This document shows, piece after piece, positions 1-64,000 of a DNA stretch of 64,000 bases. A program made the translations under genes and the position numbers. The stretch's first letter is position 1. Each line of letters begins with the position of its first letter. Location: NCBI RefSeq assembly GCF_013912065.1, contig NZ_JACESA010000006.1, positions 124,001 through 188,000 on the forward strand, given 5' to 3'. The notes under the pieces were generated by a model that was not told the DNA's origin, ran no database searches, and worked only from the letters and a program-made list of their open reading frames with translations. The DNA is from Brevundimonas sp. Its GTDB lineage: Bacteria > Pseudomonadota > Alphaproteobacteria > Caulobacterales > Caulobacteraceae.

Positions 1-1
1 C

Positions 2-241
2 TCGGCCCAGCTGGTCGAGCCGGGCGAGGACGACGGCCGCGTACGGTTCGGGGGTTGGGTCTCTATCGAGCGCGACGACGGCCGCGCCCAGACCTGGCGT
101 ATCGTCGGCGAGGACGAGGCCGATCCGGCCAAGGGTTCGGTCAGCCACGTCTCCCCTCTGGCGCGCGCCCTGCTGGGCCGACGGGTCGGAGACGAGGCGG
201 TGGTGGCCGGTCAGTCGGTCGAGATCGTCGGCCTGGGCTAA
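2..241 (+). CDS. GreA/GreB-family elongation factor, C-terminal part only
   Basis: The gene enters from the left edge, so only the last 79 residues are visible before the TAA stop. The reading frame shows the GreA/GreB C-terminal fold: a beta segment RFGGWVSIE, then WRIVGEDEADPAKG, then SPLARALLGRRVGDEAVV. Proteins of this family bind the secondary channel of RNA polymerase and stimulate cleavage of backtracked transcripts. The N-terminal coiled coil that separates true GreA/GreB from Rnk-like proteins lies outside the window, so the exact subfamily is open. It converges on the regulator gene that follows, with 6 bases between the stops. Confidence 0.75.
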   Translation, partial: SAQLVEPGEDDGRVRFGGWVSIERDDGRAQTWRIVGEDEADPAKGSVSHVSPLARALLGRRVGDEAVVAGQSVEIVGLG

Positions 242-247
242 TCCGCC

Positions 248-685
248 TTAGCGGCCCCTCTCGGATTCTTCGCCCAGCATCTCGCGGATCATGTCCAGGA
301 TCAGTTTCTGGTTTCGGGCCGGCAAGCGCGGCGCAAGCCGGGCGATCTCGACGCTGTGTTTCGTCGGCCTGTCCGTCGGGCTCTGCGGCGCGTGTTGGAA
401 ACCAGGGCCGTCGTCTTCGCCGACGCCCAGGGCGCGGTCTTGCGGCGCGTCGAAGCCGTGGAAGAAGAAGGGAATGTCCACCTTCATGAACTCGGCCATC
501 TCGAACAGTTTGGACGCCGAGACGCGGTTCGTGCCCTTCTCGTATTTCTGGACCTGCTGGAAGCTGACGCCGACGGCGCGGGCCAGGGCGGTCTGAGTCA
601 GGCCCAGGCCGAGACGTTTTTCCTGCACGCGGCGGCCGACGTGGCGATCGACGGGATGCGGCTCCTCGATCTTCTCACGCGTCAT
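248..685 (-). CDS. XRE-family helix-turn-helix transcriptional regulator
   Basis: 145 residues. An XRE/Cro helix-turn-helix spans about residues 13-72, with the core QTALARAVGVSFQQVQKYEK and the usual following segment NRVSASKLFEMAEF. The C-terminal half has no recognisable domain and ends in a charged helix, DMIREMLGEESERGR. Such proteins are DNA-binding repressors or activators, but the target is unknown. The recognition region closely resembles that of a second XRE protein at 6903-7307, so the two are probably paralogues. It lies just downstream of lnt on the same strand (11-base gap) and may be cotranscribed. Confidence 0.85.
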   Translation of the reverse strand: MTREKIEEPHPVDRHVGRRVQEKRLGLGLTQTALARAVGVSFQQVQKYEKGTNRVSASKLFEMAEFMKVDIPFFFHGFDAPQDRALGVGEDDGPGFQHAPQSPTDRPTKHSVEIARLAPRLPARNQKLILDMIREMLGEESERGR

Positions 686-696
686 GCCCGTCCGCC

Positions 697-2334
697 TCAG
701 ATCACTGTTCGATTCGTACGGAGCCTAGTTGTTCGAATCAACGGCCACAAGCCGGCGAGACCGGCGGCGATCAGACCGACGAGGAAGAACCAGTCGCCCA
801 TACGGCCATAGGGGGTGACGCCGGTCGGACGCGGCAGGCGGGCGTCGATCACGCCCATGACGCCGGGGTCCAGTCGCTGACCCTCCACGATCCGGCCCCA
901 GGGATCGATCATGGCCGAAATCCCCGTAGGCGTGGCTCGAGCAATGGGCAGGCCCGTCTCGATGGCGCGATAACTGGCCAGGTTCAGGTGCTGGCGGGGT
1001 CCGGAGGTGGCGCCGAACCAGGCGTCGTTCGAGGCGTTGACGATCCAGTTCGGACGGCCCGCCGCGCCCGGCGTGAAGCCCGGATAGAGGCTTTCGTAGC
1101 AGATCAGCACCTGGGCCGGCGGCGCGCCGGGAATGGCGATCGGCGCCGGGACGGGTCCGGCGGAAAAATCGCTGGGCATATGCACCAGGCTGCGCAAGCC
1201 GACCGCCGTCATGATCGAGCCGAGGGGCAGATATTCGCCGAACGGCACCAGCCGGTGCTTGTCATAGACGGCGGCGATCCGCAGACCCGGTCCGCCCTCG
1301 TCGGCCAGGGCGAACAGGCTGTTGTAGTAGCGGCCGCCCTCGGGCGCCGTCGGGTCCGGCTCGCCGCGCGCCAGGCCCATCAGCAACGTCTGGCCGGGAC
1401 GGAGGGCGGTGGCGATGGATGTGGCGTCGGCCGAGGCGAAGACGTCGTTGGCCGAGGCCGGCAGGGCGCCTTCGGGCCAGACCACCACGTCGGGAGTGGC
1501 GGCGCCGGGCTGGGCCGTCAGGGACAGGTAGCGATCCACGATGGAGCGGTAGGTCGCTGGAGACCATTTCGTCTCCTGTTTCACATCGGCCTGGACCAGA
1601 CGGACCACCGTGTCGGTGAACTGGAGATCGGCCTGCGCCAGCCGGACGGCGCCGAAGACGCCGACCGCCGCCAGGGCCAAAACGCCCAGGCCGGCCGAAA
1701 TCAGACGGCCGCGCTGCGCCCCCGGTCCGATCAGCGGGGCGAGGGCGGCGGTCGCGGCCACGGTGACCAGGCTAAGGCCATAGACGCCGACGACCGAGGC
1801 GAACTGCGACATGCCGCCGCCCGCCCGCCAGGTCGCCCCGGCCGGGTTCCAGGGAAACCCGGTCAGCACATGGCCGCGCAGCCATTCGGCGGCGCAGAAC
1901 AGGGCGGCGAACAGCAGAACCCGAACCGGACCGATTGGCGCGTATCGGCGATAGAGGGCGCAGGCCGCGCCCCAGAACAGACCCAGGCCCGCCGGCAGCA
2001 GGCTGGCGGCGAAGGGCGCCATCCAGGCCTGTTCCGGATTGACGAAGAAGGCCTCCGCCACCCACCAGCAGCCGATGAAGAAATAGGCGAAGCCCGCCAG
2101 CCAGCCCATCCAGAAGGCGCCGCGCGCGGTGTCGGAACGCTCCGACAGGATCATCAGCAGCGGATAGCCCAGAAGCCCGATCAGCAGGCCGAACGGCGGA
2201 TGGGCCAGGGCGGTCCCCGCCCCCGCCAGCAGCGCCAGACCGATGCGGATCAGCCGCCAGGTCAGGGCGCGCCGCCGCTCGGGCAGACTTCGGATGCGGG
2301 CGGCGAAACGGTCCAGGGCGGCGTCGGGGAACAT
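697..2334 (-). CDS. lnt: Apolipoprotein N-acyltransferase
   Basis: Lnt is an inner-membrane enzyme that adds the third acyl chain to the N-terminal cysteine of lipoproteins, the last maturation step before Lol sorting. The 545-residue protein begins with several hydrophobic membrane segments (about residues 30-235) and continues with a periplasmic nitrilase domain. The catalytic triad is visible: Glu288 in VVWPEGALP, Lys359 in YDKHRLVPFGEYLP and Cys412 in ICYESLYPG. The frame stays open upstream to 2466, but that part overlaps ybeY and is not Lnt-like, so the ATG at 2334 is chosen. It leaves 4 bases after ybeY. ybeY and lnt are neighbours in many proteobacteria. Confidence 0.95.
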   Translation of the reverse strand: MFPDAALDRFAARIRSLPERRRALTWRLIRIGLALLAGAGTALAHPPFGLLIGLLGYPLLMILSERSDTARGAFWMGWLAGFAYFFIGCWWVAEAFFVNPEQAWMAPFAASLLPAGLGLFWGAACALYRRYAPIGPVRVLLFAALFCAAEWLRGHVLTGFPWNPAGATWRAGGGMSQFASVVGVYGLSLVTVAATAALAPLIGPGAQRGRLISAGLGVLALAAVGVFGAVRLAQADLQFTDTVVRLVQADVKQETKWSPATYRSIVDRYLSLTAQPGAATPDVVVWPEGALPASANDVFASADATSIATALRPGQTLLMGLARGEPDPTAPEGGRYYNSLFALADEGGPGLRIAAVYDKHRLVPFGEYLPLGSIMTAVGLRSLVHMPSDFSAGPVPAPIAIPGAPPAQVLICYESLYPGFTPGAAGRPNWIVNASNDAWFGATSGPRQHLNLASYRAIETGLPIARATPTGISAMIDPWGRIVEGQRLDPGVMGVIDARLPRPTGVTPYGRMGDWFFLVGLIAAGLAGLWPLIRTTRLRTNRTVI

Positions 2335-2338
2335 CGGG

Positions 2339-2785
2339 TCAGTCCTGCTCGGCGGCGTAGGGATCGGCGACCCCCAGTCCGGCCAGGATCTCGCGTTCCT
2401 CGGCTTCCATCTCCTCGGCCTCGACGTCGTCCTCGTGATCGCGGCCCAGCAGGTGGAGCACGCCATGGACGACCAGATGGCTCAGATGGTCGGACAGGGT
2501 CTTGCCCTGGGCCTCCGCCTCGGCCGCGCAGACGCCGTAGGCCAGGACGATGTCGCCCAGATGGGGCGCTGCGCTTTCGGGCGCCGGGAACGACAGGACA
2601 TTGGTCGGCCGGTCCTTGTCCCGGAACCGGGCGTTCAGGTCGCGCACCGCCGCATCGTCGGTCAGCAGGACGACGACGTCGCCCGCCACAGATCCCAGCG
2701 CCGCCTCGGCGGCCCGGCTCACGACGGCTTCGGCCTCCGGCACAGCGCCGGTCCAGGCTTCGGCCTCGATTTCGATCTCGATCAT
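2339..2785 (-). CDS. ybeY: Endoribonuclease YbeY (rRNA maturation factor)
   Basis: 148 residues, the normal length for this metal-dependent RNase, which acts in 16S rRNA 3'-end maturation and ribosome quality control. The zinc-binding signature HGVLHLLGRDH carries His107, His111 and His117, and the upstream RPTNVLSFPAPE block is typical. The start ATG overlaps the phoH stop (ATGA, 4 bases), so translation is probably coupled. The order miaB–phoH–ybeY–lnt is a widely conserved proteobacterial operon. Confidence 0.96.
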   Translation of the reverse strand: MIEIEIEAEAWTGAVPEAEAVVSRAAEAALGSVAGDVVVLLTDDAAVRDLNARFRDKDRPTNVLSFPAPESAAPHLGDIVLAYGVCAAEAEAQGKTLSDHLSHLVVHGVLHLLGRDHEDDVEAEEMEAEEREILAGLGVADPYAAEQD

Positions 2786-3768
2786 GCCAGGTCTTCGAGG
2801 TCGGGAGTCGGCCGGCTGCGTTCGGCGTCAGCGTCATAGGCGCGCACGATCCGCTCGACCATGGCGTGGCGCACCACGTCCTCGGCCGCGAACTTCAGAA
2901 TGCCGACGCCCTTGACCCCGTCGAGGATCCGCAGGGCGTGGGCCAGACCGGAATCGCGCGGGTTCAGCAGGTCGATCTGCGACGGGTCGCCGGTGACGAC
3001 CATGCGCGCGCCCTCGCCCAGACGCGTCAGGACCATCTTCATCTGCAGGCGCGAGGTGTTCTGGGCCTCGTCGACGATGACGAAGGCGTGGCTGAGGGTG
3101 CGGCCGCGCATGAAGGCGATGGGGGCGGCCTCGATCTCGCCCTTGTCGCGGCGCCGCTGCACGTCCTCGGCGCCGAGGATGTCGTTCAGCGCCTCCCAGA
3201 TCGGGGCCAGATAGGGGTCGACCTTCTCGTTCAGGTCGCCGGGCAGGAAGCCCAGTTTCTCGCCCGCCTCGACCGCGGGCCGGGTGATGACCAGCCGGTC
3301 CACCTGACCACGCCGCAGCAGGGAAGCGCCATAGGCCGCGGCCAGGAAGGTCTTGCCGGTGCCGGCCGGGCCGACGCCGAAACTGAGCTCGCAGCGACCC
3401 AGCATGTCCAGATAGGCCGCCTGGGCCTTGGTCTTGGGCACGATGGAGCCGCGCTTGCCCCCCGGCAGCGAAACGCCGGCGGCCGCCATGCCCGGCGTGC
3501 CCTTGCCGCCCCGCGCCTGGCCCAGGGCCGCGCGCACATCGGCCTCGGTGACTTCCGCCCCCAGGGCCGCGCGCTTGGCCAGGTCCTCGATCACGCGACG
3601 TGCGTCGGACCGGTCGCGCGTGCCGCCGTTGACGGACACCCCGCCGCCCGGCGCCTCGACCAGCACCTTGAAGGCGTCCTCGATCAGGGCGACGTGACGG
3701 CTGTTCGGCCCGACGACGGCTTGCAGTTCGGCGTCGTTCAGCGGGACGAACTCGGACTCTCTCGCCAT
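2782..3768 (-). CDS. phoH: PhoH-family ATPase
   Basis: 328 residues. The PhoH domain is a P-loop ATPase with Walker A GPAGTGKT at residues 133-140 and Walker B VIVDEAQN at about 230-237. The N-terminal third resembles the KH-like extension of PhoH-like (YbeZ) proteins. The family is thought to work with YbeY in RNA metabolism, but the biochemical role is not settled. The ATG at 3768 shares its A with the miaB TGA (TGATG). A TTG one codon upstream is possible but less likely. Confidence 0.93.
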   Translation of the reverse strand: MARESEFVPLNDAELQAVVGPNSRHVALIEDAFKVLVEAPGGGVSVNGGTRDRSDARRVIEDLAKRAALGAEVTEADVRAALGQARGGKGTPGMAAAGVSLPGGKRGSIVPKTKAQAAYLDMLGRCELSFGVGPAGTGKTFLAAAYGASLLRRGQVDRLVITRPAVEAGEKLGFLPGDLNEKVDPYLAPIWEALNDILGAEDVQRRRDKGEIEAAPIAFMRGRTLSHAFVIVDEAQNTSRLQMKMVLTRLGEGARMVVTGDPSQIDLLNPRDSGLAHALRILDGVKGVGILKFAAEDVVRHAMVERIVRAYDADAERSRPTPDLEDLA

Positions 3769-5213
3769 CAAGCGGCCTTTTCTTCTTGAGCTACCGCCTC
3801 GCGCGCGGCGCCAGGTTGCATGAGCCCGGTGGTGACAAGCCTGCCGGTCAGGCTGTTCTGCTGGCCGGCCAGGATCTCGACCGGAACGATCTGGCCGATC
3901 AGATGATCCGCGTCGTCGACATGGACCGACTGAAGATAGGGGGAACGGCCCACCGCCTGATGACGGTGGCCATGCCGGCCCTTGCGGTCGAACAGGATGT
4001 TCAGGGTCCGCCCAGCCTGGGCGGCGTTGAAGGCGGTCTGCTGTTCGGTCAGCAGTTCGATCAGCCGGTGCAGCCGCTCCCTGGCGACCTCGGGATCGAC
4101 CTGTTCGCCCATACCGGCGGCCGGCGTGCCGGGGCGGGGCGAGTACATGAAGGCGAAGGCCGAGGCGTAGCGAACCTGCCTGACCAGATTCAGCGTGTCC
4201 TCGAACTCCTTGTCCGTCTCGCCGGGGAAGCCGACGATGAAGTCGCCGGCCATGGCCATGTCCGACCGGGCCTCGCGGATGCGGCCGATCAGATCGAGGT
4301 ATTTTCCGCGCCCGTGCTTCCTGTTCATCAGCCGCAGAATCCGGTCCGAGCCGGCCTGAACCGGCAGGTGCAGATAGGGCATCAGGGCGTCCAGGTCGCC
4401 GTGGGCGGCGATCAGTTCGTCCGACATGTCGTTGGGATGGCTGGTCGTATAGCGGATGCGGTCCAGACCGGAGATCTCGGCCAGAGCATAGGCCAGTTCG
4501 GCCAGGCTGGCGGGCTTGCCGTCCGGACGCTCGCCGTCATAGGCGTTGACGTTCTGGCCCAGCAGGGTGACTTCGCGCACCCCGCGATCGGCCAGGGCCC
4601 GCGCCTCCTCCAGCACCGAGGTCATCGGCCGCGACCATTCGGCGCCGCGCGTATAGGGGACGACGCAGAAGGTGCAAAACTTGTCGCACCCTTCCTGCAC
4701 CGTCAGGAAGGCGGTCGGGCCGGTGGTCCCGCGCGCCGCGGGCAGGGCGTCGAACTTGTCGTTCGGAGCGAAGTCGGCGCCGATCCGCTCGCCCCGCGCC
4801 CGCGCCGTGCGGGTCAGCAGCTCGGGCAGCTGGTGATAGGCCTGGGGGCCGACGACGATATCGACCGCCGGCTGGCGTTTCATGATCTCCTCGCCCTCGG
4901 CCTGGGCGACGCAGCCGGCGACGGCGATGGTCAGGTCGCCGCCCGCCTCGCGCTTGATGTCGCGCAGTTCGCGCATCTTGCCGAGTTCGGAATAGATCTT
5001 CTCGGCCGCTTTTTCGCGGATGTGGCAGGTGTTCAGGATGATGAAGTCGGCCGCCTTGACGTCTTCGGTCACGGCATAGCCCAGCGGTCGCAGGACATCG
5101 GCCATGCGCTCCGAGTCATAGACGTTCATCTGGCAGCCGTAGGTCTTGATGAACAGGCGCTTGGCGGGCGCGTCCGGCAGGGCGTCGGCTTGCGGAACCA
5201 GGGTGTCGGTCAT
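3768..5213 (-). CDS. miaB: tRNA-2-methylthio-N6-dimethylallyladenosine synthase MiaB
   Basis: A radical-SAM methylthiotransferase that converts i6A37 to ms2i6A37 in tRNAs reading UNN codons. The 481 residues show the N-terminal methylthiotransferase domain with auxiliary-cluster cysteines Cys27 (TYGCQMN), Cys63 (NTCHIRE) and Cys101 (AGCVAQ). The radical-SAM motif CDKFCTFC (Cys176, Cys180, Cys183) and a C-terminal TRAM region follow. It is the first gene of the miaB–phoH–ybeY–lnt run, 44 bases downstream of fur, so the promoter may lie in that gap or further upstream. Confidence 0.97.
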   Translation of the reverse strand: MTDTLVPQADALPDAPAKRLFIKTYGCQMNVYDSERMADVLRPLGYAVTEDVKAADFIILNTCHIREKAAEKIYSELGKMRELRDIKREAGGDLTIAVAGCVAQAEGEEIMKRQPAVDIVVGPQAYHQLPELLTRTARARGERIGADFAPNDKFDALPAARGTTGPTAFLTVQEGCDKFCTFCVVPYTRGAEWSRPMTSVLEEARALADRGVREVTLLGQNVNAYDGERPDGKPASLAELAYALAEISGLDRIRYTTSHPNDMSDELIAAHGDLDALMPYLHLPVQAGSDRILRLMNRKHGRGKYLDLIGRIREARSDMAMAGDFIVGFPGETDKEFEDTLNLVRQVRYASAFAFMYSPRPGTPAAGMGEQVDPEVARERLHRLIELLTEQQTAFNAAQAGRTLNILFDRKGRHGHRHQAVGRSPYLQSVHVDDADHLIGQIVPVEILAGQQNSLTGRLVTTGLMQPGAAREAVAQEEKAA

Positions 5214-5257
5214 GCCGGGCTTATGATCGCCCGTGCGAGGGACGACAAGACCGAGGC

Positions 5258-5743
5258 TCAGCCCGCGTCCACATCGGCGGGTCTCACCCGGGCGGCGTGG
5301 CGCTGGAAGATCAGGCCCTCACGCTTGGACGGTTCGGCGCCCTCGATCGGCACGCCGTACAGTTCCAGCTTGTGGCCGATCAGTTCGAATCCCAGGCGTT
5401 CGGCGATCTCGGTCTTCAGTTTCTCGATCTCGGCGTCGAAGAATTCGATCACCTCGCCGGTCTTGGTGTCGATCAGGTGGTCGTGGTGATCGTCGCCCGC
5501 CTCTTCGTAGCGGCTGCGGCCGTCGCCGAAATCATGCTTCTCGACCACGCCCGCCTCTTCGAACAGGCGGACGGTGCGATAGACGGTGGCGATCGAAATA
5601 TGGGGGTCGATCGACGACGCGCGGCGGTACAACTCCTCCACATCCGGGTGATCCTCGGCCGAAGACAGGACGCGGGCGATCACCCGGCGCTGTTCGGTCA
5701 TACGCATGCCGCGGTCGGCGCAGAGTTTTTCGATCCGGTCCAT
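5258..5743 (-). CDS. fur: Ferric uptake regulator Fur
   Basis: 161 residues from the ATG at 5743. The frame extends upstream into rimI, but Fur homology begins at MDRIEKLCADRGMRMTEQRR. A winged-helix DNA-binding domain occupies about residues 1-80, with DPHISIATVYRTVRLFEEAG as the recognition region. The dimerisation domain has the metal-binding stretch DDHHDHLID (His86, His87, His89). The CxxC pairs that bind structural zinc in many Fur proteins are absent, as in other alphaproteobacterial Fur proteins. With Fe2+ it represses iron-uptake genes. It sits between rimI and miaB on the same strand. Confidence 0.95.
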   Translation of the reverse strand: MDRIEKLCADRGMRMTEQRRVIARVLSSAEDHPDVEELYRRASSIDPHISIATVYRTVRLFEEAGVVEKHDFGDGRSRYEEAGDDHHDHLIDTKTGEVIEFFDAEIEKLKTEIAERLGFELIGHKLELYGVPIEGAEPSKREGLIFQRHAARVRPADVDAG

Positions 5744-5771
5744 GGCGCTTAGAATAGGCATTTGGATCGCA

Positions 5772-6215
5772 TCAGGGAAGCGTCGCCGCACGCGGAATCG
5801 CCGCAAGGTCGAGACCGAGGACCAAGGCGTCCGTCCGGCCGCCCTCCGGCGCGGCGTAATAGGCCTTTCGACGGCCGATCGGGCGAAAGCCCGCCCGGTC
5901 GTAGAGGGCGCGGGCCGCGACATTGTCTTCCGCCACCTCGAGGAACAGGCGCGAGGCTCCGGCGCGGGCGGCCTCCACGGCCCCCTGCCCTGTCAGACGT
6001 CCGCCCAGACCCGCGCGGCGCGCATCGGGCCGCACCGCCAGGGTCAGGATTTCAGCCTCGTCCAGGACGACGCGGATCAGGATGAAGCCGTCCGGCTCGA
6101 CCACGGCGAAGACCCCGGCCTGGGTCAGCAGATCCGCGAACTCGGCCTCGCCCCATGGCGTAGCGAAGGCCTGGGCGTGGATGGCCGCCAGGGCGGCGGG
6201 ACCGACGCGCGTCAT
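5772..6215 (-). CDS. rimI: Ribosomal protein S18-alanine N-acetyltransferase RimI
   Basis: 147-residue GNAT acetyltransferase. The acetyl-CoA binding loop is visible as VRPDARRAGLGGRL, and the family motif AEDNVAARALYDRAGF lies towards the C-terminus. RimI acetylates the N-terminal alanine of S18 in enterobacteria. The start codon overlaps the tsaB stop by 4 bases. tsaB–rimI pairing is common in bacteria and supports RimI over other GNAT families. Confidence 0.9.
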   Translation of the reverse strand: MTRVGPAALAAIHAQAFATPWGEAEFADLLTQAGVFAVVEPDGFILIRVVLDEAEILTLAVRPDARRAGLGGRLTGQGAVEAARAGASRLFLEVAEDNVAARALYDRAGFRPIGRRKAYYAAPEGGRTDALVLGLDLAAIPRAATLP

Positions 6216-6892
6216 GGCGCCGGCTGCCGCGGCTGGCCCGGCAGACGACTGGGCGGGGTGGCGTCGGGCGCGCGAAGATAGAGGGGGCGGGGCGGATATT
6301 CGGCTGGATCGGCGGCGGCGACCAGCCGCGCCAGGGCCTGAGGCGACGGCGCGACGCGGGCGTCCAGCGTCGCATATTTCAGGTCGGGGAAGGCTTCCGC
6401 CAGGACGGCGGCGCCGCTGCCGACCAGACGAACCTCCGGACCCAGGACGGCGATCCGTCGCGACGCCTCGTCGAGCGAGAGAGCCTCGTCTGGCCCGACA
6501 GCCGCGCCGTCGATGAAGAATTTGGCGTAGACCTGACCACGCCGCGCGTCGATCAGGGCCGCGACCGGCGCGTCGTCGGCGTCCAGCGAGGCCGCCAGCC
6601 CGTCCAGCGCCGAGATCCCGACCACCGGCCGGTCCAGGGCCGCGCCCAGACCCTGGGCGAAGGCCAAACCGACCCTCAGGCCGGTGAAGGAGCCCGGCCC
6701 GACGGTGACGCCGATCCGGTCCAGGGCGTTGAAACCCCCGCCCGCCTCGGCCACGACGTCCCGCGCCAGACCGCCCAGCCGTTCCTGATGGCCCTTGGTC
6801 ATGGGTTCGAACCGTTCGGCCAGGGGCCGCCCGTCCTCGAATACGGCCGCCGTGCAGGCGCCGAGCGCCGTATCGATCACCAGAAGTCTCAT
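6212..6892 (-). CDS. tsaB: tRNA t6A37 biosynthesis protein TsaB
   Basis: TsaB partners TsaD and TsaE in making N6-threonylcarbamoyladenosine at tRNA position 37. The 226 residues from the ATG at 6892 begin MRLLVIDTALGACTAAV, the ASKHA-fold strand. They contain the diagnostic GPGSFTGLRVGLAFAQGL and HQERL segments. Nine upstream codons stay open but look non-native. It is translationally coupled to rimI. Confidence 0.94.
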   Translation of the reverse strand: MRLLVIDTALGACTAAVFEDGRPLAERFEPMTKGHQERLGGLARDVVAEAGGGFNALDRIGVTVGPGSFTGLRVGLAFAQGLGAALDRPVVGISALDGLAASLDADDAPVAALIDARRGQVYAKFFIDGAAVGPDEALSLDEASRRIAVLGPEVRLVGSGAAVLAEAFPDLKYATLDARVAPSPQALARLVAAADPAEYPPRPLYLRAPDATPPSRLPGQPRQPAP

Positions 6893-6902
6893 GTCCGGCC
6901 TT

Positions 6903-7307
6903 CTAGGCGGCTCGCGCAAGAACCTCCACCAGTCGCGTCAGGGCCTGGCGAACCGAACGATCCTCGATGCGGGAGAAACCGTCCGCCATCGCCCGCCCCT
7001 CGGGCGTCGCGGCCATGGACCGCATCAGGGAAAGCTCCGCGTTTTCCGCCTCCCCCGGCCGCTCCGGGAAAAAGGCTTCGACCGGCAGGCCCAGCGCCAG
7101 GGCCAGGTGATGCAGGCGGGAGGCCGAAATCCGGTTCTGCCCGCCCTCGTATTTCTGCACCTGCTGACAGCTGACGCCGACCAGTTCGCCCAGGGCGGTC
7201 TGGGACAGGCCCAGCGCCGCCCGCCGGGACGCGATCCGCGCCCCGACCATCGCGTCGAGGGGTTCCGGCGCACGGGCCGTGTTGCGAGGGGCGTCTTTCC
7301 TGTTCAT
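6903..7307 (-). CDS. XRE-family helix-turn-helix regulator
   Basis: 134 residues from the ATG at 7307; a TTG at 7325 would add six residues. The helix-turn-helix core is QTALGELVGVSCQQVQKYEG, followed by NRISASRLHHLALALGL. This is nearly the same layout as the regulator at 248-685. The C-terminal half is a short helical extension ending TRLVEVLARAA, with no enzymatic domain. The target is unknown. It lies 10 bases upstream of tsaB on the same strand. Confidence 0.85.
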   Translation of the reverse strand: MNRKDAPRNTARAPEPLDAMVGARIASRRAALGLSQTALGELVGVSCQQVQKYEGGQNRISASRLHHLALALGLPVEAFFPERPGEAENAELSLMRSMAATPEGRAMADGFSRIEDRSVRQALTRLVEVLARAA

Positions 7308-7352
7308 GGACGAAGAGTGACACAACCCTTCCGAGCATACAACCTTTTCGTT

Positions 7353-7940
7353 TCATTCCTCGCGGCGCGCGATCACGGCCGACACCGTGGCGATCTCGGC
7401 GCGGTCGAGGGTTTCACCCCCGTCCAGAGATCCTGCGCCGCGGACGTGAATTCGGCTGGCGTCCTCCCGGTCGAAAAGACGCGCCCGCACGTCGCCGTCC
7501 TTCATTTCGATGACGCAGCCCTGGCCGGGACGGGGCCAGAGACCGGGACGGACTTCCAGCACCACGCCTGCGGACGCCCAGGGCGAGAGGGCGTCGTTGG
7601 AGAGCCGAAACCGGGTCACGCCGACGGCCGGCGGGGCGTCAAAGCCGCGCCCACGGGCCTCCAGTCCGGTGACGGTCAAAGCGGAAATGGTCGCCTCAGA
7701 CGGCCCGGACAGGCGCAGGGCCAGAGCCTCCGGCGTCGAGTCCAGGGCCCCGGTCAGCCGCCGCTGCACGTCGGGACGAAACAGGCCCGGTCGGCGGCCG
7801 GATTCATACAGGCCCCAACCTTGGCTGGTCATGTCCAGGCGGGCGCCGGCCTCGGCTTGGGACAGGCCGCGCTCCCGGCGCAGGGCGGCGAGCGCCTCGC
7901 CCAGGCGAAGGACTTCGGGATCGGGAATAAAACGCGGCAT
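7353..7940 (-). CDS. Helix-turn-helix regulator with degenerate S24/LexA-like C-terminal domain
   Basis: 195 residues. An XRE-like DNA-binding domain covers about residues 11-70 (RRERGLSQAEAGARLDMTSQ). Residues 108-165 resemble the self-cleaving S24 domain of LexA and phage repressors, including RPGQGCVIEMKDGDVRARLF. At the place where the nucleophile normally sits (GDSM) this protein reads NDALSP, with Ala replacing Ser. The general-base Lys is also not evident (ARLF). If the alignment is right the domain can dimerise or sense a signal but cannot cleave itself. Assignment of the C-terminal domain is inference from pattern only. Confidence 0.7.
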   Translation of the reverse strand: MPRFIPDPEVLRLGEALAALRRERGLSQAEAGARLDMTSQGWGLYESGRRPGLFRPDVQRRLTGALDSTPEALALRLSGPSEATISALTVTGLEARGRGFDAPPAVGVTRFRLSNDALSPWASAGVVLEVRPGLWPRPGQGCVIEMKDGDVRARLFDREDASRIHVRGAGSLDGGETLDRAEIATVSAVIARREE

Positions 7941-7999
7941 GGGACGGAGAGGATGGCGCCCCGACGCACGTCTGACGAGAACGAAAGCGCGTCCGAAGC

Positions 8000-8572
8000 C
8001 TAGATTGTCTGCTCGACCCGCGTCACTTCGGGCACATAGTGGCGCATCATCTGCTCCACGCCCGCCTTAAGGGTCGCCGACGACGAGGGGCAGCCCGAAC
8101 AGGCGCCGCGCATCCGAAGGCTCAGCACGCCGGTTTCTTCATCGAAGGAATCGAACAGGATGTCGCCGCCGTCCTGGGCCACGGCCGGGCGGATTCGGCT
8201 GTCGAGCAGAGCCTTGATCTCGGCGACGATCTCGCTGTCATCCTCGGCGTGGGTCTCGACCCCGCCGTCGCCGCCGCGCGTCAGGGGCTGGCCCGAAACG
8301 AAATGATCCATGATGACGCCCAGGATCGGCGCCTTCATCTCCGACCAGTCCGGTCCCGACTCCTGCCGGGTCACCGACACATAGTCCGCACCGAAGAAGA
8401 CGCCGTCGACGCCTTCCAGCTCGAACAGAGCTTCCGCCAACGCCGATCCGTGCGGCGATGCGGTCGCCTCGTCTATGGTGCGATATTCCAGGGCGGCGGT
8501 CGGCGAGACCTCGCGACCGGGCAGGAACTTCAGCGCATTCGGATTGGGCGTGGGTTCGGTCTGGATGAACAT
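8000..8572 (-). CDS. NifU-domain Fe-S cluster scaffold/carrier protein
   Basis: 190 residues in two domains. The N-terminal Nfu domain (about 1-87) starts MFIQTEPTPNPNALKFLPG. The C-terminal NifU-like domain contains RPAVAQDGGDILF and the cluster-binding CxxC in GACSGCPSS. Proteins of this layout carry and deliver 4Fe-4S clusters to target enzymes; MiaB, encoded nearby, is one plausible client. Gene order gives no operon evidence beyond same-strand position. Confidence 0.92.
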   Translation of the reverse strand: MFIQTEPTPNPNALKFLPGREVSPTAALEYRTIDEATASPHGSALAEALFELEGVDGVFFGADYVSVTRQESGPDWSEMKAPILGVIMDHFVSGQPLTRGGDGGVETHAEDDSEIVAEIKALLDSRIRPAVAQDGGDILFDSFDEETGVLSLRMRGACSGCPSSSATLKAGVEQMMRHYVPEVTRVEQTI

Positions 8573-8610
8573 GGACGGGAGATGCGCCCGCCCCTACCCC
8601 GTTGCAAGAC

Positions 8611-10128
8611 CTAGCGCCGCTTCAGACCGCCCAGAACGCCGCGCAGCAGTTCGCGGGTGATGGTCGATCCGGCCGTCCGCAGCACCGACTTGGTCAGGGC
8701 CTCCATCGGCGTCTGGCGATTGGAGGTCCGGGCCCGCGGGGCGGGACGGGGGGCGGCGCGGACCTGTTCTTTGACCTGTTCCCTGGCTGCCTTTTCGTCC
8801 GATCTCGCCTGGGCTTCGGCGGCCTCGGCCTGATCCGACGCCGCATGACGAGCGGCCAGGATTTCCTCGGCGGATTCCCGGTTCAAGGCCTGGTCATAGA
8901 GGCCCCGCACGGGGCTGGCGGCCATGACGGCGGCGCGTTCGACCTCGGTCGCGGGACCCAGGCGCGAGGCTGGAGGACGGATCCTGGTGCGCGCCACGAC
9001 GGTGGGAGCGCCCTTCTCGTCCAGCACCGAGACCAGGGCTTCGCCGACGCCCAGGCCCTGGATCGCCTCGGCCGTGTCGAAGGCGGGGTTGGCGCGGAAG
9101 CTCTGAGAGGCGGCCTTAAGCCCCTTCTGCTCCGACGGCGTATAGGCGCGAAGGGCGTGCTGGATGCGATTGCCTAGCTGGGCCAGGACGCTATCAGGGA
9201 TGTCGGCCGGGTTCTGAGTGACGAAATAGACGCCCACCCCCTTGGACCGGATCAGCCGCACGACCTGCTCGACCTTCTCCAGCAGGGCGCGCGGGGCGTC
9301 GTTGAACAGCAGGTGCGCCTCGTCGAAGAAGAAGACCAGGCGGGGCTTTTCGGGATCGCCGACTTCCGGCAGCTGCTCGAACAGTTCCGACAGCAGCCAC
9401 AAGAGGAAGGCGCCGTACAGGCGCGGGCTGTTCATCAGCCGGGTCGAATCCAGCACATTGACCTGTCCCCGGCCGTCCAGCCCGACGCGGATCATGTCCT
9501 CCAGCTTCAGGGCGGGTTCGCCGAAGAAGGCGTCGCCGCCCTGCTGCTCCATCTGAAGCAGGGCGCGCTGAATGGCGGCGATCGAGGCGGGGGCGACATT
9601 GCCGACCTCCCGCCCGATCCGGTCGGCGTTCTCGCCGACATAGGCCAGGAGACTGCGCAGATCGCCCAGGTCCAACAGTAGCAGGCCCTCCTTGTCGGCG
9701 ACATGGAAGACCACCGTCAGAACCCCTTCCTGCACCTCGTTCAGGTTCAGCATCCGCGCCATCAGCACTGGACCGATCTCGGAAACCGTGGTGCGGATGG
9801 GATGGCCCTTCTGCCCGTAAAGATCCCAGAAGACCGTCGGCGCGGCGCGCGGCGTCAGGGTCAGACCCATGTCGGCGGCGCGGGAGAGCAGTTTCTCGTT
9901 CGGCGCGCCGATCTGGGAAATGCCCGACAGGTCGCCCTTCACGTCGGCGCAGAAGACCGGCACCCCCGCGTCCGAAAAGCCCTGGGCCATGATCTGCAAG
10001 GTGACCGTCTTACCCGTCCCGGTCGCTCCGGCGACCACGCCGTGTCGGTTCGCGCGATGGAACAGCAAGGTTTCCGGCAGGGCGGCGTCGGACTGGCCGA
10101 GGAACAAGCCGGGAAGGGCGTCGGACAT
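8611..10128 (-). CDS. HerA-like (DUF853) ATPase
   Basis: 505 residues from the ATG at 10128, preceded by GGAG about six bases upstream. The frame stays open far upstream only because of GC-rich coding on the other strand. A P-loop lies at about residues 34-41 (GATGTGKT), and a Walker B with the acidic motif [10 protein letters not shown] appears mid-protein. The DUF853 family is related to HerA/VirB4 motor ATPases, with unknown physiological role. The C-terminal about 100 residues are Ala/Arg/Glu-rich and look disordered or coiled. Confidence 0.88.
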
Positions 10129-10224
10129 GCGGTTCTCCGATTGCATCTGCGCGAGGTCTAGCGCGTTCAACCCCAAGCCGAAACCGCGATTGACGCGGCC
10201 GTCGGACGCCTCGACAAGGGCAGG

Positions 10225-11367
10225 ATGAAAAGCCCCGTCACCATGCAGCCGTCGGCCGTATCGCGGAACGCCGCCGCCCTGATCGCCACGGTGGCCGCAG
10301 GGGCGGCCATCTATTGGCTGCGGGACATACTGACCCCCCTGGCCATGGCCATCTTCCTGCTGATCATGATCGACGGGGCGAAGCGGTCTGTGGCGGCGCG
10401 GACGCCGCTGAACGATCGCTGGGCCGGTGTCACCGCCCTGATCCTGGTGGTCCTGGCCTTCTTCGCCTCCATAGCCATCATCGTGAACGGGGCGGCGGGC
10501 TTCTTCGGCGAGGCGTCCGGCGTGTCGCAAAACATCGGTCCGCGCATCGACCAGATCATCCGCGACGCCTACGGCCTGGTTCGCTTGAACGACCCGCCGA
10601 CTGCGCAGGATCTGATCAACGGTGTCGACATCCGGGGCTATCTGACCGGCATGGCTGTTCAGGCCCAGGGCATCGCCTCGGGCTCCTTCTTCGTCATGGT
10701 CTATCTGGGGTTCCTGCTGGCGTCGCAGATTGGTTTCCGACGCAAGATCGTCGCCATGTTCCCCCTCAAGAACCAGCGCGACGAAGCCGTCGCCGTCTTC
10801 CACCGGGTCCGCGGCGGGGTCGAGGGATATATCTGGGTCCAGACCGTCACCGGGGCCATGATCTGTCTCGCGGCCTGGATTCTGATGCGGGCCGTGGGGC
10901 TTCAGAACGCCGAGTTCTGGACCTTCGTGATCTTCATCGTCGGTTTCATACCGGTATTGGGGGGAGCGGTCGCCGGCCTCGCGCCGCCGTTGTTCGCCCT
11001 GGTGCAATTCCCCAGCTATTGGCCCGCCCTGATCCTGCTGGTGGGACTGCAGACCATCCTCTTCATCGTCGGCAACCTGGTCCAGCCCCGCATGCAGGGC
11101 GACAACCAGAACATAGATCCGGTCGTGGTCCTGTTGTCCCTGGCCTTCTGGGGCAAGCTGTGGGGTGTGGTCGGCATGTTCCTGTCCACCCCGCTGGCGG
11201 TCATGGCCATGGCGATTCTGGCGGAGTTTCAGGGGTCGCGCTGGATGGCGATCCTGCTGTCTGGCGACGGCGAACCCTATGCCGACGAGGCGAGGCCGAG
11301 ACGAGACTCGGTCGACCGCACTGGCGAAGCAAGGACAGACGAGGATGGGACCGGAGCCGGGGCCTGA
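10225..11367 (+). CDS. AI-2E family transporter (PerM/YhhT type)
   Basis: 380 residues, polytopic. Hydrophobic segments near the N-terminus (about 15-75) are followed by a soluble stretch and a cluster of C-terminal helices including [20 protein letters not shown]. The GFIPVLGG-like motif and the late [15 protein letters not shown] segment are characteristic of the AI-2E/PerM exporter family. Substrates in this family are often unknown. It is divergent from the HerA-like gene, with 96 bases between starts. The last 30 residues are charged and non-conserved. Confidence 0.9.
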
Positions 11368-11395
11368 ACCCTGCGGCGCCGCGTCGCGTCGAAAG

Positions 11396-11560
11396 CTGCG
11401 CCTTTGTCCCTTGAACGGCGCAACGGGCCTCCCATCTGATCATCAACGCTGCGGGACATTTCCCCTCCGAACCGCAGCGAAGCGAGGCCGACGCACCCTC
11501 CCCTCCCCAAGCGTCGGTTCGCGCAGGCCGCCGAGTTCCCCCGCTCGGCGGCCTTCTCGT
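11396..11560 (+). ncRNA. Candidate structured RNA (possibly 6S-like) with terminator
   Basis: The 350-base gap between the AI-2E transporter and gdhZ shows nested pairing. An outer CTGCGC (11396-) can pair with GCGCAG (11521-11526). Inside, GGCCTC pairs with GAGGCC and encloses a strong GCTGCGG/CCGCAGC stem. A second local stem is CCGACGC/GCGTCGG, and an intrinsic terminator follows. A long irregular hairpin with a closing stem, of about 130-170 bases, resembles 6S RNA in general shape. I cannot confirm sequence identity to known 6S RNAs. No clear promoter was found, and it could instead be a long 3' UTR of the transporter. The GGAAGG signature of SRP RNA is absent. Confidence 0.45.
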
Positions 11561-11562
11561 TT
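11526..11562 (+). terminator. Rho-independent terminator
   Basis: Perfect 10-base stem GGCCGCCGAG/CTCGGCGGCC with an 8-base loop, followed by TTCTCGTTT. It would end the AI-2E transporter transcript or the candidate RNA ahead of gdhZ. Confidence 0.75.
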
Positions 11563-11587
11563 GTGGCGCCGCACAAGTATTCCACTC

Positions 11588-11600
11588 TGAACACTGTTCA
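11588..11600. promoter_or_regulatory. 13-base palindrome upstream of gdhZ
   Basis: TGAACACTGTTCA is a perfect palindrome around a central C, 118 bases before the gdhZ start. It may be an operator. It does not match the alphaproteobacterial LexA direct repeat GTTC-N7-GTTC, and no known factor is assigned. Confidence 0.3.
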
Positions 11601-11717
11601 TGAAAATCTCGGTCGTGAGGGGCTTCCCGCGCGACCGGACCTGGCCTAGTCAGCGATGTGGCGCGCAGTCGCGCGCCCGCCCCTGCGGCCACGGCCGCGT
11701 CGCCGAGACTGTAGTCC

Positions 11718-14700
11718 ATGACCGCCCTCGATCCGCGCCCCGCCACGGTTCAGCCGATCTCCCTGGCCGACCTGGAAGCTTCATTCGCGCGGATTATCGG
11801 CGCCGACCCCGGCCGATCCGAACAGTCCTTCCTGGCTCAGGCGCACGACGATTATGCGGCCGACGAAACGCCCGAACTGGACGGCGAGGACCTTGCCGCG
11901 CTCCTGGCGGCCTCCTGGCGCGCGGCGATGGATTATCCGGTCGGTTCGGCGCCCCTGATCACGGTCGGGCCGCTGGCCGGCGCCGACGGCCAGGCGCTGG
12001 ACTACGACCTGGTCCGCATCATCCAGACCGACGCGCCCTTCCTGGTCGACAGCGTCATGGGCGCCCTGGCCGAGGCCGGGGTCTCGGTGCGCGCCCTGTT
12101 CCATCCGGTGGTCGAGCTGGAGGACCGGCGCCTGTCGGTGATCATGCTGGTCATCGACGGCGCGCCGCAGGAACGTCGCGACGCCCTGGGCGAGGGCCTG
12201 GCCGAGTGTCTGGCCGACGTCCACGCCGCCGTCGCCGGTCACGAGGCGATGACCAGTCTTATGCGTCAGGCCGTGCAGCGGCTGGAAACGACTCCGCCGG
12301 GCGTCGATCCGGCGATCCTGGCCGAGAACATCGCCTTCCTGAAATGGCTGAAAAGCGACCATTTCGTTTTCCTGGGCGCGCGCGACTACGATTACCCGCG
12401 CGGCGCCGACGGCGATTACCAGGCCGAGGCCCCGCTGAGCCAGTCGAGCGCCGGCCTGGGCATTCTGGCCGATCCCGAGCGCACCGTGTTGCGTCGCGCG
12501 TCGGAACCCGCCGTCCTGACTCGCCAGATGCGCCGCCAGCTGGACCTGAGCGAGCCGGTTACGGTGGCCAAGGCCAACGCCCGGTCACGCGTCCACCGCC
12601 GCGCCTACATGGATTACGTGGGGGTCAAGCGGTACGGCCCGGACGGCAAGGCGACGGGCGAGACCCGGTTCGTCGGCCTGTTCACCTCTGAAGCCTACGA
12701 TCAACTGGCGACCGAGACGCCGCTGATCCGCCGCAAGGTGGCCAATGTGATGGCCCGCGCGGACAAGGCGCCCGGCAGCCACAACGAAAAGCGGCTGCGC
12801 AACATCCTGGAGAATTATCCGCGCGACGAGCTGTTCCAGATCAGCGAGGACGAGCTTCTGTCGATCTCCCTGGGCATACTTCACCTCTATGACCGGCCGC
12901 GCATCCGCCTGTTCTCGCGCCAGGACCCGTTCGACCGCTTCGTCTCGGTCCTGTGCTTCATTCCGCGCGAGAAGTTCGACGCGACGGTGCGCGAACGGAT
13001 CGGACAGATCGTGGCTCGCGCCTGGGGCGGCCGGATCTCGGCCTGGTATCCGCAACTGTCCGACGCGCCCCTGGTGCGGGTCCACTTCATCATCGGCGTC
13101 ACGCCCGGCGAGCATCCGACGCCCGACGCGGCTCAGCTGGAGCATGACGTGGCCGAGGCCGGGCGCGGCTGGGTCGAACGGTTCGAGGGGGCGCTGCGCC
13201 GCGCCGATGTCGAGGACGTCGAGGTCGGTCCGCTGAGCGCCCGCTGGGCCCGCGCCTTCGGCGCCGCCTATCGCGACCGGTACGCCGCCGACGAGGCCGC
13301 GATCGATCTGAATGAAATGAACCGGCTGAACGCCACCGGTCAGGTTGGCGTCGGCGAATCGGTCGTGGTGCGCGCCTTCCGCAACCCCGACGACAGCCGT
13401 CTGCAGTTCCGCTTCAAGCTCTATCGCCGCGGGCCTTCGGTGCCCCTGTCCGACGTCCTGCCGATCATGGCCGACATGGGCCTGAAGACCCTAGAGGAAT
13501 ACGGCTATCCGATCCGGCCGATGGGCGAGGAGGAGATCCACGTCCATGAATTCCTGATGGAGGATCCACGCGGCGAGGACCTGGTCTTCGCCGACGTCAA
13601 GGGACCGTTCGAGCGCGCCTTCGCCGCCGTGTGGAACGGGCGGACCGAAAGCGACGGCTTCAACCGCCTGGTCGTCGAACTGGGCATGGAATGGCGCGAG
13701 GCCGCCCTGATCCGCACTTTGGCCCGTTACCGCCAGCAGACCGGTCTCGATCCGTCCCAGGCGGTGCAGGAAGAAGCCCTGCGCGAATATCCCGACGTGT
13801 CGCGGGCCCTGCTTTCGCTGTTCATGGCCAAGTTCGAAGAGGCCGGCGGCCCTGTCGAAACGCGTGCGGCGGCGGTCGCCGAGCTGAGCGCCAAGATCAA
13901 CACCCTGCTTCAGGACGTGAAGAGCCTGGATCACGACCGGGCGCTGCGTCGGATCGCCGCCCTGATCGGCGCGATCAAACGGACCAACTATTTCCAGCTG
14001 GACGTCGACGGCCTGCCCAAGCCGCACATCTCGATCAAGATCGCTTCCAGCGAACTGGAAGATCTGCCCCTGCCCAAGCCCTATCGCGAGATCTTCGTCT
14101 GGGCGCCGCACGTCGAGGGCGTCCACCTGCGCTTCGGCCCGGTGGCGCGGGGCGGCCTGCGCTGGTCGGACCGTCGCGACGACTTCCGCACCGAGGTGCT
14201 GGGCCTGGTCAAGGCGCAGCAGGTCAAGAACGCCGTCATCGTGCCGGTCGGCTCCAAGGGCGGCTTCTATCCGAAACAATTGCCCCGCACGACCGACCGC
14301 GAGGCCATCCAGGGCGAGGCGATCCGCGCCTATCGCACCTTCCTGTCGGGCTTGCTGGACATCACCGACAATATCGCGGCCGACGGATCGGTGACGCGCC
14401 CGGCCCATGTCGTGGCCTGGGAACAGGACGACCCCTATCTGGTCGTCGCCGCCGACAAGGGCACCGCCACCTTCTCGGACATCGCCAACGGGGTCTCGGC
14501 CGCCTACGGCTTCTGGCTGGGCGACGCCTTCGCTTCGGGCGGGTCGATCGGCTACGACCACAAGGCCATGGGGATCACGGCGCGCGGCGCCTGGGAGGCG
14601 GTCAAGCGCCACTTCCGCGAGATGGGCAAGGACATCCAGACCGAGCCTTTCACCATGGTGGGGGTCGGCGACATGTCCGGCGACGTCTTCGGCAACGGCG

Positions 14701-16574
14701 CCCTGTTGTCCGAGGCGACCAAGCTGATCGCCGCCTTCGACCACCGCGACATCTTCATCGATCCCGATCCCTTCCCGGCCATCAGCTGGAAGGAGCGCAA
14801 ACGCCTGTTCGACCTGCCGCGCTCGTCCTGGCAGGACTATGACAAGGGCCTGATCTCCAAGGGCGGCGGCGTCTTTTCGCGCTCGGCCAAGTCGATCCAG
14901 CTGACGCCCCAGATCAAGGCGGCCCTGGACATCGCCGAGGACGAACTGGACCCGGCCAGCCTGATCCGCGCCATTCTGAAGGCGCCGGCGGAGCTGCTGT
15001 ATCTGGGCGGGATCGGCACCTATGTGAAATCGGCCGCCGAGACCGACGCCCAGGTCGGCGACAAGGGCACCGACGCCCTGCGGATCAACGCCGACGAACT
15101 GCGGGTCAAGGTGGTGGGCGAGGGCGCCAATCTGGGCTTCACCCAGGCCGGACGGATCGTATTCGGCCAGAACGGCGGCCGGATCAACACCGACGCCATC
15201 GACAATTCGGCCGGGGTCGACACCTCGGACCATGAGGTCAACATCAAGATCCTGGTTGGTTCGGCAGTGACCAACGGCGTCCTGCCGGCCAAGGAACGCC
15301 CTGCGTTGCTGGCGTCGATGACCGACGAGGTCGGGCTGAAGGTGCTGGCCCACAACTATGACCAGACCCTGGCCCTGACGCTGCAACAGGCCGAGGGGCC
15401 GGGCGCGCTGGACGCCCAGCAGAGGTTCATGCAGACCCTGTCGGCGCGCGGCAAGCTGGACCGCAAGGTCGAGGGCCTGCCGAACGACGCCCGCGTCAAG
15501 GAGATGATGGCCGCCGGCATACCGCTGGCCCGGCCCGAACTGGCGGTCCTGACCGCCTACGCCAAGCTGGAGCTGTCGGAGGAGATCGTCGCGTCCCAGG
15601 CGCCGGAGGATCCCTTCTTCGAAGAAATCCTGGTCCGTTACTTCCCCCAGGCCCTGGCCAAGTTCGAACCTCAGATGAAGAGCCACCGGCTGCGGCGCGA
15701 GATCATCGCCACCGTCATGGCCAACGAGGTGGTCAACATGTGCGGCCCGACCTTCCCGGACCGGCTGCGCGGCTCGGCCGAGTGCGACACCACCGCCCTG
15801 ATCATCGCCTTCGAGGCCGCGCGGCGCGTGTTCCGGCTGGACGAGGCCTGGGACGCCGTCTCGGCTCTGGACCTGAAGATCTCGGCCGAGGCCCAGACCG
15901 CCCTGTACCGCGAAATCGCCGTCGTCCTGCGTCGCCAGACCTTCTGGCTGGCCCGACGCGCCAAGGCCGGCGTCTCGGTCCAGGCGCTGATCGACCGCTA
16001 CCGTCCGGTCGCCGACGCCCTGCAGGACGAGGGCGCGCCGGTATTGTCGCGGTTTGAGCAGGCCTGTCTCGACGCCCGGGTCAAGAAGTTCGCCGACCAC
16101 GGCGCGCCGACGGACCTGACCCGCCGCATCGCCATCATGCGCCCGCTGGTCGCCGCGTCCGACGTCGGCGACCTGGCGCGGGAGACCGGCTGGCCGGTCG
16201 CGGCGATGGCGCGTCTTTATCACCAGGTCGGAGCCGCTTTCGATTTCGACCGGCTGCGCGCCGCCGCCGGCTCGATTCCATCAATGGACCATTTCGACCG
16301 GCTGGCGGTGCGCCGGCTGATCGAGGACCTGATGAACGAGCAGGCCACCCTGACACGCGCCGTGGCCCGCGCCTCGGACGCCTCGGTCGGGATCAGCGAG
16401 GACGCGTCGGAAACCGCCGTCGATCGGTGGATCGGGTCCAAACAAGCTGTGGTCGAGGGCGTCCGCGCCTCCGTGGACGAGATCGAACAGTCCGGCACGG
16501 GCTGGACCTTCGCCAAACTGACCATCGCCAATGCGACGATCCGCGATCTGGCCAGCGCCGCGGTCGCTTCTTGA
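11718..16574 (+). CDS. gdhZ: NAD-specific glutamate dehydrogenase, large type
   Basis: 1618 residues, the size of the large (180 kDa class) bacterial NAD-GDH that deaminates glutamate to 2-oxoglutarate. The long N-terminal regulatory part holds ACT-like segments (for example DAPFLVDSVMGALAEAGVSV). The catalytic core follows at about residues 790-1200, with RGGLRWSDRRDDFRTEV, PVGSKGGFYPKQLP, GVGDMSGDVFGNGALLS and the nucleotide-binding VVGEGANLGFTQAGR. In Caulobacter the orthologue GdhZ also slows FtsZ assembly in response to glutamate; that role here is inferred from orthology. The gene is monocistronic, with a 350-base upstream region. Confidence 0.93.
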   Translation: MTALDPRPATVQPISLADLEASFARIIGADPGRSEQSFLAQAHDDYAADETPELDGEDLAALLAASWRAAMDYPVGSAPLITVGPLAGADGQALDYDLVRIIQTDAPFLVDSVMGALAEAGVSVRALFHPVVELEDRRLSVIMLVIDGAPQERRDALGEGLAECLADVHAAVAGHEAMTSLMRQAVQRLETTPPGVDPAILAENIAFLKWLKSDHFVFLGARDYDYPRGADGDYQAEAPLSQSSAGLGILADPERTVLRRASEPAVLTRQMRRQLDLSEPVTVAKANARSRVHRRAYMDYVGVKRYGPDGKATGETRFVGLFTSEAYDQLATETPLIRRKVANVMARADKAPGSHNEKRLRNILENYPRDELFQISEDELLSISLGILHLYDRPRIRLFSRQDPFDRFVSVLCFIPREKFDATVRERIGQIVARAWGGRISAWYPQLSDAPLVRVHFIIGVTPGEHPTPDAAQLEHDVAEAGRGWVERFEGALRRADVEDVEVGPLSARWARAFGAAYRDRYAADEAAIDLNEMNRLNATGQVGVGESVVVRAFRNPDDSRLQFRFKLYRRGPSVPLSDVLPIMADMGLKTLEEYGYPIRPMGEEEIHVHEFLMEDPRGEDLVFADVKGPFERAFAAVWNGRTESDGFNRLVVELGMEWREAALIRTLARYRQQTGLDPSQAVQEEALREYPDVSRALLSLFMAKFEEAGGPVETRAAAVAELSAKINTLLQDVKSLDHDRALRRIAALIGAIKRTNYFQLDVDGLPKPHISIKIASSELEDLPLPKPYREIFVWAPHVEGVHLRFGPVARGGLRWSDRRDDFRTEVLGLVKAQQVKNAVIVPVGSKGGFYPKQLPRTTDREAIQGEAIRAYRTFLSGLLDITDNIAADGSVTRPAHVVAWEQDDPYLVVAADKGTATFSDIANGVSAAYGFWLGDAFASGGSIGYDHKAMGITARGAWEAVKRHFREMGKDIQTEPFTMVGVGDMSGDVFGNGALLSEATKLIAAFDHRDIFIDPDPFPAISWKERKRLFDLPRSSWQDYDKGLISKGGGVFSRSAKSIQLTPQIKAALDIAEDELDPASLIRAILKAPAELLYLGGIGTYVKSAAETDAQVGDKGTDALRINADELRVKVVGEGANLGFTQAGRIVFGQNGGRINTDAIDNSAGVDTSDHEVNIKILVGSAVTNGVLPAKERPALLASMTDEVGLKVLAHNYDQTLALTLQQAEGPGALDAQQRFMQTLSARGKLDRKVEGLPNDARVKEMMAAGIPLARPELAVLTAYAKLELSEEIVASQAPEDPFFEEILVRYFPQALAKFEPQMKSHRLRREIIATVMANEVVNMCGPTFPDRLRGSAECDTTALIIAFEAARRVFRLDEAWDAVSALDLKISAEAQTALYREIAVVLRRQTFWLARRAKAGVSVQALIDRYRPVADALQDEGAPVLSRFEQACLDARVKKFADHGAPTDLTRRIAIMRPLVAASDVGDLARETGWPVAAMARLYHQVGAAFDFDRLRAAAGSIPSMDHFDRLAVRRLIEDLMNEQATLTRAVARASDASVGISEDASETAVDRWIGSKQAVVEGVRASVDEIEQSGTGWTFAKLTIANATIRDLASAAVAS

Positions 16575-16682
16575 GGGCGGTCTCCTTTCTCGGTCGGACC
16601 GAGCGCCTGTTCGGGCGCGGCTTGACGAGAGCCGCGTCTCGCGGCCTCTTCGGTCGATAAGAAACGAGCCGGGGAGGCCGTC

Positions 16683-17150
16683 ATGCCGAGAAAATTCCTC
16701 GTCGTCGTCGACGACAGCCCGGAGTTCGAGGCAGCGCTGCGTTTCGCCTGCCGCCGCGCCAAATCGACCGGCGGACGGGTGGTGATGCTGCGCGTCCTGC
16801 CCTCGAACAGCGACGCCCACTGGTCCGGCGCCCGCGAAGAGATCGAACGCCAACAGCGTGAGGAGGCCGAGACCCTGTTGAACCGTCTGGGCGAGGAGGC
16901 GCTGGAGCGGTCCGGCGCCCCGCCTGTCTTCCTGATCGAGAAGGGCGAGGCTCAGGGGGCGATCAAGACGGTGGTCGGCGACGATCCCGACATCAAGATC
17001 CTGGTCCTCGCCGCCGGGACGGGTTCTCGAGGCCCGGGACCGCTGGTGTCGGCCATCATCAAACAGGGCGCCCAGCTGGGCGGCCGCAAACTGCCGGTCA
17101 CCATCGTTCCAGGCGAACTGACCGAGGCCGAGATCGAGGATCTGGCCTAG
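16683..17150 (+). CDS. Universal stress protein (UspA family)
   Basis: 155 residues with a Usp alpha/beta fold. The N-terminal strand is KFLVVVDDSPEFEAALRFA, and the C-terminal nucleotide-loop region reads LVLAAGTGSRGPGPLVSAI. The loop differs from the classical GxxGxxGxxxGS ATP-binding pattern, so ATP binding is uncertain. It starts 108 bases after gdhZ with GGGGAGG upstream of the ATG. Its stop lies one base from the convergent ohrR stop. Confidence 0.85.
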   Translation: MPRKFLVVVDDSPEFEAALRFACRRAKSTGGRVVMLRVLPSNSDAHWSGAREEIERQQREEAETLLNRLGEEALERSGAPPVFLIEKGEAQGAIKTVVGDDPDIKILVLAAGTGSRGPGPLVSAIIKQGAQLGGRKLPVTIVPGELTEAEIEDLA

Positions 17151-17151
17151 A

Positions 17152-17625
17152 TCAGACCGACGCCGTCCGCAGCTGCTCCCGTAGGGTCGCCAGGTCGTCG
17201 CGCAGTCGCATCATCGCTTCCGGGGGCAGCTCCGTGGCGGATTGGACCGCTTCAGGCAGGCACACGGCCTCGGCGGCGAGCGCCCGACCGGCTTCGGTCA
17301 GACTGATCCGCACTACGCGTTCGTCCGTCTTGTCGCGCGTCCGCGTGACCAGGCCGGCCGCCTCCAGCCGCTTGATCAAGGGGGTTACGGTGTTGGATTC
17401 CAGAAACAACCGCTCGCCCAGCCGGCCCACGGTCTGGTCGCCCTCGCGCCATAGCACCGTCATGGCCAGCAGCTGCGGATAGGTTAGACCCATCCGGTCC
17501 AGCATCGGCTTGTAGAACCGGTTGAAGGCCAGACTGGCCGAATAGGCGGCGAAACACAGCATGTCGTCGAGCCCCAACAGCGTGGGCGCGGCGGCGGGTT
17601 CGCAGGAAGGGGCCGCATCTTTCAT
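17152..17625 (-). CDS. ohrR: MarR-family organic peroxide sensor, OhrR-like
   Basis: 157 residues. The winged helix covers about 50-120 (LFLESNTVTPLIKRLEAAGLVTRTRDKTDERVV). The N-terminal helix carries Cys24 in DDMLCFAAYSA, the position of the peroxide-reactive cysteine of OhrR. When oxidised, such proteins leave DNA and release ohr. It is divergent from ohr, with a perfect palindrome between them, which strengthens the OhrR call over a generic MarR protein. A second upstream ATG (17646) would add seven residues. Confidence 0.9.
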   Translation of the reverse strand: MKDAAPSCEPAAAPTLLGLDDMLCFAAYSASLAFNRFYKPMLDRMGLTYPQLLAMTVLWREGDQTVGRLGERLFLESNTVTPLIKRLEAAGLVTRTRDKTDERVVRISLTEAGRALAAEAVCLPEAVQSATELPPEAMMRLRDDLATLREQLRTASV

Positions 17626-17703
17626 GGACCAATAATAATCGCGCACGATCCAATCGCAAGCTTGACGATCTCGACATCCGCGCCTAGGTAATCACACGCG
17701 ATT

Positions 17704-17719
17704 ATATCGTGTACGATAT
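17704..17719. promoter_or_regulatory. Probable OhrR operator
   Basis: ATATCGT-GT-ACGATAT is a perfect 16-base palindrome in the ohrR/ohr divergent gap, 20 bases before the ohr start. Position and symmetry fit a MarR-family operator that represses ohr and probably ohrR itself. An AGGAG ribosome site follows for ohr. Confidence 0.65.
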
Positions 17720-17739
17720 TTATTTCCTCAGGAGCCCCC

Positions 17740-18165
17740 ATGTCCCTCAACGTCCTTTACCGCACCACCGCCGTCGCCACGGGCGGCCGAGACGGCCGCG
17801 TCGCCACCACCGACGGCGGGCTGGATCTCGCCCTGGGCATGCCCAAGGAACTGGGCGGCGCCGGCGTCGGCAATAATCCCGAACAGCTGTTCGCCTCCGG
17901 CTATGCCGCCTGTTTCCTGAGCGCGATGAAATTCGTCGGCACGCAAGAGGGTTTCGCCAAGGTCCCCGCCGAGGCGACGGTCAAGGCCACTGTCGGCATC
18001 GGTCCGCGCAGCGACAAGGGTTTCGGCCTGGATGTGGCGCTGGAGATCAGCCTGCCAGGCGTCGATCGCGCCGAGGCGGAAGCTCTGGTGGCCGAGGCAG
18101 ACACGGTCTGCCCCTATTCCCACGCCACGCGCGGCAATATCAGTGTGACGCTGACGGTCGCCTAG
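17740..18165 (+). CDS. ohr: Organic hydroperoxide resistance protein Ohr
   Basis: 141 residues, the typical Ohr length. It is a thiol peroxidase that reduces organic and lipid hydroperoxides, using lipoylated partners in characterised cases. The two redox cysteines are present: Cys58 in ASGYAACFLSAMKF and Cys124 in DTVCPYSHATRGN. A strong AGGAG lies ahead of the ATG. It is regulated by the adjacent OhrR. The 3' end overlaps the convergent mltA stop by 4 bases. Confidence 0.95.
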   Translation: MSLNVLYRTTAVATGGRDGRVATTDGGLDLALGMPKELGGAGVGNNPEQLFASGYAACFLSAMKFVGTQEGFAKVPAEATVKATVGIGPRSDKGFGLDVALEISLPGVDRAEAEALVAEADTVCPYSHATRGNISVTLTVA

Positions 18166-19298
18166 CCCTTCGGGACCAGGCGCCACATGCGCAAGGGGTG
18201 ACGCACCGTGCCGGCTTCGGTTCCGGCCGCGTCGCCCCGGCCCATATAGAGATCGGCGCGGACAGGGCCGCGAATGGCCGAACCGGTGTCCAGCGCCATG
18301 GCCAGACCGCGATAGGAGGCGGTCGCGCCGCGCAGGTTTCCGCCGTCGGCCTCAAGCCAGACCAATTCCCCATACCGCCACTGGGACGGATCGACGGCGA
18401 CGGCGCGCCGCTCTGTCAGAGGTATGCCGGCCGCGCCCGGCGGATGGCCGTCATCGTCCGGATCCAGCCGGAAGAAGATGTAGCGGGGGTTCAGGGCCAT
18501 GACGGCCTGAGCTTCGGAGCCGCGATGATCGGCCAGCCAGCCGCGAATGGCTTCGCCGGAAGTTCCGTTCTCGGGCAGCAGGCCCTGACGCGCCATCGGT
18601 CGGGCGATGCCGACGAAGGGCCGGCCGTTGTCAGCGGCATAGGCGACGCGACCGCGACCGCCGTCCTCGAAGGTCAGATAGCCGGACCCTTGAATCTGCA
18701 GGAAGAACAGGTCCTCGGCCCGCATCCAGGCCAGGGCCTGGCCGAGCCGGGCGTTCGCCTCGATGGTCGCCCGGTCGCCCGCCGCGCGGGGATCGGCCGG
18801 CTTGGGCAGGACCGGCGCCGAGAACTCGGCGTCGGGCGTACGACGCGCCGGATATTCCGGAGCGAAATAGGCGGTCAAAAGGCCGTGTCCGCCGTCCGCG
18901 GTTCGGGCGGGAACGGCGCTGAAACTCGCTTCAAAGAAGGCGCGCGCGTCCGACGGCGTGACGGTTGACCTTGCGGTCATCGCCTGGGCGCGGGCGCAGA
19001 CGGCGCGGCCGACCGCGTCGCGCGTAGCCCCGCAACCTTCGACATAGGCGCGAAAGGCGGCCAGATGATCCTCATCGCCCCAGCCTGGCAGAACGGCCGG
19101 GCTGACGGCGTCCGGGGGTGAGGGCAGGGGGGCGTCCGGCCCCGGCGTGGGTACATACGGGCGGGGGCCGGGTCCAGCCTCAGGAGCGGAGGCGGGGGGC
19201 GTCGGCGCCGTGGAACAGGCGGCGGCGGCGAGAACGGGCGCCATCACGGTCGCCAGGCGAAGTGACGGCCGCCGGGCAAGCCGGCCCAGAGCCGGCAT
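18162..19298 (-). CDS. mltA: Membrane-bound lytic murein transglycosylase A
   Basis: A 378-residue lipoprotein: a signal peptide ends at the lipobox LAAAAC with Cys28, and a Pro-rich linker follows. The MltA domain includes HGLLTAYFAPEYPARR and FLQIQGSGYL. The C-terminal 3D domain carries the catalytic Asp region ALDTGSAIRGPVRADLYMGRG. MltA cleaves peptidoglycan to give 1,6-anhydromuropeptides. The start ATG shares a base with the stop of the Tim44-domain gene (TGATG), so both are in one operon. Confidence 0.93.
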   Translation of the reverse strand: MPALGRLARRPSLRLATVMAPVLAAAACSTAPTPPASAPEAGPGPRPYVPTPGPDAPLPSPPDAVSPAVLPGWGDEDHLAAFRAYVEGCGATRDAVGRAVCARAQAMTARSTVTPSDARAFFEASFSAVPARTADGGHGLLTAYFAPEYPARRTPDAEFSAPVLPKPADPRAAGDRATIEANARLGQALAWMRAEDLFFLQIQGSGYLTFEDGGRGRVAYAADNGRPFVGIARPMARQGLLPENGTSGEAIRGWLADHRGSEAQAVMALNPRYIFFRLDPDDDGHPPGAAGIPLTERRAVAVDPSQWRYGELVWLEADGGNLRGATASYRGLAMALDTGSAIRGPVRADLYMGRGDAAGTEAGTVRHPLRMWRLVPKG

Positions 19299-19948
19299 CA
19301 GGCGTTGGCCGGCTCGACGCGGGCCAGGACCCAGTTGGGGTCGGCGGCGCCCAGGGTGCGTTCGAAGGTCCAGTGTTCGGCCGTGCGGCGTTCCTCGACC
19401 ACCGGCTCGCCGGTGGCGGGATCGGCGTTCTCGCCCGAGGACTTGCTGACGCGGCTGCGGAGTTCGGCGAGGAACCGAACCTTGGCCACGGCCTTGTCGC
19501 CCTGGGCTGTGGCGCCTTCCAGATCGGCGCGGGGCGGGAACAGGAATTCAACCGTTTCGGTTTCGCCGCGCGTTTCACGCGCCGCGATGCCGGCGTCGAA
19601 CGAGTCCATGACCGTGGGGGTCAGTAGCGGCTTGAGCGCCGCCCGGTCGCCGGCGGCGTAGCCGCGCACGATCGTCTCATAGGCCTGGCGGGCGCCCTCG
19701 ATGAAACGGTTGGGATCGAACGCCGGATCGCGCGCCTTCAGTCCGGCGATCGAGGCCAGGGTCGCGGCGTCCAGGGCAGGAGTCTTGGGTGTTTCGGGCG
19801 CGGCCATCGGCGAGGGCGCCGCAATCTTGGCGTCCTCCTGGGGCTGACGGCCGACCTTCTTGCCCAGGACGTTATAGAGCTGGAACAGGACGAACGCCGC
19901 GATGACGGCGAAGATCACGATCTGGAATTGGACCGGCAAGGCGGGCAA
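19298..19948 (-). CDS. Tim44/TimA-type membrane-anchored protein
   Basis: 216 residues if started at the TTG at 19948, which has AGGA eight bases upstream. No ATG lies near the start of homology. One N-terminal transmembrane helix (VIFAVIAAFVLFQLYNVLG) is followed by a soluble Tim44-like domain from about residue 65 (ARDPAFDPNRFIEGARQAYETIVRGYAAGD). Bacterial Tim44-like proteins resemble the mitochondrial import-motor subunit, but the bacterial role is unclear. The neighbouring secB suggests, but does not prove, an export link. The start codon is tentative. Confidence 0.8.
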   Translation of the reverse strand: MPALPVQFQIVIFAVIAAFVLFQLYNVLGKKVGRQPQEDAKIAAPSPMAAPETPKTPALDAATLASIAGLKARDPAFDPNRFIEGARQAYETIVRGYAAGDRAALKPLLTPTVMDSFDAGIAARETRGETETVEFLFPPRADLEGATAQGDKAVAKVRFLAELRSRVSKSSGENADPATGEPVVEERRTAEHWTFERTLGAADPNWVLARVEPANA

Positions 19949-20134
19949 AGCGAACTTCCTGACTGTCGGCGCGCGAGCGGGGCGGGCCACGGAGACGATT
20001 AGGGGCTCATATAGGACGAAGCAAGGCGGCGCGCGCCCCCTGGACGCGTGCGACATTGCGGCCAAGCGTCTCGCCGTGTTAGTCGCGGCGCCTTATTCCC
20101 GGCCCAATCAGCCCTTTTCCCATCGAAGACGCCC

Positions 20135-20656
20135 ATGACCGACGCCGTTCCGCCCGCCGAAACCAACCCCGCTCAGGGCGAAGGACAGCCGCAGCAGGGC
20201 CAGCCGGCCGGCCCCGGCTTCCGCATCCTGGCCCAATATGTCCGCGACTTCTCGTTCGAGAACCCGCGCGCGCCGGAATCCCTGCGCGTCGACGGCAAGC
20301 CGGCGATCGACCTGGGCGTCGAAATGTCGGCCCAGGGCCGTCCCGACGGCCTGTTCGAACTGGATCTGAAGCTGTCGATCAAGGCGACCCACGAGAACCA
20401 GCCGGTCTTCCATGTCGAACTGGTCTATGGCGGCCTGTTCCAGCTGACCAATGTCCAGGAGCAGGACATCGAGCCGCTGCTGCTGATCGAATGCCCGCGC
20501 TATCTGTTCCCGTTCGCGCGCGAGATCGTCGCCCGCGCGACGGCGGACGGCGGCTTCTATCCGCCCTTCATGCTCGATCCGATCGACTTCGCCGCCATCT
20601 ATATCGCCCGCCAGCAGCAGATCGCCCAGCAACCGGTCTCGACCGGCCAGGCCTAA
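20135..20656 (+). CDS. secB: Protein-export chaperone SecB
   Basis: 173 residues. SecB is a tetrameric cytosolic chaperone that keeps preproteins unfolded and hands them to SecA. Recognisable segments are [19 protein letters not shown] at the N-terminus, [11 protein letters not shown], and [18 protein letters not shown] followed by [18 protein letters not shown]. The Gln/Pro-rich first 25 residues are variable. The ATG at 20135 is chosen over an upstream in-frame one because SecB homology follows it directly. A strong terminator follows. Confidence 0.97.
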
Positions 20657-20666
20657 GGCGAGACGA

Positions 20667-20700
20667 GCCTCCCTTCCCGCGCGGGAAGGGAGGCCTTTTT
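20667..20700 (+). terminator. Rho-independent terminator of secB
   Basis: A perfect 28-base palindrome (20667-20694), 14 bases per arm, is followed by CTTTTT. The T run overlaps the dnaQ stop codon on the other strand. Confidence 0.85.
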
Positions 20701-21424
20701 AGGCCGCCTCTTCCTGGGCCTTGATCCCGTAGGCTTCCCACAGGGATCGGTCCTTCAGCACTTCGGCCAGGAAGGCGATATGGGCGGCCTGTTCGGCCTC
20801 GGTCGAACGCGGAGCCAGGGGGCGAGGGCGAGCCCCATAGACCGCGACCTGGGCGACTTCGCCCGCGGAGCGGCGGCCGACCGGGCCGGACGACAGGTCC
20901 AGAACCCGTTCCTTGCCGCCGCGAAGCTCCAGATAGACTTCGGCCAGCAGACGGGCGTCGATCAGGGCGCCGTGCAGGGTGCGTTCGACCAGCGACACCT
21001 TGAACCGCTTGCACAGGGCGTCCAGCGAATTTGGCATGCCCGGAAACCGGCTCTGGGCCAGTTTCAGCGTGTCTATCCAGCGCGCCTCGCCGGTGATCGC
21101 CCGACCGCACAAGCGGTATTCATAGTCGATGAAATTGCGGTCGAAGGCGGCGTTGTGCGCGATCATCGGCGCGTCGCCGATGAATTCGATCAGGTCGTCG
21201 GCGATCTGATGGAATTTGGGCGCGTCCTTGACCTTTTCGTCGGTGATGCCGTGCACCCGGATCGCGTCGGGCGGGATCAGACGTTCGGGATTGACGAAGC
21301 GGTGGAAGGTGCGACCGGTCGGCAGCAGGTCCTGCAGCTCGATACAGCCGACCTCAATCAGCCGGTCGCCCGTCTTGGGGTCGAAGCCGGTGGTTTCGGT
21401 GTCCAGAACGATCTCGCGCGCCAT
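20699..21424 (-). CDS. dnaQ: DNA polymerase III epsilon subunit (3'-5' exonuclease)
   Basis: 241 residues, the proofreading subunit of the replicative polymerase. DEDDh motifs are visible: ExoI LDTETTGFDPKTGDRLIEVG, ExoII APMIAHNAAFDRNFIDYE and ExoIII HGALIDARLLAEVYLEL. The C-terminal tail is the alpha-subunit-binding region. It lies 6 bases after coaE on the same strand and is the last gene of the ppsR–maf–aroE–coaE–dnaQ chain that leads away from the origin. Confidence 0.96.
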   Translation of the reverse strand: MAREIVLDTETTGFDPKTGDRLIEVGCIELQDLLPTGRTFHRFVNPERLIPPDAIRVHGITDEKVKDAPKFHQIADDLIEFIGDAPMIAHNAAFDRNFIDYEYRLCGRAITGEARWIDTLKLAQSRFPGMPNSLDALCKRFKVSLVERTLHGALIDARLLAEVYLELRGGKERVLDLSSGPVGRRSAGEVAQVAVYGARPRPLAPRSTEAEQAAHIAFLAEVLKDRSLWEAYGIKAQEEAA

Positions 21425-21430
21425 TCGCCC

Positions 21431-22081
21431 TTAATGGGGGGGTTCGCCGCCCGGCGAAAGAGCGGGCGCGCGCCGACGCGGAGATATCCACGCCGGATCC
21501 AGCACGGTCTCGACGATCGCGGCCACATCGGCGCGGGCGGCCTCCAGCCCCCGGCCGGTGTCGATGACGAAGTCGGCGCGAGCGCGCTTTTCAGCGTCGG
21601 GAAGCTGGCGGGCGAGGATGGCCTCGAACCGTTCGCGGGTCATGCCGGGTCGGGCCAGGACCCGCTCCGCCTGGATATCGGGGTCGGCCGTGACCACGAC
21701 GACGGCGTCGACATGGGCGTCGCCGCCGGTCTCGAACAACAGGGGAATGTCCAGCACCGCCAGCTTGGCCCCCGCGGCGCTCGCAGCCTCGAGATCCGCC
21801 GCCCGACCTTCGGCGACCAGAGGATGGACGATTAACTCCAGCCGGCGAAAGGCGGTTTCGTCGCGACCCAGGGCTTCGGCCAGCCGGGTTCTGTCCACGG
21901 CACCGTCCACGACCACGCCGGGGAAAGCGGCCCCGACCGGATCGACAGCGGCGCCGCCTGGCGCATAGAGGCGGTGCACGGCGTCGTCGGCGTTCCAGAC
22001 AAGGGCGCCCAGGTCGGCGAACATGGCCGTCGTCGTCGACTTGCCCATGCCGATCGAGCCGGTCAGACCCAGGACGATCAT
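21431..22081 (-). CDS. coaE: Dephospho-CoA kinase
   Basis: 216 residues. CoaE phosphorylates dephospho-CoA in the last step of CoA synthesis. The P-loop is [12 protein letters not shown] near the N-terminus; [11 protein letters not shown] and [23 protein letters not shown] follow. Its ATG overlaps the aroE stop by 4 bases (ATGA). Confidence 0.95.
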
Positions 22082-22923
22082 GACCCCTCGCCCAGGTGCG
22101 CCGTCAGCAGGGCGCGCAGATTCAGCGGCGGGGGCGGCCGTCGGAACAGGGCCTCGAACGACGGCGCCGCCTGACCGATCAGCATGGAGAGGCCGTCCAC
22201 GGTAGGCAGGCCACGCGCCCGCGCCGCCGCCAGGAAGGGCGTGATCAGGGGCTTGTAGGTCATGTCCATCATCACTGTGCCCGGCGCGACGGCGTCGAAA
22301 TCCAGATCCGGCTGGACGCTGAGCGCATTGATCACCAGGACCGCGCCGTCCAGAGCCGCAGGTCCCTCCATGACCCGGACCGAGGGGCCGAGATCAGCGG
22401 CCAGGGCTTCGGCCCGGTCGGGCGACCGATTGACGATGCGGACCTGAGCGCCGGCCTCCACAAGGGCGCCCGCCCCGGCCCGCGCCGCGCCGCCCGCGCC
22501 CAGCAGGACGACCGGCTGACCCGCCACCGTCAGGTCCGGCGCCTGTTCACGAAGCCCGCGCATCAGGCCGACACCGTCGGAACTGTCGGCCTGAACCCGG
22601 CCGGCCTCGAACACCAGAATATTGGCCGAGCCGGTCAAGTTCGCCGCCGGGGTGGCCGTGTCGGCCAGGGCGAAGGCCTGTTCCTTGAACGGCGCCGTGA
22701 CGTTCAGCCCCAGGATCAGACCGGCCCGACCGGCCGCGACCAGGGCCTCGAACCCCGCCGGGTCGGCGGGAGCGAAGGGGACATAGGCGCCGTCCATGTC
22801 GGCGGCGGCCAGCCAGGCGTTGTGGATCACCGGACTAAGCGAATGGGACACCGGGTCGCCGGCTATCCCGGCGACAAGGGCTGCCCCGGTGATGCGGTTC
22901 CCGCTCATTCCGCCAGCACTCAT
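22078..22923 (-). CDS. aroE: Shikimate dehydrogenase
   Basis: AroE reduces 3-dehydroshikimate with NADPH in the chorismate pathway. The substrate-binding domain has [16 protein letters not shown] and [12 protein letters not shown]. The Rossmann domain has [20 protein letters not shown]. The ATG at 22923 is preferred because it forms an ATGA overlap with the maf stop; an internal ATG at 22908 is also possible. From 22923 the protein has 281 residues. Confidence 0.93.
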
Positions 22924-23516
22924 TCCACCAACACTCCGGCCCGCCGCAACTCCGCCAGCACCGGCCACAGCGGCAGTCCCAGGACGGTGAAATAGTCCCC
23001 GTCTACGGCCGAGAACAGCTGCGAGCCCATTCCTTCCAGCCGATAGGAACCGACGCAGGACAGCAGGGCCTCACCCTCTGCCGCCAGATAGGCGTCGAGG
23101 AAGGCGTCGGAGAAGTCGCGCATCCGCATCTCGACCGTATCGACGCCGGACCAGACGATCTCGCTCTTTACGGCCAGGGCCGCGCCCGAGTGGAGATAAT
23201 GGGTGCGTCCACGCATGGATTTCAGCCGTTCGCGAGCCGCCTCCAGACTGGTCACCTTGGACACCAGGCCGTCGTCGAAGGCCAGGGTCTGGTCCGAGCC
23301 CAGAACCCAGGCGGTCTCGACATCGCGAGACACGGCCAGGGCCTTGGCCTCGGCGAGACGGATCGCCAGGGCGGCGGGGTCCAGATCGGCGGAGACGGCC
23401 TTGATCGCGTCCTCGTCGACACCGGCGACCCGGACCTCGAACGGGACGCCGGCGTTTTCGAGCATGGCCCGGCGTGCGGCGCTCTTGGAGGCCAGGATCA
23501 GGGTTTCGCCGCTCAC
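22920..23516 (-). CDS. maf: Maf-family nucleoside triphosphate pyrophosphatase
   Basis: 198 residues. The N-terminal signature is ILASKSAARRAMLENAGVPF, and the conserved WVLGSDQTLAFDDGLVSK and YRLEGMGSQLFSAVDGDYFTVLGLPL segments are present. Maf proteins hydrolyse modified or canonical NTPs to prevent misincorporation, and some affect septation. It overlaps ppsR by 4 bases upstream and aroE by 4 bases downstream. Confidence 0.93.
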   Translation of the reverse strand: MSGETLILASKSAARRAMLENAGVPFEVRVAGVDEDAIKAVSADLDPAALAIRLAEAKALAVSRDVETAWVLGSDQTLAFDDGLVSKVTSLEAARERLKSMRGRTHYLHSGAALAVKSEIVWSGVDTVEMRMRDFSDAFLDAYLAAEGEALLSCVGSYRLEGMGSQLFSAVDGDYFTVLGLPLWPVLAELRRAGVLVE

Positions 23517-24391
23517 CAGGTGGTTCCGATCTTGTGGTTGCGGTGCTCGCTGAGCAGGTTGGTGATGGCGGCCGCCGTCTCCTCCACCGAGCGGCGGGTG
23601 ACGTCGATCGTGGGCCAGCCGCGGCGTTCAAAGGCTCTCTTGGCCTTGATGGTCTCGTCGCGAACGGCGTCCTGATCTGTGTAGCTGGAGGCCTGAACGG
23701 CGTTCAGATTGTCGAGCCGGTTGCGGCGGATCTGGACCAGTCTGTCGGGCGAGACGGTCAGGCCGATGACCAGGGGGTTCTTCAGGTGGGTCAGGCGCTC
23801 GCCGTCCTCCTGCCCCGGCACCAGTGGCACATTGGCGGCGCGGATGCCGCGGTGGGCCAGATAGATGCAGGTGGGGGTCTTGGAGGTCCGGCTGACGCCG
23901 CACAGCACCACGTCGGCGCCCTCGAGCTGCTCCAGACCGCCCTGGCCGTCGTCATAGGCCATGGCGAAGTCCAGAGCGGCGATGCGGTTGAAATACTCGT
24001 GGTCCAGCGCGTGCTGGGCGCCGACGCGGGTCGACAGGGCCGCGCCCAGATAGCGGGACATGGCGCCGACCAGCGGGTCCAGGGCGCCGATCTGGGGCAT
24101 GTCCAGCCGCCGACAACCCTCCTCGAGCTGTCCGCGCAGGTCGCGGTCGACCAGGGTATGCAGCACCACGCCCGGCGCGGCCTCCACCTCCTGCAGCACC
24201 CGGTCCATCTGTTTCGCCGAGCGGACAAGGGCGTAGATGTGTTCGATCGGAATGACCCCGTCGAACCGGGCCGTCACCGCCTTGGCCATGGCGTTCAATG
24301 TCTCGCCGGTCGAATCCGACACCAGATGCACATGGAAATAGGTGGCCAGGCGGGCGGGGCCGGACGGACGGGCGGGTCGCGCGGGGCTCAT
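23513..24391 (-). CDS. ppsR: Pyruvate, phosphate dikinase regulatory protein (DUF299)
   Basis: 292 residues from the ATG at 24391; a GTG at 24421 would add ten. This bifunctional kinase/pyrophosphorylase controls pyruvate phosphate dikinase or PEP synthase. It begins FHVHLVSDSTGETLNAMAKA and has the P-loop GVSRTSKTPTCIYLAHRG. In Caulobacter the orthologue (historically RP001) borders the replication origin opposite hemE. The same arrangement is found here and anchors the origin call. Confidence 0.93.
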   Translation of the reverse strand: MSPARPARPSGPARLATYFHVHLVSDSTGETLNAMAKAVTARFDGVIPIEHIYALVRSAKQMDRVLQEVEAAPGVVLHTLVDRDLRGQLEEGCRRLDMPQIGALDPLVGAMSRYLGAALSTRVGAQHALDHEYFNRIAALDFAMAYDDGQGGLEQLEGADVVLCGVSRTSKTPTCIYLAHRGIRAANVPLVPGQEDGERLTHLKNPLVIGLTVSPDRLVQIRRNRLDNLNAVQASSYTDQDAVRDETIKAKRAFERRGWPTIDVTRRSVEETAAAITNLLSEHRNHKIGTTW

Positions 24392-24567
24392 TCGGTAGGT
24401 CGACTCCCTGTTGAAGGACACGGCGCCGGCTGGGGACGGCGAGGGACCGTCGGGGCGCCTTTCTCCTTAGCCGCTGATCGCGCGGGCCGCGAGCGGGGAT
24501 GACGGTGGACGCTCCACCCCGCCCGACACGGCTTCATCCCAAGGCGGAAAACCGGTTTCATCCTCGC

Positions 24568-24576
24568 TGTGGAAAA
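24568..24576 (-). promoter_or_regulatory. DnaA-like box in origin
   Basis: TGTGGAAAA on the plus strand reads TTTTCCACA on the minus strand, one mismatch from the consensus TTATCCACA. It is 3 bases from the first CtrA-like box, so CtrA and DnaA binding could interfere. Confidence 0.5.
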
Positions 24577-24578
24577 TC

Positions 24579-24593
24579 CTAACGAAGGGTTAA
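24579..24593 (-). promoter_or_regulatory. CtrA-like box 1
   Basis: On the minus strand it reads TTAA-N7-TTAG, one mismatch from the CtrA consensus TTAA-N7-TTAA. Overlapping bases also form the inverted repeat GGGTTAA/TTAACCC. Confidence 0.55.
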
Positions 24594-24642
24594 TGTCGCT
24601 TAACCCCGTTCACAGGCGAAGAGGCCCGTGAAGCCTTGCCTG

Positions 24643-24657
24643 TTAAGGTTTCGTTAG
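24643..24657 (+). promoter_or_regulatory. CtrA-like box 2
   Basis: TTAAGGTTTCGTTAG, that is TTAA-N7-TTAG. It is nearly identical to box 1 in the opposite orientation (both share TTCGTTAGG), giving a mirrored pair 50 bases apart. Confidence 0.55.
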
Positions 24658-24852
24658 GGATTGTCCACCGACGGGACGAGGGTGTTCGACGGACTGGAGA
24701 GGCAGGGGCGGGGCGTGGATATCCGCTTTTGTTCCGGGGGCGAGGCCGACTTCGTCCCCGCCATTCCACCGCACTACCTGCCACTTCGAATCTTTTAATT
24801 CTTAATCTGATTAGGGATTGAGAGCGGGGGGCTGTGACCTTAATCGTCCGGC

Positions 24853-25911
24853 ATGACCGAACTCGCCCAAGCTTCCTCCCAGACGCCGATGATGATCAGG
24901 GCTCTCCGGGGAGAGGCGCTGGAACGTCCCCCCGTCTGGTTCATGCGCCAGGCGGGACGATACCTGCCCGAATATCGCCGTCTGAGGGCCGAGGCGCCGG
25001 ACTTCATCGCCTTCTGCCTGAACCCCGAGATGGCGGCCGAGGCCACCCTGCAGCCGATGCGGCGGTTCGGTTTCGACGCGGCCATCGTCTTCGCCGACAT
25101 CCTGCTGATCCCGCGCGCCCTGGGCCAGGATGTCTGGTTCGAGGCGGGCGAAGGGCCGCGGCTGGGCGAGATGCCGATCCCCGGTCGGATGGCGGAACTG
25201 GCCCCCGAGGCGGGCGAACATCTGTCGGCCGTTGGCGAGACCCTGAGCCTCGTGCGCAAGGCTCTGGAGCCGGAGCGGGCCCTGATCGGTTTCGCCGGCG
25301 CGCCCTGGACGGTGGCCACCTATATGCTGGACGGCGAGCACCGGACCATCGGCAAGGGCGAACGCGCCCAGGCTCGCACCTACGCATATGCCGATCCGAA
25401 ACGGGTGGACGAGACGCTCGAGGTCCTGGTCGAGGCCACGGCTCGGTATCTGAAGATGCAGGCCGACGCCGGCGCCCAGGTGTTGAAGATCTTCGAGAGC
25501 TGGGCCGAGGGCCTGCCGGACGACCTGTTCGAAAGACTGGTCCTGAAGCCTCACCAGGCGCTGGTGAAGCGTGTCCGGGAGCTGGGGGTCGATGTCCCCC
25601 TGATCGGCTTCCCACGGGGCTCTGCGGCGCTTGCTGAGCGCTATGCCGAGACGGTCGAGGTCGACGCCGTCGCCCTGGACACCGCCTGCCCCCTGGAGGT
25701 CGGAAAACGCGTGCAGCAGATCAAGCCGATCCAGGGCGCGCTGGATCCCCTGCTGCTGCGCGCCGGCGGCGATCTGCTGGACCGGCGGGTGGATCAGCTG
25801 ATGGAGGCCTGGGGGCAGGGACCTTGGGTCTTCAACCTGGGCCATGGCATACTGCCGGACGTGCCCATCGACCATGTCGAACGGGTGCTGAAACGGATCG
25901 GCGCCCAATGA
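24853..25911 (+). CDS. hemE: Uroporphyrinogen III decarboxylase
   Basis: 352 residues. HemE removes four carboxyl groups from uroporphyrinogen III to give coproporphyrinogen III. The signature FMRQAGRYLPEYRRLR near the N-terminus and GFAGAPWTVATYML mid-protein are conserved. It is the first gene right of the putative origin. In Caulobacter, transcription of hemE from the origin-side promoter is itself cell-cycle controlled. The stop overlaps hemH by 4 bases. Confidence 0.97.
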   Translation: MTELAQASSQTPMMIRALRGEALERPPVWFMRQAGRYLPEYRRLRAEAPDFIAFCLNPEMAAEATLQPMRRFGFDAAIVFADILLIPRALGQDVWFEAGEGPRLGEMPIPGRMAELAPEAGEHLSAVGETLSLVRKALEPERALIGFAGAPWTVATYMLDGEHRTIGKGERAQARTYAYADPKRVDETLEVLVEATARYLKMQADAGAQVLKIFESWAEGLPDDLFERLVLKPHQALVKRVRELGVDVPLIGFPRGSAALAERYAETVEVDAVALDTACPLEVGKRVQQIKPIQGALDPLLLRAGGDLLDRRVDQLMEAWGQGPWVFNLGHGILPDVPIDHVERVLKRIGAQ

Positions 25912-26990
25912 CCGGGACCGAGTCGGGGGAAAAGACGATGCTGAAGGGCCGTCGCATCGCCGTGGTGCTGTTCAATCTGGGGGGACCGGATGACCAGGCG
26001 TCGGTGAAGCCGTTCCTGTTCAACCTGTTCAACGACCCGGCCATCATCGGTCTGCCCGGCGTGGTGCGTACGCCCCTGGCGAAGCTGATCTCCAGCCGGC
26101 GCGAGACCAGTGCCCAGGCCAACTACGCTCTGATGGGCGGGGGGTCGCCGCTGCTGCCCGAGACGCGCCGCCAGGCCGAGGCCCTGGAGGCCATGCTGAA
26201 CGGCCGACTGGTCGAGGACGAGGTGCGGGTCTTCATCGCCATGCGCTACTGGAACCCCCTGACCGAGGAGACGGCGGTCGATGTCGCCGCCTTCGGCCCG
26301 GACGAGGTGGTGCTGCTCCCGCTCTATCCGCAGTTCTCGACCACCACGACCCAGTCGTCCTTGAAGCTGTGGACCGAGATCTACGCCGGTTCTGGCGTCA
26401 GTCGTTCAGTCTGCTGCTATCCCCGCGCGGCGGGTTGGGTCCAGGCCCAGGCTCAGGCCATTGGCCAAAAGCTTGACGAGGCGGGCGAGGCGAGGGTGCG
26501 CGTCCTGTTCTCGGCCCACGGCATTCCTGAAAAGCTGGTGAGCGGCAAGGGCGACCCCTATCAGGAACAGGTCGAAACGACTGTCGCCGCCGTGGTCGCC
26601 ATGCTCGAGGCCGAGCGGGGACCCATCGACCACGCGCTCTGCTACCAGAGCCGGGTCGGACCGATGAAATGGCTGGGCCCCTCGACGCCGGAGGCCATCG
26701 ACATGGCGGCCCAGGACGGCGTGGGCGTGGTCGTCACCCCCATCGCCTTCGTCTCCGAACATATCGAGACCCTGGTCGAGCTCGACATCGAATACGGGGA
26801 ACTGGCCCACGAAAAAGGGGTCAGTCCCTATCTGCGAGCCCCAGCCGTGGGCATAGAACCTCTGTTCATCGACACCTTGGCTGACGCGACGGTTGAAGCT
26901 TTGGGCCGCACCGGCGTGGCGCCCTTCGGCCAGGGCTGCAAGGCCGGCTGGAAGGCCTGCCCCTATCGCAACGGGAAGAACGCGGCATGA
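25908..26990 (+). CDS. hemH: Ferrochelatase
   Basis: Inserts Fe2+ into protoporphyrin IX, the last step of haem synthesis. The sequence has VVLFNLGGPDDQASVKPFLFNLF, AMRYWNPLTEE and the active-site FSAHGIPEKLV with its conserved His. The C-terminal part has several Cys residues (CKAGWKACPYRNG). The start at 25908 forms ATGA with hemE and gives 360 residues. An ATG at 25938 after GGGGGA is an alternative and gives 350. Confidence 0.95.
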   Translation: MTGTESGEKTMLKGRRIAVVLFNLGGPDDQASVKPFLFNLFNDPAIIGLPGVVRTPLAKLISSRRETSAQANYALMGGGSPLLPETRRQAEALEAMLNGRLVEDEVRVFIAMRYWNPLTEETAVDVAAFGPDEVVLLPLYPQFSTTTTQSSLKLWTEIYAGSGVSRSVCCYPRAAGWVQAQAQAIGQKLDEAGEARVRVLFSAHGIPEKLVSGKGDPYQEQVETTVAAVVAMLEAERGPIDHALCYQSRVGPMKWLGPSTPEAIDMAAQDGVGVVVTPIAFVSEHIETLVELDIEYGELAHEKGVSPYLRAPAVGIEPLFIDTLADATVEALGRTGVAPFGQGCKAGWKACPYRNGKNAA

Positions 26991-27454
26991 ATATCTACGA
27001 CCTGGCGCGGGGCCTGCACATTCTGGCGGTGATCGCCTGGATGGCCGGCATGCTGTTCCTGCCCCGCCTCTATGCCTATGACGTCGAGCAGAACGCCAAG
27101 CCCGAGCCTCTACGTGGCGAGATGCAGGGCCTGTTGCGGCTCTGGCAGACGCGGCTGCTGCGCATCATCGTCAATCCGGCCATGATCCTGGCCTGGGCCT
27201 TTGGCCTATGGCTGATCCATATCGACGTTTCCGCCCGTGGCTGGGCCTTTCTGGCCGAGCCCTGGATGGTGACGAAACTGGTCGGCGTCTTCCTGCTGAG
27301 CGGTTGGCATGGGTTCCTGGCCGGTCAGAGGAAGAAGATCGTCGCAGGGACGTCGAAATATTCAGGCAAGTTCTGGCGGATGACCAATGAGGTCCCGTTC
27401 GTCCTCGCCATTATCATGGTGCTGTCGGTGACGACGGAGTGGACCTTCGGTTGA
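26987..27454 (+). CDS. hemJ: Protoporphyrinogen oxidase HemJ
   Basis: 155-residue membrane protein with four predicted helices. The conserved N-terminal RGLHILAVIAWMAGMLFLPRLY includes the functionally important His. HemJ oxidises protoporphyrinogen IX and is the usual alphaproteobacterial alternative to HemG/HemY. Overlap with hemH by 4 bases completes a hemE–hemH–hemJ operon beside the origin. Confidence 0.93.
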   Translation: MNIYDLARGLHILAVIAWMAGMLFLPRLYAYDVEQNAKPEPLRGEMQGLLRLWQTRLLRIIVNPAMILAWAFGLWLIHIDVSARGWAFLAEPWMVTKLVGVFLLSGWHGFLAGQRKKIVAGTSKYSGKFWRMTNEVPFVLAIIMVLSVTTEWTFG

Positions 27455-27484
27455 AGGCTCCGATCCTTGCGAATCGAAGCCTTC
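27453..27484. terminator. Inverted repeat after hemJ, possible terminator
   Basis: GAAGGCT and CGAT pair with ATCG and AGCCTTC around an 8-base loop, starting inside the hemJ stop codon. There is no T run, so termination by this hairpin alone is doubtful. It lies between convergent hemJ and the SDR gene. Confidence 0.35.
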
Positions 27485-27501
27485 ATGGCGACGCTTCTAC
27501 T

Positions 27502-28236
27502 TCAGACCTGAGCCAGGCCGCCGTCGACGAAGACCTCGCCGCCGGTCATGAAGCTACTGTCCGATGAAGCCAGGAAGGCCGCGACGGCGCCGGTCTCCGA
27601 CGGTTCGCCCATCCGGCCGAGCACGGTCGATGCCCCTATCGCCGAGATACCCTCATCACCGAGAACCTCGAGCGCCAGCTCGGTCGTGATCGGTCCGGGA
27701 GACAGGACGTTGACGCGAATGCCTGTACCTTTCAGGTCCAGCGCCCAGGACCGCGCCAGATTGCGGATCGCGGCCTTGGTGGCGCTGTAGATGCTGAAGG
27801 CGGGTGTTCCCATCACCCCGGTGCTGGAGCCGGTCAGGATGATCGACCCCCCTTCGCTCATCAGCGGCAGGGCCTTCTGCACCGTGAAGACCGTTCCCTT
27901 TACATTGACGTCGAAAATCTGATCGTAGTGTTCAGGCGTGATTTCGCCCAACCTCGCGAAGGCGCCGGTTCCGGCGTTGGCGAACAGGATGTCCAGACTG
28001 CCGCGCTCGGACTTCACCGTTTCATAGAGCCGGTCGAGGTCGGCCTGATCGGTGATGGAGCCGCTTACCGCACGGGCGTTGTCACCGAGTTGGTTCACCG
28101 CGTCCTCGAGTTGAGCTCGCCGCCGTCCAAAGAGATAGACGAAGGCGCCTTCCTCGACGAACCTTTTGGCGGCTCCCAGGCCGATGCCGCTTCCGCCCCC
28201 CGTCACAACCGCCGTCTTGCCGCTTAGTCTGCTCAT
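27502..28236 (-). CDS. SDR-family NAD(P)-dependent oxidoreductase
   Basis: 244 residues, a classical short-chain dehydrogenase. It has the N-terminal cofactor motif TGGGSGIGLGAAKRF, NAG in LFANAGTGAF, the catalytic Ser (ILTGSSTGVMG) and YSATK. The C-terminal SFMTGGEVFVDGGLAQV is typical. The ATG at 28236 has AAGGAG upstream; longer open frame upstream runs into the divergent regulator. The substrate is unknown. It is paired with a divergent HxlR regulator, which probably controls it. The pair splits hemJ from rho and looks like an inserted accessory unit. Confidence 0.9.
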   Translation of the reverse strand: MSRLSGKTAVVTGGGSGIGLGAAKRFVEEGAFVYLFGRRRAQLEDAVNQLGDNARAVSGSITDQADLDRLYETVKSERGSLDILFANAGTGAFARLGEITPEHYDQIFDVNVKGTVFTVQKALPLMSEGGSIILTGSSTGVMGTPAFSIYSATKAAIRNLARSWALDLKGTGIRVNVLSPGPITTELALEVLGDEGISAIGASTVLGRMGEPSETGAVAAFLASSDSSFMTGGEVFVDGGLAQV

Positions 28237-28294
28237 GATGTGCTCCTTCATTGGTTGCACAGAGCTGGCGGCGCACCTACCTAACAGCAAGTAT

Positions 28295-28312
28295 GCACCT
28301 TTTGGTAAGTGC
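28295..28312. promoter_or_regulatory. Possible HxlR operator
   Basis: GCAC-N10-GTGC lies in an AT-richer stretch of the SDR/HxlR divergent gap, directly ahead of the HxlR start at 28319. Binding by the adjacent regulator is inferred from position only. Confidence 0.3.
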
Positions 28313-28318
28313 CAAGAA

Positions 28319-28759
28319 ATGTCAGCGAAAGTATCAGACCCGGTTTCGGAGTCTCTTCCGATCCAGCCGCAGGCCGAGACCGATAGTTCAACCCTGCCAG
28401 GGTTTACCTGCGGACTTGACGCGACTCTGCGGGTTGTTTCCGGCAAGTGGAAACCTTTGGTGCTCTACTTCCTCGCCCAAGGGGGGCCAACCCGTTACGG
28501 AGACCTTCGGCGCGCGGTGCGGGATGTCAGCGACAAGATGTTGATCCAGCACCTCAAGGAGCTGGAGGCCGACGGTCTGGTGAAGAGAACAGACTATAAG
28601 GAAATCCCTCCGCGCGTTGACTACAGCCTCACGCCCCTGGGACGCAGTCTCGCGCAGGCGCTGGTTCCGCTCTGTACCTGGGGCGCCGAAAACATGGCGG
28701 AGGTCACTCGCATATTCGCTGAACGCGACGCCTGGAGAGACAAGGGGCGTAAAGCGTGA
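28319..28759 (+). CDS. HxlR-family transcriptional regulator
   Basis: 146 residues from the ATG at 28319. The winged-helix HxlR domain covers about 30-125, with [46 protein letters not shown] and [14 protein letters not shown]. Cys31 just before the first helix matches the redox-sensing cysteine found in several HxlR/YodB regulators of quinone or aldehyde detoxification. A redox signal is therefore plausible but unproven. It is divergent from the SDR gene. Base composition upstream is less GC-rich than in its neighbours. Confidence 0.88.
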
Positions 28760-28970
28760 TGAAAGACCGCAACGCCTCCGCTTGACCTTCACCCCCGCCT
28801 GTGGTTCCGCTGGCGACGAACCGTTCGGCTTTGTCGGCGGTCCCTCTCTTTTCGCGACGCCCGCCGGTTCTACCAGCGGGAGCCCGCCGCGCTCCCCTTC
28901 GGCCGTAAGGCCAGACATTTCCAGATACCCGACGCCGCAGCCCTGTTGCGCGCGCCCGCGAGCCTGCACC

Positions 28971-30404
28971 ATGACCGACGTCCGCGACACCAATCCCGAC
29001 ACGCCCGAAACCGAGACCCTCGACGCGGAGGTCCGGACCCATCACGGCGCCGAATATGAAGCCGGCGAGTCCGCCGGCGCCGATTCCGGCGTGGACACAA
29101 CGGCCGACGACGAGGACGACGGCGAGCCCGTCGTCGCCAACGGCCGGATCACCCTGGCCGAGCTGAACGAGAAGACGCCGGCCGATCTGGTCGCCTTCGC
29201 CGAACAGCTGGAGGTCGAGAACGCCTCCAACCTGCGCAAGCAGGATCTGCTGTTCGCGATCCTGAAGGCGCTGGCCGACGAAGAAGTCGAGATCATCGCC
29301 GACGGGGTGCTGGAAATCCTGCCCGACGGCTTCGGCTTCCTGCGCAGTTCGGACGCCAACTATCTTCCGGGTCCGGACGACGTCTATGTGTCGCCCTCGC
29401 AGATCCGTCGCTTCGGCCTGCGCTCGGGCGACACCGTCCACGGCGCCGTGCGGGCGCCGCGCGAGGGCGAGCGCTATTTCGCCCTGCTGAAGGTCGACAC
29501 GATCAATCTCGAAGACCCCGAGATGGTCAAGACCAAGGTCTTGTTCGACAACCTGACCCCGCTCTATCCCGAAGAGCGGCTGCATATGGAAATCCAGGAC
29601 CCGACCCTGAAGGATCGTTCGGGCCGTGTGATCGACATCGTCTCGCCGCTCGGCAAAGGGCAGCGCTGCCTGATCGTGGCCCCGCCGCGGGTCGGCAAGA
29701 CGGTGATGCTGCAGAACATCGCCAAGTCGATCGAGAAGAACCATCCGGAAGTGATCCTGATCGTCCTGCTGATCGACGAACGGCCCGAAGAAGTCACCGA
29801 CATGCAGCGGACGGTGAAGGGCGAGGTCGTGGCCTCGACCTTCGACGAACCGGCCACGCGCCACGTCGCCGTCGCCGAAATGGTGATCGAAAAGGCCAAG
29901 CGCCTTGTCGAGCACAAGAAGGACGTGGTGATCCTGCTGGACTCCATCACCCGCTTGGGCCGCGCCTATAACGCGACGGTCCCGTCGTCGGGCAAGGTGC
30001 TGACCGGGGGTGTCGACGCCAACGCCCTGCAGCGCCCGAAACGCTTCTTCGGCGCGGCGCGGAATGTGGAGCAGGGCGGCTCGCTGACCATCATCGCCAC
30101 GGCCCTGATCGACACCGGCAGCCGGATGGACGAGGTGATCTTCGAAGAGTTCAAGGGCACCGGCAACTCGGAAATCGTGCTGGACCGCAAGGTGGCGGAC
30201 AAGCGGATCTTCCCGGCCATCGACGTGCTGAAGTCGGGCACCCGTAAGGAAGATCTGATCACGCCCAAGGATCAGCTGGCCAAGACCTATGTCCTGCGCC
30301 GTATCCTCAACCCGATGGGCCCGCAGGACGCGATCGAATTCCTGCTCGACAAACTACGTCAGTCGAAGAACAATTCCGACTTCTTCCAGTCCATGAACAC
30401 CTGA
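28971..30404 (+). CDS. rho: Transcription termination factor Rho
   Basis: 477 residues. Rho is a hexameric RNA helicase that ends transcription. About 57 acidic, low-complexity N-terminal residues precede the Rho N-terminal domain ([20 protein letters not shown]). An RNA-binding cold-shock fold follows ([13 protein letters not shown]), then Walker A PPRVGKT at 238-244. The ATG at 28971 is chosen because the frame upstream is not Rho-like. The 211-base leader (28760-28970) holds a short GGCC hairpin and may take part in autoregulation, but no clear element is visible. A parS-like site lies 23 bases after the stop. Confidence 0.97.
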
Positions 30405-30426
30405 TCTAATTTGATCAGCCCGGGGA

Positions 30427-30442
30427 CGTTTCACGTGAAACA
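30427..30442. promoter_or_regulatory. parS: parS-like ParB-binding site 1
   Basis: CGTTTCACGTGAAACA matches the consensus TGTTTCACGTGAAACA at 15 of 16 positions. It lies between rho and the small DUF6489 gene, about 5.8 kb from the putative origin. Confidence 0.9.
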
Positions 30443-30454
30443 GGAGACGCTCGC

Positions 30455-30679
30455 ATGAAGGTTCAGGTCGAGATCGATTGCACCCCGGCCGAGGCGCGCG
30501 CCTTCCTCGGTCTGCCCGATGTCGCCCCGCTCAACGAGGCGATGGTGGCGGAGATGCAGAAGCGGATGGAGGCCAATGTCGCCGCCATGCAGCCGGAAGA
30601 GCTGATGAAGACCTGGACCAGTTTCGGCCTCCAGGCTCAGGACCAGTTCCGCCGTCTGATGGAAGCGGCTGTGAAGTGA
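30455..30679 (+). CDS. Small conserved protein (DUF6489-like)
   Basis: 74 residues, no signal peptide or membrane segment. The sequence MKVQVEIDCTPAEARAFLGLPD followed by LNEAMVAEMQKRMEANVAAM resembles a small alphaproteobacterial family of unknown function that I associate with DUF6489. The C-terminus WTSFGLQAQDQFRRLMEAA resembles phasin-like amphipathic helices. It sits between rho and mnmE. No function is assigned. Confidence 0.7.
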   Translation: MKVQVEIDCTPAEARAFLGLPDVAPLNEAMVAEMQKRMEANVAAMQPEELMKTWTSFGLQAQDQFRRLMEAAVK

Positions 30680-30689
30680 CCGGACACCG

Positions 30690-30838
30690 TCTCCTCCCCA
30701 CAGAGTGGGGAGGGGGACCGCGAAGCGGTGGAGGGGCCCTTGCCGTGCCCCGGGCGTCTAGCTTTTATCGTGGTGAGAACCCCTCCGTCACGGCGCTGAA
30801 AAAGCGCCCCGCCACCTCCCCACGCTGTGGGGAGAAGA
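30690..30838. repeat. Palindromic intergenic repeat with inverted ends (REP/MITE-like)
   Basis: A 149-base element between the DUF6489 gene and mnmE. Its ends are TCTCCTCCCCACAG and the inverted copy CTGTGGGGAGAAGA, matching at 13 of 14 positions. Internal hairpins are ACCGC-GAA-GCGGT and GGCGC-TGAAAAA-GCGCC. This structure is typical of small non-coding palindromic repeats scattered in Caulobacterales genomes. Copy number cannot be judged from one window; no second copy was noticed here. Confidence 0.65.
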
Positions 30839-30847
30839 CTTGAGATA

Positions 30848-32155
30848 ATGACCGACACCATCTTCGCACTTGCGACCCCGCCGGGACGGGGCGCCATCGC
30901 CGTGCTTCGTCTGTCCGGGCCGGCTGTCGAACAGACCTTGACCGCACTCGGCGCGACGCGGCTCAAGCCGCGGATGGCGTCGGTGCGCGATCTGGCCCAC
31001 GACGGGGTGCGCATCGACCAGGCCCTGGTGCTGAGGTTTGTCGCCCCTCATTCCTATACCGGTGAAGACTGCGCCGAACTGCATCTGCATGGTGGCCGGG
31101 CCGTGGTCGAGGCGGCTAGCCAGGCCCTTATAGCCCTGGGCGTTCGACCGGCCGAGCCCGGAGAATTCACTCGTCGCGCTTTCCAGAACGGACGGATGGA
31201 CCTGGCCCAGGCCGAAGCGGTCGCCGACCTGATCGACGCCGAAACCACCGCCCAGGCGCGTCAGGCCCTCGGGCAGTTGGACGGACGGCTGAGTGAGACC
31301 TATGCCGGCTTCCGCCGCGACCTACTGCACGCGCTGGCGCTGGTCGAGGCGGAGATCGATTTCCCCGACGAGGATGTGCCGGACAATCTGGCTCGCACCG
31401 CCGGTCCCGTGCTGGATCGGCTGGCGGAGGATCTGCGTCGGGCGGTGGAGACGGGGCGGCGCGGCGAACGGGTCCGCGACGGTTATCGCATAGTGCTGAT
31501 CGGCGAGACCAACGCCGGCAAGTCCTCTCTGTTCAACGCCCTCGTGGCCCGCGAGGCGGCGATTGTCACCCCGATCGCGGGGACCACGCGCGATGTCTTG
31601 GACGCCGATCTGATCATCGGCGGCTATGCCGTGACCCTGTCCGATACGGCCGGTTTGCGCGATAGCGACGACCCGATCGAGGCCGAGGGCGTGCGTAGGG
31701 CGCGGGCGCGGGCCGAGCAGGCGGATCTGAGACTATGGGTCCGCGCCCCGGGCGATCCAGACGGGGTCGCCGCCGACTATGTTCGACCGGGCGACCTGGT
31801 GGTGGCCAATAAGGCGGATCTCGAGGGAGCCGTGCCTAATCGAGGGCTGGAGGTTCTGACGGTCAGCACTCGAAGCGGCGAGGGGATGTCGCGGCTGCAC
31901 GACTGGCTGGCCGCACGGCTGGCCCGTGATTTGTCTGGTGCGGACTTTCCGGCCGTGACCCGGGAGCGACATCGTCTTCGTCTGACCGAGGCGTTGGCGG
32001 CGGTGGAGGCGGGGCGTAAGGCCCTGGATATTGCGCCTGAAATGGCGGGGGACGATTTGCGACGCGCGGCGGCGGCTTTGTCGCGGGTGACGGGTGAGGT
32101 CGGGGTAGAGGACATCCTTGGCGAGGTGTTCTCGAGCTTCTGTATCGGAAAGTAA
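30848..32155 (+). CDS. mnmE: tRNA uridine-5-carboxymethylaminomethyl synthesis GTPase MnmE
   Basis: 435 residues. With MnmG it makes cmnm5U34 in tRNAs. The N-terminal folate-binding domain (LATPPGRGAIAVLRLSG) and a helical domain surround a GTPase with G1 GETNAGKSS at 219-227, the TPIAGTTRD switch and DTAGLRDS. The C-terminal catalytic motif CIGK is residues 432-435. The ATG at 30848 is chosen; homology starts exactly there. Confidence 0.97.
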   Translation: MTDTIFALATPPGRGAIAVLRLSGPAVEQTLTALGATRLKPRMASVRDLAHDGVRIDQALVLRFVAPHSYTGEDCAELHLHGGRAVVEAASQALIALGVRPAEPGEFTRRAFQNGRMDLAQAEAVADLIDAETTAQARQALGQLDGRLSETYAGFRRDLLHALALVEAEIDFPDEDVPDNLARTAGPVLDRLAEDLRRAVETGRRGERVRDGYRIVLIGETNAGKSSLFNALVAREAAIVTPIAGTTRDVLDADLIIGGYAVTLSDTAGLRDSDDPIEAEGVRRARARAEQADLRLWVRAPGDPDGVAADYVRPGDLVVANKADLEGAVPNRGLEVLTVSTRSGEGMSRLHDWLAARLARDLSGADFPAVTRERHRLRLTEALAAVEAGRKALDIAPEMAGDDLRRAAAALSRVTGEVGVEDILGEVFSSFCIGK

Positions 32156-32161
32156 TACCGG

Positions 32162-32177
32162 TGTTTCACGTGAACAC
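32162..32177. promoter_or_regulatory. parS: parS-like site 2 (degenerate)
   Basis: TGTTTCACGTGAACAC keeps the left half and the CACGTG centre of parS. The right half lacks one A compared with GTGAAACA. It lies in the mnmE–mnmG gap, about 7.5 kb from the origin. Affinity for ParB is probably reduced. Confidence 0.6.
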
Positions 32178-32258
32178 CTTAAGTATGACCCCGTTCATCG
32201 ACCCTCGTGCGCGCCCTGACCTCTGGCGAAAACGCCGGATTTGCACTATGTGGCGCGG

Positions 32259-34154
32259 ATGAAAGCCTCAACCGAAATCTGCTTCGACGTCGTCGTCATC
32301 GGCGGCGGCCATGCCGGCTGTGACGCGGCGGCCGCATCGGCGCGCGCCGGCGCTCGCACCCTGCTGCTGACCCAGAAGCTGGAAACCATCGGGGAGATGT
32401 CTTGCAATCCGGCCATCGGCGGCTTGGGCAAGGGGCATCTGGTGCGTGAGATCGACGCCTTGGACGGGTTAATGGGGCGGTTGGCCGATGTGTCCGGCAT
32501 CCAGTTCCGCCTGCTGAACCGGTCGAAGGGCGCGGCCGTGCGCGGCCCGCGTAGTCAGATCGACCGCCGCCTTTATCGCGAAGCCATGCAGGCCGAACTG
32601 GCGCGGACGTCCAATCTGACCCTGATGGCGGGCACGGCTGAACACCTGATCATGGACGGCGATCAGGTCACGGGCGTGGTCACGGGGGCTGGCGATAGAC
32701 TGCGGGCAGGGGCCGTGGTGCTGACGACCGGCACCTTCCTGAACGGTGTGATCCACCGCGGCGACGAACGGATCCCGGCGGGTCGTCATGGCGAGGCGCC
32801 ATCGACGGGGCTGGCCGCCGATCTCCACAGTGCGGATTTGATGATGGGACGGTTGAAGACCGGCACCCCTGCGCGTCTGGACGGACGCACCATCGCCTGG
32901 GACCAATTGGAGATGCAGCAGGCGGACGAGACGCCGTCGGCCTTCTCCTTCCTGACCGACCAGATCTCCGTGCCGCAGATCGCTTGCGGCGTGACCCATA
33001 CGACCGAGGAAACCCATCGTATCATCGCCGAAAATCTGGGCGAGAGCGCCGTCTATGGCGGCAAGTTGTCGGGCCGGGGACCGCGCTATTGTCCGTCGAT
33101 CGAGGACAAGGTGGTCCGGTTCGCCGACAAGACCAGCCACCAGATCTTCCTCGAGCCGGAGGGTCTGGACGATCCGACCGTCTATCCGAACGGGATTTCG
33201 ACCTCGGTGTCCGAGGCGACCCAGCTGGCCTTTCTGCGGACCATCCCCGGTCTGGAGGCGGTGGAGGTGTTTCGGTACGGCTATGCGATCGAATACGACT
33301 ATGTCGATCCGCGCGAGCTGACCCCTGCTCTGGAAGTGAAGAAGCGGCCAGGCCTCTATCTGGCGGGCCAGATCAATGGGACGACCGGCTACGAGGAGGC
33401 GGCCGCCCAGGGCCTTATGGCTGGGTGGAACGCGGCGCGGGCGGCGGCGGGGCAGGCTCCGATGATTCTGGGGCGTGATCAGGCCTATATCGGCGTCATG
33501 ATCGACGACCTGGTGACACGGGGCGTGACCGAACCCTATCGCATGTTCACCAGCCGGGCCGAGTATCGACTGACCCTGCGTGCCGATAACGCCGACCAGA
33601 GACTGACGCCGCTGGGCGTTGAGTGTGGGATCGTCGGCGACGAACGTCGCGTGCGGTTCCAGGCCAAGGCCGAGAAACTGTCCGTGGCCAGCACTGTTTC
33701 ACGTGAAACCCTGTTCACCCCCAAGGAAGCCAACAGCCTCGGGATTCCCGTCAACGCCGACGGTCGGCGTCGGTCGATGCGCGAACTGCTGGCCTTCCCC
33801 GACGTGACGCTGGACCATTTCGTCCCCGTCTGTCCCACCATCTCTGGATGGGGCGCCGAGATCCGTGAACAGATCGAGATCGACGCCGGCTACGCCAACT
33901 ACCTGGATCGGCAGGCGATAGACGCCGAGGCTCTGCGTACCGAAGAGGCGATGCTACTGCCTGCCGACCTGGATTATGCCGCCATCGGCAGCCTGTCCAA
34001 CGAGGTCAAGGAGAAGCTGGCCCGGATTCAGCCCAGAACCCTGGGCCAGGCGGGTCGTATCGAAGGCATGACGCCCGGCGCCCTGACGGCCCTCCTGGCC
34101 CATGTGAAGAAGGCGCCGGCCAGGGCGTCCGCCAAGGGCGAGGTCGCCGCCTGA
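32259..34154 (+). CDS. mnmG: tRNA uridine-5-carboxymethylaminomethyl synthesis FAD enzyme MnmG
   Basis: 631 residues from the ATG at 32259; a start at 32241 would add six. FAD-binding [17 protein letters not shown] is near the N-terminus. The conserved segments [36 protein letters not shown] and [17 protein letters not shown] cover the catalytic Cys region. The gene contains a parS site in its 3' third. It overlaps rsmG by one base (TGATG). Confidence 0.97.
33695..33710. promoter_or_regulatory. parS: parS-like site 3, inside mnmG
   Basis: TGTTTCACGTGAAACC matches the consensus at 15 of 16 positions, in the mnmG coding region, where it encodes part of STVSRETL. It is about 9.0 kb from the origin. 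Confidence 0.9.
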
Positions 34155-34786
34155 TGTCGGACGCGGAACGAGCCGTCTTCCAGGCCAAGACAGGCGCCAC
34201 GGTGGCGCAGATGGCGGACCTGGAGACTTTTCGTCTCCGTCTGACCGAGGCTAACGAGGTGATGAACCTTGTCGGTCCCGACAGCCTGCCGGATTTCTGG
34301 AACCGGCACGCCTGGGACAGCGCCCAGCTACTGGCCCTCGCGCCGGATGCTCTGACCTGGGCCGACCTGGGCGCGGGCGCGGGATTTCCGGGCGTGGTGC
34401 TGGCGATTCTGTTGAAGGGCAGAGTTGGAGGCCATATCTGGTTGATCGACAGTCTGGGAAAACGGTGTCGTTTCCTGCAAGAGGTGGTGGACGCCTTCGA
34501 TCTTCCGGCGACGGTCGTGAACGGCAGGGCCGAAGCTCAAACGATCCGATGCGACATCGTCACTGCTCGCGCGGTCGCGCCGATGGAGAAGTTGCTGGGT
34601 TATGCACAGCCCTACTTTGAAAGGGGTGCACAAGGTCTGTTTCTGAAGGGGGAGAAGGCCGAATCCGAGTTGATCGAGGCGCGGAAATCCTGGCATTTTG
34701 AGGCTGAACTGGCCCCGTCGCAAAGCGACCCGCGCGGCCGCATCGTGACAGTCCGGAGTGTTCGACGTGCCCGCCCCCAGCACTAG
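34154..34786 (+). CDS. rsmG: 16S rRNA (guanine527-N7)-methyltransferase RsmG
   Basis: 210 residues. The AdoMet-binding motif WADLGAGAGFPGVVLAILL and the IDSLGKRCRFLQEVVDAF segment are typical of RsmG (GidB). The enzyme methylates G527 of 16S rRNA; loss gives low-level streptomycin resistance in several species. The last residues (to 34786) overlap the parA start. Confidence 0.95.
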   Translation: MSDAERAVFQAKTGATVAQMADLETFRLRLTEANEVMNLVGPDSLPDFWNRHAWDSAQLLALAPDALTWADLGAGAGFPGVVLAILLKGRVGGHIWLIDSLGKRCRFLQEVVDAFDLPATVVNGRAEAQTIRCDIVTARAVAPMEKLLGYAQPYFERGAQGLFLKGEKAESELIEARKSWHFEAELAPSQSDPRGRIVTVRSVRRARPQH

Positions 34787-35588
34787 CAAACTGCCTGCCC
34801 GCGTTCTCGCCGTGTCCAACCAGAAGGGCGGTGTGGGCAAGACCACGACGGCGATCAATCTGGGAACGGCTTTGGCCGCTATCGGCAAGCGCGTCCTGAT
34901 CGTGGATATGGACCCCCAGGGCAATGCCTCGACGGGTCTGGGTGTTCCACGTGAAACACGCCGGGTCACCATCTATGATGTGGTTGTCGATCAGCGCTCG
35001 ATCGACGACGCCGCGGTGCAAACGACTGTTCCCGGCCTGTGGATCGTGCCGGCCGACGCCGATATGTCGGGCGTCGAGATCGAATTGAGCCAGGCGGATC
35101 GCCGCTCCTATCGTCTGCGCGACGCCTTGAGGACGCATGACGAAGGCCCTACCGCGTATGACTATGTGCTGATCGACTGTCCACCGTCGCTGAACCTGCT
35201 GACGCTGAACGCCATGGCCGCCGCAGATGCGGTTCTGGTGCCCCTGCAATGCGAATTCTTCGCGTTGGAGGGCCTGAGCCAGCTGATGCGAACCATCGAC
35301 ATGGTCAAGCAAAGCCTTAATCCCGCACTGGAAATTCAGGGCCTGGTCCTGACCATGTTTGATCGGCGCAGCGCCCTGTCGGGCCAGGTCGCCAATGACG
35401 TCCGCGCCCATTTTGGCGACAAGGTCTATGACAGCGTCATTCCCCGCAATGTCCGCGTCGCCGAGGCGCCTTCGTTCGGAAAGCCGGCGCTGATCTATGA
35501 TCTCAAATGCGCCGGCAGCCAGGCCTATCTCCGCCTGGCGAAGGAAGTGGTGAAGCGGGAACGTCAACGGCTGAAGCTGGCGGCTTGA
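34767..35588 (+). CDS. parA: Chromosome partitioning ATPase ParA
   Basis: ParA is the DNA-bound ATPase that pulls ParB–parS complexes toward the new pole. The deviant Walker A is KGGVGKTT at residues 20-27, followed by VDMDPQGNASTGLG and CPPSLNLLTLNAMAAAD. No ATG lies near the start. The GTG at 34767 has GGAG eight bases upstream and gives 273 residues; a GTG at 34758 is the alternative. The start overlaps rsmG by 20 bases, so coupling is likely. Confidence 0.95.
   Translation: MPAPSTSKLPARVLAVSNQKGGVGKTTTAINLGTALAAIGKRVLIVDMDPQGNASTGLGVPRETRRVTIYDVVVDQRSIDDAAVQTTVPGLWIVPADADMSGVEIELSQADRRSYRLRDALRTHDEGPTAYDYVLIDCPPSLNLLTLNAMAAADAVLVPLQCEFFALEGLSQLMRTIDMVKQSLNPALEIQGLVLTMFDRRSALSGQVANDVRAHFGDKVYDSVIPRNVRVAEAPSFGKPALIYDLKCAGSQAYLRLAKEVVKRERQRLKLAA
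34943..34958. promoter_or_regulatory. parS: parS-like site 4, inside parA
   Basis: TGTTCCACGTGAAACA matches the consensus at 15 of 16 positions (C for T at position 5), inside parA. ParB binding here could also affect parAB transcription. It is about 10.3 kb from the origin. Confidence 0.85.
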
Positions 35589-35639
35589 TAGCGGTCGCTC
35601 AAGGCGGCCGATCCCTGGAAGAAGAAACGGAACAGTATC

Positions 35640-36521
35640 TTGGCTGAACGACAAAGAGGCCTGGGCCGCGGCCTGTCGGCCCTGATGGGCGAAAATGTGG
35701 AGGCGCCGACCGCAGCGGGGGCGACCCTGCCGTCGGGCGTGCAGACGGCGCCGATCGAAAGCCTGAAGCCCAATCCGGATCAACCGCGCAAGATCTTCAC
35801 CCAGGAACATCTGGAAGAACTGACGGCGTCGATCCGCGACAAGGGGGTGCTTCAGCCCATTCTGGTGCGGTCGCAACCCGGCGAGGATGGGGTCTGGCAG
35901 ATCATCGCCGGTGAACGTCGCTGGCGCGCCGCCCAGGCCGCGCGTCTGACCGATGTGCCGATCGTCGTGCGTGAGATGGACGATGTCGAGGTATTCGAAG
36001 TCGCCATCATCGAGAATGTCCAGCGGGCGGATCTGAACCCTCTGGAAGAGGCCGACGCCTATCGCGTGCTGATGGAGCGGTTCGGGCGCACCCAGGACCA
36101 GGTCGCCGGCATTGTCGGCAAGAGCCGCAGCCATGTGGCCAATACCCTGCGCCTGCTGCAGTTGCCGGAGGAGGTGCTCTGGTACGTCCGTAACGGCAAG
36201 CTGACGGCTGGCCACGCCCGCGCCCTCGTGACCGCGCCCAACGCCCCGGCCTTGGCGGAACAGGCTTTTAACGAGGGACTGAACGTCCGCCAGGTCGAGG
36301 CCTTGGTTCGTCGCGCCGCCGAAGGTCCCAAGCCGGTCAAGGTCAAGCCGGCGACTGTAGGAGAGGGAGAGGCCGACGTCGCCGCTCTTCAGCAGGATCT
36401 CGCCGACGCTCTGGGCCTGAGCGTCCAGCTGAACGACAGGAACGGCAAGGGCGATCTGACCATCCGCTATGGGTCGCTGGAACAATTGGACGAGTTGTGC
36501 CGCCGCCTGATGCGGGGCTGA
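35640..36521 (+). CDS. parB: Chromosome partitioning protein ParB
   Basis: 293 residues from a TTG start at 35640, after a purine-rich GGAAGAAGAAACGG stretch. ParB is a CTP-dependent clamp that loads at parS and spreads. The N-terminal LGRGLSALMGE motif (the probable ParA-contact region), the CTP-binding GERRWRAAQ at 91-99 and ENVQRADLNPLEEA at 125-138 are present. The helix-turn-helix at about 150-172 (TQDQVAGIVGKSRSHVANTL) and a C-terminal dimerisation domain complete it. It starts 51 bases after parA. Confidence 0.96.
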   Translation: MAERQRGLGRGLSALMGENVEAPTAAGATLPSGVQTAPIESLKPNPDQPRKIFTQEHLEELTASIRDKGVLQPILVRSQPGEDGVWQIIAGERRWRAAQAARLTDVPIVVREMDDVEVFEVAIIENVQRADLNPLEEADAYRVLMERFGRTQDQVAGIVGKSRSHVANTLRLLQLPEEVLWYVRNGKLTAGHARALVTAPNAPALAEQAFNEGLNVRQVEALVRRAAEGPKPVKVKPATVGEGEADVAALQQDLADALGLSVQLNDRNGKGDLTIRYGSLEQLDELCRRLMRG

Positions 36522-36560
36522 GGCGCCAGACTCGTCCGGATGGGCGTGCTAGGGTATGGC

Positions 36561-36758
36561 ATGACCGACGAAACCACGCCCACGCCCACCGCCGCCGACA
36601 AGCTGAAACAGGCGCTCGCCGCCAAGAAGGCGCGAGCGGGGGGCGCCGGACACGGCTTTAACGCCCAGGCCGGCGCCCGGGCTGAGGAAAAGAGCGTCTC
36701 GGCCCGCAATGTCGCCATGGCCCAGCCCGCGTTCCGCAAGGCCTCAAAGCGGGGCTAG
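36561..36758 (+). CDS. Small basic Ala/Lys-rich hypothetical protein
   Basis: 65 residues from the ATG at 36561 (an in-frame ATG at 36540 adds seven). The sequence TAADKLKQALAAKKARAGG and a Lys/Arg-rich end, RKASKRG, suggest a mostly helical or disordered basic protein. No known domain was recognised. It lies 39 bases after parB and reads the same way, so it may be part of the parAB transcript. Nucleic-acid binding is possible from charge alone. Confidence 0.6.
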   Translation: MTDETTPTPTAADKLKQALAAKKARAGGAGHGFNAQAGARAEEKSVSARNVAMAQPAFRKASKRG

Positions 36759-36955
36759 CCCCGCCAAGGGGTGATGAGGGGAACGGCGGCCTGTCACGCC
36801 CGTTGTTGAACCCGCTGTCCTTCCAAGCTTCAGCGTCGCGATGAACAGGGCTTCATCGGAGCGCCGGAATATGGTCAGGCTGACGTCATTTCGACGCCAA
36901 GCTGGCCGGGCATGACGGCAGGATCGCTGACCATCCCGACCGGGAGACTGAACAC

Positions 36956-37645
36956 ATGACTGAACGCGCCATCTCCAGGGCCCAGGCCCTCGCCCCCGTC
37001 GAACTCCAACGCCGCCAGCTGTTGCTGGGGGCGGGTCTTGTGACCGGGTTTGCGGCCCTGGGCGTCTTTGATGTCGCCGAGGCCCAGGCGAATTTGTCGG
37101 CTGAAGACCGCGCCGTGGTCCAGCAGGCCCAGGCCTATCTCCAGGCCCTGACCTCGGCTCAGGGAAGCTTCGTCGAGACCGGGCCGGGCGGGCAACGCCG
37201 CGAGGGCCGGTTCTATCTGCAGCGTCCAGGCAAGATGCGGTTCGAATACACCAATCCGGCCGGGCTCCTGGTCGTGTCGGACGGCTACAACGTCAAACGC
37301 TATGACCCGCGTTTGAAGAATTTCCAGCAGGTGCCGCTGGGCCGCACGCCGCTGTCGACCTTCCTGGCGCGAAACGTGCGGCTGGATCAGGGTGTCCGCA
37401 TCGATCGGGTGACGCGGATGGATTCCGGCGCCTTCGCCATCACAGCGCGCGACGCCGGCCGACCCAACGACGGCACGGTCGTCCTAGCCTTCGCCGGCAG
37501 TCCGATGCGTCTGCACGAATGGACGATCACGGACGCCCAGGGGGCGCGGACGCGGACCCAGTTGACCAGTCTGCAGCCGGCCTCGGGCTTGTCGGCCAGC
37601 CTGTTCCAGCTGCGAGACCCGACCCGTCGCCCCGGCCGTAACTAG
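36956..37645 (+). CDS. lolA: Outer-membrane lipoprotein carrier LolA-like protein
   Basis: 229 residues. LolA carries lipoproteins through the periplasm from LolCDE to the outer membrane. The N-terminus has RRQLLLGAGLVTGFAALGV, a signal peptide with a twin-arginine look, ending near AEAQA. The mature part shows LolA pattern: YLQALTSAQGSFVE, GRFYLQRPGKMRFEYTNPAGLLVVSDG and PLGRTPLSTFLAR. A 197-base upstream gap (36759-36955) shows no clear element. Confidence 0.87.
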   Translation: MTERAISRAQALAPVELQRRQLLLGAGLVTGFAALGVFDVAEAQANLSAEDRAVVQQAQAYLQALTSAQGSFVETGPGGQRREGRFYLQRPGKMRFEYTNPAGLLVVSDGYNVKRYDPRLKNFQQVPLGRTPLSTFLARNVRLDQGVRIDRVTRMDSGAFAITARDAGRPNDGTVVLAFAGSPMRLHEWTITDAQGARTRTQLTSLQPASGLSASLFQLRDPTRRPGRN

Positions 37646-37744
37646 CTCGGAACTCATGGACCGCCGTTATCCATCCGTTGCCGGATAATCACGTCCAAAC
37701 GGTAAATATGACAATTTGACCTTTTCTACCGATCGTGACATCTA

Positions 37745-37854
37745 AAGCACAGGACGGCGGCGGCCGTCCTACCGCTCGGATTTATCCCCCTCCCGGCGGC
37801 GAGAGAGACGATCAACTTCCATAAGCCCGGCCCGTAGCGGCCGGGCCTTTTTTA
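37745..37854 (+). ncRNA. Candidate small regulatory RNA between lolA and xth
   Basis: The 236-base lolA–xth gap holds a perfect 8-base-stem hairpin (AGGACGGC/GCCGTCCT, 37751-37770). A C-rich stretch CCCCCTCCC (37786-37794) and a GA-rich linker follow, then a strong intrinsic terminator. Hairpin, unpaired pyrimidine patch and terminator in about 110 bases is the usual layout of alphaproteobacterial trans-acting sRNAs, where CCUCC patches can pair with ribosome-binding sites. A TTGACC lies at 37716-37721, but no convincing -10 is at the right spacing, so the 5' end is approximate. Confidence 0.5.
37825..37853 (+). terminator. Rho-independent terminator
   Basis: GCCCGGCC-CGTAGC-GGCCGGGC followed by CTTTTTT. 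It ends either the lolA transcript or the candidate sRNA and lies 29 bases before the xth start. Confidence 0.9.
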
Positions 37855-37881
37855 TGGGGCGAGGCCTGCTAAAGCGGGGCC

Positions 37882-38679
37882 ATGACAATTCGCCTCGCCA
37901 CCTGGAACATCAACTCCGTCCGCCTGAGAATCGACCAGGTGGCGCGGTTCGTCGACGAACGCGCGCCCGACGTCCTGCTGCTGCAGGAGATCAAATGCAC
38001 GACGGACCAGTTTCCGCGCAACGCCTTCGAAGAGATGGGCATGCCGCACCTGCGGGTGGCGGGCCAGAAGGGATGGCACGGGGTGGCCATCGCCTCGCGT
38101 CTGCCGCTGGAGGACAGCGACACCATCCAGGTCTGCAAGCTGGGCCACGCCCGCTGCGCTTCGGCTAAGGTCGCGGGGATCGACGTGCAGAACTTCTATA
38201 TTCCCGCCGGCGGAGACATTCCCGATCGCGCGCTGAATCCGAAATTCGATCACAAGATGGATTTCTATGAACAGCTGACCGCCCTCGTGGCCGGTGAGGA
38301 CCGGGCCCGTCCCCGGGTGATGGCCGGGGATTTCAACATCGCGCCGGGCGAGGGCGACGTCTTCAACCATCGCTACATGTCCAAGATCGTCAGCCATACG
38401 CCGATCGAGGTCGAGACCCTGAATAGGCTTCAGGAGACGGGCGGCTTCGCCGACGTGCTGCGCGACCGCTTCCCCGAGCCGCAGAAACTGGCCAGCTGGT
38501 GGAGCTATCGCGCCGCGGATTTCCGCAAGTCCAATCGCGGCCTGCGCCTGGACCATATCTGGACCTCGCCGGGCCTGACGACGGCCGTGGTCAAGGACAC
38601 CGCCCGCATCCACGACGACGTCCGCGAATGGGACCGCCCGTCGGACCATGCCCCGGTGACGGTGGACCTGGACGTCTGA
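37882..38679 (+). CDS. xth: Exodeoxyribonuclease III
   Basis: 265 residues, the normal size for ExoIII/AP endonuclease in base-excision repair. EEP-family motifs are visible: ATWNINSVRLRIDQ, LLLQEIKC (catalytic Glu), NFYIPAGGD, AGDFNIAP and RLDHIWTSPGL, with final SDHAPV (catalytic His). It has its own upstream gap, following the terminator at 37825-37853, and is closed by a bidirectional terminator. Confidence 0.96.
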   Translation: MTIRLATWNINSVRLRIDQVARFVDERAPDVLLLQEIKCTTDQFPRNAFEEMGMPHLRVAGQKGWHGVAIASRLPLEDSDTIQVCKLGHARCASAKVAGIDVQNFYIPAGGDIPDRALNPKFDHKMDFYEQLTALVAGEDRARPRVMAGDFNIAPGEGDVFNHRYMSKIVSHTPIEVETLNRLQETGGFADVLRDRFPEPQKLASWWSYRAADFRKSNRGLRLDHIWTSPGLTTAVVKDTARIHDDVREWDRPSDHAPVTVDLDV

Positions 38680-38699
38680 GCCCCACCAAACTCCATGAA

Positions 38700-38729
38700 A
38701 AAGGCGGCGAACCGGGGTTCGCCGCCTTT
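38700..38729. terminator. Bidirectional terminator between xth and the TonB receptor
   Basis: AAAGGCGGCGAAC-CGGG-GTTCGCCGCCTTT: a perfect 13-base stem with A and T ends, between two convergent genes. Confidence 0.85.
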
Positions 38730-38750
38730 CCTGTCTCTACTCCATCCTGA

Positions 38751-41705
38751 TTAGAAGTTCTTCTTCAGGCTGACGAAGACATAGCGTCCGAGGGCGTCAT
38801 AGAGGGCCGGATAGGTGTTGCCGTTGGCGCCCGAGGGCGAAACCGGCGGATCGCTGTCCAGCACGTTGTTGACCCCGACGCGGGCCTCGAGCGTGTCGTT
38901 GACCTGCCAGGTCGCGCCGAGATCGAAGTAGTTCATGGCGTCAAAGGTCGAATCCAGCTCCCCCTCGACCTTTCCGGTCAGGCTCGAGCCGAAATCGACC
39001 GAGCCGATGTGACGCCAGGTTCCGCTCAGGTCGACCGTCCAGGGCGTGCGCCACGTGATCTGGGCGCGGTGACGCCATTCCGGGTTGGGCGAACCGCACT
39101 GATCCGAGCCGTAGTAGCCGACGCAGTCATAGACCGAGCTGGCCGTCTGGGTCCCGGTGTCGGTTTCCAGGGTCTCCAGCCAGGTGCCGGTGAAGGCGAG
39201 GCGGATCGAGCCCACAGCGGGCAGACGGACATCGGCCAAATCGAAGCCGTAGTTGGCGTTGACGTCGACGCCACTGGTCTTGAGGCCGCCGATATTGATC
39301 GACAGGTTCTCCACATAGCCGTCGCCGAGCCACAGGGCGCCGGTATCGGCGTCGCGATTGATGCGCGCGCAGGCCGCCGCGTCATTGTCGTCGTAGCAGA
39401 GCGCCAGGGTGTTGGCGGCGCCGACCGTCGAGATCAGATCGTCGACGCTGATGTTGAAATAGTCGACCGAGATATTGAACCCGGGAAGGAAGCCGGGCGT
39501 GTAGACCGCGCCAAGGGTGAAGGTCTTCGCCGTTTCCGGATTCAGATCCTCGTTTCCGCCGGTCAGCTGATTGTACTGGCCCGCGGAATTATCGACTACA
39601 GAGCTGCCGTAATCGTCAGCCGACATGCCGGTCGCGACGCATTGCGCCAAGGTGGCGGTCATGGCCTCGCCGCAGGGATCCGCGTCCAGATCGAAGAGAC
39701 CGAGGCCCTGGGCCGAGTAGAGCTCCAGAACATTGGGCGCCCGAACCGCTTCCGAATAGCTGGTCCGGAGACGCAGGTCCTGGACCGGCGCATAGTCGAA
39801 GCCGACCGTGTAGGTGTCGGTCGACAGGCTGGAATATTCCGAGCGGCGATAGGCGGCGTTCAGCGAGGCGGAATAGATGCCCGGCAGGTTGTCGATCAGC
39901 GGAACCTGGACCTCGCCGAAGATGTCGATGACGTCGCTGGAGCCGCTGACGCCGATCGTCGGGCCGCCCTGACCGGCGCCGTCGCCCGAGGCGAAGGCGG
40001 CGTCGGTGGTGGAGGTGAGGGCGTCGCGGCGGTATTCAGCGCCGAAGGCCACCTGAACGCCACCATCCGCATAGGGCGATCTGACGCCATACTGACCGAG
40101 GTCGCCGGTCATCGCCGCCGTCAGCACCTGCTGGGTGGTCTCGCCGGTCTGAACCAGCGGAATCTGCAGATAATCCAGCGCCTCCTGCGTCACGCCGCCT
40201 TCGGAAAAGATATCGTAAGGCACGCAGTTGGGATCGGTGCCGTCGACGACGGAGCGGCAGGTCGCGACGCCGTCGACACTGACGACGTCCAGGGCTCGGG
40301 TCAGGCGGGTGACGGAGAAGTCATTGGTATAGACCCGCGACAGGCGGACCTTGGAGAACTGGCCTGTGACGTCGTAGTCCCAACCGTTCGAGATCTCGCC
40401 GCGCACACCCCCGACGGCGCGGTAGGATTCGTAGTTGAGGACGTCCTGACGGCCGCCGCCTTCGACGTTTCTTCGACCGATGAGCAGCGAAACGCTGTCG
40501 CCCGCGGCGATATTGGCGGCGGTGCAGCCGATCGTCGTCGCCTGCTGGGCCGACATCAGTGGATTGTCGCAGTTGATCGTCGACGTATTGAAGAAATCGC
40601 CGGACGGCGCGATCTGGGCCACCGACGAATAGTCGGTGAACATCAGTTGAGCATAGGCTTCGGCGTGATCATTGATCTGATAATGTCCGAAGGCGCCGAA
40701 CGTATATCGTTCGTCCGGACGTTGGTAATAGTTCATCGGACCGTAGTTGTAGGCGTTCTCGGATGCCGAATACGGGACAAAGGTCTGGTTCTCGCCGAGG
40801 GTGTAGCTGCCGGTCGAGGCGATGAAACGTCCCGGATAGGAGGTGCTGGAGCCGCCGCAGTCGTAGGTGTCTCCCGAACTCGGCGCAGTGATGGTGCAGG
40901 CTGAATAGTCACGGTTGGCCTGAAGCACGGCGTTGTTGCTCCGATAGCCGGCGTAGGCCGTCAGATTCCCTCGACCGTCAGGAGAGGACACGCCCATGGT
41001 CAGGGTGACGTCGCGGCTTTCGCCGTCGATGACATTGTCGTTGGGGAGCTGGAACTGGGACGCATTGGTTTCCGCCCGCGCGGCGATGGCCTCGCGGATG
41101 TTTCCGACGCCGTCATAGTCGTTATTGTGCTGGTAGAAGCCGTATTTGGCGTCCAGCTGGATGCCTTCGAAGTCCTTCTTCATGATGAAATTGACCACGC
41201 CGGCGACGGCGTCGGAGCCGTAAACGGCGGACGCGCCGCCGGTCAGGACTTCGATTCGCTCGACGAGGGAGCCGGGAATCTGGTTGAGATCCGCCGCGAT
41301 GTCATTCGGCGACCCATAGCCCATCCGACGACCGTCGATCAGGACGAGGGTGCGCGAGGCCCCAAGATTTCGCAGCGAAACGGTCGCGGTGCCCGAGGCG
41401 CCGTTGGAGACGGTCGAGTTCTGCGAGGCGAAGGCCTGGGGCAGCTGGGTGACCATGTCCTCGATGCGCGACACCCCTGAGGCCGCGATGTCTTCGGATG
41501 TCACCTGGGTCACCGGGCTGGTCGTCGTCAGGTTCGCCTGGCGAATACGTGATCCGGTCACCACGATCTCGCTGACGTCCGTGCCGACTGGAGGGGTGGC
41601 CTCCTGTGCAATCACCGGCGTCGCCCCGATCATTATGGCGCCGAACAAGATGCTGCTGGTCAGCAACTTTTGACGGATGGAATGAATTTTCAATGGAACC
41701 CCCAA
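38751..41705 (-). CDS. TonB-dependent outer-membrane receptor
   Basis: 984 residues. A signal peptide ends near PVIAQE. The plug domain begins DVSEIVVTGSRIRQANL and includes LIDGRRMGYGSPNDIAADLNQIP and VYGSDAVAGVVNFIMKKDFEG. A 22-strand barrel follows, ending in the aromatic signature YVFVSLKKNF. Such receptors import siderophores, vitamins, sugars or peptides with TonB energy. Cys residues occur in several extracellular loops. The substrate cannot be told from sequence. It is single-gene and follows a long AT-rich upstream region unlike the rest of the window. Local base composition suggests later acquisition. Confidence 0.92.
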   Translation of the reverse strand: MGVPLKIHSIRQKLLTSSILFGAIMIGATPVIAQEATPPVGTDVSEIVVTGSRIRQANLTTTSPVTQVTSEDIAASGVSRIEDMVTQLPQAFASQNSTVSNGASGTATVSLRNLGASRTLVLIDGRRMGYGSPNDIAADLNQIPGSLVERIEVLTGGASAVYGSDAVAGVVNFIMKKDFEGIQLDAKYGFYQHNNDYDGVGNIREAIAARAETNASQFQLPNDNVIDGESRDVTLTMGVSSPDGRGNLTAYAGYRSNNAVLQANRDYSACTITAPSSGDTYDCGGSSTSYPGRFIASTGSYTLGENQTFVPYSASENAYNYGPMNYYQRPDERYTFGAFGHYQINDHAEAYAQLMFTDYSSVAQIAPSGDFFNTSTINCDNPLMSAQQATTIGCTAANIAAGDSVSLLIGRRNVEGGGRQDVLNYESYRAVGGVRGEISNGWDYDVTGQFSKVRLSRVYTNDFSVTRLTRALDVVSVDGVATCRSVVDGTDPNCVPYDIFSEGGVTQEALDYLQIPLVQTGETTQQVLTAAMTGDLGQYGVRSPYADGGVQVAFGAEYRRDALTSTTDAAFASGDGAGQGGPTIGVSGSSDVIDIFGEVQVPLIDNLPGIYSASLNAAYRRSEYSSLSTDTYTVGFDYAPVQDLRLRTSYSEAVRAPNVLELYSAQGLGLFDLDADPCGEAMTATLAQCVATGMSADDYGSSVVDNSAGQYNQLTGGNEDLNPETAKTFTLGAVYTPGFLPGFNISVDYFNISVDDLISTVGAANTLALCYDDNDAAACARINRDADTGALWLGDGYVENLSINIGGLKTSGVDVNANYGFDLADVRLPAVGSIRLAFTGTWLETLETDTGTQTASSVYDCVGYYGSDQCGSPNPEWRHRAQITWRTPWTVDLSGTWRHIGSVDFGSSLTGKVEGELDSTFDAMNYFDLGATWQVNDTLEARVGVNNVLDSDPPVSPSGANGNTYPALYDALGRYVFVSLKKNF

Positions 41706-42015
41706 AAATCAGGACAAATCCACCGTCAACCAATCACAATGTATCTAGGCTGATACAATGTATATCTTAGTTGCAATACACTATATCAAATTAGACATAT
41801 TCAGCATTGACGCCGGCTGCCGACAGGGTTATTCTAAACAAACGCTCATGCATCATAAAACGCAGTGAGTGCGCTCATTATACATTCACATGTCATATTA
41901 AGGTCACGCTTCTGCCTTCGATCCCAAGTCGAGACGAAGAGATGTGTGCGGGTTCGGCTGGGAGACGTAAGATCGAGCAGAGCGCGTCGTCACTCTGCGC
42001 CGCGGGACGTGCGCC
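41706..42015. promoter_or_regulatory. AT-rich regulatory region of the TonB receptor
   Basis: 310 bases without a gene, clearly more AT-rich than the surroundings. It contains the palindrome TGTATC-TAGGCT-GATACA (41740-41757) and a direct repeat ACAATGTAT at 41736-41744 and 41755-41763 (period 19). Both suggest an operator or promoter for the receptor, read on the minus strand. Nothing coding was recognised. Confidence 0.5.
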
Positions 42016-43485
42016 TCAGTAGATAGGCACGGGGCGCGTGGGCTTCGTCACTGCCGGCTTGCCGCCCCGCGTCAGCCTGTGCGCCGCCCTTGCCAGCCGT
42101 TCGACCGCTTCGTCGAGCACGGGTTCGGGCAGGGTGTAAGGCAGGCGCAGGCGGCGTTCGAAGGCCCCGTCGACGCCGAAGCGGGGGCCCGCGGCCAGTC
42201 TTAGCCCTTCGGTCTCGGCCAGAACGGTCAGGGCCGAACTGATCGGCGCGGGCAGATGCGCCCACAGCGACAAGCCCCCAGCCGCGCGTGGACAGATCCA
42301 GTCCGGCAGGCGTTCGGCCAGGTGCGCGCGCAGATGATCGCGCCGCGCCCGCAGCAGGGGCCGGCGCGCCGCCAGGGCTTGGCCGCCGTCGTTCAGCAGT
42401 TCGACCGCCGCCAGCTGTTCCAGGATCGGGGTTCCGAGGTCGAAACTGGCGCGGCTCTGGGCCAGACGCTGGATCACGGCGCGGTCGGCGCGGATCCAGC
42501 CGATCCGCAGTCCTCCCCAGACGCTCTTGGACATGGAGCCCAGCCGCACGATGCGTGGGGCGTCGACGGCGGAGGCGGTCAGGGCGGGCGGGCCGCTGAG
42601 GGTCAGTTCGACCAGGGTCTCGTCCAGCACCAGCAGGGTCTGCGACCCCTTGAGCGCGGCCAGCAGACGCAGGCGATCGGCGGCCCGCATCATCCGGCCG
42701 GTCGGATTGTTGTGGTCCAGGACCAGATAGGCCATGGGAGCCCCGCTGTCGCGACAGGCGGAGGCGAGACCCTCGACGTCCCAACCCTCGTCGCCTGGAC
42801 CGTCTGGCAGGGCGACCGGAGCGGGACGGGCGCCTGCGGCCAGGATGGCGTCAATCGCCTGCGGATAGGTGGGGTGGTCGAACACCACCGCCTCGCCGGG
42901 CCGCACCGTCAGCCGCAGCAGATGGACCAGGCCGTTGTGCGCCCCGTGGGTGATCAGGATCTGACCCGGCGAGGTGGGCAGGCCGCGACGCCGATATCCG
43001 GCGGCCACCGCCTCGCGCAGTTCCTCCAACCCGGCCGTCTCATAGCCGTGGCCGGGCAGGTTCGCCGGCAGCCGCTCCAGCGCGCGGACATAGGCGGCGT
43101 GGACATTGGGATCGGCGGGCAGGACGGCGGCGGTCAGATCGATCATGCCAGGCCCGGCGGACTCAGAGCGCGGCGATTCCTCCGTCGTCGCGCGAGCCCT
43201 GGGCGCGGCTGGCAGTCGGGTGCGCGCCGCCTCGCCCGGCCCCCCGTCCAGAAAGCCGTCATCCCGAAGTCTGCCGTAGGCGGCAGAGACGGTCGTACGG
43301 CTCAAACCCAGCGCCCGCGCCACTTCGCGCTCGCCTGGCAGCTTGGCCGCCAAGGGAAGTCGTCCGTCCAGGATCAACAGTCGTACCGCGCCAGCCAGTT
43401 GGCGATAGGCCGCGCCGCTGCCGGGGGTGCGCCAGGCGCCGAGATGCCGGATCAGGGTGGCGGGACCGAGGGCGCGGGGCGACAT
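42016..43485 (-). CDS. MocR-family (GntR/aminotransferase) transcriptional regulator
   Basis: 489 residues from the ATG at 43485. An N-terminal GntR winged helix (LPGEREVARALGLSRTTVSAAYGRL) is fused to a fold-type I aminotransferase domain. The domain has ITHGAHNGLVHLL, LDHNNPTGRMM and the PLP-lysine region RLGSMSKSVWGGLRIGW. It is divergent from yczE, 60 bases apart. That pairing is the known YczR–YczE arrangement, which suggests it controls yczE. PLP or an amino-acid adduct is the probable effector. Confidence 0.92.
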   Translation of the reverse strand: MSPRALGPATLIRHLGAWRTPGSGAAYRQLAGAVRLLILDGRLPLAAKLPGEREVARALGLSRTTVSAAYGRLRDDGFLDGGPGEAARTRLPAAPRARATTEESPRSESAGPGMIDLTAAVLPADPNVHAAYVRALERLPANLPGHGYETAGLEELREAVAAGYRRRGLPTSPGQILITHGAHNGLVHLLRLTVRPGEAVVFDHPTYPQAIDAILAAGARPAPVALPDGPGDEGWDVEGLASACRDSGAPMAYLVLDHNNPTGRMMRAADRLRLLAALKGSQTLLVLDETLVELTLSGPPALTASAVDAPRIVRLGSMSKSVWGGLRIGWIRADRAVIQRLAQSRASFDLGTPILEQLAAVELLNDGGQALAARRPLLRARRDHLRAHLAERLPDWICPRAAGGLSLWAHLPAPISSALTVLAETEGLRLAAGPRFGVDGAFERRLRLPYTLPEPVLDEAVERLARAAHRLTRGGKPAVTKPTRPVPIY

Positions 43486-43545
43486 GGGGCCAGAATGGCA
43501 TAACTGGCCCTTTTTTTCAAAGCCGGTTTGGCTCAAATCGGTCGA
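43486..43545. promoter_or_regulatory. MocR–yczE divergent promoter/operator region
   Basis: 60 bases containing GGCCAG-N10-CTGGCC and an imperfect inverted pair AACTGGCC / AGCCGGTT around a T7 run. Repeats of this kind fit a MocR operator; the assignment rests on position. Confidence 0.4.
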
Positions 43546-44163
43546 ATGACCCGTCGCCTTATCCAGCTTTTCGCCGGCCTCACCCTCTACGGCCTGTCCA
43601 TCGCCCTGATCGTTCGCGCCGATCTGGGGCTTGATCCTTGGGATGTGCTGAACCAGGGGGTGTTCGAAAGATTCGCCGGGCCTGCGGGAATCAGTTTCGG
43701 CTTGGTGGTCAATCTGATTGGTATGGCCGTGCTGCTGCTGTGGATTCCGCTACGCCAGAGGCCGGGAATCGGCACTATGGCCAATGTGCTGGTGATCGGC
43801 ACGGTAGCGAATTTCGGTCTGGACTGGATTCCGTCAGACCTGGGACTACCGCTGCGAGCGGTGCTGCTGGGCGCCGGGATCGTGCTGAACGGCGTGGCCA
43901 GCGGGGCCTATATCGGCGCGGGGCTCGGTCCGGGTCCGCGCGACGGCCTGATGACAGGACTGGTGGCCCGCACCGGCTGGCCGGTAAAATGGGTGCGGAC
44001 CAGTATCGAACTGGCGGTCGTCACCGTCGGCTTCGGCCTGGGCGGTTCGGTCGGCCTGGGCACGGTCCTCTACGCCCTGACCATCGGCCCGCTGGTCCAT
44101 ATCTTCCTGCCGATGTTCGCGATCAAACCCCGCGACAGGCTCCGCGAACGGGCGGCTCACTGA
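43546..44163 (+). CDS. yczE: YczE/YyaS/YitT-family membrane protein
   Basis: 205 residues from the ATG at 43546; a TTG at 43528 would add six. Five or six hydrophobic segments are present. The family pattern LYGLSIALIVRADLGLDPWDVLNQG near the N-terminus and GLGPGPRDGLMTGL mid-protein are recognisable. Function is unknown; partner regulators of the MocR class suggest a link to PLP or amino-acid transport. It converges on cenR with 3 bases between stops. Confidence 0.85.
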   Translation: MTRRLIQLFAGLTLYGLSIALIVRADLGLDPWDVLNQGVFERFAGPAGISFGLVVNLIGMAVLLLWIPLRQRPGIGTMANVLVIGTVANFGLDWIPSDLGLPLRAVLLGAGIVLNGVASGAYIGAGLGPGPRDGLMTGLVARTGWPVKWVRTSIELAVVTVGFGLGGSVGLGTVLYALTIGPLVHIFLPMFAIKPRDRLRERAAH

Positions 44164-44166
44164 TCC

Positions 44167-44853
44167 TCAGGGCTGAAGCCGGTACCCGCCCGCGTCGGTC
44201 AGCAACAGCCGGGCCTGGCCGGGCTCGGGCTCGATCTTCTGGCGAAGGCGATAGATGTGGGTTTCAAGCGTGTGGGTCGTGACCCCGGCGTTATAGCCCC
44301 AGACCTCGGTCAGCAGTTCCTCGCGCGACACCGGCTTGGCGCCGGCGCGGTAGAGGTATTTCAGGATGTTGGTTTCCTTCTCGGTCAACCGCACCTTCTT
44401 GCCCTTGGCGTCCATCAGCACCTTGGCGGCGGGACGGAACTCATAGGGGCCAATGGAGAAGACCGCGTCCTCGGACTGTTCGTGGCTGCGCAGATGGGCG
44501 CGGATACGGGCCAGCAGGACGGCGAAGCGGAAGGGTTTGGTGACATAGTCGTTGGCGCCGGCGTCCAGCCCCAGGATGGCGTCGGCGTCGGCGGCCTGGG
44601 CCGTCAGCATGATGACCGGGGTCGAGACCCCGTCCTTGCGCAGCAGGCGGCAGGCCTCGCGGCCATCCATGTCCGGCAGATCGACGTCCAGCAGGATCAG
44701 ATCGGCCCGAATCTCGCGCCCCATCCGCACCCCGTCCGACGCGGTCGAGGCTTGCTGGGTCTTGAACTCTTCGTGCAGATTCAACTGCTCCGCCAGCGCC
44801 TCGCGCAGGTCGTCGTCGTCGTCGATGATCAGAATGGTCTTGGGCGTGGGCAT
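44167..44853 (-). CDS. cenR: OmpR-family response regulator, CenR-like
   Basis: 228 residues. The receiver domain has acidic cluster DDDDD at 11-15, phospho-acceptor Asp56 in LILLDVDLPDMDG, Thr84 and Lys106. The C-terminal winged helix includes RLTEKETNILKYLYRAGAKPVSREELLTEVWGY. No histidine kinase gene is adjacent. The sequence and its place between parAB and leuS match CenR, the essential envelope regulator of Caulobacter. The name rests on recalled synteny, so it is given with moderate certainty; the response-regulator call is firm. Confidence 0.85.
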   Translation of the reverse strand: MPTPKTILIIDDDDDLREALAEQLNLHEEFKTQQASTASDGVRMGREIRADLILLDVDLPDMDGREACRLLRKDGVSTPVIMLTAQAADADAILGLDAGANDYVTKPFRFAVLLARIRAHLRSHEQSEDAVFSIGPYEFRPAAKVLMDAKGKKVRLTEKETNILKYLYRAGAKPVSREELLTEVWGYNAGVTTHTLETHIYRLRQKIEPEPGQARLLLTDAGGYRLQP

Positions 44854-44933
44854 GGTCAGACAATGGCGAGGCTTGGCCCCCGCGCCAAGGCTTGGGGGTG
44901 CGAATTCACGTCGGGTTACGGCCTAGAGGCTGT

Positions 44934-45632
44934 TTAAGGCCGATTTCGTTCCCCGAACAACGCGGTTCCGACCCGGACATGGGTGGCGCCGCAGCGGATC
45001 GCGGCCTCGTAGTCGCCGCTCATCCCCATCGACAGCACCGACAGGCCGTTGCGTTCGGCCATGTCCCGCAGCAGGGCGAAATGCGGCTCGGGCGGCTGGT
45101 CTGCCGGAGGGATGCACATCAGTCCGTCGACCGTCAGCCCATAGGTTTCGCGCGCCGCGGCGATCAGGGCGTCCGCGGCCTGCGGCAGGACACCGGCCTT
45201 CTGGGGTTCCGCGCCGGTGTTGATCTGGATGAGGACTCGCGGCGATCGGTCGCGCTTCTGAGCCGCCAGGGCCAGGGCGCGCGCCAGCTTCTCGCGATCC
45301 AGGGTTTCGATCACGTTGAACAGGGCGACGGCGTCCTCGGCCTTGTTGGTCTGCAGGGGGCCGATCAATCTCAACTCCAGACCCGGCAGATCGGCCAGCC
45401 GGTCCGCCCAGCGGCCCTGGGCCTCCTGAACCCGGTTTTCACCGAAAACCCGCTGACCGGTCGCCAGTATGGCGTCGATCGCCTCAGGGGGCTGGGTCTT
45501 GGAGACAGCGGCCAGGGTGACGCCGGCCGGATCGCGCCCCGCCGCCCGGCAGGCGGCCTCGATCCGGGCGCGGACCTCGGCCACCCGTTCGGCGATGGAC
45601 GGGAATGGCGAAGCGGGGGAAGAAGGGCTCAT
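44934..45632 (-). CDS. yggS: YggS-family PLP homeostasis protein
   Basis: 232 residues. A PLP-binding TIM-barrel protein of the PROSC/YggS family that buffers pyridoxal phosphate. The lysine is Lys45 in TLAAVSKTQPPEAI; GENRVQEAQGRW and LSMGMSGDYEAAIRCGATHVRVG follow. Its start codon overlaps the start codon of the divergent gene at 45631, leaving no intergenic space. A shorter YggS start is therefore possible. Confidence 0.93.
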   Translation of the reverse strand: MSPSSPASPFPSIAERVAEVRARIEAACRAAGRDPAGVTLAAVSKTQPPEAIDAILATGQRVFGENRVQEAQGRWADRLADLPGLELRLIGPLQTNKAEDAVALFNVIETLDREKLARALALAAQKRDRSPRVLIQINTGAEPQKAGVLPQAADALIAAARETYGLTVDGLMCIPPADQPPEPHFALLRDMAERNGLSVLSMGMSGDYEAAIRCGATHVRVGTALFGERNRP

Positions 45633-46278
45633 GATCCTGCCGACCGGTTACAGCGACGACGCGCGCGCGCTCTGGGATGCGGCGACCGCTCTAAACCGCG
45701 CCGCCGCCGCTGTCAGCCCGGCCGCCGCCGGTCTGCCGCCCCTGCTCTTCTTCACTGACCCCGTCCGAACACCCCGCCCGTGGGAGACGGCCGCGCGGCT
45801 GCCGACCGGGGCGGGGGTCGTCTATCGGGCTTTCGGGGTCGAAGACGCGGTGAGGATCGGTCGCCGCCTGCGCGAGGCGACGGAACGGGCGGGCGTGAAA
45901 CTGTTGGTCGGATTGGATGCCGGCCTTGCCGAGGCCGTGGCGGCGGACGGCCTGCACCTGCCCGAACGAGAGGCGGCGTGGGCGGCGGTGATAAGAGCGG
46001 ATCATCCGGACTGGCTGTTGACCGCCGCCTGGCATGGGGGGGCGGTCAGGACCGACGTCCTCGACGCCCTGGTCCTGTCGCCGGTTTTTCCGGCCGGGGG
46101 CGCCTCGGCCGACAAACCGGCGTTGGGCGTCATCGCGTTTGGCGAGAAGGCGAGGCGCGCCGCCGTTCCCGTCTATGCCTTGGGCGGGATCAGGCCGGAC
46201 CGGACTGAATTATTGATGCAATCGGGCGCTTGCGGTCTGGCGGGGGTGGAGGCGGTTCAGTCCGCGTTCGCCGCTTAG
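45631..46278 (+). CDS. Thiamine phosphate synthase-like protein (ThiE/TenI fold)
   Basis: 215 residues. The C-terminal half carries the ThiE/TenI-type barrel: DALVLSPVFPAGGASADKPALG and VYALGGIRPDRTELLMQSGACGLAGVEA, the phosphate-binding end. The N-terminal part (LLFFTDPVRTPRPWETAARLP) fits the family but is divergent. Whether it is a true thiamine phosphate synthase, a TenI-like protein or a paralogue is open. The start codon overlaps the divergent yggS start. Confidence 0.8.
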   Translation: MILPTGYSDDARALWDAATALNRAAAAVSPAAAGLPPLLFFTDPVRTPRPWETAARLPTGAGVVYRAFGVEDAVRIGRRLREATERAGVKLLVGLDAGLAEAVAADGLHLPEREAAWAAVIRADHPDWLLTAAWHGGAVRTDVLDALVLSPVFPAGGASADKPALGVIAFGEKARRAAVPVYALGGIRPDRTELLMQSGACGLAGVEAVQSAFAA

Positions 46279-46310
46279 ACCGACGCATCGTCCTCGGCGG
46301 GCTTCGAAGA

Positions 46311-46718
46311 TCAGAACTTGAAGATGGTCTCGAGGCGGACGCGCGGCTGGGCCCGGCCGTTGGTTTCCGGCGCACGGGCCGGATCGGCTTCGGGCGAGGC
46401 CACGGCGGCGGCGGCGCCGACACGCAGCCGGTCGTTGAGGCGGTAATAGGCGCCCGCTTCGACATCGCCCCAGTCGGTCTCGCGGCCGACAGGTTGATTC
46501 AGATTGAAATCGAGACCCCAGCGGCCGCGGTCGTTCAGACGCAGGCCGCGACGCTGTTGCGGGGCGTTGCGCTGTGCCGCCTGGGCTTCGGACAGGGTGA
46601 CGCTGGGCGCGCGGCTCTGAGGCGTCGATCCTTGAGCCTGTGCAGCGAACACGGGCGTGGAGACGGCCAGGGCGGCCATCGTCGCAAGCACCACAGTCGA
46701 GAGACCGCCGAAACGCAT
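46311..46718 (-). CDS. ntrZ: NtrZ-family periplasmic regulatory protein
   Basis: 135 residues from the ATG at 46718. A signal peptide (TVVLATMAALAVSTPVFA) precedes a Gln-rich linker and a conserved C-terminal block: RLNDRGRWGLDFNLNQPVGRETDWGDVEAGAYYRLNDRLRVG. In Caulobacter NtrZ is a periplasmic inhibitor of the NtrY kinase in the NtrYX system. No ntrYX gene is in the window. The C-terminus RVRLETIFKF looks like a beta-barrel end, so an outer-membrane location is a second possibility. Confidence 0.8.
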   Translation of the reverse strand: MRFGGLSTVVLATMAALAVSTPVFAAQAQGSTPQSRAPSVTLSEAQAAQRNAPQQRRGLRLNDRGRWGLDFNLNQPVGRETDWGDVEAGAYYRLNDRLRVGAAAAVASPEADPARAPETNGRAQPRVRLETIFKF

Positions 46719-46969
46719 TTCAAACCCTTCGGACGTCGCCGAACGACGACGTCGCAAACCCTGAACCGACCGTTCTGGCCGTGAACGCCGCGATTAGACA
46801 TCGGGGGTCCGCCCGGTCAACGCAACGTACCCCGGATAACGGAGTTCCACGTCATTGTTGCAGTGCGATGTGGCTCAAGCGTCACGGGAATTGGTTGAAA
46901 TCGAGGAAGTCTGTCAGCGACTTGTCACAGAACGGCGCAATCGGTATCGCCGCCGTCCTTCACTTCGCC

Positions 46970-46999
46970 TTGTCATCGCCCCTTTTGCCCGTGTTATAG
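46970..46999 (+). promoter_or_regulatory. Probable sigma70-type promoter of the DUF3576 gene
   Basis: TTGTCA (46970-46975) and TTATAG (46994-46999) are 18 bases apart, about 90 bases before the start at 47089. The rest of the 370-base gap from ntrZ shows nothing further. Confidence 0.5.
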
Positions 47000-47088
47000 G
47001 GTCGCGCAGCGGCGTGGAGAAATCCGCAAAGCCGTACGCGCGTGGGGGCCGGCGCCTCCACGTCCCTGAGTTTACGGAGACTTCCTTG

Positions 47089-47541
47089 ATGAGCCTCAAC
47101 AAGGCCCTGGTTCGTGGCGTCGCTCTCGCCCTGGTCTCGGGCGCCGCCCTGGGCGCCTGCTCGAGCATCCCCTTCGTCGGCGGCGGCAAGTCCGCCCCCA
47201 AGACGAACGTGCAGCAAGGCATCGGCGTCAACGGCTATCTGTGGCGCGCGTCCCTGGACACGCTCAGCTTCATGCCGCTGGTGACCGCCGACCCTTGGGG
47301 CGGCGTCATCAACTATGACTGGTACGTCAATCCGCAGACGCCGAACGAGCGTTTCAAGGCGACCGTCTTCATCCTGGACACCCGCCTTCGCGCCGATGCG
47401 CTGAACGTGACGGTGACCAAGGAAGTGAAGGGCGCGGACGGCCAGTGGACCACGGCCCCTGTCGCCGCCCAGACCGAGGCCGATCTGGAAAACGCCATCC
47501 TGACCAAGGCGCGCCAGCTTAACCTCGCCAACGCGGGCTGA
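47089..47541 (+). CDS. DUF3576 lipoprotein
   Basis: 150 residues from the ATG at 47089, with ACGGAGA upstream. The signal peptide ends at a lipobox, GAALGAC, with Cys24. The mature part has IGVNGYLWRASLDTLSFMPLVTADPWGGVINYDWY, the DUF3576 core, and ends KARQLNLANAG. Function is unknown; an outer-membrane or periplasmic role follows from the lipoprotein signal. It precedes the leuS–lptE–holA operon. Confidence 0.87.
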   Translation: MSLNKALVRGVALALVSGAALGACSSIPFVGGGKSAPKTNVQQGIGVNGYLWRASLDTLSFMPLVTADPWGGVINYDWYVNPQTPNERFKATVFILDTRLRADALNVTVTKEVKGADGQWTTAPVAAQTEADLENAILTKARQLNLANAG

Positions 47542-47565
47542 CGCCCACGTCAGTGTTCTTATCAG

Positions 47566-47677
47566 GCGCCGCCGCCCTTTGGGCTGTTTGAGCGCCATTT
47601 TTCCCGCGATGCCGCCCACTGGCGGCTTTAGTGCGGCAAATCTTCTTGGGCGCTGTCGTCCTTCGGGCTAGTTGAGC
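47566..47677 (+). repeat. Two-copy hairpin repeat in the leuS leader
   Basis: A 28-base element at 47566-47593 recurs at 47650-47677 (22 of 28 identical). Each has a CCCTTTGGG-like mini-hairpin followed by TTGAGC. Between them GCCGCC-CACT-GGCGGC is followed by TTTA, like a weak terminator. The whole lies in the 175-base gap between the DUF3576 gene and leuS. Confidence 0.5.
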
Positions 47678-47716
47678 CGGGAGGGCGTCAGCGCCCTTCT
47701 GACTTTCAGGACGACC

Positions 47717-50281
47717 GTGGCCCGTTACGAACCCAAGACCGCCGAACCCCGCCAGCAGGCTCGCTGGGCGGAAGCCTCCGCCTTCGTGACGAAGGACACC
47801 GGCCGGCCGAAATATTATGTGCTGGAGATGTTTCCCTATCCGTCGGGCAACATCCACATGGGTCACGCCCGCAACTATGTGATGGGCGATGTGGTGGCGC
47901 GGTCCAAGCGCGCCCAGGGCTTCGACGTCCTGCATCCGATGGGCTGGGACGCTTTCGGCATGCCGGCCGAGAACGCCGCCATGGAGCGGGGCATCCACCC
48001 CAAGGGCTGGACATACGACAATATCGCCCAGATGCGCGACCAGCTGAAACTGCTGGGCCTGTCGCTGGACTGGTCGCGCGAGTTCGCCACCTGCGACCCG
48101 GAATATTACGGCAAGCAGCAGGCCTGGTTCCTGGAGCTGTATCGGCGCGGCCTAGTCTATCGCAAGGACGGGGTGGTCAACTGGGACCCGGTCGATAACA
48201 CCGTCCTGGCCAATGAGCAGGTCATCGACGGGCGCGGCTGGCGTTCGGGCGCCGTGGTCGAGAAGCGCAAGCTGAACCAGTGGTTCCTGCGCATCACCGA
48301 CTATGCCGACGACCTGATCGACGGTTTGAAGACCCTGGACCGCTGGCCCGAGAAGGTCCGGCTGATGCAGGAGAACTGGATCGGTCGCTCCAAGGGTCTG
48401 CAAATGACCTGGGCCTTCGCAGGCCAGGCGCCTGCCGGCTACGAGTCCGGTGTCGAAATCTACACAACCCGGCCCGACACCCTGTTCGGCGCCAGCTTCC
48501 TGGGCCTGGCGCCCGATCACCCGATCTCGAAACAGCTGGCTGAAGCCGACCCGGCGGTGGCCGACTTCGTCGCCAAATGCCGCGCGGGCGGCACGTCTCA
48601 GGCCGACATCGACCAGGCTGAGAAGATCGGCTGGGACACGGGCCTGAAGGCGGTCCATCCCTTCACCGGCGCCGAAATTCCGGTCTGGATCGCCAACTTC
48701 ATCCTGTCGGAATACGGCACGGGCGCCATCTTCGCCTGCCCGGCCCATGACCAACGCGATCTGGACTTCGCCCGCAAATACGACCTGCCGGTGATCCCGG
48801 TGGTCCGGCCCGAGGGAGGGGGCGACGACTTCGCCGTAGCCGACGAGGCCTATACCGGCCCCGGCTCCATCTTCCATTCCGACTTCCTGGACGGTCTGGA
48901 CATAGAGGCAGCCAAGGCCGAGGCCGTCCGCCGCGTCGAGGCGGCCGGAACCGGCAAGGGGGCGACCATCTATCGCCTGCGCGACTGGGGCGTTTCGCGC
49001 CAGCGCTACTGGGGTTGCCCGATCCCGATCATCCACTGCCCGTCCTGCGGGCCGGTGGAGGTTCCCGCCGACCAGTTGCCGGTGGTTCTGCCCGACGACG
49101 TCACCTTCGACGTGCCCGGCAATCCGCTGGACCGTCACCCCAGATGGAAACACGTCAAATGCCCGTCCTGCGGCCAGGACGCGACGCGCGAGACCGACAC
49201 CCTGGACACCTTCGTCGACTCCAGCTGGTATTTCGCCCGTTTCACCGATCCGACGGCGGCCGAGCCGATCAACACCGAGGCGGCGAACCGCTGGCTGGCG
49301 GTGGATCAGTATATCGGCGGGGTCGAACACGCGGTGCTGCACCTGCTGTACGCCCGCTTCATCACCCGCGCCCTGTCGGACGCCGGCATGCTGTCGGTGA
49401 AGGAGCCGTTCGCCGGCCTGTTCACCCAGGGTATGGTGGTCCACGAGACCTATCGTCGCGAGAGCGGGCAATGGGTCGAACCCACCGACGTCGAGCTGAC
49501 CAATACTGACGGCGTCCGTTCGGCGCGCCAGCTGTCGACCGGCGAAGCCCTGGTCATCGGCGACATCGAGAAGATGTCCAAGTCCAAGAAGAACGTCGTC
49601 GCCCCTCAGGAAATCCTGGAATCGCATGGCGTGGACGCCGGTCGCCTGTTCGTCCTGTCCGACAGCCCGCCCGAGCGCGACGTGCAATGGACCCCCGGCG
49701 GGGTCGAGGGCGCCAGCCGGTTCGTGCAGCGCACCTGGACCCTGTTCGACGCGTATGACGCCGGCTTCGCCGGCGAGGACAAGGCCAACGCCGACCTGCT
49801 GCGCGAGACACACAAGGCGATCAAGGCCGTGTCCGAGGGGGTCGAAGGCTTCCGCTTCAACTCGGCCATCGCCAAGCTGTACGCCTTCGTCGCCACGATC
49901 CGCGACAGCGCCCAGGCGGGCGGCGACGCCAAGCGCCAGGCCCTGTCGGCCCTGGCCCGGCTGATCGCCCCCTTCACCCCGCACCTGGCCGAGGAATGCT
50001 GGACGCGGCTCCATGCCGAGAACGGGGGCGAGGACGGGATGGTTCTGGACGCGCCCTGGCCCGTGTGGGACGCTGCGCTCGCGGCCGACGACGAGGTGGT
50101 CCTGCCCATCCAGATCAACGGCAAGCGCCGGGCGGAAATCCGCGTGGCGCGCGGCATGGAGCCGGTAGAGGTCGAGGCTCTGGTCCTGGCCGACGAGACG
50201 GTGCAGGCGCGGCTGGAGGGTCTGAGCGTGAAGAAGATCGTGGTGGTCAAGGACCGGATCGTCAATCTGGTGGCCGGCTGA
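47717..50281 (+). CDS. leuS: Leucyl-tRNA synthetase
   Basis: 854 residues from a GTG start at 47717 with AGGA six bases upstream. LeuS homology begins at [16 protein letters not shown], so the upstream ATG at 47672 is rejected. The class I HIGH-type motif is [15 protein letters not shown], and KMSKS lies at about residue 619 (KMSKSKKN). The editing (CP1) domain includes [20 protein letters not shown]. The stop shares a base with lptE (TGATG). Confidence 0.97.
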
Positions 50282-50760
50282 TGCGTCTCGCGGCGGCATT
50301 CGCGGTTCTGTCGGCTCTGGCGGTCTCCGCCTGCGGCTTCACACCCATGTACGCCGAACCGGCCACTGGGTCGTCGCTGCGGCGGATCGCCGTCGCCACC
50401 CAGGACGACCGGCTGGGCTATCGGTTGCGCGAACAGCTGGAAGACGCCCTGGCCTGGGACCGCTCCGCCACGCCCCTGTACCGGTTGACGACCCAGGTCG
50501 AGCAGAACCGCCGCTCCCTTGGGCGGCGGATCGACGATACGGCCACCCGCTATGAGCTGACGGTCAAGGCGACCTGGACCCTGACCCCCGCCGCCGGCGG
50601 GACGCCCGTCACGGGCGTGGAGACGGTGACCACCACCTACGCCTCCGCCGACCAGCCCTATGCCGCCATCGCCGCCCAGCAGGACGGCGAAGAGCGCGCC
50701 GCGTCGGAACTGGCTCGCCTGATCCGGCTCGACCTGATGCAGGCCCTGTCGAACCGGTGA
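50281..50760 (+). CDS. lptE: LPS-assembly lipoprotein LptE
   Basis: 159 residues. The signal peptide ends in the lipobox ALAVSAC with Cys18. The mature protein FTPMYAEPATGSSLRRIAV and the middle DTATRYELTVKATWTLT are typical of alphaproteobacterial LptE. LptE plugs the LptD barrel that exports LPS to the cell surface. It is translationally coupled to leuS upstream and holA downstream, a gene order common in Gram-negative bacteria. Confidence 0.9.
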   Translation: MRLAAAFAVLSALAVSACGFTPMYAEPATGSSLRRIAVATQDDRLGYRLREQLEDALAWDRSATPLYRLTTQVEQNRRSLGRRIDDTATRYELTVKATWTLTPAAGGTPVTGVETVTTTYASADQPYAAIAAQQDGEERAASELARLIRLDLMQALSNR

Positions 50761-51809
50761 TCCTCGCCAAACGCCCGGAAATCGATCGCTTCCTGAAGGC
50801 GCCCGATCCGGCCATCCGGGCGGCGGTGATCCACGGCAGGGACCGATCCGGCGTCGCGGAACGGGCCGAGGTCCTGTGCCGTACAGTCACGCCGGACCTG
50901 AACGACCCCTTCAACGTCACCGTCCTGACCGACAGCGATATCGACAGCGACGAATCCAAGCTGGAAGAGGCCCTGACGGCCATGTCCCTGATGGGCGGGC
51001 GGCGTCTGGTGCGGATCCGGCTGTCGGCGCTGAAGCCCAGCGTGGACAAGGCCGTGGCCGCCGCCGTGAAGATCCATGCCGAGGGCGGCTATAATCCCGA
51101 CGCCATGCTGGTGGTCGAGGCCGACCAGCTGGGCCGCGAATCCGCCCTGCGCAAGACGGCGGAAAAAGAAAACGGAGCCGTCGGCATCGTCTGCTACGAG
51201 GACGAGACCGGGGATGTGGCGCGGATGACGCGCGAGGCGCTGGCCGCCGACAAGGTGGGCCTGACCGCCGACGCCCTGGACCGTTTCGTCGGGCGCCTGC
51301 CGCGCGAACGGGGCCTGATGCGTCAGGAGATCGAGCGGCTGGCCTTGTTCATCGGCCCCGGCTCGAGCCGGACCATCGACGTCAACGAGCTGGAACAGCA
51401 TCTGGGCGTGGAGCCCGACGCCTCCCTGTCCGACGCGGCGCTCCAGGCCTTCGGCGCCCGGCCGGGACCGGCCCAGTCGGGCCTGAGACGCGCCTTCGCG
51501 GAAGGCGAGTCCTCGGTCCTGGCGGTACGGTCGGCCGCGTTGCATCTGGGCCGGCTGCGGCGGATCAACATCCTCCAGGCCAACGGGGCCGGAGCGAAAG
51601 AAGCCGCCAAGGCGGCCGGGGTCTTCTGGAAACAGGAGGCGGAAATGCTGCGTCAGGCCCGCGCCTGGCGGCTGGAAGCGCTGGACGAGGTTCTGGACAG
51701 CATCAACACCGCCGACGTCGCCACCAAGACGACGGGCATGCCCGACCAGCTGATCGCCGAACGCCTTCTGCTGGAGATCGCCGGGCGGGCGCGGCGTCTG
51801 GGTCTCTGA
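50757..51809 (+). CDS. holA: DNA polymerase III delta subunit
   Basis: 350 residues from a GTG start that overlaps the lptE stop by 4 bases (GTGA). HolA opens the sliding clamp within the clamp loader. The sequence starts ILAKRPEIDRFLKAP and has AAVIHGRDRSGVAERAEVL, MGGRRLVRIRL, LPRERGLMRQEIERLALF and the C-terminal helical collar (MLRQARAWRLEALDEVLDSI). It converges on ftsK. Confidence 0.94.
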   Translation: MILAKRPEIDRFLKAPDPAIRAAVIHGRDRSGVAERAEVLCRTVTPDLNDPFNVTVLTDSDIDSDESKLEEALTAMSLMGGRRLVRIRLSALKPSVDKAVAAAVKIHAEGGYNPDAMLVVEADQLGRESALRKTAEKENGAVGIVCYEDETGDVARMTREALAADKVGLTADALDRFVGRLPRERGLMRQEIERLALFIGPGSSRTIDVNELEQHLGVEPDASLSDAALQAFGARPGPAQSGLRRAFAEGESSVLAVRSAALHLGRLRRINILQANGAGAKEAAKAAGVFWKQEAEMLRQARAWRLEALDEVLDSINTADVATKTTGMPDQLIAERLLLEIAGRARRLGL

Positions 51810-51834
51810 GGCCAGAAATTGAAGCTTGGGGGCC

Positions 51835-54255
51835 TCAGACCATCGGCGGCGGACCGGCCAGGACGTCGCGCTTGCCCGCATGATTGGCGGGACTGACCAC
51901 GCCCTCCTGTTCCATCCGCTCGATCAGCGAGGCGGCGCGGTTGTAGCCGATCTGCAGCCGACGCTGGACGTAACTGGTCGAGGCCTTGCGGTCGCGGGTG
52001 ACGACGGCCACGGCGCGGTCGTAGAGGTCGTCGCCCGAGCCGCCGTTGCCGCCCTCGTCGAAGCCGTTGTCTCCGTCGCCGTCCGGTTCGTCGGTGATCA
52101 GGTCCAGATAGTCGGGCTCGGCCTGGGCCTTCAGGTGTTTGCAGACGTCCTCGACTTCCTTGTCGTCGACGAAGGGGCCGTGCAGGCGGGTGATGCGGCC
52201 GCCGCCGGCCATATAGAGCATGTCGCCCTGGCCCAGCAGTTGCTCGCCGCCCTGTTCGCCCAGGATGGTGCGGCTATCGATCTTGGAGGTGACCTGGAAG
52301 CTGATCCGGGTCGGGAAATTGGCCTTGATGGTGCCGGTGATGACATCGACCGACGGGCGTTGCGTCGCCATGATCAGGTGGATGCCGGCGGCGCGCGCCA
52401 TCTGGGCCAGGCGCTGGACGGCGCCTTCGACGTCCTTGCCGGCGACCAGCATCAGGTCGGCCATTTCGTCCATGACCACAACGAGGAAGGGCAGGGGCTC
52501 GGGCCGGATCTTCTCGGATTCATAGACCGGGCGGCCCTGGTCGTCGAAGCCGGTCTGGACCGTGCGTTCGAAATGCTCGCCCTTGGCCTGGGCCTCGCGG
52601 GCGCGCTCGTTGTAGGAGGCGATGTTGCGCACGCCCAGTTTGGACATGCGGCGATAGCGATCCTCCATCTCGCGCACCGTCCATTTCAGCGCGACGACGG
52701 CCTTCTTCGGGTCGGTGACGACCGGCGCCAGCAGGTGCGGGATGCCATCATAGACCGACAGCTCCAGCATCTTGGGGTCGATCATGATGAAGCGGCACTC
52801 GGCGGGGGAGTGGCGGTACAGGATCGACAGGATCATGGCGTTGACCCCGACCGACTTGCCCGAGCCGGTGGTGCCCGCGATCAGCAGGTGGGGCATGCGG
52901 GCCAGGTCGGCGACATAGGGCTCGCCGCCGATGGTCTCGCCCAGAGCCAGGGGCAGCAGATGGCCCTTCTTGTCGTATTCGGCGCTGGACAGCAGGTCGC
53001 GCAGATAGACGGTTTCGCGCTTGGCGTTGGGCAGTTCGATGCCGATGGCGTTGCGGCCCTGGACCACCGAGATGCGGCAGGCGCGGGCGGACATCGAGCG
53101 GGCGATGTCGTCGGCCAGGGCCACGACGCGGCCGTGCTTGACGCCCGGCGCAGGGACCAGTTCGTACAGGGTGACGACCGGGCCGGGGCGGATCTGGTCG
53201 ATCACGCCGCGCACGCCGAACTCCTGCAGCACGCCTTCCAGCATCTTGGCGTTCTGTTTCAGCGAATCCTCGTCGACCGCCCCGACCCGCTGGGCCGGCT
53301 TGGTCAGAATTCCCAGCGGCGGCAGGTCGAAGGCGCCCTCGGGTCGGACAAAGTCGAAGGCCTGCTGATCGGCGTCTTCCTTGCGGGGCTTGGGCGCCTT
53401 GACCGCGGCGACGCGCGGTTCGACCGAGCGGGGGGCGGCCCGCGCAGGGGTCGGGGCGAGGTCGTCCTCCCACGGCGGCAGGTCGTCGTAGGCGGTCTGG
53501 GCGGACTCGGCCTCGACGGCGTCGGGGGTGGGGCCGTCGTGGATCGGCGCGGCGGAGCGGGGTTCGGGCCTGGCCTTGGCCGGCGCCTTGGCGCGGGCCT
53601 TCTTGACCGCCGGAGCGGGGGCCAGGGCGGCCGGGGCGCGCAACGACCGGCCCCAGTGCAGGGCGTCGACGAAATCCATGGCCCGGACGCCGATGGCGTA
53701 GCCGGTCAGCCACAGCCCGGCGACAAGAAACACCAGACCCGCGATGATCCGGCCGCCGGGGATGCGCAGGGCGGCGATTCCCTGGGCGGTCAGGCCGGTG
53801 ACGGCGTCGCCCCACAGGCCGCCGAGACCGGCCGCCAGGGGCCAGGCGGCGGGGGCGGCGAGGGCGGCGAGGGCGGCGGCCAGGGCCAGGGTTCCGCCGG
53901 TGGCGGCCAGGGCCTTGGGCGGGGTCGGCTTCAGTCTCTGCTGCAGGGCGTCGCCGATCGCGCGGGCCAGGCCGAAGGCGACCAGCAACAGGGCGGCGGG
54001 CCAGGCCGCCAGACCCAGGGACTGCATGAACAGATCGGCGAACAGGGCTCCGTTCGCGCCCAGCCAGTTGGTGACGGGTAGGCTGGAGGCGGCGTTCAGA
54101 CTGGGGTCGGCCGGGTTCCACGAGACCAGGGCGATCAGCAGCAGGGTCGCCAGCAGGGCCTGAAGCACGCCCCGGAACCGCACCACGAAGGGCGCCTCCC
54201 ACAGGATGCGGGCGCTGATCCAGGCCTGACGGCCGACGGCGAGGGCGGTGGACAT
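51835..54255 (-). CDS. ftsK: DNA translocase FtsK
   Basis: 806 residues. Four to five N-terminal transmembrane helices (about 20-200) anchor it at the septum. A Pro/Ala-rich linker (about 205-290) leads to the motor. Walker A is GTTGSGKSV at about residue 462, and [18 protein letters not shown] is the Walker B region. The C-terminal gamma domain ([30 protein letters not shown]) recognises KOPS. FtsK clears and aligns the terminus before division. It is divergent from ubiH with a CtrA-like site between. Confidence 0.96.
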
Positions 54256-54312
54256 GAAAGGCGTGACCTTCCGGGCGGCTGACGTTCGACGGTCCTTGTC
54301 GCATCCGCAGGG

Positions 54313-54327
54313 TTAAGAGCCTGTTTA
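54313..54327 (+). promoter_or_regulatory. CtrA-like site upstream of ftsK
   Basis: TTAA-GAGCCTG-TTTA, one mismatch from TTAA-N7-TTAA, 58 bases ahead of ftsK in the ftsK/ubiH divergent gap. Cell-cycle control of ftsK by this site is inference. Confidence 0.35.
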
Positions 54328-54391
54328 CCAGCGAGACCCCTGCGCGTTTCGTCCTCTGGACCTTTGGTTCGCGCAGGGCGAAAACGTCTCC

Positions 54392-55645
54392 ATGGCCGAT
54401 ACAGAATCCTACGACATCGTCATCGCCGGCGCGGGACTGACCGGGGCTGCCTTCGCCCTGGCGGCGGCGCAGGGCGGGCTGAAGGTGGTGATGGTCGATC
54501 CGCAGCCGTTCAGCGTCCAGCTGGCGCCGAGCTTCGACGGCCGTTCGACCGCCATCGCCTTTTCGACCTTCCGGATGCTGGACGCCCTGGGCCTGGGCGA
54601 GAGCCTGCGGCCGCACGCCTGCCGGATGGATCATATTCTGGTGACCGACGGGCGGCGGCCGGGCGCGGCAAGTCGCGCCGCCTCGCCGGCCTTCCTGCGG
54701 TTCGACGCCGACGAGATCGGCGGCCGCACCGGTGGCGAACCCCTGGGCTATATGGTCGAAAACCGGCGTATCCGCGTGGCCCTGGCCGAGGCGGTCACGA
54801 CGGCGGGGATCGCAGTGCGCGCGCCGGCGTCGGTGGCCCAGGTGGAACGCGACGCGGGCAAGGCGACGGTGACACTGGCGGACGGATCGACGCTGATCGC
54901 GCCCCTCGTCGTCGGCGCCGAGGGGCGGGGTTCGACCGTGCGACGCGCCGCCGGGATCGAGACCGTCGGCTGGTCCTATGGTCAGAGCGGGGTGGTGGCC
55001 ACCGTCCGGCTGGGCCGCGACCACGGCAATGTGGCCCACGAATATTTCCTGCCCAGCGGGCCGTTCGCCATCCTGCCCCTGACCGATCAGCGCGCCAGCC
55101 TGGTCTGGACCGAGACGACGCGGCGGGCCGAGGCGCTGCGCGACGCCTCCGACGCCGCCTTCCACGCCCATCTGATGCGGCGCTTCGGCGAGTTCCTGGA
55201 CGGGGCCGAGGTCGAGGGGCCGCGCTTCGTCTATCCGTTGTCGCTGAGCCTGGCGGAGGCACTGACGGCGCCGCGCCTGGCCCTGATCGGCGACGCCGCC
55301 CACGGGGTGCATCCGGTGGCGGGTCAGGGGCTGAACATGGGACTGAAGGACGCCGCCGTCCTGGCCGAGGTTCTGGCCGACGCCGCGCGCCTGGGTGAGG
55401 ACCTGGGCGCCGAGACGGTGCTGGAGCGCTATGCTCGTTGGCGCCGGTTCGACAACGCCGCCCTGGCGGCGGGTTTCGACGCCTTCGTGCGCCTGTTCTC
55501 GAACGATATCGCCACGGTCCGTCTGGCGCGCGACTTGGGCATGGCGGCGGTGAACCGGATCGGGCCGCTGCGCCGCGCCTTCATGCAGGAGGCCGGCGGG
55601 GCGACCGGCGATCTGCCGCGCCTGCTGCGGGGCGAGGCGGTTTGA
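54392..55645 (+). CDS. FAD-dependent UbiH/UbiF/VisC-family hydroxylase
   Basis: 417 residues. The FAD-binding Rossmann motif is IVIAGAGLTGAAFALAAAQGG, and the second FAD motif is LALIGDAAHGVHPVAGQGLNMGLKDAAVL. Family members hydroxylate the ubiquinone ring at C5, C6 or C7. Which position is served here cannot be told without comparison of all ubi genes in the genome. It is monocistronic. Confidence 0.9.
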   Translation: MADTESYDIVIAGAGLTGAAFALAAAQGGLKVVMVDPQPFSVQLAPSFDGRSTAIAFSTFRMLDALGLGESLRPHACRMDHILVTDGRRPGAASRAASPAFLRFDADEIGGRTGGEPLGYMVENRRIRVALAEAVTTAGIAVRAPASVAQVERDAGKATVTLADGSTLIAPLVVGAEGRGSTVRRAAGIETVGWSYGQSGVVATVRLGRDHGNVAHEYFLPSGPFAILPLTDQRASLVWTETTRRAEALRDASDAAFHAHLMRRFGEFLDGAEVEGPRFVYPLSLSLAEALTAPRLALIGDAAHGVHPVAGQGLNMGLKDAAVLAEVLADAARLGEDLGAETVLERYARWRRFDNAALAAGFDAFVRLFSNDIATVRLARDLGMAAVNRIGPLRRAFMQEAGGATGDLPRLLRGEAV

Positions 55646-55679
55646 CCGCTTCTCTTTCGCCCGGAATGACGAAGAAAAA

Positions 55680-56495
55680 CTAGTTCAGCCGCATCCGCAC
55701 GCGCTCGAAGGTCGTGTTGCGCCGGGCTTCCTCGACGCCGTCCAGACCGCGGGCGCGGGACAGAGCGTCGAGCGAGCCGGCCAGGGCGCCCTGTTTTTCG
55801 CGGGCCGCCGCGACGTCGAGCCAGGGGCGATGGTCGTCGGGGTCCAGCAGGGCGCGGCGCAGGGCGGATCGTTCGGCGGCGTCGTAGTCCTGACTGCGGA
55901 TGGCGCGGCTGAACAACAGATTCTGTAGCCGGATCAAGGACTGACGGTCGGTCACCGGGGCCATCAGCAAATCCAGACGGTCCGCGACATGCGGCGTCAG
56001 GCCGGCGCGAAGGGCGCGGCGGGTCAGTTCGCTGGGCAGGACCAGCCGCCCCTGGCTGAAAGGGTCCAGGGCCACCGGACCCTCGGTCGTCTCGACCCGA
56101 ACCAGGAAATGGCCGGGGAAGTCGACCCCGGCCGCCTTCAGCCCCGCCGCCCTGGCGGCATGCAGATAGAAGACCGCCAAAACCGCCGACAGGCCGCGCC
56201 GACGCTCGGCCACATCGATGATGTCCGTGTTGGAGGGATGGTCGTAGTGGAGCAGATCGCCGTTCAGCCGCAGGTCGGCGGCCATGGTCTCGGACAGGGC
56301 GTCGTCGGGGCTTTCGCCGCCGATCCGTTCCCTAAGCCGCTCGCAGGCGCTGCGGGCCAGGGTGCGCACCGGCTCGGCGTCGCGGAACGGATAGTCGTGG
56401 ATGGCGCAGGCGATCGCTGCCTCCAGCAGGGGGAAGCCTTCGTCGCCGGCCTCTCCGGCCGTCGTCAGGACGCCTTCGGCCTCCTCCCGCGTCAT
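55680..56495 (-). CDS. SirB1-family transglutaminase-like/TPR protein
   Basis: 271 residues. The N-terminal half resembles the SirB1/YchA fold, with LHYDHPSNTDIIDVAERRRGLSAVLAVFYLHAARAAGL and FPGHFLVRVETTEGPVALDPFSQG, a transglutaminase-like arrangement. The C-terminal part (QDYDAAERSALRRALLDPDDHRPWLDVAAAREKQG) has TPR-like helices. The biochemical role is unknown. It precedes nothing in an obvious operon; yraN lies 9 bases upstream on the same strand. Confidence 0.85.
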   Translation of the reverse strand: MTREEAEGVLTTAGEAGDEGFPLLEAAIACAIHDYPFRDAEPVRTLARSACERLRERIGGESPDDALSETMAADLRLNGDLLHYDHPSNTDIIDVAERRRGLSAVLAVFYLHAARAAGLKAAGVDFPGHFLVRVETTEGPVALDPFSQGRLVLPSELTRRALRAGLTPHVADRLDLLMAPVTDRQSLIRLQNLLFSRAIRSQDYDAAERSALRRALLDPDDHRPWLDVAAAREKQGALAGSLDALSRARGLDGVEEARRNTTFERVRMRLN

Positions 56496-56504
56496 AAGAT
56501 CCCT

Positions 56505-56927
56505 TCAGCCCCCGCCGTGTCTCTGGACGCCGCGAAGATGACGCGGAAAGCGCCGTGGAGCCAGCGCCACCATATCAATTCTCAAATCAAGAGGTTGCAG
56601 GCCGGGACGACCGCGCCGGAGGGCCTCGCCCGCCGCCACCAGCCGGTCGTGCTGGGCGGGCTTCAACGCAAGGACCGCGCGCTCCAGAGTGGTGCGGCGC
56701 TTGACCTCGACCACGGCCAGGACCCGGCCGCGACGGGCCAGCAGGTCGATCTCGCCAGACCGGGTCTTCAGGCGGAAGCCCAGCACCCTATAGCCCTTGG
56801 CCATCAGCCACAGGGCCGCGATCCATTCCGCCGCGTGCCCGGTCTTGAAGGCCGCGCCGCCCTTCGCCTGACGCCAGGCCGCCTTGGGACGACGGTTCGG
56901 CGCCGGGCGGGGCAGGCGGTCGATCAT
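56505..56927 (-). CDS. yraN: YraN-family (UPF0102) nuclease-like protein
   Basis: 140 residues from the ATG at 56927, which overlaps the rsmI stop by 4 bases. The endonuclease-like core is GHAAEWIAALWLMAKGYRVL, followed by RLKTRSGEIDLLARRGRVLAVVEVKRR with the E-D-ExK pattern of restriction-like nucleases. YraN has no firmly established function. The rsmI–yraN order is conserved in many proteobacteria. A longer open frame extends upstream but overlaps rsmI and is not homologous. Confidence 0.9.
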   Translation of the reverse strand: MIDRLPRPAPNRRPKAAWRQAKGGAAFKTGHAAEWIAALWLMAKGYRVLGFRLKTRSGEIDLLARRGRVLAVVEVKRRTTLERAVLALKPAQHDRLVAAGEALRRGRPGLQPLDLRIDMVALAPRRFPRHLRGVQRHGGG

Positions 56928-57796
56928 CGGCCCTGGAGCTCCAGGGCGCGGCGATACAGGGGCTTGCGCGGCAGATCGAGGGCGCGCGACACCTCCGACG
57001 CCGCCTCGCCCGGCGCCAGCCGGGTCAGGGCCTCGGTCAGGGCCGCGTCGGCGTCGGCGGCCGAGGCGACGGCGGCCTCGCCGGGGCCGACAACGACGAC
57101 GATCTCGCCCTTGGGTCCGTCGAGGCGCGGATCGGCCGCCAGTGCGTCCAGCGGGCCGCGCACGCATTCCTCGTAGAGTTTGGTCAGTTCGCGGGCCACG
57201 GCGGCGGGGCGAGGCCCCAGGACGGCGGCCATGTCGGTCAGGCTGTCGCGCAGACGGGGCCCGCTTTCGAAGAAGACCAGGGTCTGGCGCTGAGCCTTCA
57301 GGTCTTCGAGTGCGGCGACGCGGCCGGCGGTCTTGGGCGGCAGAAAGCCGGCGAAAAGCACCCGGTCGGCGGGCAGTCCGGCGATGCACAGGGCCGCCAG
57401 CAGGCTGGAGGGGCCGGGGATCGGATGGACCGGCAGGCCTTCGGCGATCACGGCGCGGGCCACGACGAAGCCGGGGTCGGACACCAGGGGGGTGCCGGCG
57501 TCGGAGACCAGGGCCACGACCTCGTCGTTCCTCAGACGCTCGATCGCCTGTTCGGCGGCGCGGGCCGAGGCATGGTCGTCGCACCGCTCCAGCTTCGCCT
57601 TCAGCCCATAGGCGGTCAGCAGTTTGGCGGTCACGCGGGTGTCCTCGGCCAGGACCAGGTCGGCGGCGGCGAGCACGTCGAGGGCCCTGAGCGTGATGTC
57701 GCGCAGGTTCCCGATCGGCGTCGCCACCAGATAGAGGCCCGGCTCCACCCGCCGTGGCGGGGGGGCGGCGGGCGGGAATGAACCGGGCTCGCTCAT
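56924..57796 (-). CDS. rsmI: 16S rRNA (cytidine1402-2'-O)-methyltransferase RsmI
   Basis: 290 residues. Tetrapyrrole-methylase fold: GLYLVATPIGNLRDITLRAL near the N-terminus, VALVSDAGTPLVSDPGFVVAR, and FAGFLPPKT. RsmI 2'-O-methylates C1402 in the decoding centre. It reads the same way as maeB (2 bases downstream of its stop) and yraN. Confidence 0.95.
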   Translation of the reverse strand: MSEPGSFPPAAPPPRRVEPGLYLVATPIGNLRDITLRALDVLAAADLVLAEDTRVTAKLLTAYGLKAKLERCDDHASARAAEQAIERLRNDEVVALVSDAGTPLVSDPGFVVARAVIAEGLPVHPIPGPSSLLAALCIAGLPADRVLFAGFLPPKTAGRVAALEDLKAQRQTLVFFESGPRLRDSLTDMAAVLGPRPAAVARELTKLYEECVRGPLDALAADPRLDGPKGEIVVVVGPGEAAVASAADADAALTEALTRLAPGEAASEVSRALDLPRKPLYRRALELQGR

Positions 57797-57798
57797 GG

Positions 57799-60156
57799 TC
57801 AGGCGGTCGGCGGCACCGCGGTGCTCGGCGTCTTGATCGTGGACGCGGGCGGCGGCGGGGCCGAGGTCAAGCCTGAACCCTGGAAGGCGGGGCCGGCGTC
57901 ATAGGCGGCGAAGGTCGCCGCCGTGATGATCTCGCTGACCGAGGCGCCCAGGGAGACGATCTGCACCGGCTTCTCGAGACCGACCAGCAGCGGGCCGATC
58001 ACGGTGGCGCCGCCCAGGGCCTGGACCAGTTTGGTCGAGATGGCGGCCGAATGGATGGCCGGCATGACCAGGACGTTGGCCGGCTTGGTCAGGCGATTGA
58101 AGGCATAGGCCGAGTGGCCCTTGGGATCGAGCGCGACCTCCGGCGGCATTTCGCCTTCGTATTCGAAGTCGACGCCCTTCTTGTCGAGGATGCGGATGGC
58201 CTCGCGCACCTTCTCGGCGCGGTCGCCGGGCGGGTTGCCGAAGGTGGAATAGCTGAGGAAGGCCACGCGCGGATTGCGGCCCAGCCTGCGCACCGTCTCG
58301 GCCGCCTTGATCGCGATATCGGCCAGCTCGTCGGCGTTCGGAAGTTCGTGGATCGTGGTGTCGGCGACGAACAGGGTGCGGCCCTTGGCCAGCAGGATCG
58401 ACAGGCCGATCAGGGTGTCCTCGACGTCCAGCACGCGCTGGACCTCCTTCAGGGCCATGTTGAAGTTGCGGGTGACGCCGGCGACCATGGCGTCGGCCCG
58501 GCCCTTGGCGACCAGGGTGGCGGCGAAATAGTTGCGGTCCTGATTGATCATCCGCGCCACGTCGCGGCGCAGATAGCCCCGGCGCTGCAGCTTCTCATAC
58601 AGCCAGTCGGTGTCCTCGACATTGTGTTCGGAGACGCGGGCGTTGGTGATCTCTATGCCCAGGTCGTCGAAGTTCAGACCGGCCTCGGCGGCGTTCTGGC
58701 GGATCAGATCCTCGCGCCCGACCAAGATCGGCGTGCCCAGATCGGCCTGCTTGAAGCCCCAGGCGGCGCGGATGACTGCGAGCTCCTCGCCCTCCGCGAA
58801 GACGACCCGCTTGTTGGGACCGCCGCGCACCGCCGAATTGATTTTCTGCATCAGGGCCGCGGACGGATCGACGCGTGAACGCAGGGCGTTGCGATAGGCG
58901 TCCATGTCCTCGATCTGGACCCGGGCCACGCCCGTATCCATGGCCGCCTGGGCCACGAAGGGCGGGATGTACCAGATCAGGCGCGGGTCGAACGGGGTCG
59001 GAATGATATAGTCCGGGCCGAACTTCAGCTTGCGGCCGCGATAGGCGGCGGCGACCTCGTCCGGCACGTCCTCGCGCGCCAGGGCGGCCAGGGCCTGGGC
59101 GCAGGCGACCTTCATCTCGTGGTTCACGCGGCGGGCCCGCACGTCCAGGGCGCCTCGGAACAGATAGGGGAAGGCCAGGACGTTGTTGACCTGGTTCACA
59201 TAGTCCGAACGGCCGGTGGCGATGATGGCGTCGGACCGGACCGACTTGACGTCCTCAGGCGTGATCTCGGGGTCGGGGTTGGCCATGGCGAAGATGATTG
59301 GATTGGGGGCCATCGAGGCCACCATTTCCCTGGTGAGGGCGCCCTTGGCCGACAGGCCCAGCACCACGTCGGCGCCGACCATGGCCTCGGCGAGGGTGCG
59401 CAGGGAGGTGTTCGTGGCGTGGGCGGCCTTCCACTGGTCCATGCCGTGCTCACGGCCCTGATAGACGACGCCGTCCCGGTCGCAGATCACCGTGTTCTCG
59501 GCCTTGACCCCCGCGGCCTTCATCAGGGCGATCGAGGACAGACCCGCCGCTCCGGCGCCGGCCAGCACCACCTTGACCTCGTCCAGCCGTTTGCCCGCGA
59601 CATGGCAGGCGTTGATCAGGCCGGCGGTCGAGATGATGGCCGTGCCGTGCTGGTCGTCATGGAAGACGGGGATGTCGAGCAGGTCCTGAAGCTCGGACTC
59701 GATGACGAAACATTCGGGGGACTTGATGTCCTCCAGATTGATGCCGCCCCAGGTATCGCCGATGTTCTTGACGACAGTGATGAATTCGTCCGGATCGGTC
59801 GTCTTGACCTCGACGTCGAAGCTGTCGACGTCGGCGAACCGTTTGAACAGGACCGACTTGCCCTCCATAACCGGCTTGGACGCCATATGGCCCAGGTTGC
59901 CCAGACCCAGAATGGCCGTGCCGTTCGAGATGACGGCGACCAGATTGCCCTTGGAGGTATAGTCGTAGGCCTTGTCCGCGTCGGCGGCGATCGCCAGGAC
60001 CGGCACGGCCACGCCCGGCGAATAGGCCAGCGACAGATCGCGCTGGGTCGCCATCGGCTTGGTCGGCGCCATCGAGATCTTGCCCGGCGTCGGGAAGAGG
60101 TGGAAGTCCAGCGCCTCCTGGTCGGAGAAAGTCTGTTTGTCGGTTTGATCGGGCAT
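57799..60156 (-). CDS. maeB: NADP-dependent malic enzyme with phosphotransacetylase-like domain
   Basis: 785 residues, the size of the MaeB fusion class. The malic enzyme part (about 1-435) has KPMATQRDLSLAYSPGVAVP and NAC-type VLAGAGAAGLSSIALM with VFHDDQHGTAI. The C-terminal Pta-like part (about 440-770) has GVTRNFNMALKEVQRVLD and GPLLVGLEKPVQIVSLGASV. It converts malate to pyruvate and CO2 with NADPH. The Pta domain lacks transacetylase activity in characterised cases and binds acetyl-CoA as a regulator. Confidence 0.95.
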   Translation of the reverse strand: MPDQTDKQTFSDQEALDFHLFPTPGKISMAPTKPMATQRDLSLAYSPGVAVPVLAIAADADKAYDYTSKGNLVAVISNGTAILGLGNLGHMASKPVMEGKSVLFKRFADVDSFDVEVKTTDPDEFITVVKNIGDTWGGINLEDIKSPECFVIESELQDLLDIPVFHDDQHGTAIISTAGLINACHVAGKRLDEVKVVLAGAGAAGLSSIALMKAAGVKAENTVICDRDGVVYQGREHGMDQWKAAHATNTSLRTLAEAMVGADVVLGLSAKGALTREMVASMAPNPIIFAMANPDPEITPEDVKSVRSDAIIATGRSDYVNQVNNVLAFPYLFRGALDVRARRVNHEMKVACAQALAALAREDVPDEVAAAYRGRKLKFGPDYIIPTPFDPRLIWYIPPFVAQAAMDTGVARVQIEDMDAYRNALRSRVDPSAALMQKINSAVRGGPNKRVVFAEGEELAVIRAAWGFKQADLGTPILVGREDLIRQNAAEAGLNFDDLGIEITNARVSEHNVEDTDWLYEKLQRRGYLRRDVARMINQDRNYFAATLVAKGRADAMVAGVTRNFNMALKEVQRVLDVEDTLIGLSILLAKGRTLFVADTTIHELPNADELADIAIKAAETVRRLGRNPRVAFLSYSTFGNPPGDRAEKVREAIRILDKKGVDFEYEGEMPPEVALDPKGHSAYAFNRLTKPANVLVMPAIHSAAISTKLVQALGGATVIGPLLVGLEKPVQIVSLGASVSEIITAATFAAYDAGPAFQGSGLTSAPPPPASTIKTPSTAVPPTA

Positions 60157-60313
60157 GGGTGGCGTCCAGGGCGTCGGCGAGGCTGTAACCCTTCGTGTCC
60201 TAGAGGCTGGAAAGGGTCACGCCAAGTCTTGACCCCTCGGAAGGCGACCGGGTGGATTTGGAAGTTTCCGTTCGCGTCAGCGTCAATCCGTGGCGACTTC
60301 TCAAGCGATGGCT

Positions 60314-61144
60314 TCAGAAGGGGAGGGCGCCGGTGCGTTCGATCTCGACCGGGCCTGTCATCAGGACGTGGTCGTTGGCCTGGTCCCAGTCGATGACCAG
60401 TTCGCCGCCGTCGACGACAACCGTCGCTTTGCGATCTGTCAGGCCTCGCCGGACCGCCGCAACCTGGGCCGCGCAGGCGCCGGTGCCGCAGGCTCTGGTC
60501 AGGCCGGCGCCCCGCTCCCAGACCCGCAGGCGGATGCGGTCGCGGTCCAGCACATGGGCGAAACCGACATTGACGCCCTCGGGGAACAGGGGGTGATGCT
60601 CGACCAGGGAGCCCGAGCCGGCGACGAAGCCGTCATCCTGGCGGTCGGTGAAGAAGACCACATGCGGATTGCCCATGGAGACGGCGCCGGGCGTGTGCAG
60701 GACCGGATCGTCGATCGGACCCAGCTGGAGCTCGATGCCGCGGGTGTCCATCTCTTCGGACAGCGGCACCTGGGTCCAGTCGAGGCGGGGTCTGCCCATG
60801 TCGACCGTAACCCTGCGGTCGCCGGCGCGGACCGCGGTGGTCGGGCCGGCGGCGGTGTCGATGGTGACCCGATCGGCGCCGTTCGCCTCCATCAGCATCC
60901 AGCCCACGCAGCGCAGGGCGTTGCCGCAGGTCTCGACCATGGAGCCGTCGGCGTTCCAGACCCGCATGAAGGCGTCGGCACTGTCAGACGGCTCAATGGC
61001 GATCAGCTGGTCGAAACCCTCGCCCGATGCGCGGTCCGCCAGAGAGCGGATCTGCTCCTCGGTCGGGCGGAACGGCTGTTCCAGCGCATTGACGACGACA
61101 AAATCATTGCCGGCGCCGTTCATCTTGACGAAGGGACGGATCAT
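60314..61144 (-). CDS. dapF: Diaminopimelate epimerase
   Basis: 276 residues. DapF converts LL- to meso-diaminopimelate for lysine and peptidoglycan. The two active-site cysteines are in ETCGNALRCVGWML and RACGTGACAAQVAAV; the N-terminus VKMNGAGNDFVVVNA is typical. It stands alone, with a 157-base gap to maeB (60157-60313) that shows no obvious element. Confidence 0.96.
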   Translation of the reverse strand: MIRPFVKMNGAGNDFVVVNALEQPFRPTEEQIRSLADRASGEGFDQLIAIEPSDSADAFMRVWNADGSMVETCGNALRCVGWMLMEANGADRVTIDTAAGPTTAVRAGDRRVTVDMGRPRLDWTQVPLSEEMDTRGIELQLGPIDDPVLHTPGAVSMGNPHVVFFTDRQDDGFVAGSGSLVEHHPLFPEGVNVGFAHVLDRDRIRLRVWERGAGLTRACGTGACAAQVAAVRRGLTDRKATVVVDGGELVIDWDQANDHVLMTGPVEIERTGALPF

Positions 61145-61327
61145 GGCCGGGATATAGTCCAGCCTGCGGCGGTGCGAAACGGCCAGACATGGTCATTCCC
61201 TCTTTCGCGCCTACAAGGATCAAATTGGCGGACGCACGGTGGAACCGTTGGACAGGACGGGCGGTAAACGATTGAGTGCGCCGCTCTCATAGGGTCCCGG
61301 CTCTCCCCGGGTGAGCGGAAGGTTGAT

Positions 61328-62122
61328 TTGGCTCAGACCGATACGGAATCTCGGGAAGACGGCCTGCGGCTACGCGCGCGGCTGCGCTATCTATATCACG
61401 GCAGCCAGCCGCCTGCGGTGAAGTTCCGGTTGACGGTGATCGTCATCGACTTCGCCATCATCGCCTTCTTCCTGGCGGCGCCGATCCTGAAGAACATGGG
61501 CTGGGCCTTCTACGCCCTGGACTATCTGGTCGCGGCCCTGCTGGCGGCCGATCTGGCGGCGCGGGCCTATGCCTATTCCGACATTCGCGACTGGCTGAAG
61601 CGCCCCATCGTCTGGCTCGATCTCTTCATTCTGGCGACCCTGCTGTTTCCGGCCTGGCTGTTCAACCTCGGCTTCCTGCGGATGCTGCGGCTGTGGACCC
61701 TGCTGAATTCGGACTTCTTCTGGCGAACCGTCGGGGCACGGTTCGACGACACACGGGTCGAGGGGATCGTGCGGGCGCTTTCGGGCCTCGTGACCTTCGT
61801 CTTCGTCGTGACCGGCTTCGTCTATGCGACCTTCAGGGGCCATGACGGGATCAGCGGCTATATCGACGCCCTCTATTTCACCGTCGCGACCCTGACGACG
61901 ACCGGCTTCGGCGACGTGACCCTGCCAGGGTCTCTGGGCAAGCTGTTGTCCATCGCCATCATGCTGGTGGGGATCACCCTGTTCCTGCGTCTGGCCCAGG
62001 CTCTGATCAAGCCGCACAAGGTGCGTTTCCCCTGCGAGCGCTGCGGTCTTCAGACGCACGACCCGGACGCAGTCCACTGCAAGGCCTGTGGCAATCTGAT
62101 CTGTATTCCCGACGAGGGCTGA
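61328..62122 (+). CDS. K+-channel-like ion transporter with C-terminal zinc ribbon
   Basis: 264 residues from a TTG start at 61328 after GGAAGG. An N-terminal voltage-sensor-like set of helices (about 30-160) with a basic segment FLRMLRLWTLL precedes a pore domain. The selectivity-filter signature TTTGFGD is at about 190-196 and a final helix at 205-228. The tail has four cysteines, C236/C239 and C251/C254 (CERCG...CKACG), a zinc-ribbon pattern unusual for this channel size. The family is voltage-gated K+-channel-like; ion and gating are inferred. Confidence 0.85.
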   Translation: MAQTDTESREDGLRLRARLRYLYHGSQPPAVKFRLTVIVIDFAIIAFFLAAPILKNMGWAFYALDYLVAALLAADLAARAYAYSDIRDWLKRPIVWLDLFILATLLFPAWLFNLGFLRMLRLWTLLNSDFFWRTVGARFDDTRVEGIVRALSGLVTFVFVVTGFVYATFRGHDGISGYIDALYFTVATLTTTGFGDVTLPGSLGKLLSIAIMLVGITLFLRLAQALIKPHKVRFPCERCGLQTHDPDAVHCKACGNLICIPDEG

Positions 62123-62213
62123 GGAAAGATGACAAAACGGTAAGGGTCGGGTCCTCGCCTTGCCGCGTACGCCTCCGCCGTTAAGGTGCCGGGCTTATCT
62201 CCGGGGACTGTCC

Positions 62214-64000
62214 ATGATCCGCTCATCCGCCGCCGTGCTCGCGGCCCTTCTCGCCTCCACCAGCCTGACGTCGGTATCCATGGCCCAGACCGCCCCTGCT
62301 CCTGCTTCCGTTCCAGCCTCGGACTCCGGCTTCGCGACCAGCGAGGCGACCGATCCCTATGTCTGGCTGGAGGACGTCGAGGGCGAACGGGCCATGGAGT
62401 GGGTCAAGGCGCACAACGCCCATTCGCTGGGCGTGCTGCAGGGCGACCCGCGCTATGAGACCCTGCACGCCGAGGCGCTGGCGATCGTCCAGGCGCGCGA
62501 CCGGATCCCGTCGCCGGGCTTCACCCACGACGGCCATATCGATAATTTCTGGCAGGACGCCGAGCATGTGCGCGGCGTCTGGCGCCGCACGACGCTGGAC
62601 TCCTATCGCACGCCCGAGCCCCAGTGGGAGACGGTGCTCGACATCGACGCCCTCGCCGAGGCGGAGAGCGCCAACTGGGTCTACAAGGGTTCGACCTGCC
62701 TGGCGCCGGAAGAACGCTATTGCCTGATCAGCCTGTCGAACGGCGGCAAGGACGCGGTGACCCTGCGCGAGTTCGACACGGTCGCCCGCAGCTTCGTCGA
62801 CGGAGGCTTCTTCCTGCCGGAATCCAAGGGCGGGGCGGCCTGGATCAACAGCGACACCCTGCTGATCGCGCGTGATTTCGGCGCCGGCACCCTGACCAAC
62901 TCGGGCTATCCGATGGTGGTCAAGCGGATGACGCGCGGCCAGTCGCCGGATCAGGCCGAGGTGCTGTTTGTGGGCGAGCCGACCGACGTCTCGGTGTCCG
63001 GCTACACGCTGCGCGACGCCGACGGGGTGCTGAAGGCGACGCTGATCAACCGGTCCGTCGACTTCTATTCGTCCGAAACCTATCGCGTGACGGCCGACAG
63101 TTCGGTGGTGAAGCTGGCCCTGCCCGCCAAGTCGGACATCACCGGACTGGTCGCCGGCAAGCTGGTGGTGTCGCTGAAACAGGACTGGACCGCGCCGTCG
63201 GGTCAGGACTTCAAGAGCGGCGACCTGATCGCCTGGCCGCTGGACGCCTGGCTGGAAGACCAGACCACGCCCGCCGTCCTGGTGCTGCGCCCGACCGACC
63301 GCCAGGCCGTGGAAGGGGTCAACGCCACGCGCAACACCCTGGTCGTGGCCCTGTATGACAATGTGCGCGGGTCGGTGCGGGTCTATTCGCCCGGCGAGAC
63401 GGAGTGGACCCACACCACTCTTGACCTGCCGCAGAACGTCTCGGTCGGGGTGGGCTCGGCCTCCGAGACCGACGACAAGGTCTTCGTCAGCGTCACTGGC
63501 TATCTGAACCCGTCCAGCCTGTGGCTGGCCGATGGGGCGACCGGCGCGGTCGATCAGGTCAAGTCGATGCCGGCCAAGTTCGACGCGACCGGCATGACGG
63601 TGGACCAGCACGAGGCCCGCTCGGCCGACGGGACGATGATCCCCTATTTCGTGGTCCATAAGTCGGACATGCCGCTGGACGGATCGAACCCGACCCTGTT
63701 GTACGGCTATGGCGGGTTCGAAAGCTCGCTGCTGCCCGGCTATTCGGCCACGGTCGGCAAGCTGTGGCTGGAGCGGGGCGGCGTCTATGTCATCGCCAAT
63801 ACGCGCGGCGGCGGCGAGTTCGGTCCGCGCTGGCACGAGGCGGCCCTGCAACAGAACCGCCAGCGCGCGCACGAGGACTTCCAGGCCGTGGCGCTCGACC
63901 TGATCGCCCGCGACATCACCAGCCAGCCGAAGTTGGGCGTCATGGGCGGGTCGCAGGGCGGCCTGTTCATGGGGGCGATGCTGACCCAGAGGCCCGATCT
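62214..64000 (+). CDS. Prolyl oligopeptidase family (S9A) peptidase, 3' end missing
   Basis: 595 residues are visible before the right edge cuts the gene. A signal peptide (SAAVLAALLASTSLTSVSMAQ) indicates export. The beta-propeller part begins DPYVWLEDVEGERAMEWVKAHN. The alpha/beta-hydrolase part has LLYGYGGFESSLLPGYS, NTRGGGEFGPRWHEAAL and the nucleophile elbow GGSQGG with Ser580. The catalytic Asp and His lie beyond the window. Such enzymes cleave short proline-containing peptides in the periplasm. Confidence 0.93.
   Translation, partial: MIRSSAAVLAALLASTSLTSVSMAQTAPAPASVPASDSGFATSEATDPYVWLEDVEGERAMEWVKAHNAHSLGVLQGDPRYETLHAEALAIVQARDRIPSPGFTHDGHIDNFWQDAEHVRGVWRRTTLDSYRTPEPQWETVLDIDALAEAESANWVYKGSTCLAPEERYCLISLSNGGKDAVTLREFDTVARSFVDGGFFLPESKGGAAWINSDTLLIARDFGAGTLTNSGYPMVVKRMTRGQSPDQAEVLFVGEPTDVSVSGYTLRDADGVLKATLINRSVDFYSSETYRVTADSSVVKLALPAKSDITGLVAGKLVVSLKQDWTAPSGQDFKSGDLIAWPLDAWLEDQTTPAVLVLRPTDRQAVEGVNATRNTLVVALYDNVRGSVRVYSPGETEWTHTTLDLPQNVSVGVGSASETDDKVFVSVTGYLNPSSLWLADGATGAVDQVKSMPAKFDATGMTVDQHEARSADGTMIPYFVVHKSDMPLDGSNPTLLYGYGGFESSLLPGYSATVGKLWLERGGVYVIANTRGGGEFGPRWHEAALQQNRQRAHEDFQAVALDLIARDITSQPKLGVMGGSQGGLFMGAMLTQRPD

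Follow-up and report, generated by a model that had tools for sequence, protein, structure and literature searches.

A predicted Cori-like chromosomal replication origin between ppsR and hemE of a Brevundimonas species, and a GGCGCC palindrome array in congeners lacking CtrA boxes

Does chromosome replication start in the gap between the divergent genes ppsR and hemE, and which sites would control it? The DNA analyzed here (the window, 64,000 nucleotides) comprises bases 124001 to 188000 of contig C42 in an assembly of 3,537,598 bases and 45 contigs; among named relatives, Brevundimonas species have the nearest hemE. A preliminary description of the sequence had recognized in the two flanking genes the pair that bounds the Caulobacter origin and had both of them transcribed away from the gap. 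Profile matches for the two genes and their divergent orientation bear this out (Table 1). The left limit of the gap depends on the start chosen for ppsR, for which the list of open reading frames offers a longer version beginning with GTG at 24421. As a CAT (ATG on the minus strand) at 24389 to 24391 is common to 16 of the 17 closest aligned gaps, counting rows that end short of it, the start was placed at 24391, which defines the limits of the gap used here. On the minus strand to the left, ppsR is accompanied by maf, aroE, coaE, and a gene for a dnaQ-type exonuclease, and on the plus strand to the right hemE is accompanied by hemH and, further on, by rho, mnmE, mnmG, rsmG, parA, and parB; gene names are from profile matches for those tested and the gene order from the list of open reading frames. 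The dnaA gene is located on a different contig (G000:C2:112411-112893), so that at least 56 kb of C42 on the right or 148 kb on the left separate it from the gap. A 38-base stretch elsewhere in the assembly (G000:C3:65845-65882, locus L002) is 85% identical to window positions 24493 to 24532, which form part of the gap.

Table 1. Features of the ppsR-hemE gap and of its surroundings (window coordinates)
Feature	Position	Strand	Basis and remarks
ppsR, left boundary gene (DUF299/COG1806 family; PEP synthase regulator)	23513..24391	-	NCBIfam PRK05339, 317 bits (cut-off 225); Pfam PF03618; start by alignment
ppsR-hemE gap, predicted chromosomal replication origin	24392..24852 (461 bp)		gene pair, skew of relatives, parS
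GGCGCC	24422..24427		alignment; not at a recurrent position
GGCGCC	24454..24459		genus gaps; exactly 189 bases before right CtrA box, one of three genus-recurrent positions
DnaA-like box TTTTCCACA	24568..24576	-	one mismatch; beside left CtrA box
Left CtrA box CTAACGAAGGGTTAA	24579..24593		one mismatch to TTAA-N7-TTAA; conserved in relatives
TTAA-N6-TTAA	24590..24603		sequence; noncanonical spacing; other congeners have CGGCGCC abutting a CtrA half-site here
Right CtrA box TTAAGGTTTCGTTAG	24643..24657		one mismatch to TTAA-N7-TTAA; conserved in relatives
DnaA-like box TTGTCCACC	24661..24669	+	genus consensus TTnTCCcCg; beside right CtrA box
DnaA-like box ATATCCACG	24714..24722	-	within block GTGGATATCCGCTTTTGTTCCG; kept in close relatives of the window
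TTCGTCCCCGCC (TCCCCG)	24751..24762	+	genus alignment; best-conserved 12-base stretch region of 330 aligned bases
AT-rich stretch, candidate unwinding site	24782..24824		70% AT in 40 bases; also in hemE promoter region
GANTC (GAATC), CcrM-type site	24788..24792		single GANTC in gap
hemE, right boundary gene	24853..25911	+	TIGR01464, 364 bits (cut-off 303); PF01208
parS-like site	30427..30442		one mismatch
parS-like site	33695..33710		one mismatch
parA-like partition ATPase gene	34758..35588	+	PF13614, PF01656; ParA name from family and neighboring parB
parS-like site	34943..34958		no mismatch
parB	35640..36521	+	TIGR00180, PF02195, PF17762, PF23552

The arrangement of the two genes is highly conserved. 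In all 110 loci fetched, which represent 98 distinct relatives once the own genome and duplicates are removed and include 11 from other families of the order, ppsR and hemE diverge around a single gap. Among 20 further Caulobacteraceae loci (11 genera; three loci of the same genus), ppsR was found in 16; of the remaining four, one is truncated at the edge of its contig and three yielded no match to ppsR.

With the assembly divided into 45 contigs, a whole-chromosome skew cannot be read from it. The skew of contig C42, sampled on both sides of the gap, shows much noise and fails to mark out the gap, and in the stretch 39 to 57 kb to its right the polarity of GGGNAGGG, the KOPS motif of E. coli, is opposite; this skew was set aside as neither supporting nor excluding the gap. 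Strand asymmetry was sampled in three single-contig congeners (G009, G011, and G155) in 20 stretches of 20 kb each, corresponding to 12 to 13% of each genome, by fitting one origin and an opposite terminus and taking the permutation P value at the gap; the samples from G009 and G011 were more closely spaced near the gap, and stretches of 20 kb cannot resolve a few kilobases. For the polarity of GGGNAGGG, the best origin was found at 900 kb in G009 (gap at 894 kb) and at 195 kb in G011 (gap at 212 kb), with a P value at the gap of 0.0005 in both cases, and at 2,625 to 2,640 kb in G155 (gap at 2,564 kb, outperformed by 12.4% of positions; P = 0.0015). For GC skew (G-C), the best origin was found at 2,560 kb in G155 (1.5% of positions better than the gap; P = 0.0005), at 1,000 kb in G009 (6.8% better; P = 0.002), and at 480 to 510 kb in G011 (13.1% better; P = 0.07). 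Four of the six fits are thus close to the gap, and two are poorer, namely, the GC skew of G011, 270 to 300 kb away, and the GGGNAGGG polarity of G155, 60 to 75 kb away. An origin signal clearly elsewhere on the chromosome, which the preliminary description had named as the observation that would speak against its proposal, was not seen in the sampled skew of these three complete congeners.

The whole 3.54-Mb genome was searched with TGTTNCACGTGNAACA, the parS consensus, allowing at most one mismatch. Its only three parS-like sites are all located 5.6 to 10.1 kb from the gap, and the reversed pattern used as a control gave none. All parS-like sites listed for G009, G011, and G140 likewise lie within approximately 11 kb of hemE, as do five of the six in G155. 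The proposal that the window covers the start of chromosome replication is hence supported by the gene pair, the skew of the congeners, and the proximity of parS.

Within the gap, the preliminary description had listed CtrA-like boxes, a DnaA-like box, an AT-rich stretch, and a GANTC site, all of which were recovered. CtrA-like boxes, defined as TTAA-N7-TTAA with at most one mismatch, are represented by two one-mismatch boxes that are kept in relatives; no perfect box is present in the gap. These are two of only three matches in 64 kb, against 0.55 expected for the whole window, and the 97 one-mismatch positions of the own genome correspond to approximately 0.013 per 461 bp, compared to two in the gap. 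The genome contains two perfect and 97 one-mismatch sites, and the reversed control pattern gave 3 and 97; CtrA boxes were therefore rejected as a genome-wide signal, and the case for the two boxes rests on their clustering and conservation. DnaA-like boxes with one mismatch occur four times in the window, once of these in the gap, which at 2.9 expected is the chance level, so that their count alone was rejected as evidence for an origin; at up to two mismatches, the gap contains three such weak boxes against 0.52 expected. AT-rich clusters of the strength seen before hemE are found twice in the window, the second one at 41732 to 41811. A further GANTC, at 24402, is part of the ppsR leader or of the ppsR gene, depending on the start chosen. 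Across window positions 1 to 64000, GANTC occurs 86 times, compared to 326 expected from dinucleotide shuffles; such scarcity is also a feature of CcrM genomes. Neither TGATCCACA, used as the G-box string, nor WATCAANNNNTTR, used as the IHF consensus, matched anywhere in the gap at up to one mismatch. A T-to-G rule for the G-boxes of DnaA is given in PMC4468827. Several of the gap motifs are singly near chance; it is their retention in relatives that lifts them above it.

This retention was analyzed by aligning the last 330 bases of 88 genus gaps, a set that excludes 11 loci from other families and 12 duplicates, recognized by identical last 300 bases. Besides TTCGTCCCCGCC, the best-conserved parts include the module TTAAGG..T.GTTA.G..TT.TCCcCG at 24643 to 24669 and a block ahead of the AT-rich stretch. 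A CtrA box followed within at most five bases by a DnaA-like box of the type TKNTCCMC is present in 56 of the 74 gaps outside the CtrA-less clade described below, compared to 1.8% of random positions. The same arrangement on the other strand ahead of a CtrA box occurs in 25 of the 74 gaps, and 20, the window included, possess both and thus an inverted pair, formed in the window by TTAACCCTTCGTTAGGATTTTCCACAG on the minus strand and TTAAGGTTTCGTTAGGGATTGTCCACC on the plus strand. This CtrA-box/DnaA-box module of the genus gaps is new here. In loci presumed to be from Caulobacter (group g30, an inferred assignment), three to five boxes with at most one mismatch were found in all five sampled, and in two of the three that were printed (L160 and L163) TGATCCAC adjoins a perfect CtrA box. 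Both ctrA and a strong CcrM-type methylase gene are present in each of the five genomes searched.

The computed support for an origin in the gap consists of its position, the gene pair, the strand asymmetry centered on the origin in relatives, the proximity of parS, and the conserved CtrA/DnaA modules, and it makes us confident that the gap is the single chromosomal replication origin of a Brevundimonas species and works like Cori of Caulobacter. By analogy with C. crescentus, DnaA would assemble on the weak DnaA-like sites and open the AT-rich stretch next to hemE. In the nonreplicating cell, phosphorylated CtrA would bind the two CtrA boxes and shut DnaA off the boxes located 2 to 3 bases away, and the nearby ParB/parS sites would then serve to segregate the new origin. 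A putative GGCGCC-recognizing factor probably binds as well, at one recurrent site in the window. For C. crescentus Cori, PMC4468827 describes five sites for CtrA and two G-boxes located next to such sites, with CtrA probably excluding DnaA sterically; given that the boxes adjoin here too, we infer the same competition for the gap.

Two other explanations of the locus have to be weighed. The gap might contain no more than the divergent promoters of ppsR and hemE; its CtrA, DnaA, and CcrM sites would then have a transcriptional role, and the origin would be located elsewhere. The divergence of the two genes would suit this, the AT-rich block with its GANTC, 29 to 71 bases before hemE, looks promoter-like, and the GGCGCC at -189 is positioned just ahead of a TAGC block that is a possible ppsR promoter element. 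Promoter function could also account for some of the sequence conservation adjacent to hemE. Promoters alone, however, would leave aside the sign change of the skew at or near the gap in three complete congeners, the parS cluster beside it, and the fact that the experimentally known Caulobacter origin is bounded by the same gene pair (PMC1914354), and we consider this explanation very unlikely. Alternatively, the origin could be located in the neighborhood and not in the gap, e.g., next to parS/parAB or leftward, a placement that the resolution of the skew samples would allow; the three closest of the best fits miss the gap by 4 to 17 kb, and the remaining three by more. Against it stand the conserved CtrA-box/DnaA-box module and the single most AT-rich noncoding cluster near parS, both located in the gap, and the gene pair, which is as in Caulobacter; we regard such a placement as extremely improbable.

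With the gap taken as the origin, the distribution of its CtrA boxes within the genus raises a further question. CtrA boxes are present in 73 of the 88 gaps (at least two in 58, one in 15) and missing in 15; of shuffled gaps, 5.9% have any. In a tree of the ppsR and hemE proteins, calculated with a quick method, 14 of the 15 CtrA-less gaps form one group (SH-aLRT, 98), which carries the labels B. diminuta, B. naejangsanensis, B. guildfordensis, B. bullata, B. terrae, and B. pishanensis and includes several unnamed or MAG records (L050, L054, L059, L061 to L065, L072, L094, L104, L105, L108, and L111). The fifteenth, L099, is a MAG placed elsewhere in the tree. At the usual places, none of the 14 clade gaps has a CtrA box even with two mismatches. 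The complete genome G155, not itself in the tree, also has no CtrA box in its gap (L178) and possesses the same seven GGCGCC sites as the clade (see below); its retained CtrA protein shares 89% identity with the query, its GC-skew origin is at the gap, and parS is located beside the gap. In congener G140 (L179), which has no one-mismatch box, a two-mismatch remnant, CTAATGAAAGCCTAA, abuts GGCGCC. Its gap is possibly an intermediate of CtrA-box loss, and the remnant suggests that boxes may have decayed on more than one occasion. The region upstream of ctrA, which has a single one-mismatch CtrA box in G155 and none in the other four genomes, was unusable as proof that the specificity of CtrA is unchanged in the CtrA-less clade. 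Locus L050, titled as a MAG of Bordetella sp., has a B. diminuta-like hemE, ppsR, and gap, and the record title is therefore probably wrong.

The gaps of this clade are rich in one palindrome. GGCGCC reaches 16.4 per kb in the 14 CtrA-less clade gaps. Its density is 4.5 per kb in the remaining 74 gaps of the genus, 3.3 per kb in other genera, and 1.8 per kb in the flanking genes, whereas the seven other GC-only palindromes range from 0 to 0.42 per kb in the same 14 gaps. Seven positions, counted from hemE in L063 (-420, -399, -348, -330, -309, -259, and -235), are occupied in 14, 14, 14, 13, 14, 14, and 14 of the 14 gaps, respectively. In the seven most distant clade gaps, which are 58 to 67% identical to that of L063 (B. 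diminuta), all seven GGCGCC are kept in 7/7, compared to 1.29 on average for other hexamers, a few of which, e.g., GATTGA near hemE and CCCACA, reach 7/7 as well. The spacing chain 21-51-18-21-50-24 (within 2 bases), determined free of alignment, is complete in 12 of the 14 gaps and reaches six members in the remaining two; the longest such chain in the 74 other gaps has five members and occurs in one only, the sister row L060, and control palindromes gave 0 or 1. Where CtrA boxes are present, GGCGCC is found, counted from the right CtrA box, at -209 in 27, at -189 (±2) in 29, and at -47 in 20 of 73 gaps, with at least one of the three positions filled in 48 of the 73, counts that are not independent because related species share such sites by descent. 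In 15 of 74 gaps, the palindrome directly adjoins the left CtrA box, giving YYAACGGCGCC. Pairs of GGCGCC 21 bases apart do not occur in the gap of the window, the single such pair in the window being located inside ppsR.

These palindromes may constitute a third class of origin control site, set at fixed positions beside the CtrA boxes and read by a putative origin-binding protein. Such sites would have taken over in the B. diminuta clade, in which both CtrA boxes are gone, the array would have expanded to seven invariant sites, and ctrA is kept, replication thereby being uncoupled from direct CtrA repression; the window would represent the ancestral mixed state with one site left. We see this proposal as evenly poised between right and wrong. 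The array of the clade could also consist of methylation or restriction sites, form a ppsR operator, or be a by-product of local sequence bias, with no protein-binding function in origin control. GGCGCC is common in these genomes, with 2.5 per kb in G155, and of 19 other sampled G155 stretches 10 have a 500-base window with six or seven copies, the origin being the densest with eight and not far ahead. Against these alternatives, the other GC-only palindromes are not enriched in the clade gaps, and the spacing is fixed over 185 bases in gaps of the low identity given above. C5-methylase genes, found in 5/5 genomes, fit a methylation role; they differ in number and match layout with no shared one evident, and this role was set aside for that reason. 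We hold these alternatives to be somewhat doubtful as an explanation of the array, and serious nonetheless.

Repression of the origin by CtrA is the textbook case of an asymmetric cell cycle blocking replication in one daughter. Relatives that keep ctrA and the place of the origin without recognizable CtrA boxes amount to a natural experiment on whether this block has been lost or is now exerted by another protein, and the seven-site GGCGCC array offers a bait for finding such a protein. For the window, the replication start of the genome is fixed, and with it the strand and gene-dosage context. In the literature searched, with subscription papers outside its coverage, we found neither the missing CtrA boxes of the B. 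diminuta clade nor GGCGCC sites in these origins described.

The GATC/SeqA sites of E. coli oriC are short palindromes at fixed places in the origin, with the core and not the flanks conserved. The GGCGCC array resembles them in its short palindromes, conserved core, and fixed places in the origin and differs in having a six-base GC palindrome and no shared methylase evident among five genomes. Across the genus, conserved TCCCCG boxes in the stretch corresponding to window positions 24751 to 24820 precede a pyrimidine-rich strand and AT-rich DNA. DnaA-like TCCCC boxes and these two elements, in the right order, are also features of the DnaA-trio/BUS element (PMC8287927), the rule for which, as given there, asks for at least three DnaA-trios within 16 bases of a DnaA box. 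By eye, no clean succession of three trinucleotides carrying the required middle base was seen inside the 16-base spacer in either the sequence or the genus consensus; on this reading, the stretch is a possible unwinding element that does not fit the published rule. A boundary formed by hemE and/or COG1806 is shared with the in silico origins of Rickettsia, Wolbachia, Ehrlichia, and Anaplasma, for which PMC1914354 reports varying numbers of CtrA, DnaA, and IHF sites, those of CtrA ranging from zero to several. As the use of CtrA sites in origins is also described as evolutionarily flexible in PMC4468827, variation as such is already known. In contrast to those obligate intracellular lineages, the loss of CtrA boxes seen here concerns one free-living clade with a replacement motif at fixed positions.

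The closest counterpart is C. crescentus Cori, with which the gap shares the boundary genes (hemE and CC0001/COG1806) and their orientation, a similar size, the immediate adjacency of CtrA and DnaA boxes, an AT-rich stretch before hemE, and parS/parAB close by on the hemE side. In contrast, the gap has two one-mismatch CtrA boxes, compared to five high-affinity sites in Cori (PMC4468827 and PMC1914354), and lacks the CtrA box that L160 and L163, the presumed Caulobacter loci, have close to hemE; TTTTCCACA and TTGTCCACC take the place of the TGATCCACA G-boxes, there is no IHF match, and dnaA is on another contig. Having weaker CtrA boxes and neither a G-box nor an IHF match, the origin predicted in the window is best described as a variant within the Cori kind.
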